NCBI GenBank assembly: GCA_016938235.1
Contig: JAFGVA010000136.1
Coordinates: 1-45,954, forward strand
DNA from: Bacteroidales bacterium
Lineage (GTDB): Bacteria; Bacteroidota; Bacteroidia; Bacteroidales; UBA10428
Length of the DNA: 45,954 nucleotides
Direction of reading: 5' to 3'
Positions 1 through 45,954 of the stretch are shown piece after piece (the first letter of the stretch is position 1; each line of letters begins with the position of its first letter). Made by a program: the position numbers and the translations under genes. The notes under the pieces were generated by a model. It had not been told where the DNA came from and did not search any database. It saw only the letters and a program-made list of their open reading frames with translations.

Positions 1-365
1 AGGGGATGTTAATTGTTTAATAGTTTAATAATGGTTACATGAAAATACAAGCAAGCCAAATCTTTTCTACAAAGTTACTTTGTAACAAACTAATCTTGTT
101 TTCTATTCGAGTATTATTTCCCAATAGTACCCTAGAGTTAAATACTTAAAGATTAGTACAGGTTTTACAAAAAATATACAAAAAATATTACTATAACTTA
201 ATAGAAAGGAGGTTATAATTTAGGAAAGTTATAACTGTAATTAATTCTTATTATCTCAAGGAGTGTTATAAGAAATATAAAACAAAACCCCATTCCATGT
301 ATGACCGCGAAATCATTTCCGGAATGAGGTATTAAACATATGTTTAACGTTATAAAATTAATAAA
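1..365. other. Gene-free AT-rich leader before the first lipoprotein gene
   Basis: No convincing coding region is visible on either strand in this stretch. It is strongly AT-rich. Two weak dyads can be seen: GTTATAA at 212-218 pairing with TTATAAC at 229-235, and a nine-base stem with one mismatch joining 288-296 (CCCCATTCC side) to 321-329 (GGAATGAGG). On the minus strand the second dyad is followed by GTTTTGTTTTA, so it could be a weak terminator. On the plus strand it lies in the 5' leader of the next gene. No clear TAnnTTTG promoter box was found. Confidence 0.5.
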
Positions 366-1445
366 ATGAAGAAATCTTTAATGTTTTTATCATTTATCAT
401 ATCATTATTACTGATAGTTAATAGCTGTAATGATGAAATAACTTCTCAGGACTTTGATAGTATAGATAAAAATGAGCTTAAAGTCGAAAATGGAATATTA
501 GTATTCAATTCTAGTAATAGCTTCTTTAAAACAATTAATGAAATAGCTAACTACTCAGATGCTGAACGTAAAGGATGGGAAGAATCAATAGGCTTTTTAT
601 CACAAAATCGTATTATCTCACAAATAATTGAAGCAGAACAAGAACATATTGCTCCATATATGGATTTGTCGGATGATGAATTACTAGATCAAGAAAATGT
701 TCCTTCGAAACATTCTGCAACTTTTTATAAATATCTTGATTATGGAGTTATTAAAATTACTGATGAAGGAACTGAAAATGAGAGTTGGGATTATTCAGTT
801 AGCAATAAAATGTATACCGATTTTATAAATATCGATGGAATATTTGCAATTGGAGATACTTTATTTCAGTTTAATAAAGATGTTGTAAAAATATATCCTA
901 AATCAAATACATCAAACGTTGACAAATTAAAAATGACTAATGTTTCAAATGAAGAAATTTCAATTATTCAGTTAAAAACAAATTTTAAAAGCACCCGGTA
1001 TTTTTACGATAAAGATATTGCTGAGGCAGATAAAAAAAGAATTTCAGTAGAAGTTTATGGTGATATGCTATATTTTATTGAAAGCTCGAAAACTTTATAT
1101 TATACTTATGTTGTATTTATACGGTGTCAAGAGAAGAAATTATTCTCTTGGAAGGATATAAATACAGAATTTTGGATAAATGGGAAATGGGACTTTAGGT
1201 ATGGACCACTAAATAACGGTTGGGATGCCAGTTACAACTGGCATGGTAACGGTTGCTATTGTAAAAGATCGGTTAATCCGGAAACTGGGGAACTCATAAA
1301 TGAGAATTCCTCATTTTATGTAAAAGTGCCAGAGTGGGAACCATGGGATTTTACACCAATCCCTTATTTTAGAAATATATATTGGTACGGGCTAAGATAT
1401 GGTGGTTGCTGTGGTCTTAAAGCAGAGATAGGTTTTAATTTTTAG
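366..1445 (+). CDS. Predicted surface or periplasmic lipoprotein of unknown function
   Basis: A 359-residue protein with an N-terminal hydrophobic segment ending in a lipobox (IVNSC, Cys21), so it is predicted to be exported and lipid-anchored. The region after the signal (ENGILVFNSSNSFFKTINEI, then a DAERKGWEESIGF stretch) resembles the start of Bacteroidota lipoproteins grouped as DUF4848, but this is from memory and uncertain. The C-terminal third is rich in Trp, Tyr and Gly and carries four cysteines in two pairs (GCYCK and GGCCG), which could form disulfides in the periplasm. The last residues (EIGFNF) look like a barrel-type end although no barrel precedes them. It lies upstream of a DUF4249 gene and a TonB receptor, separated from them by a hairpin. 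No enzymatic motif was recognised. Confidence 0.7.
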   Translation: MKKSLMFLSFIISLLLIVNSCNDEITSQDFDSIDKNELKVENGILVFNSSNSFFKTINEIANYSDAERKGWEESIGFLSQNRIISQIIEAEQEHIAPYMDLSDDELLDQENVPSKHSATFYKYLDYGVIKITDEGTENESWDYSVSNKMYTDFINIDGIFAIGDTLFQFNKDVVKIYPKSNTSNVDKLKMTNVSNEEISIIQLKTNFKSTRYFYDKDIAEADKKRISVEVYGDMLYFIESSKTLYYTYVVFIRCQEKKLFSWKDINTEFWINGKWDFRYGPLNNGWDASYNWHGNGCYCKRSVNPETGELINENSSFYVKVPEWEPWDFTPIPYFRNIYWYGLRYGGCCGLKAEIGFNF

Positions 1446-1496
1446 TGAAGTAAAAACTAAATTAGCTATATTTTTCAAATTATAACTTAACAATAT

Positions 1497-1525
1497 TGGA
1501 GCTTTCCCCATATGTGAAAGCTCCA
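1497..1525 (+). terminator. Strong hairpin between the lipoprotein and DUF4249 genes
   Basis: A perfect ten-base-pair stem: TGGAGCTTTC at 1497-1506 pairs with GAAAGCTCCA at 1516-1525 around a nine-base loop, followed by TATTTT. It has the form of a rho-independent terminator with a short U tract. The downstream start codon is only 17 bases away, which leaves little room for a separate promoter after it. Attenuation or read-through is therefore possible. Confidence 0.65.
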
Positions 1526-1542
1526 TATTTTAAAAACATTGT

Positions 1543-2484
1543 ATGCGATATAAAATTAAAAGTATATGGTTGCTTGTTATAATTCTTCTATCTAGCAGAT
1601 GTACAAAAGAAATTGATATTCAGCTTAATGACACGAACAGAGAAATGGCTATGTATTGTACATTTACAGAAGACAACTTATCTGCTTTTTTCTCTAGTAC
1701 AACACAAATAACAAATGGAGAATATCCTCGGTTATGGAAACTGCATATTACATTATCGGAAGAAGCTAAACCGATACTTGATACAATTATCAATGATAGT
1801 GTTTTTAAGTTCAAATATGATTTTAATAGAGGGATTTTATATCACATAGCTGTTAGTGATTCAAGCGGAAGTGTATTAACTGGTACTGCAGAGATTCCGG
1901 AGGATGTAAATATATTTTCCGCAAGCCTAACATTGGCATATAAAAAATATAGCCAAAATGAAATTAGTGGCATTATGTATAGTGAGGCAACAATAACTTT
2001 TATTGATCCCGCTAATGAAAAAAACTATTACGAAATAATAATTTATGATGTTAATGATAATTTTTCACCAGAAGTATATGAATACTGGTCAAGTTTCTCA
2101 TCAGAAGACCCGGTCTTAAAGCTTGAAGGAGATCTTGATTATAATCCTAAAACTATATTTTTCTCAGATGATCTATTTAATGGAGAAAAATATCAATTAA
2201 AAGTATTAAGTTCCGATGGAGGCAACTATTGCAGTTATGGACAATGCTTACCTAATGAAGCAAAAATTGAACTACGCTCGATAAGTGAAGATTACTATTT
2301 GTACCTAAAATATCTGACTCGGCATTACTATAACCAGCAAACATCTGATGGAAAACCTGGCCTTGATATGCTATATACAGGAGAACCGATAGATGTTTAT
2401 TCCAATATCGAAAATGGGTATGGCTTGTTTGCAGGCTATAGTACAATAACAAAAGATTTCGTTTTAGTCCCAATAAATTTTTAA
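1543..2484 (+). CDS. DUF4249 family lipoprotein
   Basis: A 313-residue protein with a signal peptide and lipobox (LLSSRC, Cys20) followed by the KEIDIQLNDTNREMAMYC segment typical of DUF4249 proteins. The family is found in Bacteroidota, almost always beside a TonB-dependent receptor with a carboxypeptidase-regulatory-like N-terminal domain, and that is the arrangement here: the receptor starts three bases after this stop codon. It is predicted to be an outer-membrane lipoprotein with beta-sandwich character (segments such as HITLSEEAKPILDT and FKYDFNRGILYHIAVSD). Its role is probably accessory to the receptor, for example as a surface-exposed partner in substrate capture. The substrate is unknown. 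Length is slightly below the usual 350-400 residues of the family. Confidence 0.85.
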   Translation: MRYKIKSIWLLVIILLSSRCTKEIDIQLNDTNREMAMYCTFTEDNLSAFFSSTTQITNGEYPRLWKLHITLSEEAKPILDTIINDSVFKFKYDFNRGILYHIAVSDSSGSVLTGTAEIPEDVNIFSASLTLAYKKYSQNEISGIMYSEATITFIDPANEKNYYEIIIYDVNDNFSPEVYEYWSSFSSEDPVLKLEGDLDYNPKTIFFSDDLFNGEKYQLKVLSSDGGNYCSYGQCLPNEAKIELRSISEDYYLYLKYLTRHYYNQQTSDGKPGLDMLYTGEPIDVYSNIENGYGLFAGYSTITKDFVLVPINF

Positions 2485-2487
2485 TGA

Positions 2488-4938
2488 ATGCACAATTTCA
2501 TTTTTAAAATATTCACATGCTTGTGTTCGTTATTGTTAAGTATTACCGGATTTACTCAAAACAAAGTAATTGTTAGGGGTACCATTGAAGACTTAAATAC
2601 CGGAGAAAGATTAATTGGAGTAAATGTTTATAATGAAGAATCAAACACGGGTTCAGCATCTAATAAATTTGGTTTTTATAGCATTTATCTAACAAAAACA
2701 GATTCCGTAACTATATTGTTTTCATATGTTGGATATAATTCTCAAAAGTTAAAGCTAGCTATTAAACAAGATACTGTAGTTAATATAAGCCTTTTACCCA
2801 ATCTTGAAATTGCTGAAGTCCAGGTAATATCTGCCAAAAAGATAGAAACTAAACCTGAAATGAGTAAAGTTGATCTATCAATAAAAGATATTAGAATGTT
2901 ACCTACTGCAATAGGTGAAACAGATGTATTAAAAGCTTATCAATTAATGCCTGGTATTCAGGGTGGATTAGAGGGTTCATCAGGGCTTTATGTTAGGGGT
3001 GGCTCTCCTGACCAAAATTTATTTTTACTTGATGATGTCCCACTTTATAATGTTAGCCATATGGGTGGCTTTGTTTCTGTTTTTGATATTTCAGTTTTAA
3101 AGAAAGTTGATTTCTATAAAGGGGGATATCCAGCCAGATATGGCGGCAAGCTGTCTTCTATCGTTGATATTCGTTTAAAGGATGGCAATATTAAAAAAAT
3201 TGGAGGGGAGTATAGCCTTGGAACTGTTTTGACCAAAATAATGCTGGAAGGACCTATTAGTAAGGACAAATCATCTTTTATTTTGTCCGTCAGACGGTGC
3301 AATTTTGACCTACTGACTTTTGCCCAATCAAAGCTGTTCCCTGATCCACTTAATCCAAATGATTACTGGGGATATAACTTTTATGATCTTAATTTAAAGC
3401 TTAATTATAAGGTAACCAACAAAGATCGGCTATTTGTAAGCAGTTATGTTGGAAATGATAACCTGAAATTCATTACCAAGGAAGCAAGAAACAGCTCAGA
3501 ATCATTACAATACTCAGTAGATGAACGTTTAAGGTGGGGCAATAAGATGTTTAGTACAAGATGGAACCATATTTATAGCAATGCCTTGTTTCATAATATT
3601 AGCCTTTCGTATTCGCAATATAAATTCAAAACTAGTTATGACTATCAAAGTGAAGATTTATTAGCAGATGAGAATAGTGAACAAGAAAAATTTATATTTC
3701 TTTCGGGGATAAAAGATTTAAATATTAAAATAGATTATGAGTTCTTGTTGAAGAAAAATATTATTAGAACTGGTATTGCAAGCACTTTCCATAATTACAC
3801 TCCTACTTATACCTCACTAATAAATACATTTTCTAATCCAATACTTGGGGATACAATTATTGAAGCCCCTATTGTAAATACTAAGCTGTATACTGTAGAG
3901 TCTTCTGCATATTTTGAACTTCAATCTGAAATTACAGATAAACTGCAAACAAATATTGGAACTTTTTTGAGCCTTTACAATACAATGGATAAAGCATATT
4001 TTATTCCTCAACCAAGAATCTTATTCATTTATAATTTCATTCCATCTTGTTCGTTTAAAGCTTCATTTTGTAAAATGCAGCAATACACTCACCTACTTAC
4101 TAATTCCGGAGCTGGATTACCGACAGATTTATGGATACCCTCAACTTCTAATATTAAGCCCGAAATCTCTAATCAAATAGCAGTTGGTCTAGTTCATACT
4201 TCAGAGAAGAATATTGAAATAAGTTTTGAATCATATTACAAAAAATTTGAAGATCTCATTGAATATAAAGCAGGAACGATATTATTTCAGGATGCTGAGG
4301 ACTTTGCCAATAAAATTGAACTAGGTGGCACTGGTTCTTCCAAAGGAATCGAATTATTAATTCAAAAGAAATCAGGCATCTTTTCATGGTGGATAGCATA
4401 TACTCTCTCAAAATCTGAGAGAAGATTCGAGAATTTAAACAATGGTAAATCTTTCCCTTTCAAATATGATAGATTACATGATATATCGCTTGTTGGGAAC
4501 TGGATTATAAAACCTGGTATAAAATTCTCTGCTACCTGGGTATATACAAGTGGCTACGCAATAACACTGCCAACAAAAAAATACCAGAATCCAATTATGG
4601 GGAATACAAACTCTGATGACCCTAATTATCCATATACAATAATTGATGTTCATATCTATAATGGCAAAAACAGATACAGAATGCCCTCCTATCACAGGCT
4701 TGACATAGGTTTTCAGTTTAGTAAACATATAAACAAAGGTGAAAGAACCTGGTCGTTAGGTGTTTATAATGTATATAATAAGCAGAATGCCTACTTTGTT
4801 TATTTTAAACAATCTAGTCCTAAAATGATTATGCAGGAGGATGGCTCCTTAATACAAGTAAGAGATAAAAGCTTAAAACTTTATCAAATGACGTTAATGC
4901 CCATATTTCCATATTGCAGTTATAGTTTATCCTTTTAG
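2488..4938 (+). CDS. TonB-dependent outer-membrane receptor with carboxypeptidase-regulatory-like domain
   Basis: An 816-residue outer-membrane receptor. Residues 1-23 form a signal peptide. Residues 27-110 are a CarboxypepD_reg-like fold (VIVRGTIEDLNTGERLIGVN, then SNKFGFYSI). Residues 120-235 are the plug, including the YVRGGSPDQNLFLLDDVPLY motif around residue 168. The rest is a 22-strand-type beta barrel ending in an aromatic residue (SYSLSF), as expected for recognition by the Bam machinery. No clear TonB box was identified by eye. It is predicted to move a substrate into the periplasm using proton-motive force passed on by TonB/ExbBD, which are not in this window. With the DUF4249 gene three bases upstream it forms a two-gene transport unit. 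The cargo could be a peptide, siderophore or glycan; the sequence does not decide. Confidence 0.93.
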   Translation: MHNFIFKIFTCLCSLLLSITGFTQNKVIVRGTIEDLNTGERLIGVNVYNEESNTGSASNKFGFYSIYLTKTDSVTILFSYVGYNSQKLKLAIKQDTVVNISLLPNLEIAEVQVISAKKIETKPEMSKVDLSIKDIRMLPTAIGETDVLKAYQLMPGIQGGLEGSSGLYVRGGSPDQNLFLLDDVPLYNVSHMGGFVSVFDISVLKKVDFYKGGYPARYGGKLSSIVDIRLKDGNIKKIGGEYSLGTVLTKIMLEGPISKDKSSFILSVRRCNFDLLTFAQSKLFPDPLNPNDYWGYNFYDLNLKLNYKVTNKDRLFVSSYVGNDNLKFITKEARNSSESLQYSVDERLRWGNKMFSTRWNHIYSNALFHNISLSYSQYKFKTSYDYQSEDLLADENSEQEKFIFLSGIKDLNIKIDYEFLLKKNIIRTGIASTFHNYTPTYTSLINTFSNPILGDTIIEAPIVNTKLYTVESSAYFELQSEITDKLQTNIGTFLSLYNTMDKAYFIPQPRILFIYNFIPSCSFKASFCKMQQYTHLLTNSGAGLPTDLWIPSTSNIKPEISNQIAVGLVHTSEKNIEISFESYYKKFEDLIEYKAGTILFQDAEDFANKIELGGTGSSKGIELLIQKKSGIFSWWIAYTLSKSERRFENLNNGKSFPFKYDRLHDISLVGNWIIKPGIKFSATWVYTSGYAITLPTKKYQNPIMGNTNSDDPNYPYTIIDVHIYNGKNRYRMPSYHRLDIGFQFSKHINKGERTWSLGVYNVYNKQNAYFVYFKQSSPKMIMQEDGSLIQVRDKSLKLYQMTLMPIFPYCSYSLSF

Positions 4939-4954
4939 TTAATAGAATATGTAG

Positions 4955-5101
4955 AAAGTCTTTAACTTTTTTTTTAACCTGATTGTTTGGGATATTTACG
5001 GCGGTTTGGCGTTTTATCCTTTTGACCATTTGGGTATATATGCTGAATATGGATATACCAAATATTCCAATTTAAGGTATGGGTTAGGTCTAAGGTTTTA
5101 A
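4955..5101 (+). pseudogene. Fossil C-terminus of an outer-membrane beta-barrel protein
   Basis: One plus-strand frame from 4955 to the TAA at 5099-5101 is open for 48 codons and reads as the end of a barrel protein: alternating aromatic and small residues, with segments IYGGLAFYPFDHLGIYAEYG and RYGLGLRF just before the stop. A terminal aromatic residue after alternating hydrophobics is the classic last strand of an outer-membrane barrel. There is no start codon: the frame is closed by TAG at 4952-4954, and the head is a poly-T run at 4967-4975. I infer a decayed remnant of a small porin-like (OMP beta-barrel) gene left behind the TonB receptor, perhaps by deletion. Confidence 0.6.
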
Positions 5102-5134
5102 AAATGAAATATTACATATTATCAAAAAAAAATG

Positions 5135-5166
5135 AGGCTGTCTGGTATTATTCCAAACAGCCTGTT
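5135..5166. terminator. Bidirectional terminator between the receptor block and htpG
   Basis: An eleven-base stem with one C-A mismatch (AGGCTGTCTGG at 5135-5145 against CCAAACAGCCT at 5153-5163) is followed on the plus strand by a T run at 5165-5170 and preceded by an A run at 5124-5132, which is a T run on the minus strand. It can stop both the plus-strand receptor transcript and the converging htpG transcript. Confidence 0.75.
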
Positions 5167-5192
5167 TTTTATTAAATTAAAGTGTGCTGACT

Positions 5193-7238
5193 TTAAAGCA
5201 ATTCTATGCTTCGTTTTACAAATTTCGACAACTCTTCGCCTTTAAGCATGTTATTAGCCAAAAGAGCAAGATCAATCAGTTGCTTAACCTGTTTGTTCTT
5301 CTTGCCAAATTTATTTAATACCTCTTGTTTCTTGTCCTTAAACTCCTTGATTTTCTTTTCCAGATCCTGAATCCTGTCTTTATCTTCCTGCTTTACTTCT
5401 TCGTCTTTCTTATCTTTATTTGCTTTTTCAAGATCAGCTTTATTGCTTTCCAGGGGTTTAATTTTTTCCTCAATCTTAAGAATTTCATCGAGCGATTTTT
5501 TCTCAAGGTCTTCGTTAATTTTAAGGATTAAGGGATGGTTACCGTTTATAACAAGATTGTAGCTGTCAGGTAATTCGCCATAAAAGTTCATGCCGCCTCC
5601 CAGGGCTGACATATCTTTCATTCTGCGCATGAATTCCGATTGGGTAATTACCAGCGGACTTTCAGTTTCTGATAAACCTTCGAACTGAACAATAAAATTG
5701 GCTTTGTCGGGTAACTGACCTCTGAAAACAGGAGTTAATCTTTCTCTTTGCTCTGAACTAAGCTTAATTTCTTTGTTTTCCTCTTTTTCAATAAGTTTAT
5801 CAGCAACATCTGCATCAACACGTACAAAGCGTGAATCTTTAAATTTCTGTTCAAGGTGATTAATGTAGTGCGTATCAAGCTGTCCGTCCATGATTAGTAC
5901 ATCGTAACCTTTGGAGCGTGCCGCATCGATAAAGCTGTACTGAGCGTCTTTATCTGAGGTATACAGGTAAACAAGATTCTTGTTTTTATCGGTCTGGTTT
6001 TCTTTAATCAGTTTTTCATACTCTTCGAATGTGAAATACTTACCCTCGGTATTTTTCAGAAGAGCAAATTTTTGAGCTTTCTCGTAGAATTTCTCTTCCG
6101 AAACCATTCCATATTCGATAAATAATTTAAGATTGTCCCATTTCTTTTCAAATTGTTCGCGATCGTTTTTGAAAATTTCTGCCAGTCTGTCGGCTACTTT
6201 CTTGGTGATGTGAGACGAGATTTTCTTCACATTTGAGTCGCTCTGAAGGTAGCTGCGCGAAACGTTCAGCGGAATGTCTGGCGAATCGATAATACCATGT
6301 AACAAGGTTAAGAATTCGGGTACAATTCCTTCTACAGAGTCGGTAACAAAAACCTGGTTGCAGTACAATTGTATTTTATTGCGCTGAATATCAATATTAT
6401 TCTTAATCTTTGGGAAATAAAGAATACCTGTGAGGTTAAACGGGTAATCAACATTCAGGTGAATATTGAAAAGCGGTTCTTCACCCATTGGGTAAAGTTC
6501 GTTGTAAAATTTTCCGTAGTCCTCATCTTTAAGATCTGCAGGTTTCTGAGTCCAGAGTGGATTCGGATTATTGATTATTTTATCCTTATCAAGCTCTACC
6601 TCTTTTCCGTCTTTCCACTCTTTTTGTTTTCCAAAGCCAATTTCTACCGGTAAGAATTTACAGTATTTGTTCAGCAGTTGGTTTATCTTGTTTTCTTCAA
6701 GAAATTCTTTAGAGTCTTTATCGATATGCAAAATTATTTGTGTACCCCTGGTTTCTTTGTTTGTATCTTCCAGTGAATACTCCGGACTACCATCGCATTC
6801 CCATTTTACAGCTTTTTCAGTTTCAATATACGATTTGGTTATTACTTCAACTTTTTTTGAAACCATGAAAGCGGAATAAAAACCTAAACCAAAATGCCCG
6901 ATTATGGCATTCGATTGGTTTTTGTATTTTTCGAGGAAATCTTCGGCACTGGAAAGAGCAATCTGGTTGATGTATTTTTTTACTTCTGCTTCAGACATTC
7001 CAATACCCTGGTCGGTGATGGTTAATGTCCCTTTCTTTTTATCAAGGTCAACACGAACGGTTAAATCTCCCAGTTCTCCTTTAAATTCGCCTGTGTTTGC
7101 CAGGGTTTTAAGTTTTTGAGTTGCATCAACAGCATTGGAAATTAGTTCACGCAAGAAGATTTCATGATCGGAATAGAGGAATTTTTTAATGATCGGAAAA
7201 ATATTCTCCGTGGTTACGCCAATTTTACCTTTTTCCAT
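5193..7238 (-). CDS. htpG: Molecular chaperone HtpG (Hsp90)
   Basis: A 681-residue Hsp90-family ATP-dependent chaperone acting on non-native proteins in the cytoplasm. The N-terminal GHKL ATPase domain shows its binding motifs: FLRELISNAVDA (ATP/Mg-binding Glu and Asn), DQGIGM, and GHFGLGFYSAFMV (lid/glycine motif). The middle domain contains the NVSRSYLQ segment with the catalytic-loop arginine, and the C-terminal dimerisation region ends in KRSIELL. I place the start at the ATG at 7236-7238 (MEKGKIGVTTENIF), the usual family N-terminus. An in-frame ATG 54 bases upstream would add an unconserved 18 residues. A highly charged, Lys/Glu-rich insertion precedes the last 50 residues, a coiled-coil-like stretch typical of Bacteroidota HtpG. 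It is transcribed alone and converges on the TonB receptor. Confidence 0.97.
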   Translation of the reverse strand: MEKGKIGVTTENIFPIIKKFLYSDHEIFLRELISNAVDATQKLKTLANTGEFKGELGDLTVRVDLDKKKGTLTITDQGIGMSEAEVKKYINQIALSSAEDFLEKYKNQSNAIIGHFGLGFYSAFMVSKKVEVITKSYIETEKAVKWECDGSPEYSLEDTNKETRGTQIILHIDKDSKEFLEENKINQLLNKYCKFLPVEIGFGKQKEWKDGKEVELDKDKIINNPNPLWTQKPADLKDEDYGKFYNELYPMGEEPLFNIHLNVDYPFNLTGILYFPKIKNNIDIQRNKIQLYCNQVFVTDSVEGIVPEFLTLLHGIIDSPDIPLNVSRSYLQSDSNVKKISSHITKKVADRLAEIFKNDREQFEKKWDNLKLFIEYGMVSEEKFYEKAQKFALLKNTEGKYFTFEEYEKLIKENQTDKNKNLVYLYTSDKDAQYSFIDAARSKGYDVLIMDGQLDTHYINHLEQKFKDSRFVRVDADVADKLIEKEENKEIKLSSEQRERLTPVFRGQLPDKANFIVQFEGLSETESPLVITQSEFMRRMKDMSALGGGMNFYGELPDSYNLVINGNHPLILKINEDLEKKSLDEILKIEEKIKPLESNKADLEKANKDKKDEEVKQEDKDRIQDLEKKIKEFKDKKQEVLNKFGKKNKQVKQLIDLALLANNMLKGEELSKFVKRSIELL

Positions 7239-7355
7239 AGTATATATTTTAATATTAGTTTCTGGCTCGAAGCTATTCAAAGCATGTGCCAAGCAGGTTT
7301 TGCTGACAAACAGTCATAAATAAATTTGAGAAAGGTTTTTTTTTCTGAAATTTTA

Positions 7356-8192
7356 TCAGTTCGTGACAGATATATCTGACTCATGCATCCAGATTCCGTC
7401 TTCGAATTTAAGTCCGTCGTATGAAAAGTCGGGTCCGTAGAATTGAAACTGATCGATCTGTGAGGGTCGGGAAGGAGACAGGTGATCGAAAATTATCATC
7501 TCCATACCTGCATTGTAATCAAGGGTCATTTGCACTTTTTCGTTGTATTCAAAAACCACCCGGTTTAATGTTTTACCGGCATACCTGAAATGTTTTTGTG
7601 GAAAATAGGGCGTGTTTTCGTTGTTAAATGCCAAAATATCAATAAGTTTCATGTTTGATAAGATGTCTTTAAAATGAAAGCCCAGGAGGGTATAATAGGT
7701 TTGCCCTTTGTATTTGTTTTCTACTATTTTATAATACAAAGCTCCTGGCCACATTGAAATATCGGCGTATGATTGTTGGTTTGAAGTTAGTATTTCAGAA
7801 GCTTCTTTTAGCAGATAAGTTTGTATCTCTTTGTTTTTTTTTGCCTGGTATTGTATTATGCCATAGTAATTATTAAATCCGCCTTTCTGAGGAATATTCC
7901 AGGTATAAATTACCAGCTTTTCATCTTCTGAGGATATTCTGCCAATGGTTTTAATTTCGGAGAAGGTATAATAGAATGCATCATCAAGCTGCAATGTTTT
8001 ATAAAGTGAATCTCTGAAAGCGAGTTCAGCTTCTTTTTTCTGCTTTCCAACAGAATTAGAAATCATTGAATATTGCTTAAGCAGTATTTCTGCTTTGGCT
8101 GCAAAGAAAATGGAATCAATTTTCTGACTATAGACTGTAGTTATACTTAGTATAGAGATTATAACAATCCCATTCAGAAATTTTAATTTCAT
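7356..8192 (-). CDS. Conserved secreted protein of unknown function
   Basis: A 278-residue protein with a clear signal peptide (hydrophobic residues 5-20, then VYSQK) and no lipobox, so probably periplasmic. The mature part begins with a helical, Lys/Gln-rich segment (ISNSVGKQKKEAELAFRDSL) and continues with beta-rich segments containing many aromatics (FNNYYGIIQYQ, MWPGALYYKIV, TYYTLLGFHFKD). It ends near DGIWMHESDISVTN. I recognise no catalytic motif. It lies 42 bases downstream of a LytTR response regulator on the same strand, so the two may be co-transcribed. The pairing may be incidental, because the regulator is an unrelated cytoplasmic protein. Function unknown. Confidence 0.7.
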   Translation of the reverse strand: MKLKFLNGIVIISILSITTVYSQKIDSIFFAAKAEILLKQYSMISNSVGKQKKEAELAFRDSLYKTLQLDDAFYYTFSEIKTIGRISSEDEKLVIYTWNIPQKGGFNNYYGIIQYQAKKNKEIQTYLLKEASEILTSNQQSYADISMWPGALYYKIVENKYKGQTYYTLLGFHFKDILSNMKLIDILAFNNENTPYFPQKHFRYAGKTLNRVVFEYNEKVQMTLDYNAGMEMIIFDHLSPSRPSQIDQFQFYGPDFSYDGLKFEDGIWMHESDISVTN

Positions 8193-8234
8193 ACCTGAAA
8201 AATTTTGAATAACTACATCAAAAAAGGTGCCCGA

Positions 8235-8936
8235 TTATTTTATCATCAGGTTAATGTCACCCATCAGTTTGTCTTTGTAAGACTTTCCAATCGGAATGGT
8301 TTTCTTGCCTTCCTTGGTAGGAATAATAATAGAATTGTCTTCGATAACATTGATGCTTCTTGTATTCACGATGAAAGAACGATGAACACGAGTAAACATA
8401 TTCGATGGCAATTTCTGCTCAATGGCTTTCATTGTGAAGTGGATGGTGTATTTTTCGTTAAAAGTTGTAAATATTACATAGTTTTCAAGAGCTTCAATCC
8501 ATAAAATTTCTTCATAATGAAGGCGGACAAGGGCAGAGTTCTTCTTAATGAATATTTCGCCGTCTTTGGTGTCAACCTTGCCTTTAAACCTCACATTTGC
8601 TTTGTTTATAGCTTTGAAAAAGCGACTGTAGGCAACAGGTTTAAGCAGGTAATCAGTAACATCGTAGTTAAATGCGTCAAGCGCGTATTTTTCTTTTGAC
8701 GATACTATGATGATTTGTGGTGGATTCTGAAGTGTTTCCAGAAAATCAATACCACTCATTTCCGGCATTTCAATGTCTAAAAAGATCAAGTCAATATCTT
8801 CACCTGTGTTGAAGGCATTTATTGCCTCAACAGCATTTTCGTATGAATTGAGAAGATGAAGTTGTTCTGTTCGTCCTATAAATTCTTCCAGAACTCTTCG
8901 TGACATTTGGTCGTCATCAATAATTATACAGTTCAT
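8235..8936 (-). CDS. LytTR-family two-component response regulator
   Basis: A 233-residue regulator. Residues 1-118 are a receiver domain with the acidic pocket IIDDD (residues 5-9), phospho-acceptor Asp54 in FLDIEMPEMSGIDFL, a conserved Ser in IIIVSS and the Lys in YLLKPV. Residues about 130-230 are a LytTR DNA-binding domain (LHYEEILWIEALENYVIF, then FTRVHRSFIVNTRSI and IPIGKSYKDKL). Phosphorylation is expected from a LytS-type histidine kinase. None is encoded nearby, so this is an orphan regulator. Its likely operator half-sites cannot be identified by eye. A good Bacteroidota-type promoter lies directly upstream, and the next gene on the same strand is an unknown secreted protein 42 bases away. 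Confidence 0.95.
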   Translation of the reverse strand: MNCIIIDDDQMSRRVLEEFIGRTEQLHLLNSYENAVEAINAFNTGEDIDLIFLDIEMPEMSGIDFLETLQNPPQIIIVSSKEKYALDAFNYDVTDYLLKPVAYSRFFKAINKANVRFKGKVDTKDGEIFIKKNSALVRLHYEEILWIEALENYVIFTTFNEKYTIHFTMKAIEQKLPSNMFTRVHRSFIVNTRSINVIEDNSIIIPTKEGKKTIPIGKSYKDKLMGDINLMIK

Positions 8937-8985
8937 TTTAAAATAGTTTCGTCAATAGAATGATGCACTTTGTCAAACAATGCCT

Positions 8986-9014
8986 CAAATATATAAAAAA
9001 AATGAGACAACAAA
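8986..9014 (-). promoter_or_regulatory. Predicted Bacteroidota-type promoter of the LytTR regulator
   Basis: Read on the minus strand, TTTG (9011-9014) is followed after 17 bases by TATATTTG (8986-8993), a full match to the TAnnTTTG -7 box. The predicted start of transcription is about 40 bases before the regulator's ATG. Confidence 0.5.
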
Positions 9015-9196
9015 GAATGAATTAAACTGTCATTAAATATAATAAATATCAACTTCTGTACAAATTAAGTTATCAGCATTTTCTATAAGTTTTTGTACAC
9101 TAAAAATAAATGGCATTACCAGGCTCATTTTATTTTCTTTGCTGGGGGCCTTATGCTCATGCAAGCATTAGATCCTTTTCAGGAATCAGGAGTGCG

Positions 9197-9230
9197 AAAA
9201 AAAATCCTGCTGTAATATTATGCAACAGGA
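9197..9230 (-). terminator. Rho-independent terminator of the pnt operon
   Basis: On the minus strand the stem TCCTGTTG / CAGCAGGA (plus-strand positions 9223-9230 and 9205-9212, one G-T wobble) has a ten-base loop and is followed by eight T residues (9197-9204). It lies 38 bases beyond the pntB stop. Apart from this terminator and the regulator promoter, I see nothing in 8937-9267. Confidence 0.75.
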
Positions 9231-9267
9231 CTTCAATGACTTTTTATTTTTTTGCAGCCTTATTATT

Positions 9268-10668
9268 TTATAGGTTTTTTATCTCGCTAACCAGTTTCTG
9301 TAAAGTATCTTTTGCATTACCAAACAACATGCGGGTTTTGTCGTTATAGAACAGGTAGTTTTCAATGGCTGCATATCCTTTACCCATACCACGTTTCATT
9401 ACGATTATATTTCTGGCCTCGTGCACTTTAATAATTGGCATACCAAATATGGGACTCGAAGGATCATCAAGAGCTGCTGGATTTACAACATCATTTGCGC
9501 CAATTACAATAACTACATCAGTATTAGGTAAATCGGGATTAATATCGTCCATTTCAACTAGTTTTTCATAAGGTACATCAGCCTCGGCCAGAAGAACATT
9601 CATGTGTCCTGGCATACGACCGGCAACCGGATGAATGGCATATTTCACTTCAACACCTCTGTCTGTCAACAGCTTATCAAGTTCACTGCAGATATGCTGG
9701 GCTTGGGCAGCAGCAAGTCCATAGCCAGGTACTATCACAACCTTCTGCGTATAATTCAATAAAACCGAGGCATCAGACAGAGATATTTCTTTGATAGTTC
9801 CAACTTCTTTATCAGATTTTGCTGTTCCTCCTCCTCCAAATGCCCCGATTATAACATTAATTAGTGAGCGGTTCATGGCACGGCACATAAGAATTGTGAG
9901 AATTGTACCAGCTGCGCCAACAAAAATTCCACCTAAAATCATAGCCTGATTGTGGTAAATAAAACCCGCCATAGCAGCAGCAATACCTGTTAATGAATTT
10001 AAAAGAGATATTACTACAGGCATATCTGCCCCACCAATTGGCATTACAAACATTACTCCATACACAAGGGCAACAGCAAATAAAATGTAAAACAAAATAT
10101 TTATATCCATAAATGGATTTACAGCAACAGAGATATATATGCTTGCCGCAACAAGCGATGTAAGTATCAGAAGGTTAATATAAGTCAGAACTGGAGTAAA
10201 CCAGTCTCCGACCATACTGTCAAGCTTTCCGTAGGCTACCATACTTCCGCTAAATGCAATGCTGCCGATTACCAGTCCTAACACTGTAACAAGGGTTGAT
10301 GAGTTTTCAGGATTTGAGAACTCCATAAAAGCAACCAGTGCCGATGCCAGACCACCTGTAGCATTATATAAAGACACAAGCTGAGGCATGGCTGTCATCT
10401 TGATTTTTCGAGCTATAATGGCTCCCACCACTGTAGCTACAGAGATAACAGCTATAATTAAAATTGCATTAGAAAGCGGTATGTTTTGTCCGGTTTCATC
10501 TTTATGTAAAATTAAGGTTGTTATCATGGCTAATAACATACCTGCTGCTGCCCAGAAATTACCTCTTTTCGATGATTCGGGATGGCTCATTAGTTTTAAC
10601 CCAATCACGAACATAATAGCAGCTAATAAATAACTTAGGTCAAGTATTATAGTTCCTGTATTTTCCAT
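9268..10668 (-). CDS. pntB: NAD(P) transhydrogenase beta subunit
   Basis: A 466-residue membrane subunit of the proton-translocating transhydrogenase, which transfers hydride from NADH to NADP+ and is driven by inward proton flow. The first about 280 residues hold multiple hydrophobic helices (domain II). The C-terminal about 180 residues form the NADP(H)-binding domain III, with the fingerprint GYGLAAAQAQ near residue 315, HPVAGRMPGHMNVLLAEA, and IGANDVVNPAA followed by KRGMGKGYA. Length matches E. coli PntB (462). It is the last gene of a pntAA-pntAB-pntB operon, 31 bases after pntAB, and is followed by a good terminator. The likely job is NADPH supply. It runs divergently from sucA, the TCA-cycle E1, which suggests a shared redox setting but not necessarily shared control. 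Confidence 0.96.
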   Translation of the reverse strand: MENTGTIILDLSYLLAAIMFVIGLKLMSHPESSKRGNFWAAAGMLLAMITTLILHKDETGQNIPLSNAILIIAVISVATVVGAIIARKIKMTAMPQLVSLYNATGGLASALVAFMEFSNPENSSTLVTVLGLVIGSIAFSGSMVAYGKLDSMVGDWFTPVLTYINLLILTSLVAASIYISVAVNPFMDINILFYILFAVALVYGVMFVMPIGGADMPVVISLLNSLTGIAAAMAGFIYHNQAMILGGIFVGAAGTILTILMCRAMNRSLINVIIGAFGGGGTAKSDKEVGTIKEISLSDASVLLNYTQKVVIVPGYGLAAAQAQHICSELDKLLTDRGVEVKYAIHPVAGRMPGHMNVLLAEADVPYEKLVEMDDINPDLPNTDVVIVIGANDVVNPAALDDPSSPIFGMPIIKVHEARNIIVMKRGMGKGYAAIENYLFYNDKTRMLFGNAKDTLQKLVSEIKNL

Positions 10669-10699
10669 TTCAGTTTAATTTATTCTTTTCGTAATTGCA

Positions 10700-11026
10700 T
10701 TAATTGTTGGTTTGTTTCTTTTTCTTTTTAAACATATCCAACATTCTGTCGGTAACTACAAAACCTCCGGCGACATTCAGTGTTGCAAAAAACACAGCCA
10801 GAATTCCCAGAATGAGTTTCAGATTAATTGTAGATAAATCGGCATGTCCCAAAAGTATTATGCCACCAATTATAATAACACCACTAATGGCATTTGCGCC
10901 TGACATAAGAGGTGTGTGCAATACCGAAGGCACATTTGAAATAACCTCAATGCCTAAAAATACTGAAAGAACTATTATAAATATTGCTTCTTTATTGTCG
11001 TTAAAAAAATGTAAAATCTGTTCCAT
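10700..11026 (-). CDS. pntAB: NAD(P) transhydrogenase alpha subunit, membrane part (alpha-2)
   Basis: A 108-residue protein corresponding to the C-terminal membrane portion of E. coli PntA. It has three to four hydrophobic helices (FIIVLSVFLGIEVISNVPSV, then GANAISGVIIIGGIILLGHA and ILGILAVFFATLNVAGGFVV) and ends in VTDRMLDMFKKKKKQ, a typical cytoplasmic end for this subunit. It builds the proton channel together with PntB. A separate gene for this segment is the split-alpha arrangement known from Rhodospirillum and many Bacteroidota. It lies 11 bases after pntAA and 31 bases before pntB. Confidence 0.95.
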   Translation of the reverse strand: MEQILHFFNDNKEAIFIIVLSVFLGIEVISNVPSVLHTPLMSGANAISGVIIIGGIILLGHADLSTINLKLILGILAVFFATLNVAGGFVVTDRMLDMFKKKKKQTNN

Positions 11027-11037
11027 AATAAAATCCC

Positions 11038-12159
11038 TTATATCATTGATTTAACACGTTCGTTTTTTATCTCACCACCATGTGTAAGGCAGGTTCCACT
11101 AATAACATCATCCTCGAAATCGAGGTTCAGATTTCCTTCCTCATCAATCATGAGTTTCAATAAATTCACTACGTTTTTGCCAAACATAGAGCTGGCATCG
11201 ATTTGCATATCGCTGGCATAAGCCGAGTTCCCAATTATGGTTACCCCGTTATGAATATATTCTTCGTCGTTTTTGGTAAGCTCACAATTGCCGCCTGTCG
11301 ATGCTGCCAAATCAATAATCACACTGCCACCTTTCATCTGCTCAACAGTTTCTTTCTTAAGAAGTACAGGAGCTTTTCTACCTGGTATCTGGGCAGTGCA
11401 AATTACAACATCAGATTTTACAGCATGATCCTGTATCATTTGTGATTGTTTTTGTTTGAAATCTTCGGTTTGCTCAACAGCATATCCACCTGCCGATGCA
11501 TCTTCGGTTGCTCCTTCAACCTCAATAAATTTACCGCCCAGGCTTTTAACTTCTTCTTTCACGGCCGAGCGAACATCAAAAACTTCAACTACAGCACCTA
11601 ATTTTCGTGCTATGGCAATAGCCTGTAGTCCGGCAACACCCGCACCAAGAATTAGAACTTTTGCCGGCTTAATAGTTCCGGCTGCCGACATAAACATCGG
11701 GAAAAACCTGGGTAAATGCAATGCCGCATCAAGAACAGCTCTATATCCGGCAACTGTTGCCATGGAAGAAAGTATATCCATTGATTGTGCCCTCGATATT
11801 CGGGGTACTAATTCAAGGCTAAAGCTTGTAATCTTTTTTTCTGCCAGCCGGGTTACCATTTCAATGTTTGAAAATGGATTCATTGCTGCCAGTAATACCT
11901 TTGAAGCATCTGTTTCTTTAATATCTTCAGCCGAAAAGGGATCAATTTTTAAAAGTACATCGCTTTCGGCAAGGATTGTCTTTCTGTCAACAAGCTTTGC
12001 TCCGGCTTCAGTATACTCTTTATCATCAACGAATGCCCGGGCACCTGCTCCTTTTTCTACAAGCACCTCAGCTTTTAAAGCTACCAAAGTCTTTACCGAC
12101 TCCGGCATTAAAACAACCCTTTTTTCAGGGCTTTGTTCTTTTAAAACTCCTAATTTCAC
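11038..12159 (-). CDS. pntAA: NAD(P) transhydrogenase alpha subunit, NAD-binding part (alpha-1)
   Basis: A 373-residue soluble domain I of the transhydrogenase, which binds NAD(H) and passes hydride to domain III of PntB. It belongs to the alanine dehydrogenase/PNT fold: N-terminal MKLGVLKEQSPEKRVVLMPE, the Rossmann fingerprint VLILGAGVAGLQAIAIARKL followed by VVEVFDVR, and the RQD-loop-like region (SAVKEEVKSLGGKFIEV). Unlike alanine dehydrogenase, it is followed immediately by pntAB and pntB, which settles the identity. First gene of the operon. Its upstream region, shared with sucA, is about 520 bases long and must hold both promoters. Confidence 0.95.
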   Translation of the reverse strand: MKLGVLKEQSPEKRVVLMPESVKTLVALKAEVLVEKGAGARAFVDDKEYTEAGAKLVDRKTILAESDVLLKIDPFSAEDIKETDASKVLLAAMNPFSNIEMVTRLAEKKITSFSLELVPRISRAQSMDILSSMATVAGYRAVLDAALHLPRFFPMFMSAAGTIKPAKVLILGAGVAGLQAIAIARKLGAVVEVFDVRSAVKEEVKSLGGKFIEVEGATEDASAGGYAVEQTEDFKQKQSQMIQDHAVKSDVVICTAQIPGRKAPVLLKKETVEQMKGGSVIIDLAASTGGNCELTKNDEEYIHNGVTIIGNSAYASDMQIDASSMFGKNVVNLLKLMIDEEGNLNLDFEDDVISGTCLTHGGEIKNERVKSMI

Positions 12160-12680
12160 TCGTTTATATTTTAGTTATTTATTTTGTCAGGGTAAGTTAT
12201 CTTTATTACTTTCTTTGGCTATGTATATCAGTGCTTTCCATAAACACCTCTGTTGATTATTCCGATAAAACAATGGTTGCAGGTGTATTTATATAAAAAA
12301 TATTTTCCACTTTCAAATACAATATTAATTATTTAAAGATAAAATATGTTTCTATAATAATGTTCAAAGTGAGTCCCTGTTTCTTCCTTTGAGTTCCATC
12401 CAATTATTAATTGTTCTTTAACTTTTACAAATATACAATTTCAAAAAGCACAATAAAGTAACCCTGTTCCAGAATACGACTAATAATATACCATTCAAAT
12501 TCAAACTTGTATTATTACAATACAAGTGTGTGGATATATTGTTTAATAAACAGCTACTATAAGTAAACATTACTTTTGGTATTTTGTTAGATGTAGTAAT
12601 AAAACAGAACTGTATATTGGCTTAAGCCGGAATTTATAGTAACTTCAAAATAGAAAAATCAGAAATCTATTACCAAAAAA
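12160..12680. promoter_or_regulatory. 520-base divergent intergenic region between pntAA and sucA
   Basis: No gene is visible here. The region must carry the promoters of both the pnt operon (minus) and sucA (plus). I found no full TAnnTTTG box with correct spacing; on the minus strand TGTATTTG near 12330 is a near match. The clearest structure is a perfect dyad at 12505-12527: ACTTGTATT, five bases ATTAC, then AATACAAGT. Such a 23-base symmetrical site is the size of a dimeric regulator operator. This assignment is inference. Confidence 0.4.
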
Positions 12681-15497
12681 ATGAGTAAACTTGATTTTCT
12701 CGGAGCAATGGATCCTGCTCTGATAGACGATATGTACAAAAAGTATCTCTCAAATCCTGAGTCAGTCGAAAAAATCTGGCAGGGTTTTTTTAGTGGTTTT
12801 GAATTTGCCAGAAAAAATTATTCCACCGAAGTTTCAGGAAATATTGATAAAGAATTCAGAGTAATTAATTTTATTCATGCCTATCGTCGAAGAGGTCATT
12901 TGTTTACAAAAACTAATCCGGTACGTACAAGAAGACAATATTTTCCAACACTTGATATTGAAAATTACGGATTTGAGAAATCTGACCTGAATACTGTTTT
13001 CCAGGCAGGTAAAGAAATAGGCATCGGCCCTGTATCACTTCAGGAAATTATAAATCACCTTGAAGAAACCTATTGCAGCTCTGTTGGAGTAGAATACCTG
13101 TTTATTAGGTCTCCCGAAAAATTAGTGTGGCTGCAAAACCGATTTGAAAGCACAAAAAATAAAACGCATTTTAAACCCGAAGAGAAAAAACAAATCTATA
13201 ACCTGCTCAACCAGGCAAGTGGATTCGAACAATTTATTCATAAAAAATTTGTCGGGCAAAAACGTTTTTCTCTCGAGGGTTCTGAGACACTGATACCGGC
13301 ACTGCATTATATTTTGCTAAAAGGATCGGAATCCGGTATAGCCGAGTATGTAATTGGCATGCCTCACAGAGGCAGGTTAAATGTACTGGCAAACATATTG
13401 AAGAAACCTTATGAGAATATTTTCCAGGAGTTTGTTGCAGAAGCCTATGAAGACAACATCTCGCTCGGAGATGTTAAATATCATTTAGGATACAGTAATA
13501 AATATACACTCGAAAACGGTAAAGAAATTGATTTGCATCTTGCTCCCAATCCGTCGCATTTAGAAACTGTATCGCCAATAATTCAGGGGATAACAAAATC
13601 AAAAATAGATCATAAATACTCCGGAAATAAGTTAAATGTGTTACCGATATTATTGCACGGCGATGCCGCCATTGCAGGTCAGGGAATAGTTTATGAGGTA
13701 GCTCAAATGATGGAATTAGAAGGCTATGGCAACGGCGGAACTATTCATATTGTGATTAACAACCAGGTTGGTTTTACAACCAATTACCTTGAGGGAAGAA
13801 GCAGCACCTATTCTACCGATATTGGAAAAGTAACCAAGTGTCCGATTTTTCACATAAACGGCGATAATGTTGAGGCTCTGATTCATACAATTAATTTGGC
13901 TATTGATTACCGGCAGACTTTTCATACCGACGTTTTTATTGATATTCTTTCGTACCGTAAATACGGACATAATGAAAGCGATGAGCCCCGGTACACGCAA
14001 CCAACACTTTATAAGAAAATAGCAAATCACCCTAATCCAAGAGAAATTTATGCTGAAAATCTCCTGAAACAAGGTGTATTTACAAAAAATGAAATTGAAA
14101 AAATAAAACAGGATTTTGAAGATTTACTGGAAGAAAAGCTCGAAATATCAAAAAAACAAGGCAAGGTAAAAATCCAACGTTTCATGAAGGATATTTGGGC
14201 TAGTTATAAATATGCATCTGATGAAGAATTTGATAAATTTTATGAAAACAAAGTCTCAAAAGAAAAATTAATCCAGATAGGAAATAAAATTTGTTACCTG
14301 CCTGATGATAAAAAATTCATCAGCAAAACATATAAGCTTGTTAAAGACCGGATTCAGATGCTGGAAGACAATAAGCTGGATTGGGCCATGGCAGAACTTT
14401 TAGCTTATGCCACCCTGGTCGACGAAGGTTATCCTGTCAGATTAAGCGGTCAGGATTCAGTGCGTGGCACATTTGCGCACAGGCATGCAGAGCATGTTAT
14501 TGAAGATACCGACAAAAAATATTCTCCGCTTAAAAATATTTCCGAACACCAGGCTTCATTTACAGTTTTTAACTCGCCCTTAAACGAATATGGAGTTCTT
14601 GGATTCGAGTACGGTTATGCTTTAGGCACCCCAAACGGACTTACAATATGGGAAGCACAATTTGGCGATTTTCACAATGTTGCCCAGGTAATTATTGACC
14701 AGTATATTTCTTCGGCAGAAGAAAAATGGGGTCTTTCAAACGGACTGGTTCTTATGTTGCCTCATGGTTTCGAGGGTCAGGGTCCTGAACACTCCAGCGG
14801 GCGAATCGAACGCTTCCTGTCTCTCGCAGCCAGAAACAACATGCAGATTGTGGTTCCAACTACCCCTGCAAATATTTATCATGTTTTGCGTGAGCAGGTT
14901 TACAGAAACTTCAGAATTCCACTTATACTTTTCACCCCTAAAAGTCTATTGAGACATCCTTCATGCTATAGTTCCATAAATGAGCTCGCCGAAGGTACTT
15001 TCAGTGAAGTGATTGATGATGAAAGTGTTGACACAAACGAAGTAAGACGTATTGTATTCTGTTCAGGTAAAATGTATTATGATTTACTGGCCGAAAAAGA
15101 AAAACACAATGCACGCGATATTGCCCTGATACGTATTGAGCAGTTGCACCCCTTTCCCAGGAAAAGCGTTGAAAAAATACTGAAAAAATATAAAAATTCT
15201 ATGTTGAACCTGTGGTTACAGGAGGAACCTGCTAACATGGGTGCCTGGAGACATGTGCAGGAAGAATTTAAAGACATTGATATATACCCAATTTGCCGAC
15301 AACCCAGTGGAAGTCCGGCTACCGGTTTATTTAAAATACATCAGAAACAACAGAATGAACTAATCAGCAAAGTATTCAGGGAGTGTGTTTGCGAATTAAA
15401 CCGCACTTATTGCGGACTTCAGTGTACCGATGGTTCTTTGAGAGAAAAAATACTGAAGCAATATGCCTATTTTATGGAAAAAGATAAAAAAGAATGA
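12681..15497 (+). CDS. sucA: 2-oxoglutarate dehydrogenase E1 component
   Basis: A 938-residue thiamine-diphosphate enzyme that decarboxylates 2-oxoglutarate and passes the succinyl group to the lipoyl domain of E2. The N-terminus (FLGAMDPALIDDMYKKYL, then NPESVEKIWQGFF) is the helical segment used for E2 docking. MPHRGRLNVL is at residues 227-236, HLAPNPSHLE at 286-295, and the ThDP motif runs from HGDAAIAGQG (326) to NNQVGF (361). GHNESDEPRYTQP and the C-terminal pyrimidine-binding part (RLSGQDSVRGTFAHRHA, then EAQFGDF) follow. Length agrees with E. coli SucA (933). It heads a cluster with sucB and a PLP enzyme. The E3 gene (lpd) is not in this window, so E3 must come from elsewhere. Confidence 0.97.
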   Translation: MSKLDFLGAMDPALIDDMYKKYLSNPESVEKIWQGFFSGFEFARKNYSTEVSGNIDKEFRVINFIHAYRRRGHLFTKTNPVRTRRQYFPTLDIENYGFEKSDLNTVFQAGKEIGIGPVSLQEIINHLEETYCSSVGVEYLFIRSPEKLVWLQNRFESTKNKTHFKPEEKKQIYNLLNQASGFEQFIHKKFVGQKRFSLEGSETLIPALHYILLKGSESGIAEYVIGMPHRGRLNVLANILKKPYENIFQEFVAEAYEDNISLGDVKYHLGYSNKYTLENGKEIDLHLAPNPSHLETVSPIIQGITKSKIDHKYSGNKLNVLPILLHGDAAIAGQGIVYEVAQMMELEGYGNGGTIHIVINNQVGFTTNYLEGRSSTYSTDIGKVTKCPIFHINGDNVEALIHTINLAIDYRQTFHTDVFIDILSYRKYGHNESDEPRYTQPTLYKKIANHPNPREIYAENLLKQGVFTKNEIEKIKQDFEDLLEEKLEISKKQGKVKIQRFMKDIWASYKYASDEEFDKFYENKVSKEKLIQIGNKICYLPDDKKFISKTYKLVKDRIQMLEDNKLDWAMAELLAYATLVDEGYPVRLSGQDSVRGTFAHRHAEHVIEDTDKKYSPLKNISEHQASFTVFNSPLNEYGVLGFEYGYALGTPNGLTIWEAQFGDFHNVAQVIIDQYISSAEEKWGLSNGLVLMLPHGFEGQGPEHSSGRIERFLSLAARNNMQIVVPTTPANIYHVLREQVYRNFRIPLILFTPKSLLRHPSCYSSINELAEGTFSEVIDDESVDTNEVRRIVFCSGKMYYDLLAEKEKHNARDIALIRIEQLHPFPRKSVEKILKKYKNSMLNLWLQEEPANMGAWRHVQEEFKDIDIYPICRQPSGSPATGLFKIHQKQQNELISKVFRECVCELNRTYCGLQCTDGSLREKILKQYAYFMEKDKKE

Positions 15498-15564
15498 AGC
15501 AAGGAGCATAAAGTCAGAAGGTAAAGTTTAGTACTAACTAAATTCTTCTTTCTTAATAAAATTC

Positions 15565-15587
15565 GCTTCAAGTTTGAAACTTGAAGC
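15565..15587. repeat. Perfect 23-base palindrome between sucA and sucB
   Basis: GCTTCAAGTTT (15565-15575), one central G, then AAACTTGAAGC (15577-15587): every base is paired. It lies 38 bases before the sucB start codon. A second, shorter dyad (TTTAGT at 15527-15532 and ACTAAA at 15537-15542) lies just upstream. It could be an operator or an intercistronic RNA hairpin. A one-base loop is too tight for a natural RNA stem end, so about four central bases would remain unpaired. No T run follows, so a simple terminator is unlikely. Confidence 0.6.
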
Positions 15588-15625
15588 AGATCATAAAGCA
15601 ATTTATATTGAAAAAATAAAAAAAT

Positions 15626-16873
15626 ATGATCCTCGAAATTAAAATACCATCACCCGGAGAATCAATAACAGAAGTTGAGGTGGCTCAATGGCTGGTTGAA
15701 GATGGTTCATATGTTCAAAAAGACCAGGAAATTGGTGAAATAGAGTCAGATAAGGCTACCCTGCCCATAATTGCCGGCAAAGCGGGTAAACTTAAAATTC
15801 TCATACAGGAAGGCACAACAGCCGCTGTTGGTGATGTGGCATGTTCTATTGACACGGAAGCAGAAGCGCCTGTTCAAGACAAAAAAGTTGAACCAAAGAC
15901 AGAAAAAGTTTCAAGCCGGGAAACCCAGCCTGCTCAAGCTGCCAAAGAACCTGTGTCGGGTACAAGCGACAACAGCAATTATCCTGAAGCTAAAATTACT
16001 CCTGTTGCAAAAAAAATGATGGAGCAGAATCACATAAATGTTGACGATATTATTAATGGTCTGAAGAAAATCAGTTCAAAAGAAGTTGTTCAGGTTTTAA
16101 GTCAAAAATCGGGTCCATCAACTATGCAAACTGAAGCGCAAGAAAGAGCAGTCAACAGGGAAAAAATGACTTCCCTGAGACGTAAAATTAGCGAGCGCCT
16201 GGTGGCAGTAAAGAACGAAACTGCCATGTTAACCACATTTAACGAGGTTGATATGTCGGCTGTAATGGAACTTCGAAATAAATACCAGAAACAGTTTGTT
16301 GAGAAGCATGGTATAAAACTGGGTTTTATGTCCTTTTTTACAAAAGCTGCTTCCCTTGCTTTACAAAGCTTCCCAAAAATTAACTCATACATCGATGGCG
16401 ATGAAATAGTTTCGCCGAACTATAACGATATTGGAATTGCAGTGCAAACAGGTAAAGGACTGATGGTACCCATTGTGCGCGATGCCAACAAACTAAGTCT
16501 GGCTGAAATTGAGTTAGAAATTGCCGAACTGGCAAAGAAAGCCAGAGCCTTCAGAATATCGCCCGAAGAAATGTCGGGAGGTACCTTTACAATTACCAAT
16601 GGTGGTGTTTTTGGTTCTATGCTTTCTACACCAATTATTAATCCGCCTCAGTCAGGAATTCTCGGCATGCATAATATTGTTGAAAGACCCGTAGCAATAG
16701 ATAGACAGGTTGTTATCCGCCCAATTATGTATCTAGCCTTATCATACGATCACAGAATTGTCGATGGCAGGGATTCTGTTAGTTTCCTGGTTAAAATTAA
16801 AGAACTTATCGAGGCTCCCTACAAAATACTGATTCCTGCGGGAGATAGTGATAAACAGCTATTGGGATTGTGA
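15626..16873 (+). CDS. sucB: 2-oxoglutarate dehydrogenase E2 (dihydrolipoamide succinyltransferase)
   Basis: A 415-residue E2. Residues 1-77 are the lipoyl domain with attachment Lys43 in [11 protein letters not shown]. Residues 78-118 are a Pro/Ala/Lys-rich linker. Residues 123-157 take the place of the peripheral-subunit-binding domain ([20 protein letters not shown]) but lack the usual GTGxGGRI loop. Residues about 180-415 are the CoA-dependent acyltransferase domain with the catalytic HRIVDGRD motif (His376, Asp380) and the SYDHR context typical of succinyltransferases. It transfers succinyl groups from lipoate to CoA in the TCA cycle. It is encoded 128 bases after sucA and 43 bases before a PLP enzyme. 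The unusual E3/E1-binding domain may reflect a divergent partner contact. Confidence 0.95.
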
Positions 16874-16916
16874 AAAATTAGCCGTAAATTAGTTTGAAAG
16901 CCAAAAACAAAATAAA

Positions 16917-18047
16917 ATGGCTGCGGCTGGTTATTTACTCAACAACAGAACCTACTACAACCCTGATTTAGGGGAGGAGGTTATTGAAATATTAAATGAT
17001 TTCGAAAAGCCTTATCGATTTCACAAATCTCTTGATGAATACTGCCCGACTCCCCTAATAGAAATACCTCATCTTTCGGAGTTGTTAGGCATCAATAAAA
17101 TTCTGATTAAAGACGAGGGTCAACGCTTCGGAACCAGTGCGCTAAAAATACTGGGAGCCTCCTATGCTGTATATCAGGAAATAAACCATTCTAAAAGTAT
17201 AAAAGGTATCTGTACTGCCACAGATGGTAATCATGGTCGTGCTGTAGCCTGGGCATGCAAGAAGAACGGCTTGGAATCTGTTGTTTTTGTTCCATATCAA
17301 ACTTCAGTAAGCCGAATACGGTTTATCGAAGAAGAGGGAGCTAAAGTAATTGTCAGTAAGGGGCATTACGATCAGGCTGTGAAAGAAGCCGCTGCTTATG
17401 CCGAAGAAAACAACATAACATTATTGCAAGATACCTCATGGACAAATTACCATAGAATTCCTTCAACAATAACTTCCGGTTATTACACCGAAATGCATGA
17501 AGTCTCTGAGCAGACCAATAAGCTTATGAAACCAGCAATTGATGTTGTTTTTATTCAGGCGGGTGTGGGTAGCTGGCCATCGGCAATAGTACACTTCATC
17601 AGAAAATACCTGAATAACCAAAAAGTTAAAATTGTTTGTGTAGAACCTTATGAGTCCGATGCAATATATGAATCTGTAAAACGAGCCTCGCTAGCCACGA
17701 CCCGAAAAAGCCAAAAAACCATAATGGCAGGACTTAATTGCGGCACCCCATCCTATATAGCTTTTGAAATATTAAAACAAGGAGTTGATGCCTTTCTTAC
17801 TATCTCAGATGAATATGCCATTGATGCTATTAAATACCTTAATGCGCCTTTACCAGGCGATCCCTATGTTGCGGCAGGAGAATCTGGCTCAGCCGGATTA
17901 GCTGCTTTACTGGCTATTATACGAAACAAAAACATCGGCATGTTAAAAAAACAACTGGGTATAACAAAGGAAAGTAATATTCTTGTTTTTAATACCGAAA
18001 ATGTAACCGACCCCGATTTGCATTATCAGTTATTGTCTGACAAATAA
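16917..18047 (+). CDS. Diaminopropionate ammonia-lyase family PLP enzyme
   Basis: A 376-residue fold-type II PLP enzyme. The N-terminus places Pro-Leu substrate-entry residues (CPTPLIEIPHLSELLG) before the Schiff-base lysine, Lys77, in RFGTSALKILGASYA. This is the motif of 2,3-diaminopropionate ammonia-lyase (RFGLNAFKxLGGSYA in E. coli YgeX). The ATDGNHGRAVAWACKK loop (Asp103) binds PLP and supplies the likely second base, and LLQDTSW follows near residue 155. Length is close to YgeX (398). The family converts diaminopropionate to pyruvate and ammonia, and some members act on D-serine or threonine. Here it sits 43 bases behind sucB, an unusual address, so its true substrate should be treated as open. 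It appears to be the last gene of the cluster. Confidence 0.8.
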   Translation: MAAAGYLLNNRTYYNPDLGEEVIEILNDFEKPYRFHKSLDEYCPTPLIEIPHLSELLGINKILIKDEGQRFGTSALKILGASYAVYQEINHSKSIKGICTATDGNHGRAVAWACKKNGLESVVFVPYQTSVSRIRFIEEEGAKVIVSKGHYDQAVKEAAAYAEENNITLLQDTSWTNYHRIPSTITSGYYTEMHEVSEQTNKLMKPAIDVVFIQAGVGSWPSAIVHFIRKYLNNQKVKIVCVEPYESDAIYESVKRASLATTRKSQKTIMAGLNCGTPSYIAFEILKQGVDAFLTISDEYAIDAIKYLNAPLPGDPYVAAGESGSAGLAALLAIIRNKNIGMLKKQLGITKESNILVFNTENVTDPDLHYQLLSDK

Positions 18048-18437
18048 CTTCCAGAGATTATCAACAAAAGTGTTTTTTTTTGTAGGTGCAATAATTGAGC
18101 CAAAAATTAGCCAAAATTTATATATAGTATACACTCCATTTTATAAAGATTTGTAGAATTTCAAACAAAATTTTGCAATTACCAGTGCAAAATAAACTCC
18201 AAAAACTCAGTTATACTTTTAATAAAGCGCATAACGGGGTGATTATATAAAATCATAATTATATATGTAATTAAACACATAACTAATGTCGGTTATCACT
18301 CATAGGTGATTTTAGTTATTACACTTTGGTGAGAAAAATCACTCATTTCGTGTAAAATTTAGAACCTTTTTAAATAGGTTTCGTACCTAAATTCAAAAGT
18401 GTTAGAGTTGAAAACCAAAATAAGTTAACAAGTTCAT
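18048..18437. other. 390-base AT-rich intergenic region before the T9SS cargo gene
   Basis: No gene is visible. I see a perfect eight-base dyad ATTTTGCA / TGCAAAAT (18170-18177 and 18186-18193), a nine-base direct repeat ATCACTCAT at 18295-18303 and 18338-18346 (43 bases apart, about four helical turns), and a dyad ATCAC / GTGAT overlapping its first copy (18295-18310). A small hairpin AGGT-TTCGT-ACCT is at 18376-18388. TTTG at 18325-18328 and a TAAAATTT box about 20 bases later could form a weak promoter for the next gene. Confidence 0.4.
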
Positions 18438-21400
18438 ATGCAATTGAATAAAAATATAATAAAACTATTTGCGCTATTATATGCCTTCCTGATCGGAATA
18501 TCGAATTCTTACAGCCAGGACACAATCGCATTCTATAATTTCGATGATGGCAATACAACAGCATTTACAACAGGCGCACTGGGCCTCAATGGCGATTCAG
18601 ATAACAGAACTTCATGGGAAATCGGAATGCCTCAGGGAGGACAGGGTTACAATAATACCGTTAAACCCGGAGTTTTTGCAGGAAGTCTTGATCCTGTTGC
18701 CGACTACACAACCGGAAATACATTAAACTACGTTGCCGGCCAGGGATTATCAACCAGTAGTAAAAAAGAAGGAATTGCTGCCTATTACAGCAACTCTAAT
18801 GAATGGTTTCAGACTCCGGCAATAAATTGCTTAAACTATTTTAATGTTACCTTATCGTTTATGCAATGGGCTAACTTCGAACCAGGTTTTGATTTTCCAT
18901 CTGTTGAAGTTTCGAACGATGGTACAACATGGACTGCTGTTTATCAACCAGAAAGACTGGAACAAACATCATGGGAACAGGTTGAAATCAATATTGCTAA
19001 TTATGCCAGCAATCAGGCAACAGTTTATATACGTTGGAGAACCGAAAGCGACGAAGCAATTTTCTATTCAGGTTGGAATATCGATGATGTTTTATTTAAA
19101 GGCGACTACATATCAAACGATGCAGACTCATGGATAAGTTTCGGATCATCATTTCCATTGTCCATTTCATCGACCATCGACTCATATACCGAAAGAATTT
19201 CAATTGCAGATTTTACAATTAGTGATGCAGGCTCTGGCGATTTGCTTTCTACAATAATTGATACACTGGTTATTATTCAAAATCAGAACAACACCATTCC
19301 GAACTGGAGAAAAGCCATAGCTGGTGCATCTTTGTATGATCCGGAATCACATATCGAATTGGTAGGCAAAGTAGAACAAACCAGAATTTTTTTCACAAAT
19401 CAAAATTTATTGACCATAGCAGACGGCAGCTCCAGAAATTATATTCTAAGAATTTATCTAAACGTTAAATTATCTGAAATTTACGATAAGGATGTTTTAG
19501 GTCTGGAGATAAATTATGCAAATTTTAATACTTCTACAGCTGGTTCACAAATAAGTTCAGGCTCCGTATCATCGGCTTCAAACGAACTTGTGGTTGATAT
19601 TGCTGCGACTAAACTTACCTTTATTACAGAACCAGACCAACTGGTTGAGCAAAACAGAATTATTATGCCTCTTATTGAGGTTGCAGCCACCGATGCTAAT
19701 GGTAACATTGATACTGATTATCAAGGTACAATACAACTTTCGAACTCCAGCAGTCTTGCCATGAGCAATAATCAGGCTGCATTGGCAAATGGATTAGCTT
19801 CTTTTATTACATTTATCTTTAATGAAACTGGTGGACCTGTAAGATTAACTGCCGAAATTACCGATAAATCTCTTATGGGTGCCGAAAGTTCTGTTACCAT
19901 TACTATTTCTAAATCAATAGCCAATTATGTTTTCTTCGATAATTTTGATAATTCAGGAATTGCAGGGTGGACATCAGGAGCAATAACCGGAAGCTCTTCG
20001 TGGCAACAAGGTATTCCTATGGGCGGACAAGGATATTGTGATGTGATAGGAAGTAAAACATATATAGGAAATCCTGATCCTACTAGCGATCATTCTTCGA
20101 ATAATACAACCAACAAGGTTTATGGACAAGGTTTGGCTGCCAGCTCAAAATTTGAAGGCAATTCAGGTCATTATAATAATTCGAATGAATGGTTAATGAG
20201 CCCGGCAATAAATTGCAGCGAATACTATAATGTTCAGCTTAGTTTCTGGCGTTGGGCAAATATGGAGCCGGGAATCGATAAGGCTTTTGTAGAAATAAGT
20301 ACCGATGGTTCAAACTGGATTGATTTAGGTCATGACTTATATCCTGAGGATATCACCTGGACAAATGTTGTTTTTGATATTTCAACAATTGCCGACAGAC
20401 AGTCAACAGTATACATCCGCTGGAGAATGGAAAGCAACGGAAGCATCTTCTATTCCGGATGGAACATTGACGATGTTGAATTAAACGGAGTTTACTCACC
20501 TGTAACTACATGGACTGGTAATAGTTCGGAATACTGGTCGGATGCACAAAACTGGAGCACAGGAGTTGTTCCTAATGAGTTTTCCAGTGTAATTATTGAG
20601 GCAGGCACGACTTATTCTCCATCGGTTGTCAGCACCAACGCATACAGCAAAGAAATATTGATAAAACAGGGTGCAATATTAACCGTTGAGAGCGGTGGAA
20701 CACTCGACATTTTTGGTGATTTAACCATTGAGACCAGTTCCTCATCTTATGGTTCAGTAATAGATAAGGGCAATATTAATGTTAATGGAAATGGAATTAT
20801 GACCCGCTATCTTTCAGCCAGACGATGGTATTACCTTGCCTCTCCTTTCAAAAGTACATCAAGTGTATTGTTTGGACAAAATATTTATAAATACAACGAG
20901 GTTTCCGCAGCAGATGACTGGTCTTTAGGCTGGGAAGTTGTACTTAATGAGTCTTTGATGCCTGGTGTTGGATACGATGTGTTTACCTATGTAAACAAAG
21001 AAATTAATATGACAGGAGCTTTTAATACCGGAAATGTAAATATTAACTTAACATACACCGACGGTGCTGAAGTGGCTGAGCATGAAGGCTGGAACCTTAT
21101 TGGAAATCCTTATCCTTCGGCAATTGACTGGGATGCTCCAACGGGTTGGACCAGAACCAACATTAATAATGCTATTTATATCTGGAACGAAGAACAACAA
21201 AACTTCGTAACCTATGTCGGAGGAACAGGAGCAAACGGAGGTTCGCAGTACATACCACCTATGCAGGGTTTCTTTGTTAAAGTTTCAAGTCCCGGAAGCG
21301 GTTCAATAAATATGACTAATGAGGTCAGACACAACAATACAACAGTTAGTCTTAAATCGACTTTCAACTATAAAAATGAATTAAAATTTAAGCTTACCGG

Positions 21401-22289
21401 TAGTACTTATTCAGATGAGGCAGTTATAAAATTAAACAAAGATGCTACGGATGGATTTGACACACAATTCGATGCAGACAAGAAATTTTCAGATAACTCG
21501 TCTGTACCTCAGATCTATTCCTATGGTGAAAACACAAATCCTCTTGTAATAAACAGTCTTGAAGAAACAAAGGAATATAGAACAGTTAAACTGTACAGCT
21601 CTTTAAGCAATGCCGGAACATATACTCTGTCTGTCGAAGGTATGAATGATTTCGATTATTCGAAGACTTTATACCTCGAAGATCTGGTGCTGGATACTTT
21701 AATTGATTTAAACGAGACTAAAGTTTATAGTTTCGAAACAGATGCTATTACAGATTCTGTAAGATTTGTTGTACACATTGGCATGCCCCTGACTATGGAA
21801 TATGCTGTAAAGCATGTTAGCGAAGGAATGACTAATGATGGTGAAATAGACCTTACTATCAGGGGCGGAGCACAGCCAATTCTTTCAATAGAATGGTCAA
21901 ACGGTCAGGAACAGCCCGATTTGGAAGGAATTACAGCCGGAACATACATCGTTGTTGTAACAGATTATGATTTGAATACTTTAACTGATACAATTGTTGT
22001 TCTTCAAGATATTGGAGACGGCCAATTGATTTCTGTTAACGACTCGTCTGATTCTGACGGATATGATATAGTTTATAGTTCTGTTAATACAATTTCGGTA
22101 AAAACCATAAATGATTTTGTGTTCACAAAAGGAATATCCGTCTATGATTTATCGGGCCGAAATGTCTTTCAGGATAATTCACCGGAAATAGGTAGTTTTG
22201 AAATCTTACATAACCTGCCAGAGGGGATATATATTTTAACTCTGCACGGTAACTCCCGTATAGTTTCATACAAAATTCTGATTCATTAA
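18438..22289 (+). CDS. Large secreted multidomain protein with T9SS C-terminal sorting domain
   Basis: A 1283-residue exported protein. A signal peptide covers about residues 1-26 (YSQD follows). Residues 27-222 and 497-682 are two copies of the same jelly-roll-like module, each with RTSWEIGMPQGGQGYN-type and FYSGWNIDDV motifs. Between them, residues 390-490 look like an invasin- or filamin-type Ig domain (LTFITEPDQLVEQNRIIMPL). Residues 690-1120 hold the WTGNSSEYWSDAQNW segment seen in many Bacteroidota surface proteins. Residues 1125-1191 form a SprB-type repeat (IEWSNGQEQPDLEGITAGTY). Residues 1212-1283 are a type A T9SS sorting domain (ISVYDLSGRNVFQ, then LPEGIYILTL). Likely surface-exposed or released; adhesion is plausible, and no catalytic motif was seen. 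T9SS components themselves are not in this window. Confidence 0.88.
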   Translation: MQLNKNIIKLFALLYAFLIGISNSYSQDTIAFYNFDDGNTTAFTTGALGLNGDSDNRTSWEIGMPQGGQGYNNTVKPGVFAGSLDPVADYTTGNTLNYVAGQGLSTSSKKEGIAAYYSNSNEWFQTPAINCLNYFNVTLSFMQWANFEPGFDFPSVEVSNDGTTWTAVYQPERLEQTSWEQVEINIANYASNQATVYIRWRTESDEAIFYSGWNIDDVLFKGDYISNDADSWISFGSSFPLSISSTIDSYTERISIADFTISDAGSGDLLSTIIDTLVIIQNQNNTIPNWRKAIAGASLYDPESHIELVGKVEQTRIFFTNQNLLTIADGSSRNYILRIYLNVKLSEIYDKDVLGLEINYANFNTSTAGSQISSGSVSSASNELVVDIAATKLTFITEPDQLVEQNRIIMPLIEVAATDANGNIDTDYQGTIQLSNSSSLAMSNNQAALANGLASFITFIFNETGGPVRLTAEITDKSLMGAESSVTITISKSIANYVFFDNFDNSGIAGWTSGAITGSSSWQQGIPMGGQGYCDVIGSKTYIGNPDPTSDHSSNNTTNKVYGQGLAASSKFEGNSGHYNNSNEWLMSPAINCSEYYNVQLSFWRWANMEPGIDKAFVEISTDGSNWIDLGHDLYPEDITWTNVVFDISTIADRQSTVYIRWRMESNGSIFYSGWNIDDVELNGVYSPVTTWTGNSSEYWSDAQNWSTGVVPNEFSSVIIEAGTTYSPSVVSTNAYSKEILIKQGAILTVESGGTLDIFGDLTIETSSSSYGSVIDKGNINVNGNGIMTRYLSARRWYYLASPFKSTSSVLFGQNIYKYNEVSAADDWSLGWEVVLNESLMPGVGYDVFTYVNKEINMTGAFNTGNVNINLTYTDGAEVAEHEGWNLIGNPYPSAIDWDAPTGWTRTNINNAIYIWNEEQQNFVTYVGGTGANGGSQYIPPMQGFFVKVSSPGSGSINMTNEVRHNNTTVSLKSTFNYKNELKFKLTGSTYSDEAVIKLNKDATDGFDTQFDADKKFSDNSSVPQIYSYGENTNPLVINSLEETKEYRTVKLYSSLSNAGTYTLSVEGMNDFDYSKTLYLEDLVLDTLIDLNETKVYSFETDAITDSVRFVVHIGMPLTMEYAVKHVSEGMTNDGEIDLTIRGGAQPILSIEWSNGQEQPDLEGITAGTYIVVVTDYDLNTLTDTIVVLQDIGDGQLISVNDSSDSDGYDIVYSSVNTISVKTINDFVFTKGISVYDLSGRNVFQDNSPEIGSFEILHNLPEGIYILTLHGNSRIVSYKILIH

Positions 22290-22294
22290 ATCTA

Positions 22295-22325
22295 TTGAAT
22301 TCTTAACTTTTCTTTGGTAAATTTG
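22295..22325 (+). promoter_or_regulatory. Predicted promoter of the PID-CTERM-like mini-gene
   Basis: TTG at 22295-22297, a 20-base spacer, then TAAATTTG at 22318-22325, a full match to the Bacteroidota -7 consensus TAnnTTTG. The start codon of the small gene is 28 bases further on, which suggests it is transcribed separately from the large T9SS gene upstream. Confidence 0.55.
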
Positions 22326-22352
22326 TTAATACAAAAAGAGAAATTTATAGTC

Positions 22353-22520
22353 ATGAAGAATCTGAGGGGAATTGCATTGTTATTGCTGATATTAGCACCA
22401 GTTGTTTTACTGGGACAACCTGGGAATCCGCCGGCAGCTCCAATTCATGGAGTTGTTTATTTACTGGCTGCAGGGCTGGGATTTGGCATTCTCAAACTAA
22501 GAGAAAAGGGTAAGAAATAA
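22353..22520 (+). CDS. 55-residue PID-CTERM-like exosortase substrate
   Basis: I start this gene at the ATG at 22353, which gives a proper signal peptide (MKNLRGIALLLLILAPVVLL, then GQ). An earlier in-frame ATG at 22314 would lie inside the predicted promoter. After cleavage, only NPPAAPIHG remains before a hydrophobic segment (VVYLLAAGLGFGILKL) and a basic tail (REKGKK). That tripartite end (Pro-rich motif, membrane helix, basic cluster) is the pattern of PID-CTERM sorting tails of Bacteroidota, with His in place of the Asp of the PID motif. An exosortase is encoded about 1.9 kb downstream, which supports the reading. The mature product would be almost nothing but a linker. It may serve as a small surface-attached or released peptide. 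Function unknown. Confidence 0.75.
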   Translation: MKNLRGIALLLLILAPVVLLGQPGNPPAAPIHGVVYLLAAGLGFGILKLREKGKK

Positions 22521-22529
22521 TTTTTTCTG

Positions 22530-24212
22530 TTATTTAAAAACCTGGCTGAAAGGAACCGGCGTTTGTTGCTCCGATAAAATCATAATTTCATATGAACGAA
22601 ACTTTTCGCTTATAATACTTTTTGAATAGTTATTTGAGTCGAGTTTAAAACCCGAAATATCCAATACTGAATAAAACAGAAACTCGGTTGCTGTTTTCTT
22701 TTTTAGATTATTCCCAATTACATTTTCAATACCCGGGTTATACAATAGATATTCATCTGAAAACCATGCAATAAGAGGCACATGGTATAATTGTGGACTA
22801 AGGTTTTTAAATCCCCGCCCAAAGCCAATATTGGAGTTGTCAAATAAGTTTTCGCCATGGTCGGAACAATAAATCATAGCAGAGAAGGTATTACTTTGCC
22901 TGAGTGTTCGTATTACTTCCGAAAGAAAATAATCGGTATAAAGTATTGAATTATTATAACTATTTATAAGCTTCTGCCTGTTTCGGGCTGTAAAAATCAC
23001 ATGCTGATTTTTTTTCATATCGGGAACAAAACCTGCAAATTCATCAGGATACCTGTTTTGATAAGGGTAATGACTGCCATTAGTATGCAAAACAACAAAC
23101 AGGTTTTCAGGGTTTTCGTTAATAACAGACTGAAGTTTTTCTATCAACTCACCATCGTAGCAATTCTGATGGTAGCAATTTACCGTTTCAAACAAATCGG
23201 CTCTGACGGAAATAAACCCTATTTTATTAAACTGGTTGTGTTGTGTACTTAACCAAACTGTTTTAAACCCTGCTTCGTTATAATAATCAACTAAAGTAGG
23301 TGTAGTTTGAATTTTATCTGTCGAATCGGTTATTGAAAGAGGAGAGAGCATATAGGGTATGGTTCTTAGGGTAGTGAACGATGAACTGAAAACGGAGTCA
23401 AAAGAGAATATATTATTTTCATTTATGAGCCTGGGATTAGTCTTCTTTTTGTAACCGTTTAGTTGCCAATTATCATATCTCGACGATTCGCCAAGTACTA
23501 AAACATATACTTCCCTTTTATTTAATTGTGAATCTCTGTCGGTAATCTTTAAATCAAATTGTTTTTTTGTATAATCCGTAACTTTCTCTCTTCTCTTCCA
23601 GGCCTTATAAATGCTTCGATATACTCCATATGGTGTTTCTTCAAAATAGATTTGCACAGTATCTCCCGAAAAAAATGAGAATTCATTTTTTTGAACAGAA
23701 GAATACATTCCGGCAACCAGGAAAGATGCCAACAGACTTAAGATTAACACTATACGTGTTTTATACTGGAAATATATTTTGGTTTTACAGGATTTTACAA
23801 GCGACAGGAAAAACAATGCATAATAGGCAAACAAGAGTATAGCAATTCCCCACATACCGGAAATAAACTCAAAAACATCCTCTTTTGCTGCCGTTAAAAC
23901 AATAGTATAAAGTTGTTTTGGAGGCCACTCTTCAAAAATAAAAATAGCAAAGCTAAGTGCAGGGGTTATAATTATAAAAGGCAAAAACAAAAGCACAAGA
24001 ACAACAGGATTAACTTTATTTAGAACTAATCCGGGTACTAAAAACAAAACAAATGAAAGCAATAAATAAAAAACCGGTTTTAATAATAAATGAAAATCAA
24101 GCCCGAAAAGGGCAATTAAAAAAAATTCGAAATAGGGGTAAAAAACAAGGAAACCTAATAATAGAATCCAGACTTTATTTTCCGCTGTTTTTATAATTTG
24201 TTCATTCGGCAT
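22530..24212 (-). CDS. Phosphoethanolamine transferase-like membrane sulfatase-fold protein
   Basis: A 560-residue protein with about five hydrophobic helices in residues 14-170, then a periplasmic alkaline-phosphatase/sulfatase-fold domain. Family motifs: YVLVLGESSRYDNWQLNGY (metal-binding Glu242), the nucleophile region SSFTTLRTIPYML (Thr280 or Thr281, five to six residues before the Pro as in EptA), HTNGSHYPY, and YCSDHGENLFD near the end. EptA/CptA-type enzymes transfer phosphoethanolamine from phosphatidylethanolamine to lipid A, core sugars or other periplasmic acceptors. It converges on the PID-CTERM-like gene (nine bases between stops) and diverges from the exosortase gene, so it sits inside the exosortase locus. 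Whether it modifies lipid A or the sorting pathway's product is open. Confidence 0.85.
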   Translation of the reverse strand: MPNEQIIKTAENKVWILLLGFLVFYPYFEFFLIALFGLDFHLLLKPVFYLLLSFVLFLVPGLVLNKVNPVVLVLLFLPFIIITPALSFAIFIFEEWPPKQLYTIVLTAAKEDVFEFISGMWGIAILLFAYYALFFLSLVKSCKTKIYFQYKTRIVLILSLLASFLVAGMYSSVQKNEFSFFSGDTVQIYFEETPYGVYRSIYKAWKRREKVTDYTKKQFDLKITDRDSQLNKREVYVLVLGESSRYDNWQLNGYKKKTNPRLINENNIFSFDSVFSSSFTTLRTIPYMLSPLSITDSTDKIQTTPTLVDYYNEAGFKTVWLSTQHNQFNKIGFISVRADLFETVNCYHQNCYDGELIEKLQSVINENPENLFVVLHTNGSHYPYQNRYPDEFAGFVPDMKKNQHVIFTARNRQKLINSYNNSILYTDYFLSEVIRTLRQSNTFSAMIYCSDHGENLFDNSNIGFGRGFKNLSPQLYHVPLIAWFSDEYLLYNPGIENVIGNNLKKKTATEFLFYSVLDISGFKLDSNNYSKSIISEKFRSYEIMILSEQQTPVPFSQVFK

Positions 24213-24319
24213 ACTTAATATTGAATTCTAAATAAAAGTTTTAAGGTCACAGACAATTGACTAAATTTAAAGAATATATTTAATTTTACTTTGATAAATT
24301 AACATGGCAACTAAATCGC

Positions 24320-24351
24320 TTTGAATATTTTAGTATGTCGAAATAGAATTT
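24320..24351 (+). promoter_or_regulatory. Possible promoter of the exosortase gene
   Basis: TTTG at 24320-24323, a 20-base spacer and TAGAATTT at 24344-24351, which matches six of the eight positions of the TAnnTTTG box, counting the two free ones. It is placed about 35 bases before the exosortase start codon. The match is partial, so this is tentative. Confidence 0.3.
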
Positions 24352-24385
24352 ATAGCTTTAGACAATAATATTTTTCCCTCTCATA

Positions 24386-24946
24386 ATGAAGAGCCTGATT
24401 TTGAAATACAAGCAGTTTTTAAGCGAAAGAAGCAAACTTGATATTTTCCTTCTTAAAGGGTTTATACTGGCTTGTACTTATTTTGTTCTACGCATATTAT
24501 TTCGGGGTGTAGAAGCATTTAATGCCGTATTTCAATGGAGTAAACACCTGATGATAAATTTTTATTTAAAAACCAGCCAGTTTCTCATTGATAATCTGGG
24601 ATATGAAACTTTAAGCTATAATAACGTACTTAAAATTGCAGATTCCAATGGAATTAAAGTTGTAAATGCATGCATTGGCTGGTCAATCATGGCCTTGTTT
24701 ATTGGCTTTATCATCGCTTATCCGGGAACCAAAAAATCAAAATTCAGGATAATTCCACTTGGACTGGCAGCAATTATTCTGGCCAATATCCTCAGAATTA
24801 CCTTAATGGCCGTAATATCTTATGAATCTCCCGACAGCCTGCAATTCTATCACAGGTATATTTTTAACTTCATACTTTACCTGGTTGTTTTTGCCGCCTG
24901 GATATGCTGGATCAGAAGCAATAACAAGAATGAATTAGCTCAGTAA
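24386..24946 (+). CDS. Exosortase/archaeosortase family transpeptidase
   Basis: A 186-residue integral membrane protein with about five hydrophobic helices. The three catalytic residues of the family are all present in the right order: Cys96 in VVNACIGWSIMALFIGF, Arg137 in LANILRITLMAV, and His156 in LQFYHRYIFN. Exosortases cleave C-terminal sorting signals after membrane insertion and are thought to attach the protein to a lipid or glycan at the cell surface. The sequence is shorter than PEP-CTERM exosortases of Proteobacteria and resembles the compact Bacteroidota forms (XrtF/XrtX-like). I do not assign a subfamily. Its presumed substrate, the 55-residue PID-CTERM-like protein, is encoded 1.9 kb away. 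The convergent DUF2490 gene begins five bases after this stop. Confidence 0.92.
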   Translation: MKSLILKYKQFLSERSKLDIFLLKGFILACTYFVLRILFRGVEAFNAVFQWSKHLMINFYLKTSQFLIDNLGYETLSYNNVLKIADSNGIKVVNACIGWSIMALFIGFIIAYPGTKKSKFRIIPLGLAAIILANILRITLMAVISYESPDSLQFYHRYIFNFILYLVVFAAWICWIRSNNKNELAQ

Positions 24947-24951
24947 TGCTA

Positions 24952-25626
24952 TTATAATTCAAAAGTGATTTTCGCTGCAATTAGGTGCGATTTAAGCGGA
25001 TTAGTTTCAAAAAACTCATTTTGGAATTTATAATCCAGATCAAGAAACAAATTCTTGTCAATTTTGTAATTTACACCCAAAGTAAAACGGTATTTTTTTT
25101 CTTTGAGAACAAAATCAGGCTTGTGCAGAAAGAACAGTTCCATCGAAGTCTGTGGCCTGAGATTCCACCTTTTACGATAATAGCTTGCTGCAATTTTGTG
25201 CCTGTGTTCCTGGTAAGGCATATTTCCGTTAACACGACTGTTTATTCCAACATATTCCCACTGGTAAATAAAACGGTAATCAAGCCTCAATCGGTTAATT
25301 TTGGTATCGAATTTTCCGTACAGGCCAAAACGATTTACTATGTATGAATAGTCTTCCAGATTATTTTTCTTTTGAATTCTGTAACGGGCACCTGCTTTAA
25401 AGAAACTGGTTACGGGAACCGAAAAATCAAAATCGGCATGAATTGCTCTGACAGCACCCGAATTCCTGGTAAGCCTTATCTCCGGCGATATTTCAAAATC
25501 TATTAAATTGAAAGCTTCACCCTCTAATTCAGCAGCCCACCAAGTCTGAAAATCGGTACGTTGAGCAAAAGAATCTTTAGCAAAATACAATAACAAAAGA
25601 AATATAACTATGCAAAATCGCCTCAT
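24952..25626 (-). CDS. DUF2490 family outer-membrane beta-barrel protein
   Basis: A 224-residue protein with a signal peptide (LLLYFAKDSFAQ) followed by RTDFQTWWAAELEGEAFNLI, the usual start of DUF2490 proteins. Repeated amphipathic strands (RLDYRFIYQWEYVG, HRHKIAASYYRKRW, FTLGVNYKIDKNLFLDLDYK) and an end in AAKITFEL fit a small outer-membrane barrel of about ten to twelve strands. Function of the family is unknown. The start codon follows the stop of the upstream lipoprotein gene by one base, and that gene follows a CotH protein, giving a three-gene operon. Confidence 0.85.
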   Translation of the reverse strand: MRRFCIVIFLLLLYFAKDSFAQRTDFQTWWAAELEGEAFNLIDFEISPEIRLTRNSGAVRAIHADFDFSVPVTSFFKAGARYRIQKKNNLEDYSYIVNRFGLYGKFDTKINRLRLDYRFIYQWEYVGINSRVNGNMPYQEHRHKIAASYYRKRWNLRPQTSMELFFLHKPDFVLKEKKYRFTLGVNYKIDKNLFLDLDYKFQNEFFETNPLKSHLIAAKITFEL

Positions 25627-25627
25627 A

Positions 25628-26026
25628 TTAATCGATTATTGTAATAGTTTCAACTTCAACAACCTGGTCCTTACCGATAATCTCAACCTCTTTCATTATT
25701 GGCACAAGTTCGTTGGTATGTATAATATCGAGCGATTTCGACAAAACATAAACTTTATATTTTCCTTCTTGTAAATAGCTAAATTCATATTTCCCATCAT
25801 ATCCGGTCTGAAATTTATCGCCATATATTTCATCATCACCATAAATAATATACACATCAACATCCTGGGCAGCATAGGGATCTCCCACTTTAATGGTCAT
25901 ATCCTTATTATACTCCTGAACAAAAACACTTCCTTTAATACTTGAACTTCCGCCTCTGCCTTCAGATGTTTCGCATGCGGTTACCATTAATAAAACTGGA
26001 ATAATAAATAGGAAAAGCTTCTTCAT
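25628..26026 (-). CDS. Small lipoprotein with carboxypeptidase-regulatory-like (transthyretin) fold
   Basis: A 132-residue protein with a signal peptide and lipobox (MVTACETS, Cys18) followed by a Gly/Ser-rich spacer and a single beta-sandwich: IKGSVFVQEYNKDM, AAQDVDVYIIYGDDEIYG, FQTGYDGKYEFSYLQEGKYK and VYVLSKS. The GYDGKYEFSYLQEGKYKVYV core is the signature of the CarboxypepD_reg/SdrD-B-like prealbumin fold. Such domains bind or stiffen at the cell surface and have no catalytic role. It lies nine bases after the CotH protein gene and one base before the DUF2490 gene, so it is the middle member of an envelope operon. It may be the outer-membrane anchor for that group. Confidence 0.8.
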   Translation of the reverse strand: MKKLFLFIIPVLLMVTACETSEGRGGSSSIKGSVFVQEYNKDMTIKVGDPYAAQDVDVYIIYGDDEIYGDKFQTGYDGKYEFSYLQEGKYKVYVLSKSLDIIHTNELVPIMKEVEIIGKDQVVEVETITIID

Positions 26027-26035
26027 ATTGAATAA

Positions 26036-29000
26036 TTATTTAATAAACACGATTTTTTTAGTTATTACCTGGTACTTAATAATAAGACGTATAAAATACA
26101 CTCCACCCTTAATCGAGGAATCCGGAATCCACTCATTATTATAATCTCCATTTTCCAAAAACCTGTTTTCCAATACATTAACAACAGATCCCTGTATATT
26201 TAATATTTCTAATTTGACATGAGAACTTGTTTGCAGACTAAAATTAATTGTAATATAGTCAGAAAAACGCGTAGGGAAAACATTAAATTGTATATCGTTG
26301 TTGTCTTCAATATTAATTTCTGGGAGAACAGAGGTACCTGAATTCTTTTGACCGGGAGTTCCGAAAATACGGGTATTAGCTATCCAACTCTCAGCCTTTC
26401 CATTATCCATAGAGGCAGCCATAAGTTCAAGCGTTGCTCCGGTTCCGTTGGCTTCAAGAGGCCATGGACTGGTCGAAAGGTAATCAACGGCATCCATAAC
26501 TTCGTAATTTGCATTATACAGCCTTAACTCATCGCCCTTGCTGCTTAAGCCAAAGTCAAACTCACCGATTACATTTTTCACATCGGGGAAAACTTCTTCA
26601 AAATTTGAAATATTTTTTGAAAGTACTAAATAAGCTCCTGCATTCAGAACTGTACCTTCCGGAATGCCATATCCCGAATCAATTTCTGAATCGGTGAATA
26701 CATATCCGCCAATATTTGCCGTGGTATTGCTGTTGTTGTATATTTCAATCCAATCCGATGGATTAACATTTTGAGAACTGTTATAGTTAATTTCATTAAT
26801 AACAAGAGAAACATCTTCTTCGGCAGCTTCCTCAAAAACAGCATTAATCCATACGTTTTTCTCAGGATTATATTTCAGTACCCTGTTTGCTGAATTAACA
26901 TCTCCCTCCCAATGACTGAATTTATATCCCGGCAATGGTATTGCCTCAATTTCTACCGGAACATCTCTGAAATAAACTCCCGAAAATGGCAAATCTGGTT
27001 TTATTGTATTCAGGCGAATTCTTCCCATACTTTTGTTGGACACACTTAAACCAATAACATGTTGTGCCGAAAGATTAAAGGTTGTGCGGATATGTTGGCG
27101 CGCATAGTCAATTCTGTTATCGCCCCAGTCTTTCAACCTTTCAACCTGATAGCCCCAGTCGTTGTATGATTGATTCCAGCGAGGCAGATGATAAACCATT
27201 TCATCTTTAACAAGGTTTTTAATGGAATCTACATGCCTGTTAATGTTATCTGCCTGGAATGTTGTATTAATATTATCGGCCATCTGGTTAATAAAGTTGT
27301 TCCTGAATTCAAGATTTGTAACCAGCCTTCTGAACAGTAATGTTGACCATTCAGGATTCGGCCAGGCAGAGTTGTTTGGGGCCAATGCAAAATCAATAAA
27401 ATTTCTTGAATAATCACCGGCATCGTATAAGCCAAATCCAAAGTCGGTATCGTATAAAATCCATTTAAACTTGCTTCCTTCGCTATTGGTATTGTAATAT
27501 TTTATATTGTTTCCCGGCCAGTCGTTATTCCCCACATAAATTTCTATAAGCTGGTATTTGATAAAATTATCAATGTCAATTTTACTTGCAACGTAATCGT
27601 AATCCGCCTTATTGGCAAGCGAGGAATTAGTTTCAAGAAAATCAAGAAGCTCTAAATATCCTTCATTTGTTCCTTCAACAATAATTCCTTCATTCTCCAG
27701 AATATTAAACTCATCGGCATCAATACCACGATTTGCCTCCAGGTAATCTTCGTTTACTTTTTCGCGCATATTATACATGCCCCAATACTCAGCATTCAGA
27801 TACGCAACAACCGGCTGAAAAGCCTGATAATCAACACCAAGATGGCTGGTAAGATCGGTTATTAATCCATCACGCATGTATGCATTGTCCCAGTCGTTCC
27901 CACTATTTCGGATTATGAACGATTTATATTCCGAGAGGTCTTTTTGCTTAAAAAGCGGATATGAAAATTTATTCTTTCCGTAATTTTTCCGGGCAAAGAA
28001 TGCAAACGATTTCTGATCTCTAGCTCTGGACCAGGCACCAAATATTTTAGCACCTGAAAGTTGGTTAATAACCATGTTGCCATCTTCGTCATACAACTCA
28101 ATATTCATGGGTTTTTCCCAATCCATCCAGTAGTTGGCTCCAAAATGCGGATCAGAAGATTCGGCATTTGGCCCCAGTACATACATGCCATTGTTATAAT
28201 CCCAAAGATTATTCGGATCTGTACTTAAACAAATAACAGGCAGGTCTGCATGATGGTCAAAGAAGTATGTTCTGGAATTAATGTTACCCGATAAATATCC
28301 TTCTTTGAGTATTCTTGCCCGGACAATGGTATTGCCTGAAACAGAAATTTCTTCGCCCGAATATAAAACAGAGTTTTCAGACGGATCGGTTCCATCCACG
28401 GTATAATAAATCTGACCTTCGACCAATGCCGATAAACTTAAGGAAATGGTACTCTGGTAATATCCTCCTTTTTTGCTGAATACTATTGAATCGTCAGTTA
28501 GCATCTGATATACCAGATATTCATTCACTGAGCCTGGTGTTGGGTTTGCAAAATAGCCATATTCCGATTCCGTTCCGGTTACCTTACCGTATGAATAATC
28601 GGGGGGAATTACAACAGACGAAACACTATCGATAATCTCGGCCAATGAATTTGATAAAAATATTGTTTCACCCTCAGATTTTAATTTGAAATTGGTATGA
28701 GGAACACTCCGCCCTAAATTAAGAAAATCACTAACTGCATTATCCCCTTCGTCCAGTACTGTTTTGCCGAACGATAAAAAAGGAATTATGCTCAAATCTG
28801 AAGATGATGCACCAACATTGTGTACTTCAACACAAAACAGGTTTGTGCCTGTGTTTAGAACGTTAAGAAATGCACTGATATCAAACAACTCGGGTTGGCC
28901 TCCCTGCCACATTTGTGCTTCACGATCCAGGGATGTAAACTGGTCATAGGCCACCTCACTTCCGGCATCACCCAGATTTGCTCTCGCTACCTCCAAACCA

Positions 29001-29581
29001 TTTATATATGCAACAAAGCCATCGTCGTAATCAACATGCAACAAAGCTGAATTTGTTTTGGAAAGATTAGAAATCTCAAATTCTTTTCTCAGATAAATAC
29101 TGGTTACCGGAGGTGTTACAACTGTAGAGTCGTCCTCATCGGCATAACCGAATCCGCTTTTCCCCGATAACCATTCAGAATCATTATAAGCAGTGGTTTT
29201 CCATAACCAAGAAACAGTATCGGTCGGCACCAGGTAATTATATTCTTCGCCAACATCAATGGCCGTTGTCCAAACAGAAGGTAATACAGAAATATCTCTT
29301 CCTGAGGCGAAAATATATACAAATTCATTAGGCTGAAGCGATATTGCCGGTAAGGTCCACCTGGTTAACAATTTCCTGTCATCAGATAAAAACCAGCCTT
29401 CTAAATTTACTACAGAATCGGAATTATTAAATAATTCAATCCAATCAGGAAATTCTCCAAAATTATCCGAAATAGTTTGAACATTTGAGGATTGAATTTC
29501 ATTTATAATTACCTGGGCCGAAATTTGTTCAACAAAAGCATGAAAGAATAAAATGAAAACTATTTTAAAACCAGCCTTCAT
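26036..29581 (-). CDS. CotH kinase-family secreted protein with lamin-tail domains and T9SS signal
   Basis: An 1181-residue exported protein. Signal peptide about 1-22. A lamin-tail domain (VIINEIQSSNVQTISDNFGE) is split by a galactose-binding-like insert at about 95-265 (LLHVDYDDGFVAYINGLEVA). A chitobiase C-terminal-type domain follows at about 360-440 (IYYTVDGTDPSENSVLYSGE). The CotH domain covers about 446-800, with YWGMYNMREKVNEDYL and the active-site segment KWILYDTDFGFGLYD. A bacterial-repeat domain (PGYKFSHWEGDV) lies at 855-930, a second lamin-tail domain at 935-1090 and a T9SS type A sorting domain at the end. CotH proteins are atypical kinases; in Bacillus CotH phosphorylates spore-coat proteins. 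Here it may phosphorylate surface proteins. It leads an operon with a small lipoprotein and a DUF2490 barrel. Confidence 0.9.
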   Translation of the reverse strand: MKAGFKIVFILFFHAFVEQISAQVIINEIQSSNVQTISDNFGEFPDWIELFNNSDSVVNLEGWFLSDDRKLLTRWTLPAISLQPNEFVYIFASGRDISVLPSVWTTAIDVGEEYNYLVPTDTVSWLWKTTAYNDSEWLSGKSGFGYADEDDSTVVTPPVTSIYLRKEFEISNLSKTNSALLHVDYDDGFVAYINGLEVARANLGDAGSEVAYDQFTSLDREAQMWQGGQPELFDISAFLNVLNTGTNLFCVEVHNVGASSSDLSIIPFLSFGKTVLDEGDNAVSDFLNLGRSVPHTNFKLKSEGETIFLSNSLAEIIDSVSSVVIPPDYSYGKVTGTESEYGYFANPTPGSVNEYLVYQMLTDDSIVFSKKGGYYQSTISLSLSALVEGQIYYTVDGTDPSENSVLYSGEEISVSGNTIVRARILKEGYLSGNINSRTYFFDHHADLPVICLSTDPNNLWDYNNGMYVLGPNAESSDPHFGANYWMDWEKPMNIELYDEDGNMVINQLSGAKIFGAWSRARDQKSFAFFARKNYGKNKFSYPLFKQKDLSEYKSFIIRNSGNDWDNAYMRDGLITDLTSHLGVDYQAFQPVVAYLNAEYWGMYNMREKVNEDYLEANRGIDADEFNILENEGIIVEGTNEGYLELLDFLETNSSLANKADYDYVASKIDIDNFIKYQLIEIYVGNNDWPGNNIKYYNTNSEGSKFKWILYDTDFGFGLYDAGDYSRNFIDFALAPNNSAWPNPEWSTLLFRRLVTNLEFRNNFINQMADNINTTFQADNINRHVDSIKNLVKDEMVYHLPRWNQSYNDWGYQVERLKDWGDNRIDYARQHIRTTFNLSAQHVIGLSVSNKSMGRIRLNTIKPDLPFSGVYFRDVPVEIEAIPLPGYKFSHWEGDVNSANRVLKYNPEKNVWINAVFEEAAEEDVSLVINEINYNSSQNVNPSDWIEIYNNSNTTANIGGYVFTDSEIDSGYGIPEGTVLNAGAYLVLSKNISNFEEVFPDVKNVIGEFDFGLSSKGDELRLYNANYEVMDAVDYLSTSPWPLEANGTGATLELMAASMDNGKAESWIANTRIFGTPGQKNSGTSVLPEINIEDNNDIQFNVFPTRFSDYITINFSLQTSSHVKLEILNIQGSVVNVLENRFLENGDYNNEWIPDSSIKGGVYFIRLIIKYQVITKKIVFIK

Positions 29582-29814
29582 AAAGCAATTGTTAAATTTT
29601 ATTTAAATTTTGGTTAAATATAGCTTTTAATATGAAAAGTATTTACTTTTGTTTTTCATAAGAAATCGTTAGATCTTTCAGCTTAATTAAGTGATTCTTT
29701 CCTTGTTGGTGGCAGATTCTACTATATTTTTTAGAAATTTTAAATAAACAGGCTTTATTTAGAAACAAAAATCAACTTGTTTCGTTTAGCTATAAGAATG
29801 ATTAAGGTGTCGAT

Positions 29815-30306
29815 ATGATAGGTGCATGGTTTAAAAGAAAGGTATTAGTACCTATTAGAGTAGCATTAAAAAAAGGTGTTTCTCCAAAGCGTTTGGCAGT
29901 ATCGCTTGCTTTGGGTATCACTATTGGTGTTATTCCCTTTTACGGACTAACAACTTTATTGGTAGGTGTTATTGCTTTAGCTCTGCGCCTCGATATAGTT
30001 ATTATGCAGGTTGTTCATTACATTGTTCAACCTATACAAATAGCACTTATTATTCCATTTCTTAAGGCAGGAAACTTTTTATTCACAAAAAATTCGGTTG
30101 ATTTTACAATAAAAGAATATCTGGCTGGTTTTAAATCTGATTTTTGGGTAGCATTAGGCGATTTTTGGAAGCTGAATTTGTCAGCAACCTTAGTCTGGCT
30201 GATTGTTGCTATTCCGTTATCATATTTGTTATATCATGCATTTGTTGTTTCTATCAGGCGTTTTGCTCCCGTACTAGTAAGGAAGCATCACGATAGAGTA
30301 AAATAA
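29815..30306 (+). CDS. DUF2062 family small membrane protein
   Basis: A 163-residue integral membrane protein. The basic N-terminus (KRKVLVPIRVALKKGVSPKR) followed by LAVSLALGITIGVIPFYGLT is the DUF2062 signature, and three or four hydrophobic helices follow, with VVHYIVQPIQIALIIPFLKAG in the middle. The function of the family is unknown. It is often found near glycosyltransferases and lipid-biosynthesis genes, as it is here. The last 53 bases overlap the 3' end of a glycosyltransferase gene on the opposite strand, which is unusual. Upstream, 29582-29814 contains no gene. Confidence 0.88.
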   Translation: MIGAWFKRKVLVPIRVALKKGVSPKRLAVSLALGITIGVIPFYGLTTLLVGVIALALRLDIVIMQVVHYIVQPIQIALIIPFLKAGNFLFTKNSVDFTIKEYLAGFKSDFWVALGDFWKLNLSATLVWLIVAIPLSYLLYHAFVVSIRRFAPVLVRKHHDRVK

Positions 30307-31372
30307 TTTTATCTTCTTCTCTTTCCCAGCAAAGATCCCGGGCAGCTAATTCAAGATTTCTGGCGATATCTTCTCTCTCGGCTTCGTTAAACAAGATTGA
30401 TTTAATACTTTCAGCTAAATTTTCAGGCGTACGCTTTTTAAGAACAATACCCACCTGATATTTTTCAACCAGACTCCTCATTTCGGGCAGATCTGAAACA
30501 ATTACCGGAATGCGTGCCTGTATAAAGTCGAAAATCTTATTGGGCAGGGCATACCTGTAATTCAGGCCTAAATCCTCTTCCAAAGAAAAACCCAAATCTC
30601 CTTTTGAAGTGTATTTCCATAACTTATCAAGCGGAACCCGACCAATAAATACGACTTTTTCTTCGACATTTAGTACCCTGGCTTTAGTCTTTAAATCTTC
30701 AATAATATCACCCGAACCCACAATCCATAATTTTATACCATTCAACAGCTTTAAAGTTTCGAGCATAAGCTCCAGCCCCCTGCCTTTATTAACAGCTCCC
30801 TGATAAATAATAACTTTTTCATCGATGTCGGGAATGTGATTGTTTTCAAACCGAAACATGCCAACGTTTCGAATAAGGGTAAAATCTTTATTATATTTTG
30901 CTTTGTAGAATTCCTGAATTGGCCTTGAAACTGTATAGCCTATATGTATTCCCGGTAATAATATTCTTTCACCCAGCCTCCAAATATGTTTAATAAACGG
31001 GCGGTCAACCAGTTCGGGAACTTCGGTAAAAAGTTCGTGACTGTCAAACAGCAATACTTTTCTTCTTATTTTAGCCGCCAGCCATGATGCAAGTAAGGTA
31101 TCAAGATCATTTGCAACAACAATATCTACCTGAGCTCTTAAAAGATAAGCAAACAACCTCAGGTTATAATTTGCATAAAACAGGAAGGTTTTATTAAACC
31201 AAAGTTTAAACCTCCGTGTATGGTAAGGGCGGTTAAATAAATTCTGGCTATCAGCAAATTTCCTCCCTACAATTGTTACTTTATATCCATTGTTTATTAA
31301 TGTGTTTGCAACTTTATGCAACCTGTTATCGGTAACAATATCGTTAGTAACGGCAAGAACAATGCTTATCAA
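30254..31372 (-). CDS. Glycosyltransferase, GT4-like (GT-B fold)
   Basis: A 372-residue glycosyltransferase. The N-terminal half carries an acceptor-binding Rossmann fold (MISIVLAVTNDIVTDNRLHK, then VANTLINNGYKVTIVGRK; DIVVANDLDTLLASWLAAK). The C-terminal donor-binding half shows VIIYQGAVNKGRGLELMLET, IKLWIVGSGDIIEDLK and the nucleotide-sugar loop YALPNKIFDFIQARIPVIVS. This fits GT4 enzymes of surface-polysaccharide or glycolipid synthesis; the donor cannot be told from sequence. Transcribed alone, converging with the DUF2062 gene so that the final 18 codons of each overlap. Confidence 0.88.
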   Translation of the reverse strand: MISIVLAVTNDIVTDNRLHKVANTLINNGYKVTIVGRKFADSQNLFNRPYHTRRFKLWFNKTFLFYANYNLRLFAYLLRAQVDIVVANDLDTLLASWLAAKIRRKVLLFDSHELFTEVPELVDRPFIKHIWRLGERILLPGIHIGYTVSRPIQEFYKAKYNKDFTLIRNVGMFRFENNHIPDIDEKVIIYQGAVNKGRGLELMLETLKLLNGIKLWIVGSGDIIEDLKTKARVLNVEEKVVFIGRVPLDKLWKYTSKGDLGFSLEEDLGLNYRYALPNKIFDFIQARIPVIVSDLPEMRSLVEKYQVGIVLKKRTPENLAESIKSILFNEAEREDIARNLELAARDLCWEREEDKIILLYRDASLLVREQNA

Positions 31373-31517
31373 CTTTAGTGCTTTTAAAAATTATTTCAGC
31401 ACAAAACTATTGTTTATTTATAAAAATCGGTTCTAAATAAACATATTTAATACCTGAATTGGATTCGGCTGTGAAAATTTGGCTTATAAATTTTAGCCTT
31501 TTGAAAAATTAGATGTG

Positions 31518-31525
31518 TAGATTTG
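31518..31525 (+). promoter_or_regulatory. -7 promoter box upstream of murB
   Basis: TAGATTTG is an exact TAnnTTTG match 30 bases before the murB start codon. The expected TTTG about 19-20 bases upstream is not clear; the nearest TTTG (31500-31503) leaves only 14 bases. Confidence 0.45.
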
Positions 31526-31554
31526 TACAATAAATTGCCGGACAGAAAAACAAA

Positions 31555-32565
31555 ATGATAATCCACAATAATTTCCCGCTTAAAGACTTTAATACTTTTG
31601 GGGTTGATGCCAGTGCTGCCAGATACATTGAACTTTACAACAAGTCTGATGTTGAAGAGTTCTCAGAAAAAATACTGAATCCGGCAGAGCAATTATTAAT
31701 TCTTGGAGGTGGCAGCAATGTTCTGTTCACCGACAACTTTAAGGGTACGGTAATTCATTCAGCAATCGATGATAGTACAATTCTGAATGAAGATGAAGCA
31801 AATGTTTATATTGAAGCAGGTAGCGGAATAGAGTGGGACAGGTTTGTTGAGTACACAGTTACTAAAGCCTGGGGTGGTATTGAGAATCTATCTGATATTC
31901 CGGGTTGTGTAGGTGCTGCCCCGGTGCAGAACATTGGAGCCTATGGTGTAGAAGCTAAAGACACTATAAGCAGCGTAAAAGCTTTTGATCTCATTAACAA
32001 GTTGTGGATTGAATTTTCAAATACAGAGTGTGAATTTGGATATCGCTCGAGTGTATTTAAAAAACCCGAGAGTAAAAACCTGCTAATAACCCATGTAACT
32101 TTCAAACTCAGCAAATTACCGGTTTTAAATACGAGTTATGGTCATTTAGCAACAGAATTTAACAAAGAAAAAACCAAAGATATTGCAAGCCTGCGGAAAG
32201 TAATTAAGAAAATACGGGCATCAAAATTACCGTCTGTATCAGAGATTGCCAGTGCAGGGAGTTTTTTTAAGAATCCTGTACTGATTGGCGAAGTATTTGA
32301 AAGCCTGCACTCAAATTATCCGGAAATGCCCTTCTACAAACAAGAAAACAACTTATTTAAGATACCTGCTGCCTGGTTAATTGAGCAATCGGGATTAAAA
32401 GGATACAAATCTGGACAAGTCGGGACCTTTGAAAAACAGCCATTGGTAATTATAAACTATGGCAATGCCAGTGGCAAAGAAATTGTTGATTTCTCAAAAA
32501 ACATACAAAAAAAGGTGTTTGATAAATTCGGAGTAAGTCTGGAGCCTGAAGTGTGCTTTGTTTAA
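31555..32565 (+). CDS. murB: UDP-N-acetylenolpyruvoylglucosamine reductase
   Basis: A 336-residue FAD enzyme that reduces UDP-GlcNAc-enolpyruvate to UDP-MurNAc with NADPH in peptidoglycan precursor synthesis. It is a type I (E. coli-like) MurB: NTFGVDASAARYIEL at the start, the FAD loop ILGGGSNVLF (49-58), PGCVGAAPVQNIGAYG (117-131), FGYRSSVFK containing the substrate Tyr163 of the type I loop, the catalytic Ser236 in SAGSFFKNP, and the general-acid Glu of LEPEVCFV at the end. The length matches E. coli MurB (342). It appears monocistronic, and its stop codon abuts the stop of the converging barrel gene with no base between them. Confidence 0.96.
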   Translation: MIIHNNFPLKDFNTFGVDASAARYIELYNKSDVEEFSEKILNPAEQLLILGGGSNVLFTDNFKGTVIHSAIDDSTILNEDEANVYIEAGSGIEWDRFVEYTVTKAWGGIENLSDIPGCVGAAPVQNIGAYGVEAKDTISSVKAFDLINKLWIEFSNTECEFGYRSSVFKKPESKNLLITHVTFKLSKLPVLNTSYGHLATEFNKEKTKDIASLRKVIKKIRASKLPSVSEIASAGSFFKNPVLIGEVFESLHSNYPEMPFYKQENNLFKIPAAWLIEQSGLKGYKSGQVGTFEKQPLVIINYGNASGKEIVDFSKNIQKKVFDKFGVSLEPEVCFV

Positions 32566-33321
32566 TTACCTGCTTCGAAGATTGAAGTGGTATATATAGC
32601 TTGCTCCTACATAAAAAGATTTCATCCGCGAAAACTTAAACTGGCCATCAGGGTATCGCTCGAATTGATTTTTTATACCCTGCGTTGCCCTTGCCCTTAG
32701 CTGTACTTCTCCTGCTGCAGTTTCTATTCCTATTGAACCTCCCATAATATAACCCATATCAACATTTTTGGTTGGAGTACCATAACGTTCATGATATTCG
32801 TATGTCGGAGACCACACATAGCGGGTGGTTAATGAATCGCCATACGAAAGGTAGTAGCCATCAAAAAAATTACGATGAAAAGCAATATAGGCTCCAAAGT
32901 TCAAACTAACCCGAACTATACTAACCCTTAAGTTAAAATGTGTAAGAATCGGAATTTCAAGATATTCCATATTGCGTTTGTAAACAATGGAGTATTCAGA
33001 AGTATCCAAACCAAGAGCCGGTAACCCAAGGTATCTCAGGTTTTTATCTTGTTCCGCAGCATATTCGGTAGTATCAATCCACCCGCGTTCGGAGTAATTA
33101 AACTCAATCTGAGCTCCCAGCCCTTTTTTATTCTCAACATTAAAAATGACCCCAAAATTATTGAGGTCAACCGATTGCGGTCTAATATTCGGATCAAAAT
33201 CCATGTTTGTATAGTTTTTACCAGCATGAAAGCCAACTCCAAATTGAGGTATGAATTTTTTTTGGGTAAAAGCACTTGTCACCATTAAAAAAAAGAATAT
33301 GCTACCAACCAGTCTCTTCAT
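32566..33321 (-). CDS. Outer-membrane beta-barrel protein (porin-like, PorT-type family)
   Basis: A 251-residue protein with a signal peptide (SIFFFLMVTSAFTQ) and a succession of amphipathic strands: FIPQFGVGFHAGKNYTNMDF, GLGAQIEFNYSERGW, YLEIPILTHFNLRVS, VSLNFGAYIAFHRNFFDGYY and SFYVGASYIYHFNL at the end. The overall plan is that of OMP beta-barrel family 2 proteins, including PorT of the T9SS, but I cannot claim PorT identity. It lies seven bases after a phosphohexomutase gene as the last member of a minus-strand run of envelope genes. Function unknown. Confidence 0.8.
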   Translation of the reverse strand: MKRLVGSIFFFLMVTSAFTQKKFIPQFGVGFHAGKNYTNMDFDPNIRPQSVDLNNFGVIFNVENKKGLGAQIEFNYSERGWIDTTEYAAEQDKNLRYLGLPALGLDTSEYSIVYKRNMEYLEIPILTHFNLRVSIVRVSLNFGAYIAFHRNFFDGYYLSYGDSLTTRYVWSPTYEYHERYGTPTKNVDMGYIMGGSIGIETAAGEVQLRARATQGIKNQFERYPDGQFKFSRMKSFYVGASYIYHFNLRSR

Positions 33322-33328
33322 TGTATTT

Positions 33329-34741
33329 TTAAGTAGTTTTTTGTAATACCTGGCTCACAGTGTTCATTAATTCCCGCACCCTTGAGCTTGTTTCAGCCTC
33401 GGCATAAACACGTATTATAGGGTATAACGATGATTGTCGCACCAACACCCATTCACCATTATCAAAATGAAATTTGTACCCATCATTTTCTTCTACGCCA
33501 GTCACTAAGTTATTGCCAAATTCGGTGAATTCTCCACGGCGGCATTTCTCAATTACTTTTGTTCTTATGTTTTTATTCAGGGTCAGATCCATTCGGTCGA
33601 TGGCAAAATTACCGGTTATCTCAATAACTTCATCGATAAGTTCCTTTATGCTTTTTCCGCTCTCAATCAACCACGACCAGATATTTAAAGCAATCCAGAT
33701 CGAATCTCTTTCGGGCAGATAGGTACCAATTGTCATGCCACCCGTTTCTTCTCCGCCTGCCAGAATATCCTCGCGAAGCATGATTTCAGCAATATGGCTA
33801 AATCCTATCCGGGTGCGGGTTACATCTACACCATAATGTGCGCACAGTGATTCAACCTTCGAAGTTAAAGAAAAGCCTGCAACAACCTTACCACTCTGAC
33901 CTTTGTATTTAATCAGAAAATGAATCAGCAACAAGAAAATACGATGAGAATCGATATAATTTCCCTCTTTATCGAACATAGCCATTCTGTCGCCATCGGC
34001 ATCAACAGCCAGGGCACAATCAATGTCTTTGTTTTGCCAGACATAGTCTGCCAGTTCGTGTAGATTCTTGAACAGAGGTTCCGGATTCAGGTTATTGAAT
34101 GACGGATTATATTCGCAGTGAAACTGTTTAAGTTCGGGCATTAGTTTTTTGAAGACATTCTGGGTGCTTCCATACATAGCGTCGAACGCAAATTTCAAAC
34201 CGGAGTTTCTAATTTTATTTATATCAAATTCATCATAAATGTTCTTGGTATAAATCGATTCCAGGTTTATGTACTGAATCTTTCCCTGTTCAACCAGGTA
34301 GTTCCAGTTTAGCATTTCCAGGTCAAATTCATATTCCGAAGTAATCAGGTTTTCAATATCCCTGATATCTTTTTCAAGAATCGGTCCTCCGTGAGCTCCT
34401 TTTAATTTTATTCCGTTATATATTGCCGGCGAATGGCTGGCGGTGACAATTATTCCGCATTGTGCTTTAAGCTTAACCACCCCCAAAGAAACCATGGGTG
34501 TCGAAACAAAATTTTCAGGAATAAATACCTGTATTCCTTTTGAAGCGAGAATTTTAGCAATGGCTTCCATAAACATTTCTCCGCCAAAACGGCTGTCGTA
34601 TCCAATAACGCAAGATGATTCCTGGAATTTATTTGTCATCCAGCGAGCAACTGCATAGGCAACTTTTGCTACATTTGTTAAAGTAAAGTCCTTTGCAATA
34701 ACGCCCCACCAACCATCTGTTCCGAACTTAATTTTGTCCAT
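33329..34741 (-). CDS. Phosphoglucomutase/phosphomannomutase family enzyme
   Basis: A 470-residue alpha-D-phosphohexomutase. The four active-site elements are present: the phosphoserine loop IIVTASHSPAIYNG (Ser102), the metal-binding loop AVDADGDRMAMFD, the sugar-binding loop GGEETGGM and a C-terminal phosphate-binding segment (VLVRQSSLYPIIRVYAEAE, in which the usual RxSGTEP is replaced by RQSSLYP). It converts hexose 1-phosphates to 6-phosphates for glycogen, cell-wall or nucleotide-sugar synthesis. The altered phosphate loop points to a side branch of the family seen in Bacteroidota and other phyla rather than to GlmM. It is 87 bases downstream of mltG and seven before the barrel gene. Confidence 0.9.
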   Translation of the reverse strand: MDKIKFGTDGWWGVIAKDFTLTNVAKVAYAVARWMTNKFQESSCVIGYDSRFGGEMFMEAIAKILASKGIQVFIPENFVSTPMVSLGVVKLKAQCGIIVTASHSPAIYNGIKLKGAHGGPILEKDIRDIENLITSEYEFDLEMLNWNYLVEQGKIQYINLESIYTKNIYDEFDINKIRNSGLKFAFDAMYGSTQNVFKKLMPELKQFHCEYNPSFNNLNPEPLFKNLHELADYVWQNKDIDCALAVDADGDRMAMFDKEGNYIDSHRIFLLLIHFLIKYKGQSGKVVAGFSLTSKVESLCAHYGVDVTRTRIGFSHIAEIMLREDILAGGEETGGMTIGTYLPERDSIWIALNIWSWLIESGKSIKELIDEVIEITGNFAIDRMDLTLNKNIRTKVIEKCRRGEFTEFGNNLVTGVEENDGYKFHFDNGEWVLVRQSSLYPIIRVYAEAETSSRVRELMNTVSQVLQKTT

Positions 34742-34828
34742 GTTTTTCTCCTGGCTTGATTAGTTTGAAAAAGGCTGCATTTACTTAGGCAATTTATAAC
34801 TTTCCATTATTTCGGCAAAGATAAGATA

Positions 34829-35875
34829 CTATTTATATATTCGGCGCTTGTTTAATTCTCTCTGGTACGCGCTTGCATTTTTATTATGCTCGCTAATTGT
34901 ACGGGCAAATGCATGATATCCCGAGAAATCAGATTTTGCACAAAAATACATGTAATTATGATCGGTGTAATTCAATACAGCTTCTATTGAAGAAATTTCG
35001 GGTAAACAAATTGGCCCTGGAGGTAATCCTGCATACTTGTATGTATTATATGGAGAATCTGTTTGATAATGCTTCCGAAGTACTCGTCTGATAGTGAAGT
35101 CGTTAATGGCAAATTTCACTGTAGGATCGGCCTGCAACCTCATACCTTTTTCCAGTCTGTTTATATAAACCCCGGCAATATCTGCCTTTTCGTCTTCCTT
35201 AATGGTTTCTCCTTCCACAATGGAAGCCAAAGTAGCTACTTCAACAGGCGTAAGCCCGATTTTCCCTGCTTTAAAGGTTCTTTGTTTATTCCAGAAACGT
35301 TCATATTCATCATACATTTTTTCAACGAAGCGTTTTGCACTGGTATTCCAGTAAAACTCGTAAGTATTTGGAATAAACATAGCAGGAAAGGTTTGGTATG
35401 TAAAGCCATATTGAGTATATACCGCAGAATCGTTGAAAGTTTCAAGAAACTCATTGCCGGATGGTTCAAGCTGGTCACTAATTCTTTCTGCAAGCTCTTC
35501 GAGAGTCCGAATATTATTAAATGTAATGTTAAGAACATCCTGACTGCCAGACCGAAGTTTATTTATGATATCGTTGTTTGACATTCTGTCTTCCAGAACA
35601 TATCTGCCCGGGTAAACATGATTCGCATAGTTCTTCTTCTTTGCAGCCCATTTAAAACTTGAAATGTTTTTAACATAATGATTCAATTCTATTGCATTAA
35701 TTACGGAATCGTAGGTCCAGCCGGAGTAAATGAATAAAACGAACTCTTTATCTGATGGATTATTTATATTGGGACTGTAGGCTTTCTTATATAAATCAAG
35801 AAACTTTACTGCCACTATAATAAAAACAGCCAAAAGAACAAGCAGAGATATTTTTACAATTCTTGATGCACTCAT
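34829..35875 (-). CDS. mltG: Endolytic murein transglycosylase
   Basis: A 348-residue membrane-anchored enzyme that cleaves nascent glycan strands and helps set their length. It has one N-terminal transmembrane helix (ISLLVLLAVFIIVAVKFL), a LysM-like region (FVLFIYSGWTYDSVINAIEL) and the YceG/MltG catalytic domain with TLASIVEGETIKEDEKADIA, whose Glu is the catalytic residue corresponding to Glu218 of E. coli MltG. VYINRLEKGMRLQADPTVKF and YNTYKYAGLPPGPICLPE follow. Length matches the family (about 340). It is transcribed after the NfeD-like protease, 25 bases apart, suggesting a shared transcript for envelope maintenance. Confidence 0.95.
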   Translation of the reverse strand: MSASRIVKISLLVLLAVFIIVAVKFLDLYKKAYSPNINNPSDKEFVLFIYSGWTYDSVINAIELNHYVKNISSFKWAAKKKNYANHVYPGRYVLEDRMSNNDIINKLRSGSQDVLNITFNNIRTLEELAERISDQLEPSGNEFLETFNDSAVYTQYGFTYQTFPAMFIPNTYEFYWNTSAKRFVEKMYDEYERFWNKQRTFKAGKIGLTPVEVATLASIVEGETIKEDEKADIAGVYINRLEKGMRLQADPTVKFAINDFTIRRVLRKHYQTDSPYNTYKYAGLPPGPICLPEISSIEAVLNYTDHNYMYFCAKSDFSGYHAFARTISEHNKNASAYQRELNKRRIYK

Positions 35876-35900
35876 AATAACACTAACAATATATAAAAAA

Positions 35901-37310
35901 CTAAGTTTTACTTACTTTTATTACATATAACTGTCCGGTTTCGTTTTTTATTACTTTAATTTTTTCACCTTTCTCTATGAATCCTATTTCAGATTTTGCA
36001 TCAAATATTTCATTATCGATCATGACCCTGCCCGATGGACGAAGAACAGTAAATGCTTCGCCGGTTTTGCCTACAAAGTCTTTCAAATGACTATCGATGC
36101 TTACAAAACCTTCCGATTTTTGCTGAACAGAATCGAGACCTAATCCTTTTAGCCAACCCGAAGTTCCAACCTTGTGACTTAAATAAATTGAAAGAACAAA
36201 TGCCAGAACTATTGAAACTGATACCTTTAATAATGCCCTGGCCACAAACTTAAGTGCGCTCAAACCTTCGTATTCAAAAACTATATTATCAACCAGGCTA
36301 AGTGTAAGGCCTGTTAATACCAGGAGTATACCTAACAACCCGGTTACACCAAAACCGGGTATAACAAACACTTCAACTCCGATTAAAATAACTCCGATAA
36401 CAAATACAAGAAGTTCCCAGTTTTCAACCAACCCCTCAATATATAGAGGAGTAAAAAACAAAAGGGCAGCAATGGCTGCAATTCCCAAAGGAAATCCAAC
36501 CCCGGGTGTCTGTAGTTCAAAATATATGCCTCCGATAATGAGCATGATGAGGAGTCCCTGAACAACACCGCTTAGCATAAACCGGATAAAAATTTCAATA
36601 CCTTCAGGTTTATAATAGCTAAGTTTTGCATCTTTAATTCCTGCTTTTGTAAGCACCTCGGGTATATCTTTTGCCAGTCCTTCGCAGTAATTCACTTTTA
36701 GTGCTTCCTCGGCTGTTAAGGTCAAAACCTGACCGGTATCGCTCACTCCCGGCACATACATTCTGGGGTCGACCATTGATTCAGCAATTTTCGGATCACG
36801 ATGCCATTTATAAATGGTGTCGTTGCCCTTTATTATGGTATCTTTTCCGTGTGCTTCGGCTGTGGCTCGCATAGTTGATCGCATAAACGACTGGTATTTA
36901 TCTGGTACTGCTTCGCCTGACTGACTTACCACTGTAGCCGCACCGATACTTCCCCCGGAACGCATGTAAATACTATCGCAGGATATTGAGATTAGTGCCC
37001 CGGCAGAAATTGCCTGGTTATCAATAAATGCCATTACAGGAATTTCTGAGTTCAGAATTTTTGTTCGAATTGAATCTGCAATATCAACCCGGCCTCCGTA
37101 AGTGTTAATATGAATTAAAACATAATCGACACTGTCTGTTTCTGCCATCTCGAATGCTTTTTGGGTACTGCGCCAGGCTGGTTTAGCAATTTCCTCCTTT
37201 ATTTCATATACCAATACTTTGGTTGTGCTGTCAGATTGTGCATTAAGCCCGAAAATAAAGCTCACAGCAAAAACCATCATTAATAAAAGCGCGGAAGCAA
37301 GTTGTTTCAT
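35901..37310 (-). CDS. NfeD-family membrane serine protease
   Basis: A 469-residue protein of the long NfeD (NfeD1b) type. A signal peptide is followed by a ClpP/SppA-like protease domain (about 30-215) with YVLIHINTYGGRVDIADSI, the nucleophile Ser102 in QAISAGALISI and the likely general base Lys138 in PDKYQSFMR, a Ser-Lys dyad as in archaeal PH1510. Four hydrophobic helices follow (about 225-385), then an OB-fold NfeD domain at the C-terminus (GKTGEAFTVLRPSGRVMIDN). Family members cleave hydrophobic segments of partner stomatin-like proteins and aid membrane quality control. The usual partner gene (floA/stomatin) is not adjacent here. It heads a minus-strand run with mltG, a phosphohexomutase and a barrel protein. 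Confidence 0.92.
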   Translation of the reverse strand: MKQLASALLLMMVFAVSFIFGLNAQSDSTTKVLVYEIKEEIAKPAWRSTQKAFEMAETDSVDYVLIHINTYGGRVDIADSIRTKILNSEIPVMAFIDNQAISAGALISISCDSIYMRSGGSIGAATVVSQSGEAVPDKYQSFMRSTMRATAEAHGKDTIIKGNDTIYKWHRDPKIAESMVDPRMYVPGVSDTGQVLTLTAEEALKVNYCEGLAKDIPEVLTKAGIKDAKLSYYKPEGIEIFIRFMLSGVVQGLLIMLIIGGIYFELQTPGVGFPLGIAAIAALLFFTPLYIEGLVENWELLVFVIGVILIGVEVFVIPGFGVTGLLGILLVLTGLTLSLVDNIVFEYEGLSALKFVARALLKVSVSIVLAFVLSIYLSHKVGTSGWLKGLGLDSVQQKSEGFVSIDSHLKDFVGKTGEAFTVLRPSGRVMIDNEIFDAKSEIGFIEKGEKIKVIKNETGQLYVIKVSKT

Positions 37311-37503
37311 AGTTCATTTTATTTCTAAACGAAATTAAACAAAGATGGATAATGCGCAAGTTATGAACTGTTTTTTTGTTTACGAATATTTGCCGATGCC
37401 ACACCAAATAAGCTTTATAAAGATTTAATAATTTTTAACAGCTAATTATGCTATTCCTAAATCGTTTAAGGTTCTTTTAATGCTTTCAGGTATGGCTCAC
37501 AAG

Positions 37504-37534
37504 TTTCTTTTACCTCTTTTTTTTTCTAACTTTG
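37504..37534 (+). promoter_or_regulatory. Predicted promoter of the purB operon
   Basis: TTTC at 37504-37507 (one mismatch to TTTG), a 19-base spacer and TAACTTTG at 37527-37534, an exact TAnnTTTG match. The purB start codon is 21 bases downstream. This is the best-spaced promoter of the window. Confidence 0.6.
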
Positions 37535-37555
37535 AACGCTCAAAAAATATATTGA

Positions 37556-38899
37556 ATGAATTTAGAAGAATTAACAGCAATATCGCCTGTTGATGGCAGA
37601 TACAGAAATAAAGTTGCAGAGTTAGCTCCCTATTTTTCGGAATATGGATTAATAAAATACAGGCTAAGAGTTGAAATTGAATATTTTATTTCGCTGGTTC
37701 GATACAAATTACCGCAGGTAGCAGATATTGACAAAAAATACTTTGAAGATTTAAGAGCTATTTATACAAATTTTTCGGTTGAAGATGCCAAAGAAGTTAA
37801 GTCTATTGAAAAAGAAACCAATCACGATGTTAAGGCAGTTGAGTACTTCATCAAAAGGCGATTTGACAAGCTGGAACTTCAGAAGTATAAAGAATTTATT
37901 CATTTCGGGCTTACATCGCAGGATATAAATAATACTTCGGTACCCCTATCATACAAGGAAGCACTAAAAGGTACCTATTATCCATTGGTAGAGCAGGTTC
38001 TTGATAAATTAATTTCACTTTCCGAAGAATGGAAAGAAGTTCCCATGCTTGCCCGAACACATGGCCAGCCTGCTTCTCCTACCCGTCTTGGAAAAGAGAT
38101 AAATGTTTTTATTGAGCGCACCAAAACGCAACTCGGTCAGCTTAAGCAATTACCCATTTCGGCTAAATTTGGAGGTGCAACCGGCAATTTCAATGCGCAC
38201 CATGTAGCCTACCCCGAAATTGACTGGAGTGAATTCGGGAATGCTTTTGTTGATCATGTGCTCGGTTTAAACAGGCTGCAGACAACAACCCAGATTGAAC
38301 ACTACGACAACCTGGCTGCTTCCTTTAACAACCTGGCAAGAATAAATACCATTCTTGTTGACTTATGCCGCGATATGTGGACATATATCTCAATGGATTA
38401 TTTCAAACAGAAAATTAAAGCAGGAGAAGTTGGTTCTTCGGCTATGCCACATAAAGTAAATCCTATTGACTTTGAAAATGCCGAAGGTAATTTTGGCATG
38501 GCAAATGCAGGTTTCGATTTCCTTGCTGCAAAATTACCTGTTTCGCGCTTGCAACGCGATCTCACCGACTCAACAGTTTTACGAAATATCGGAGTCCCGC
38601 TGGCACATACGCTTATTGCATTAAAATCTTTATTAAAAGGACTCGATAAATTGCTTCTAAATGCCGGGAAAATTGAAAAAGACCTTGAAAATAACTGGCT
38701 TGTTGTTGCAGAAGCAATACAAACAATCCTTCGACGCGAGGGATACCCAAATCCTTACGAAGCCTTGCGCGATTTAACCCGAACCAATAAAAAAATCGGA
38801 AACGAAGAAATTGCAGAATTTGTTGAATCATTAGAGATTAGTGAGGATGTAAAAGAAGAAATAAAGAAGATTACACCTTTCAACTATACCGGAATATAA
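37556..38899 (+). CDS. purB: Adenylosuccinate lyase
   Basis: A 447-residue enzyme of the fumarase/aspartase superfamily that splits SAICAR and adenylosuccinate, releasing fumarate, in purine synthesis. Motifs: LTAISPVDGRYRNKVAELAP at the start, EKETNHDVKAVEYFI, the TSQDINNT loop, ARTHGQPASPT with its catalytic His, and the signature GSSAMPHKVNPIDFENAEGN (around residue 291-308) with the catalytic Ser. The sequence is of the E. coli PurB type (456 residues). It has its own good promoter and is followed after three bases by an ABC exporter, which gives a purine gene at the head of an envelope-glycan operon. Confidence 0.97.
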   Translation: MNLEELTAISPVDGRYRNKVAELAPYFSEYGLIKYRLRVEIEYFISLVRYKLPQVADIDKKYFEDLRAIYTNFSVEDAKEVKSIEKETNHDVKAVEYFIKRRFDKLELQKYKEFIHFGLTSQDINNTSVPLSYKEALKGTYYPLVEQVLDKLISLSEEWKEVPMLARTHGQPASPTRLGKEINVFIERTKTQLGQLKQLPISAKFGGATGNFNAHHVAYPEIDWSEFGNAFVDHVLGLNRLQTTTQIEHYDNLAASFNNLARINTILVDLCRDMWTYISMDYFKQKIKAGEVGSSAMPHKVNPIDFENAEGNFGMANAGFDFLAAKLPVSRLQRDLTDSTVLRNIGVPLAHTLIALKSLLKGLDKLLLNAGKIEKDLENNWLVVAEAIQTILRREGYPNPYEALRDLTRTNKKIGNEEIAEFVESLEISEDVKEEIKKITPFNYTGI

Positions 38900-38902
38900 G
38901 TT

Positions 38903-40750
38903 ATGAGAGACGCTTTCAGAATTTTCATTCGCTATTCTTTTAAGTATAAGGGATATCTGTTTTTTAACATCCTGTTTACTCTTTTAGGAGCAATTACAGG
39001 CGTTTTCTCACTGGTTGCTATAATGCCGCTTTTGAAAGTTTTATTCGGAATAAATAATACTGAATATTTTTTGCGCGATATTGATTTTTCGCTTTTTCCT
39101 TTGAAATTACCCAACGATGATGACCTCCTGAATAATATATACTACCATATTGCAGAGGTAATTAAAAGTAGTGGCGAACTAAGAGCCCTGGTACTCATCG
39201 CTCTGTTTGGAGCTACAGTTTTTTTCATGAAGACAGCCTTCGAGTTTATGGATAAATTTACAATGGTTAAAATACGAAACAGGGTTGTAAGAGATATCAG
39301 AAACAAGCTTTTCAAGAAGATTACATCGCTGCCTATAGGTTATTTTAACGACGAACGAAAGGGTGATATTATTGCCAGGGCAACTACCGATATTGCTGAG
39401 GTTGAACACTCGGTTATGTCGTCGATGAACTTTATGTTTAAATACCCGGTTACTGTTTTGTTTTACCTTGTGGCAATGATTATTATGAGCTGGCAACTCA
39501 CTATTTTTGTGCTAATATTGCTCCCTGTTTCCGGCGGTTTAATCGGATATATTGGTAAATCACTTCGAAAAAAGTCCTTTAAAGCCCAGACTAAAATGGG
39601 TGAAATACTTTCCACTATTGAAGAATCGCTTGGAGGTCTCAGGATTATTAAAGCCTTTAACGCTGAACAAAAAATGGGACAAAAACAAGCCAGCCAGAAC
39701 CAGGAATACCGAAAATTAATGGATAATGTTATGACCAGACATTCTCTTGCCAGTCCGCTAAGTGAATTTTTGGGGGTTGTTGTTGTAATGGTTCTTATTG
39801 TTGTTGGGGGGCGTATGGTACTTTCAGGTGAAAGTCCTATTCCGGCTGAAAAATTCATCTTTTACCTCACACTTTTCTACGGAATTATCAACCCTACAAA
39901 ATCTTTCTCATCGTCGTATTACAACATTCAGAAAGGGCTGGCTTCTATGGATCGGATTGAAGCTGTATTAAAAACCGAGTCAAACATAATTGTTAAGAAG
40001 CAAACTATTCCTGTTCAGGATTTTAAAGATGAAATAAGCTATTCCGGTGTGTGGTTTAGATACCAGGAAAGTTATGTTCTGGAAGAAATAAATATCACAC
40101 TGAAAAAGGGTGAAACAGTAGCTCTTGTTGGACAATCAGGTTCAGGTAAATCTACTATTGCCGATTTATTGCCGCGATTTTACGATGTAAATAAAGGCTC
40201 GATAAGTGTTGATGGCGTTGATGTAAGAGATATGAATCCTGCAGAATTAAGAAGCAAGATGGGAATTGTAAACCAGGAAGCTATTCTTTTTAACGATACT
40301 ATTTACAATAACATATCTTTTGGTGTAAAAAACAGCACTCCCCAAGAAGTAGAACAGGCAGCCCGCATAGCCAATGCTCATGAGTTTATTATTCAAACCG
40401 AAGATGGTTATCAGACAAATATTGGTGATAGGGGCAACCGACTTTCAGGAGGACAACGTCAGCGAATTTCAATTGCCCGTGCAATTCTCAGAAACCCTCC
40501 CATTCTAATACTTGATGAGGCTACATCGGCACTCGATACCGAATCGGAAAAGCTTGTTCAGGATGCTTTAAATAAACTAATGAAAAATCGTACCAGCCTT
40601 GTAATAGCACACAGGCTTTCTACAATCAGAAATGCTGACAAAATTTATGTTTTGCGTGAAGGTAAAATAATAGAATCGGGTAATTATGACGAACTTCTGG
40701 CCAAGGGTGGTGAATTTAAAATGTTACACGATATTCAATTTGGAGCATGA
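38903..40750 (+). CDS. MsbA-like ABC exporter (fused permease and ATPase)
   Basis: A 615-residue half-transporter. Residues 1-330 are a type IV exporter membrane domain of six helices (YLFFNILFTLLGAITGVFSL, then VTVLFYLVAMIIMSWQLTIF and EFLGVVVVMVLIVVGGRMVL). Residues 370-615 are the nucleotide-binding domain: Walker A GQSGSGKST near residue 409, the Q-loop VNQEAILFND, signature LSGGQRQR near 514, Walker B ILILDEATSAL and switch His in VIAHRLST. It works as a homodimer. The MsbA-type sequence and the two glycosyltransferases downstream make a lipid or lipid-linked glycan the likely cargo, but this is inferred. It overlaps the next gene by four bases (ATGA). Confidence 0.93.
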   Translation: MRDAFRIFIRYSFKYKGYLFFNILFTLLGAITGVFSLVAIMPLLKVLFGINNTEYFLRDIDFSLFPLKLPNDDDLLNNIYYHIAEVIKSSGELRALVLIALFGATVFFMKTAFEFMDKFTMVKIRNRVVRDIRNKLFKKITSLPIGYFNDERKGDIIARATTDIAEVEHSVMSSMNFMFKYPVTVLFYLVAMIIMSWQLTIFVLILLPVSGGLIGYIGKSLRKKSFKAQTKMGEILSTIEESLGGLRIIKAFNAEQKMGQKQASQNQEYRKLMDNVMTRHSLASPLSEFLGVVVVMVLIVVGGRMVLSGESPIPAEKFIFYLTLFYGIINPTKSFSSSYYNIQKGLASMDRIEAVLKTESNIIVKKQTIPVQDFKDEISYSGVWFRYQESYVLEEINITLKKGETVALVGQSGSGKSTIADLLPRFYDVNKGSISVDGVDVRDMNPAELRSKMGIVNQEAILFNDTIYNNISFGVKNSTPQEVEQAARIANAHEFIIQTEDGYQTNIGDRGNRLSGGQRQRISIARAILRNPPILILDEATSALDTESEKLVQDALNKLMKNRTSLVIAHRLSTIRNADKIYVLREGKIIESGNYDELLAKGGEFKMLHDIQFGA

Positions 40751-41733
40751 TTATTCAGTTTGTAACAAAAAGTCAGATTCCGGCAAAAAAATACGGGGGA
40801 AAAGAAAGGGCGCTCTGGAGCTTATTAAAAGCTTTAAAAAACTCGGGGCACAAACTTAAACTTATTGCTCCGATTGGTTCTGTTTGCCCATTTGCCGATA
40901 TCACTCCATTTGATCCAAAACTACCCATAGAACAACAAATTGATTCGAGATGCGACATCGTTCATTTCGATTACCCCCTGCATCGAGAATTTGAACAAAA
41001 ACCCTATTTATGCAGACAAGGTGGAAACGGACAGCAGGGAGAAATATTTGCAAAAAATACAGTTTTCGTCTCCCGTAACAGTGCCCACCGACATGGAGGT
41101 GAATACTTTATTCTCAATGGTATTGATGCCGAGGAATATGGCGATCCTGCATTAAATATGAAGCGGGAGTACGTTCATTTTCTTGCCAAAGCAGCATGGA
41201 AAGTCAAGAATCTGAAAGGAAGCATTGAAATTTCAAAGATGGCCGGGGAACATCTGGAAGTTATTGGAGGAAACCGGATAAATTTTAAAATGGGTTTCAG
41301 GGTTACCCTCAGTCTTCATGTAAATTTCAACGGAATAATTGGCGGAGAAAAAAAACTCAATATAATAAGAGGCTCCAAAGCTTTATTATATCCTGTATTA
41401 TGGCATGAGCCATGTGCTAATGCGGTATTCGAAAGTTTATATTATGGCTGCCCTGTTTTTGGCACTACATGGGGTTTTCTACCCGAGATAATAAATAAAG
41501 AGATGGGTTTTTTGACAAACAGTAAATCGGCCATGGCTGAAGCATTAAAAAATGCCAGTTCGTTTAACCGAAAGGCTATCCATGAACATTTAATGGAACA
41601 TCATTCTATTGCTCGTGTTGCAAACGAATATATGAAAGCATATGAGCTTATTTTAGAAGGTAAAACACTAAATGCCAAAACACCTGTAGCAATAATACCA
41701 GAACCTGCCGGCTATTTTAAAATGGTAGAATAA
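40747..41733 (+). CDS. Glycosyltransferase, GT4-like, shortened
   Basis: A 328-residue GT-B enzyme. It starts with QFVTKSQIPAKKYGGKERAL, the glycine loop of the acceptor domain. The donor side has VLWHEPCANAVFESLYYGCP, where the paired glutamates of the GT4 EX7E motif are Glu in HEP and Glu in FES. The C-terminal extension (KTPVAIIPEPAGYFKMVE) is unlike common GT4 enzymes. Length is about 40 residues below average, mostly from a compact acceptor domain. Translation is probably coupled to the ABC exporter, since the start ATGA overlaps its stop. Probably acts on a surface glycolipid. Confidence 0.87.
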   Translation: MIIQFVTKSQIPAKKYGGKERALWSLLKALKNSGHKLKLIAPIGSVCPFADITPFDPKLPIEQQIDSRCDIVHFDYPLHREFEQKPYLCRQGGNGQQGEIFAKNTVFVSRNSAHRHGGEYFILNGIDAEEYGDPALNMKREYVHFLAKAAWKVKNLKGSIEISKMAGEHLEVIGGNRINFKMGFRVTLSLHVNFNGIIGGEKKLNIIRGSKALLYPVLWHEPCANAVFESLYYGCPVFGTTWGFLPEIINKEMGFLTNSKSAMAEALKNASSFNRKAIHEHLMEHHSIARVANEYMKAYELILEGKTLNAKTPVAIIPEPAGYFKMVE

Positions 41734-41766
41734 TAAACTGATAAACGAATTTAGAAAATATTTAAA

Positions 41767-42681
41767 ATGAAGATAAGTGGTTTTACAATGGTTCGGAATG
41801 CTGAGAAGTTTTATTTCCCGGTTAAGGAATCTATCGAGTCTATATTACCCATTGTTGATGAATTTATTGTAGCTCTTGGGGATAATGATGAAACTGACCA
41901 TACGCGTGAAATAATTGAAGCGATAGATTCAGATAAAATAAAGATTTTTGATCGGGTATGGGACAAAGAAAAATTCCTGAACAGCGAGATTTTTGCATAT
42001 GAGACCAATTTTGCTCTTTCTCAATGTACAGGCGACTGGTGTTTTTACATTCAAGCCGATGAAGTTGTTCATGAAGAAGATTTGGCAATAATAAAGAGTG
42101 CTTGCGAAGAAAATCTGAACAACAAGCAGGTTGATGCACTATTGTTCAGCTATCTTCACTTTTGGGGCGATTATAACCATTACCTACCTTTTCATGGCTG
42201 GTATAAAAACGAAATGCGCATAGTAAGAAATAATATTGGCGTAAAATCGATAAAAGATGCGCAGTCTTTCAGAAAAAACCAAAATGAAAAGCTGAATGCC
42301 AAACCTATTAATGCCAGGATTTTTCATTATGGTTGGGTAAGGCCACCGCATCTAATGCAATCGAAAAAGAAAGAACATGACTCAATTCACCACAGTTATG
42401 AAAAGGTTAAACATCTTTATGAACTAAAACCCAATGAGTTCGATTATGGTTCGCTCGGAAGAATTCCGGTTTATAAAGGGACGCATCCCGCTATTATGCG
42501 GGATTATATTGCAAGACTTGACTGGCAGCGAAAACTTAACTATTCAAAGAAAAAAGTAAAACTTAACCGTTCATTAGCTAAACACGAGCGTTTAAAGTAT
42601 CGTATTTTATCTTTCTTTGAAAATACTTTCAATAGGGGTAAATACATTTTCGGTGGATACTCAAACTGGAACAAAGTATAA
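41767..42681 (+). CDS. Glycosyltransferase family 2-like protein
   Basis: A 304-residue GT-A type glycosyltransferase. The N-terminal nucleotide-binding part reads ISGFTMVRNAEKFYFPVKES, and VDEFIVALGDNDETDHTREI follows. The acidic metal-binding segment is CFYIQADEVVHEEDL (around residue 90-110), in place of the classic DxD. The C-terminal half is basic (YSKKKVKLNRSLAKHERLKY) and may lie at the membrane surface. It has no membrane helix. It lies 33 bases downstream of the GT4-like gene and is the last of four genes in the purB-led operon. It is also reminiscent of Bacteroidota GT2-like proteins without a known acceptor. Confidence 0.85.
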   Translation: MKISGFTMVRNAEKFYFPVKESIESILPIVDEFIVALGDNDETDHTREIIEAIDSDKIKIFDRVWDKEKFLNSEIFAYETNFALSQCTGDWCFYIQADEVVHEEDLAIIKSACEENLNNKQVDALLFSYLHFWGDYNHYLPFHGWYKNEMRIVRNNIGVKSIKDAQSFRKNQNEKLNAKPINARIFHYGWVRPPHLMQSKKKEHDSIHHSYEKVKHLYELKPNEFDYGSLGRIPVYKGTHPAIMRDYIARLDWQRKLNYSKKKVKLNRSLAKHERLKYRILSFFENTFNRGKYIFGGYSNWNKV

Positions 42682-42884
42682 AATTCAGATTGTGTTATTA
42701 CTTTGATTAAAATAATCTTAAAGCTAAAATCTCATATAAAAAGCAAGAATATGCAGTTGTAAAAGGATTGATAGCTGTCATTAATTAATAAAATCTGTTT
42801 TTAATTCATATTTACAACTGTGAGAAACACTAAGAAAATTTTGATTATTCTGATTCTCTGCCTAATTAAGAATTTAAGAAAAGA

Positions 42885-42915
42885 ACCCTGACAGGTTTTG
42901 AAATCCTGACAGGGT
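42885..42915. terminator. Imperfect hairpin (CCTGACAGG-type repeat) between convergent genes
   Basis: ACCCTGACAGG at 42885-42895 and CCTGACAGGGT at 42905-42915 form a stem with ten of eleven pairs (one A-A mismatch) around a nine-base loop. On the minus strand it is followed by TCTTTTCTT, so it suits the osmC transcript; on the plus strand it lies downstream of the glycosyltransferase gene. The CCTGACAGG motif recurs in intergenic hairpins of many Bacteroidota, so this may also be a dispersed repeat. Nothing else is seen in 42682-42959. Confidence 0.6.
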
Positions 42916-42959
42916 AAATACAGTTTTATTAATTTGCTTTTTTTCAAAACAAATGTCCA

Positions 42960-43379
42960 TTATTCTAATTCTGCATCCAGTTTTATTTCGGCAGAAGAAT
43001 ACAATCGCGATACCGGGCACTTTTCCTTAGAAGCTTTAGCCAGTTCTTCAAACTTTTGCCCTGAAAGTCCATTGCATTTTACCTTGGTATCCAACTCAAT
43101 AAGCGTAATCTTAGGCCCGATATCATCATTATCCAGATGCACTCTGGCAGTGGTTTTCACATATTCGGGCTTTAAATTCTCTCCGCTGATAAGAGCCGAT
43201 AAGAACATGGAATAACATCCGGAAATAGCAGCACCAATTAGTTCTTCAGGGTTTGTTCCATCTCCTTCTTCAAATCTCGATTTGAATGTATAGGGTCCAT
43301 TGTAGTTACTGAAACTCATTAACCCGTCTCCTTCTTTCAGGGTTCCGTTCCATTGCGCTTTTGCTGTACGTATTGACAT
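42960..43379 (-). CDS. OsmC family peroxiredoxin
   Basis: A 139-residue thiol peroxidase that reduces organic hydroperoxides. The two redox cysteines are at the family positions: Cys55 in AISGCYSMFLSALI and Cys121 in KEKCPVSRLYSSA. The supporting Arg (Arg35 in TFKSRFEEGDG) and Glu47 in NPEELIGAA match E. coli OsmC (Cys59, Cys125, Arg37, Glu49), and the length is nearly identical (143). It is a cytoplasmic dimer in known members. Transcribed alone. It is of the OsmC rather than the Ohr type, judged by the GxNPEELIGAA stretch and the C-terminal CPVSR. Confidence 0.93.
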   Translation of the reverse strand: MSIRTAKAQWNGTLKEGDGLMSFSNYNGPYTFKSRFEEGDGTNPEELIGAAISGCYSMFLSALISGENLKPEYVKTTARVHLDNDDIGPKITLIELDTKVKCNGLSGQKFEELAKASKEKCPVSRLYSSAEIKLDAELE

Positions 43380-43483
43380 AATGTTATATTTTAATTTAGT
43401 TACCTTATTATTTGCCCTGATATAACAATGAGAAAATCTGATTGTTTAGCTGCACAGTAAATTTAAAAGCTGAAGGAATGAGC

Positions 43484-43526
43484 AAAAAAGAAGCGAGCTT
43501 TACAGGTGATCCCCGAAAGCTCGCTT
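43484..43526 (-). terminator. Rho-independent terminator of the beta-helix gene
   Basis: A perfect eleven-base stem (AAGCGAGCTTT at 43491-43501 with AAAGCTCGCTT at 43516-43526) and a 14-base loop. On the minus strand it is followed by six T residues (43484-43489). It lies 46 bases beyond the stop of the beta-helix gene and before osmC. Confidence 0.8.
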
Positions 43527-43572
43527 GCTACAAATAAACTCAAATAATAAATCTGGAATAAACATTCAGGAA

Positions 43573-45405
43573 TCAGGGGTTTTTAATTCCCCCTAACTCA
43601 AGAATTTCTTTAATATATTCTGGAAGAGGGTTTGCACTCATCTTCCCGGTAATTTCTTTTGTTACTACAAAATCTTTTTCTTCAGTCTCAACAAATATTT
43701 CTCCTTTATATCCGGGATAATATTCGCTGTTTGCAGAAAATTCCGGATTTTCTTTATTCATTTCTGCAGGTGCAAGATATGAATTTCCGCAATTATCATT
43801 TGCCAATGGTCGCCAAAAAATAAGCGGATTTGTATCTGCAACTTCCACACGAATAAAAGTATTATGGTCAAGATAGTCTAACTGTGGACTTTGAAGTTCG
43901 GCACATAAGGTGTCGGTCTGAGAAACCACTAAATGAGGAAACAGGTAACCTTCCTGCGATATCAACAGGTTATTTCCAAATTCATGTCCTATGCGTTCGT
44001 CGATATCGGGGCCGGTAGCAGGATGCCAACCGAAATGATCTCCCACAGCACTTCTCTCGGTGCGCATAAAATTTGCAGGACTGTTAATATAGGTATTGCC
44101 GTAAATTTTTCCATTGCAACTGTTTAAAATAAACGACCCTAAATCGCAGTTAACAAATGTATTTCCGGCAACTACTACATTCTTCGATATTTCAAAGAAA
44201 AATCCGCTTCGGTGCCTGCCAAATAGTTTTTTATCGATATAATTTGTTCCTACATATTCACAATAATTATTGATAAACACACCATCAACATTTCCTACAT
44301 CATACCAGAGACCGTTTGAATTGGGCAAATCTGTAATAAGATTATTCCTGCATACCACTCTGTAACATTGGTTAAAAATCTTCACCGCTGAAGGATAATA
44401 ACCGGTCATTTTTTCAATATTGTTTTTAGAAAAAATATTGTTTTCCAATAAAACGTCATCGGAGCCAACAATGTAAACACCCTCGGTGCTGCTGTTGCTT
44501 ACATCACAATTTCGCACTGTAAGGCTGTCACCTATTAAAAAGAATGCTATTCTTGAGCAATACGAAATTTTAATATTCTCAAGAGTAGTTCCCACTACAT
44601 CGTTTCCATGATCCTCTTCTTTTGAAATTCCATCGGGGTAAAAACCGTCGATATGCACTACAGTATCGACATATTGAGTTATTTCTAATCCGCGGATTGT
44701 TGGGCCAATCTTATCAGAAGGTTTTCCATTTAATTCGTCCGTAGTTCTGAATAAAGCTTTATTGAATGCCGTAATTTCTATGAAGTGGTTTTTGGGCTTT
44801 ACTCCTATATAAACAAGTTTTTTATCGTAATCAATGTAAAAAGTACCATCATCTACCTCGTCGGTGCTTCCAACCGATTGAAGCATTTCCCCGTCAATAA
44901 ACACCATATCGCCATTAAAACGGTGCATAGGAGTATATTTTTCTTCGCGTTCTCTGCGCCACCAGCTTTCGGGATAACCTGGAAATAAATATTCCCATTC
45001 TGTAACATAAAGTTTTCCTGATTTCTTCCAGTTTTCAGCCACAAAAGTTCCCTTTAAAACAGGTTTTTCGTTTTTATACGGCTGAATGGTTATTCCCTGG
45101 TTAAAAACAAGGTTGCCTGTACGATAAGTTCCGCCTCTAAGAATTATAGCATCGCCTGTAACAACTTTTTTTATGGCAGATTCAATATTGGTTGGTTTAT
45201 CGGGTGAAGTACCTGCTGCCTCAGCATCGCCATCGGGCGAAACAAAATAAATATGAGTAAGCTGTTCGGGGATTTCATAGAAGACATGCTGTGGGCCATA
45301 TTGAGCCCGGTTAATCTGTGCCAGGGAAAACTGACTAACAAGTAAAAACAAAATAAAAAGTGTAGAATAACAATTCAAACTGAATTCTGATTGCTTAAAT
45401 TTCAT
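43573..45405 (-). CDS. Secreted right-handed parallel beta-helix protein
   Basis: I start this at the ATG at 45403-45405 (MKFKQSEFSLNCYSTLFILF), which gives a 610-residue protein with a regular signal peptide ending LLVSQFSLAQ. A further upstream in-frame ATG would place 19 extra residues before the signal. The mature protein begins with the motif IYFVSPDGDAEAAGTSPDKP, then GDAIILRGGTYR, a signature of beta-helix proteins such as pectate-lyase-like and DUF1565 families. Stacked coils follow (LTVRNCDVSNSSTEGVYIVG, VLLENNIFSKNNIEKM, VVCRNNLITDLPNSNGLWYD). The family includes polysaccharide lyases and epimerases. I see no catalytic set that decides. There is no T9SS domain, so it is likely periplasmic or released. 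Its substrate is unknown. Confidence 0.85.
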   Translation of the reverse strand: MKFKQSEFSLNCYSTLFILFLLVSQFSLAQINRAQYGPQHVFYEIPEQLTHIYFVSPDGDAEAAGTSPDKPTNIESAIKKVVTGDAIILRGGTYRTGNLVFNQGITIQPYKNEKPVLKGTFVAENWKKSGKLYVTEWEYLFPGYPESWWRREREEKYTPMHRFNGDMVFIDGEMLQSVGSTDEVDDGTFYIDYDKKLVYIGVKPKNHFIEITAFNKALFRTTDELNGKPSDKIGPTIRGLEITQYVDTVVHIDGFYPDGISKEEDHGNDVVGTTLENIKISYCSRIAFFLIGDSLTVRNCDVSNSSTEGVYIVGSDDVLLENNIFSKNNIEKMTGYYPSAVKIFNQCYRVVCRNNLITDLPNSNGLWYDVGNVDGVFINNYCEYVGTNYIDKKLFGRHRSGFFFEISKNVVVAGNTFVNCDLGSFILNSCNGKIYGNTYINSPANFMRTERSAVGDHFGWHPATGPDIDERIGHEFGNNLLISQEGYLFPHLVVSQTDTLCAELQSPQLDYLDHNTFIRVEVADTNPLIFWRPLANDNCGNSYLAPAEMNKENPEFSANSEYYPGYKGEIFVETEEKDFVVTKEITGKMSANPLPEYIKEILELGGIKNP

Positions 45406-45617
45406 ATTGCCGGCTTTTAGTATATAAGTTACGAAGTAAATGTAAAAAATAATATCGTTCAATTGCAGGTAATAAACATTAGAGGTCTTTTTTAAGACAT
45501 AAGGGACAAAAATTTATTGTTTTTTGACTCGGTGAAACCAGGGAGCAATTAATTACACAAAGAAACACTGAGTTTATTGAGGAGCACAAAGCTTTTCAGA
45601 CAACTTCTTACTTCTTC

Positions 45618-45711
45618 TGCGGAGAAAGCGGGATTGCCCGTTCATGCTTCGCTTCGTGAAGGCTGCACCGTTCGAACCCCTGACATCCCTGCCGGTTCTC
45701 ATCCCTCTTTA
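45618..45711. repeat. Structured repeat, copy A (tRNA-3'-end-like with inserted hairpin)
   Basis: First of two related units. Its ends form an inverted repeat with one mismatch: AAAGCGGGAT at 45625-45634 and ATCCCTCTTT at 45701-45710. Within it lie TTCATGCTTCGCTTCGTGAA (45641-45660), a self-complementary stretch, and TTCGAACCCC, which resembles the T-loop side of a tRNA read from the minus strand. It is about 80 percent identical by eye to copy B. Confidence 0.6.
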
Positions 45712-45726
45712 AAAAATTTACGGCAC

Positions 45727-45749
45727 AAAAAAACCAGCCCTGAAGCTGG
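45727..45749 (-). terminator. Terminator-like hairpin between the two structured repeats
   Basis: On the minus strand CCAGC and GCTGG (45745-45749 and 45734-45738) pair around a six-base loop and are followed by seven T residues (45727-45733). It would stop minus-strand transcription coming from beyond the window before the beta-helix gene. Confidence 0.6.
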
Positions 45750-45763
45750 GTCTTATCTCCTTT

Positions 45764-45854
45764 GGCGGAGAAAGAGGGATTACTCGCTCATGCTTCGCTT
45801 CGTGAGGGCTACGCCGTTCGAACCCTCCATCCCTTCTGTTCTCATCCCTCTTTA
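45764..45854. repeat. Structured repeat, copy B (tRNA-3'-end-like with inserted hairpin)
   Basis: Second unit, with a perfect ten-base inverted repeat at its ends: AAAGAGGGAT at 45771-45780 and ATCCCTCTTT at 45844-45853. On the minus strand it contains GAGGGTTCGAA, then a hairpin-forming insert of about 35 bases, then ATCCCTCTTTCTCCGCCA. Without the insert this would read as the T-arm and acceptor end of a serine-type tRNA with CCA. No complete cloverleaf exists, so it is not an active tRNA. Confidence 0.6.
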
Positions 45855-45954
45855 CAAAACTTTATAAATTGTTAAATATTAGAAGAAGTATACCAGAGAT
45901 TATCACGAAAAGTATACCACTAAAATAGGAAAAAAATTATTCAGACTTAGCATA

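What the first reader, a model, noticed from the sequence alone, without database searches (positions are those of the whole stretch)
22295..24946. Compact exosortase locus with mini-substrate and an EptA-like transferase in between
Seen: a 186-residue membrane protein with the full exosortase triad (Cys96, Arg137, His156), a 55-residue protein with a signal peptide and a PID-CTERM-like tail, and between them an opposite-strand phosphoethanolamine-transferase-like enzyme. Known: exosortases and archaeosortases process tripartite C-terminal signals, and in haloarchaea ArtA-dependent lipid anchoring depends on genes for ethanolamine-type lipid synthesis. Inference: the transferase could modify the lipid or glycan to which the sorted product is joined, giving a three-part sorting and modification system that as far as I know is not described for Bacteroidota.
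Basis: partly seen in the sequence, partly recalled or inferred. Interest (0 to 1): 0.75.

Follow-up and report, generated by a model that had tools for sequence, protein, structure and literature searches.

The report
Movable exosortase and surface-protein cassette
A bacterium carries a small, apparently movable gene set that probably processes a tiny secreted peptide and decorates the cell surface; one gene of the set, an ethanolamine-phosphate transferase, may supply the chemical group to which the peptide is joined, but so far it is seen only in two related species.

Summary
The window has an exosortase with Cys96/Arg137/His156 (24386-24946 +), a 55-residue PID-CTERM-like mini-protein (22353-22520 +) and, between them on the minus strand, a full-length EptA-fold phosphoethanolamine transferase (22530-24212). 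Exosortase plus upstream PID mini-protein is a known Bacteroidota pair (NCBIfam XrtX/PID-CTERM); this is a divergent member, below both curated cut-offs. The transferase is not a general partner: among 101 exosortase loci it is seen only here and in one same-genus genome (G003), and presence in 344 genomes of the order shows no association (19 with both, 23.2 expected). Yet in G003 the same four-gene order recurs, not at the window's site, at 33-54% identity: it behaves as a moving cassette. In 26 of 51 loci a PID mini-protein has a close same-strand gene in front; 22 of these 26 end in a T9SS sorting domain. Most likely: a dedicated exosortase/PID surface-decoration cassette with a T9SS cargo and an accessory transferase. 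A GPI-like role for the transferase is possible but unproven.

The parts
18438..22289 (+). 1283-aa secreted protein with T9SS type A C-terminal sorting domain; Reelin-like and SprB-like repeats (hits below cut-off)
   Evidence: TIGR04183 35 bits, cut-off 23; repeats; homologs 50% (G003) and 46% (G015) identical, in G003 directly before a PID mini-protein, in G015 apparently so across a contig break
22318..22325 (+). TAAATTTG, Bacteroidota-type -7 box (consensus TAnnTTTG recalled) in the 63-bp gap: the mini-protein probably has its own promoter
   Evidence: such a box within 70 nt upstream of 30 of 52 mini-proteins, 2.5 expected from mononucleotide shuffles
22353..22520 (+). 55-aa PID-CTERM-like mini-protein: signal peptide (residues 1-21), payload QPGNPPAAPI (22416-22445), P-I-H-G motif (22440-22451), transmembrane stretch and basic tail (22452-22517)
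   Evidence: borders by rule and by eye; homologs in L051 and L088/L232
22530..24212 (-). 560-aa EptA/CptA-type phosphoethanolamine transferase, membrane domain plus periplasmic alkaline-phosphatase-fold domain; Thr281 (nucleophile position), Glu242, His376, His381, Asp451, His452 kept; no His in the segment around 464-466 where 21 of 21 non-cassette relatives aligned have one
24386..24946 (+). 186-aa exosortase, XrtX-like; catalytic Cys96 (24671-24673), Arg137 (24794-24796), His156 (24851-24853)

Best explanation
The block 18438-24946 is a movable surface-decoration cassette built around a dedicated (one enzyme, one substrate) exosortase of the XrtX/PID-CTERM kind. Steps: (1) the mini-protein is exported by Sec and loses its signal peptide (inferred from sequence); (2) the exosortase cuts near the P-I-x-G motif through a Cys acyl-enzyme, leaving a payload of only about ten residues (QPGNPPAAPI), and joins its new C-terminus to an amine on an envelope lipid or glycan (inferred from the superfamily; I saw no report of the reaction for an XrtX); (3) the EptA-fold transferase moves phosphoethanolamine from phosphatidylethanolamine onto an envelope lipid or glycan (fold and most catalytic residues shown; donor and acceptor inferred) and so supplies, or tunes, the acceptor in this genus; (4) the 1283-aa T9SS protein is exported by the type IX system and acts at the surface together with the peptide-capped lipid or glycan (genetic linkage shown, joint action inferred; the type IX machinery of this genome was not searched for). 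The cassette linkage is well supported; the biochemical role of the transferase is the least certain step (about 0.35 that it serves the exosortase acceptor).
For: Same order and strands of all four genes in G003, while G003's site between the PALP gene and the DUF2490 gene lacks the block (L215) and G008 has another gene there (L216): the block moved as a unit. Identity G000/G003: block genes 49% (T9SS), 54% (mini, 46 aligned), 35% (transferase), 33% (exosortase, N-terminal 66 aa) against 62-77% for the three genes before the block. Own genome: one exosortase match and one credible PID mini-protein. PID mini-protein upstream on the same strand in 50 of 96 non-redundant exosortase loci. T9SS sorting domain on 22 of 26 close upstream neighbours of PID mini-proteins against 15 of 50 other large genes; with another model 19 of 25 against 14 of 382. 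In L126, L149 and L170 the mini-protein is oriented with a T9SS-domain gene and against the exosortase, and in G015 giant and mini-protein appear to adjoin while the exosortase is on another contig. Transferase: full-length EptA fold. Amine precedent: rhombosortase product carries glycerophosphoethanolamine (PMC6219818, passages); ArtA maturation involves PssA/PssD (PMC7157517, passages).
Against: Only two genomes show the four-gene block, both of one genus; G003's copy is cut by a contig end inside the exosortase, lies on a 6-kb contig of a 66% complete assembly, and could in principle be misbinned. Low identity is not peculiar to the block: DUF2490 beside the site is 42% identical, the lipoprotein 61%, DUF2062 68%. 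G015 (90% complete) has giant, mini-protein and exosortase but no transferase at E <= 1e-10. No genome-level association of transferases in general with exosortases in the order (19 with both, 23.2 expected). 25 of 51 PID mini-proteins lack a close same-strand upstream gene; 43 of 96 exosortase loci show no PID mini-protein by my model. Other genomes of the order have up to five PID matches over the cut-off (G149), so one-to-one pairing is not general. Cleavage, conjugation and acceptor are not shown by any search. Subfamily cut-offs for XrtX and PID-CTERM are not reached.
Confidence: 0.55

Rival explanations
1. The transferase is a passenger: an ordinary lipid A or core phosphoethanolamine transferase that landed between mini-protein and exosortase in an ancestor of this genus and does general envelope modification. 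The exosortase, mini-protein and T9SS protein work without it.
For: Not found in G015 nor in 99 of 101 exosortase neighbourhoods; no co-occurrence in the order; EptA relatives are frequent (59 of 344 genomes), so a chance landing is possible; it is on the opposite strand.
Against: Order and strands kept at 35% identity, in two genomes at different sites; both cassette transferases share a GFGRGF..LSP segment without the His that 21 of 21 others aligned have, so they look like one distinct branch.
Confidence: 0.33
2. The transferase modifies the anionic lipopolysaccharide to which the T9SS sortase attaches the giant protein, and so serves the giant rather than the exosortase.
For: The giant is part of the cassette; T9SS cargos of P. 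gingivalis are attached to A-LPS, and some phosphoethanolamine is reported in its core (PMC7468200, passages); the transferase fold is that of an LPS enzyme.
Against: G015 has the giant and no transferase was found; a second T9SS-domain protein at 26036-29581 has no such enzyme beside it.
Confidence: 0.2
3. The mini-protein is not cargo: it stays as an uncleaved small membrane protein that regulates or chaperones the exosortase or the giant.
For: A payload of about ten residues is hardly a protein; mini-proteins are 50-104 aa in 53 loci, payload median 18.5 in the 50 where a rough rule gave one.
Against: The C-terminal signal with P-[IV]-[DGH]-G-like motif and basic tail recurs after different payloads, as expected of a processing site; some genomes have several PID proteins, five over the cut-off in G149.
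Confidence: 0.15

Closest known systems
XrtX / PID-CTERM system of Bacteroidota (NCBIfam NF046081, NF046080, NF046082)
   Same: Short exosortase; PID-type mini-protein on the same strand upstream; relatives in L100, L115, L132 and L138 pass the XrtX cut-off.
   Different: Here both scores are below cut-off, the motif is PIHG rather than PIDGG, a transferase separates mini-protein and exosortase, and the XrtX-associated membrane protein NF046082 was not found in G000, G003 or G015.
EptA/CptA/MCR-type phosphoethanolamine transferases
   Same: Full-length fold and catalytic residues incl. the nucleophile Thr.
   Different: No His at or near the position of residue 465 of Neisseria EptA (Phe464 by the pairwise alignment, Arg466 by the multiple alignment); the cysteines flanking the nucleophile in 5fgn are Ser and Tyr; linked to an exosortase.
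Haloarchaeal ArtA with PssA/PssD
   Same: Sorting enzyme of the same superfamily (TIGR04178 spans both) linked with ethanolamine-lipid enzymes (PMC7157517, passages).
   Different: PssA/PssD make the lipid itself; an EptA-type enzyme moves the phosphoethanolamine head group onto another acceptor.
Rhombosortase / GlyGly-CTERM of Vibrio
   Same: C-terminal cut and glycerophosphoethanolamine adduct, likened to GPI anchors by its authors (PMC6219818, passages).
   Different: Rhomboid-type protease; larger cargo (VesB); type II secretion.
Exosortase XrtF of Flavobacterium johnsoniae
   Same: Short Bacteroidota exosortase; its deletion, and that of its neighbour gene, gave less sand colonisation, much less biofilm and no zorbs (PMC10936215, passages with table).
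   Different: Targets not known (PMC12188702, passages); the window enzyme scores 61 bits against XrtF's cut-off of 90.

Membership tests
Exosortase/archaeosortase superfamily | Score over TIGR04178 and PF09721 cut-offs | tested here: met
   59.1 > 23 and 35.3 > 25.7
Exosortase/archaeosortase superfamily | Cys/Arg/His catalytic triad (recalled) | tested here: met
   C96 and R137 invariant, H156 in 90% or more of 11 sequences
Exosortase/archaeosortase superfamily | Cleaves and joins its substrate | not testable with these tools
   no experiment
XrtX (NF046081) | Curated cut-off 170 bits | tested here: not met
   112 bits, still the best subfamily
XrtX (NF046081) | XrtX-associated membrane protein NF046082 in the genome | tested here: inconclusive
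   none at E <= 0.001 in G000, G003, G015; but also none in 8 of 9 other order genomes with strong exosortase-profile matches, the ninth having 23.9 bits against the cut-off of 75
PID-CTERM (NF046080) | Curated cut-off 26 bits | tested here: not met
   22.2 bits, 22.9 in the genome scan
PID-CTERM (NF046080) | Signal peptide, motif, transmembrane stretch, basic tail, near an exosortase | tested here: met
EptA-type phosphoethanolamine transferase | Fold and zinc/nucleophile residues | tested here: met
   residue roles from PMC5893884 (passages)
EptA-type phosphoethanolamine transferase | Second-site residue 465 (His in the Neisseria sequence) | tested here: not met
   no His in the segment in window and L051; His in 21 of 21 others of the alignment; model confidence is low there (block 461-470 pLDDT 60)
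EptA-type phosphoethanolamine transferase | Curated cut-off of any of the 19 NCBIfam models matched | tested here: not met
   best E-value: 223.8 bits of 500
T9SS type A cargo | TIGR04183 C-terminal domain over cut-off, Sec signal | tested here: met
   35.3 > 23 at residues 1218-1282; signal read by eye; Pfam Por_Secre_tail only 20.2 of 27
GPI-like attachment (phosphoethanolamine amine as nucleophile) | Peptide C-terminus amide-linked to phosphoethanolamine | not testable with these tools
   needs mass spectrometry

The most novel reading that the evidence does not exclude
A bacterial counterpart of GPI-anchor logic in four movable genes: an alkaline-phosphatase-fold transferase (the superfamily of the eukaryotic GPI phosphoethanolamine transferases, recalled) puts phosphoethanolamine on a membrane glycan or lipid, the exosortase uses that amine to accept the cut C-terminus of a ten-residue peptide, and the peptide-capped anchor serves as surface partner of a T9SS giant.
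Probability: 0.17. Interest if true: 0.85.

Novelty: new variant of a known kind. Interest (0 to 1): 0.5.

Why it matters
The compound to which exosortases join their substrates is called unidentified in a passage read here (PMC7468200). A cassette that keeps an amine-transferring enzyme beside an exosortase whose product should be about ten residues long gives a short target, convenient for mass spectrometry, with which to find out. The recurring T9SS-domain protein before PID mini-proteins links two Bacteroidota surface systems and suggests a partner for exosortases whose substrates are still sought (PMC10936215, PMC12188702; passages). Whether others have noted that link I cannot say: one search listed 20 of 243 papers, and only two of the listed ones held the word exosortase.

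Tried and rejected
Rejected: further PID proteins in the own genome. One search gave two weaker matches; one lies in what reads by eye like a DnaK-type tail, the other in a 1032-codon frame that I did not read further. Rejected: transferase as a general exosortase partner. G339 has a transferase about 600 bp from an exosortase, but with a peroxiredoxin gene between them (named by eye), a different-looking exosortase and no PID match; among 19 genomes with both I count this as weak. Sequence and fold searches found no solved exosortase (no hit at E <= 0.1; no match at E <= 0.001). Papers: no hit for PID-CTERM, four unrelated for XrtX/XrtY, none for exosortase with EptA, one unrelated for exosortase with GPI and transamidase (listing only). 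These cover only the open library; Haft 2012 is not held.

Limits and rows dropped: of 28 exosortase matches outside the own genome, 20 were fetched with flanks. Flanks differ: some loci hold only a few hundred bases on one side. Five of 101 loci were duplicates and were dropped before counting PID neighbours. Two of 53 PID loci had no usable upstream gene. 15 of 65 control genes were not scanned. One of 53 mini-proteins had too little upstream sequence for the promoter count. In one search only the 25 most frequent of 280 families are printed, so 'at most one of 25' is what can be stated for the other upstream genes; one of these (L170) does end in a T9SS-like domain by eye and by my model. 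Some of the 26 upstream genes are cut by a locus end (L132, L150, L153), and L150 holds a run of N. Related loci are not independent: at 55% exosortase identity the 51 loci form 18 groups, 12 with a close same-strand upstream gene; at 45%, 7 and 6. Only 30 loci came back for the transferase search of the order; for the other matches adjacency was judged by eye from the coordinates. The co-occurrence test counts transferases of any branch, not the cassette branch alone.

Full report
Observation. The three genes are real and placed as stated. The exosortase passes the superfamily models but not the XrtX subfamily cut-off (112 of 170 bits). Cys96 and Arg137 are invariant, His156 nearly so, in the window sequence and ten relatives; an AlphaFold model is confident (pLDDT 88), with no similar solved structure found. 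The mini-protein has 55 residues; after a signal peptide of about 21 residues the payload is QPGNPPAAPI, followed by a PIHG motif, a hydrophobic stretch and a basic tail; PID_CTERM scores 22.2 bits, below its cut-off of 26. The minus-strand enzyme is a complete EptA-type protein: 5fgn at E 4e-45, model TM 0.72 to the full-length Neisseria enzyme.

The transferase. By alignment with Neisseria EptA the nucleophile Thr, the Glu/Asp/His zinc positions and both histidines of the LHTxGSH segment are kept (roles from PMC5893884, passages). The His that corresponds to residue 465 of Neisseria EptA is missing: the window has Phe464 there by the pairwise alignment and Arg466 by the multiple alignment, in which L051 also has Arg and 21 of 21 other relatives have His. 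The segment holds no His either way, and the model is uncertain there. PMC5893884 lists position 465 (printed variously as H465, D465 and H456) among those whose Ala variant failed to modify lipid A (passages). So the cassette enzymes look like a distinct branch whose acceptor may not be lipid A; that last step is inference.

Known pair. A scan of one genome for each of 84,980 species with an alignment of eleven exosortases (one peptide pattern) kept 80 of 176 relatives. With 20 loci from relatives of the window genome and the window this makes 101; Ept-like genes occur in two of them, the window and L051. After removal of five duplicates, 53 of 96 have a PID-like mini-protein within 2.5 kb; in 50 it is on the same strand upstream, in 48 of these within 212 bp; the other two are the window and L051, with the transferase between. 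Four of the exosortases tested pass the XrtX cut-off, and four of five downstream genes tested match the XrtX-associated membrane protein, under its cut-off. The exosortase and mini-protein of the window are thus a divergent member of a pair that NCBIfam already names. I found no paper on it in the open library.

A cassette. In G003, a genome of the same genus, contig C183 carries, in order, a homolog of the window's 1283-residue T9SS protein, a PID mini-protein, the transferase on the minus strand and the start of an exosortase, cut by the contig end. Identities are 49%, 54%, 35% and 33%, against 77%, 67% and 62% for the three genes before the block; behind the block DUF2490 is 42% identical, so low identity alone says little. 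In G003 the three genes are followed directly by a small DUF2062 gene, DUF2490 and the SdrD_B-like lipoprotein: the window's site without the block; in G008 the site holds a 1128-residue protein that by eye looks like a hybrid regulator. The block is therefore not at the window's site in G003; where it lies there is unknown, and misbinning of a 6-kb contig cannot be excluded. G015, of the same family, has the T9SS protein and the mini-protein apparently side by side across a contig break, an exosortase 43% identical to the window's on another contig, and no transferase at E <= 1e-10. Near full-length homologs of the giant were found in these three of 23 family genomes; two more have partial matches. 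G008 and G013 have longer exosortases of weak similarity; G013's also has a mini-protein and an 1842-aa gene in front.

Is the transferase a partner? For: the conserved block. Against: in 344 genomes of the order, 59 have a transferase (E <= 1e-20) and 135 an exosortase (E <= 1e-10); 19 have both, 23.2 expected, p 0.24. None of 29 other transferase loci returned by the order search has an exosortase within about 1.5 kb, nor do the six added by the class search, and none of 29 other exosortase loci has a transferase in its flanks. By the coordinates only G339, besides the window genome, has both close together, and there they look unrelated to this system.

The T9SS protein. Clustering the neighbours of the 101 exosortases gave, after the exosortase itself, a group of mostly large proteins in 26 loci, window and L051 included, 23 of 29 on the exosortase's strand, about 3 kb upstream at the median. 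Independently of that group, of 51 PID mini-proteins with a readable upstream gene, 26 have one on the same strand within 200 bp, mostly of 800 to 2600 residues; 22 of these 26 carry TIGR04183, against 15 of 50 other genes of 600 residues or more in the same loci (p 7e-6) and at most one of 25 upstream genes of the remaining loci. A sorting-domain model built from four other proteins of these loci finds 33 domains among 407 genes of at least 250 residues: 19 of 25 close upstream genes, 14 of 382 others. Of 18 exosortase groups at 55% identity, 12 show a close same-strand upstream gene. In L126, L149 and L170 the mini-protein follows a T9SS-domain gene and is oriented against the exosortase, so the mini-protein goes with that gene. 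Of six such proteins scanned with Pfam, three have SprB, PKD or fibronectin repeats and five Por_Secre_tail (one of them under its cut-off); L100 has no hit. 30 of 52 mini-proteins have TAnnTTTG (the Bacteroidota -7 box, recalled) within 70 nt upstream, 2.5 expected from shuffles: they are probably transcribed on their own too.

Mechanism. Shown: gene content, order, conservation, folds, catalytic residues. Inferred: the exosortase cuts the mini-protein near PI-HG and joins the ten-residue payload to an amine in the envelope. Precedents: rhombosortase substrate carries a glycerophosphoethanolamine adduct, which its authors compare with GPI anchors (PMC6219818, passages), and ArtA maturation involves PssA/PssD, with archaetidylethanolamine proposed as the nucleophile (PMC7157517, passages). 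A phosphoethanolamine transferase beside an exosortase would fit: it can place such an amine on a chosen glycan or lipid. It could equally modify the LPS to which the T9SS protein is attached (PMC7468200, passages), or be a passenger. I give these roughly 0.35, 0.2 and 0.33, the rest other.

Verdict. The pair is known, the transferase is a genus-level addition in an apparently moving cassette, and the unnoticed T9SS protein is the more general partner. New variant of a known kind.

Noticed in passing
L126, L149, L170, L158, L115, L163 and others; window 18438-22520: T9SS type A proteins, mostly large, lie directly before PID-CTERM mini-proteins in many Bacteroidota loci, also where the exosortase is oriented the other way.
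   Followed up: yes
L221 7679-10406 (G339): Another transferase/exosortase neighbourhood in the order, with a peroxiredoxin-like gene between them and no PID match.
   Followed up: partly
L053 8922-15831 (G013): A 347-aa exosortase of another type in the same family, with a mini-protein ending in a PLDGG motif, hydrophobic stretch and basic tail, and an 1842-aa gene upstream.
   Followed up: partly
control genes: 10 of 50 large genes around PID/exosortase loci match polysaccharide tyrosine kinase (Wzc) models, so many of these loci lie in exopolysaccharide clusters; the Pfam hits in the window do not suggest one there.
   Followed up: no
window 24952-29581: DUF2490 protein, SdrD_B-like lipoprotein and 1181-aa CotH-kinase/lamin-tail/T9SS protein; the trio is conserved in G008 (L216); in G003 (L215) the first two are there and no CotH gene follows.
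   Followed up: partly
window 5193-7292: HSP90-family ATPase of 699 codons from a TTG start (PF00183 179 bits over residues 227-606); not looked at further.
   Followed up: no
L216 5175-8561 (G008): A 1128-aa gene, by eye a hybrid two-component regulator, occupies the window cassette's site in another species of the genus; the site may be prone to insertions.
   Followed up: no
L051 4047-5723 and window 22530-24212: Cassette transferases share a GFGRGF..LSP segment that lacks the His present in 21 of 21 other aligned relatives.
   Followed up: yes
L170 7085-10202: Two PID mini-proteins follow one T9SS-domain gene.
   Followed up: no
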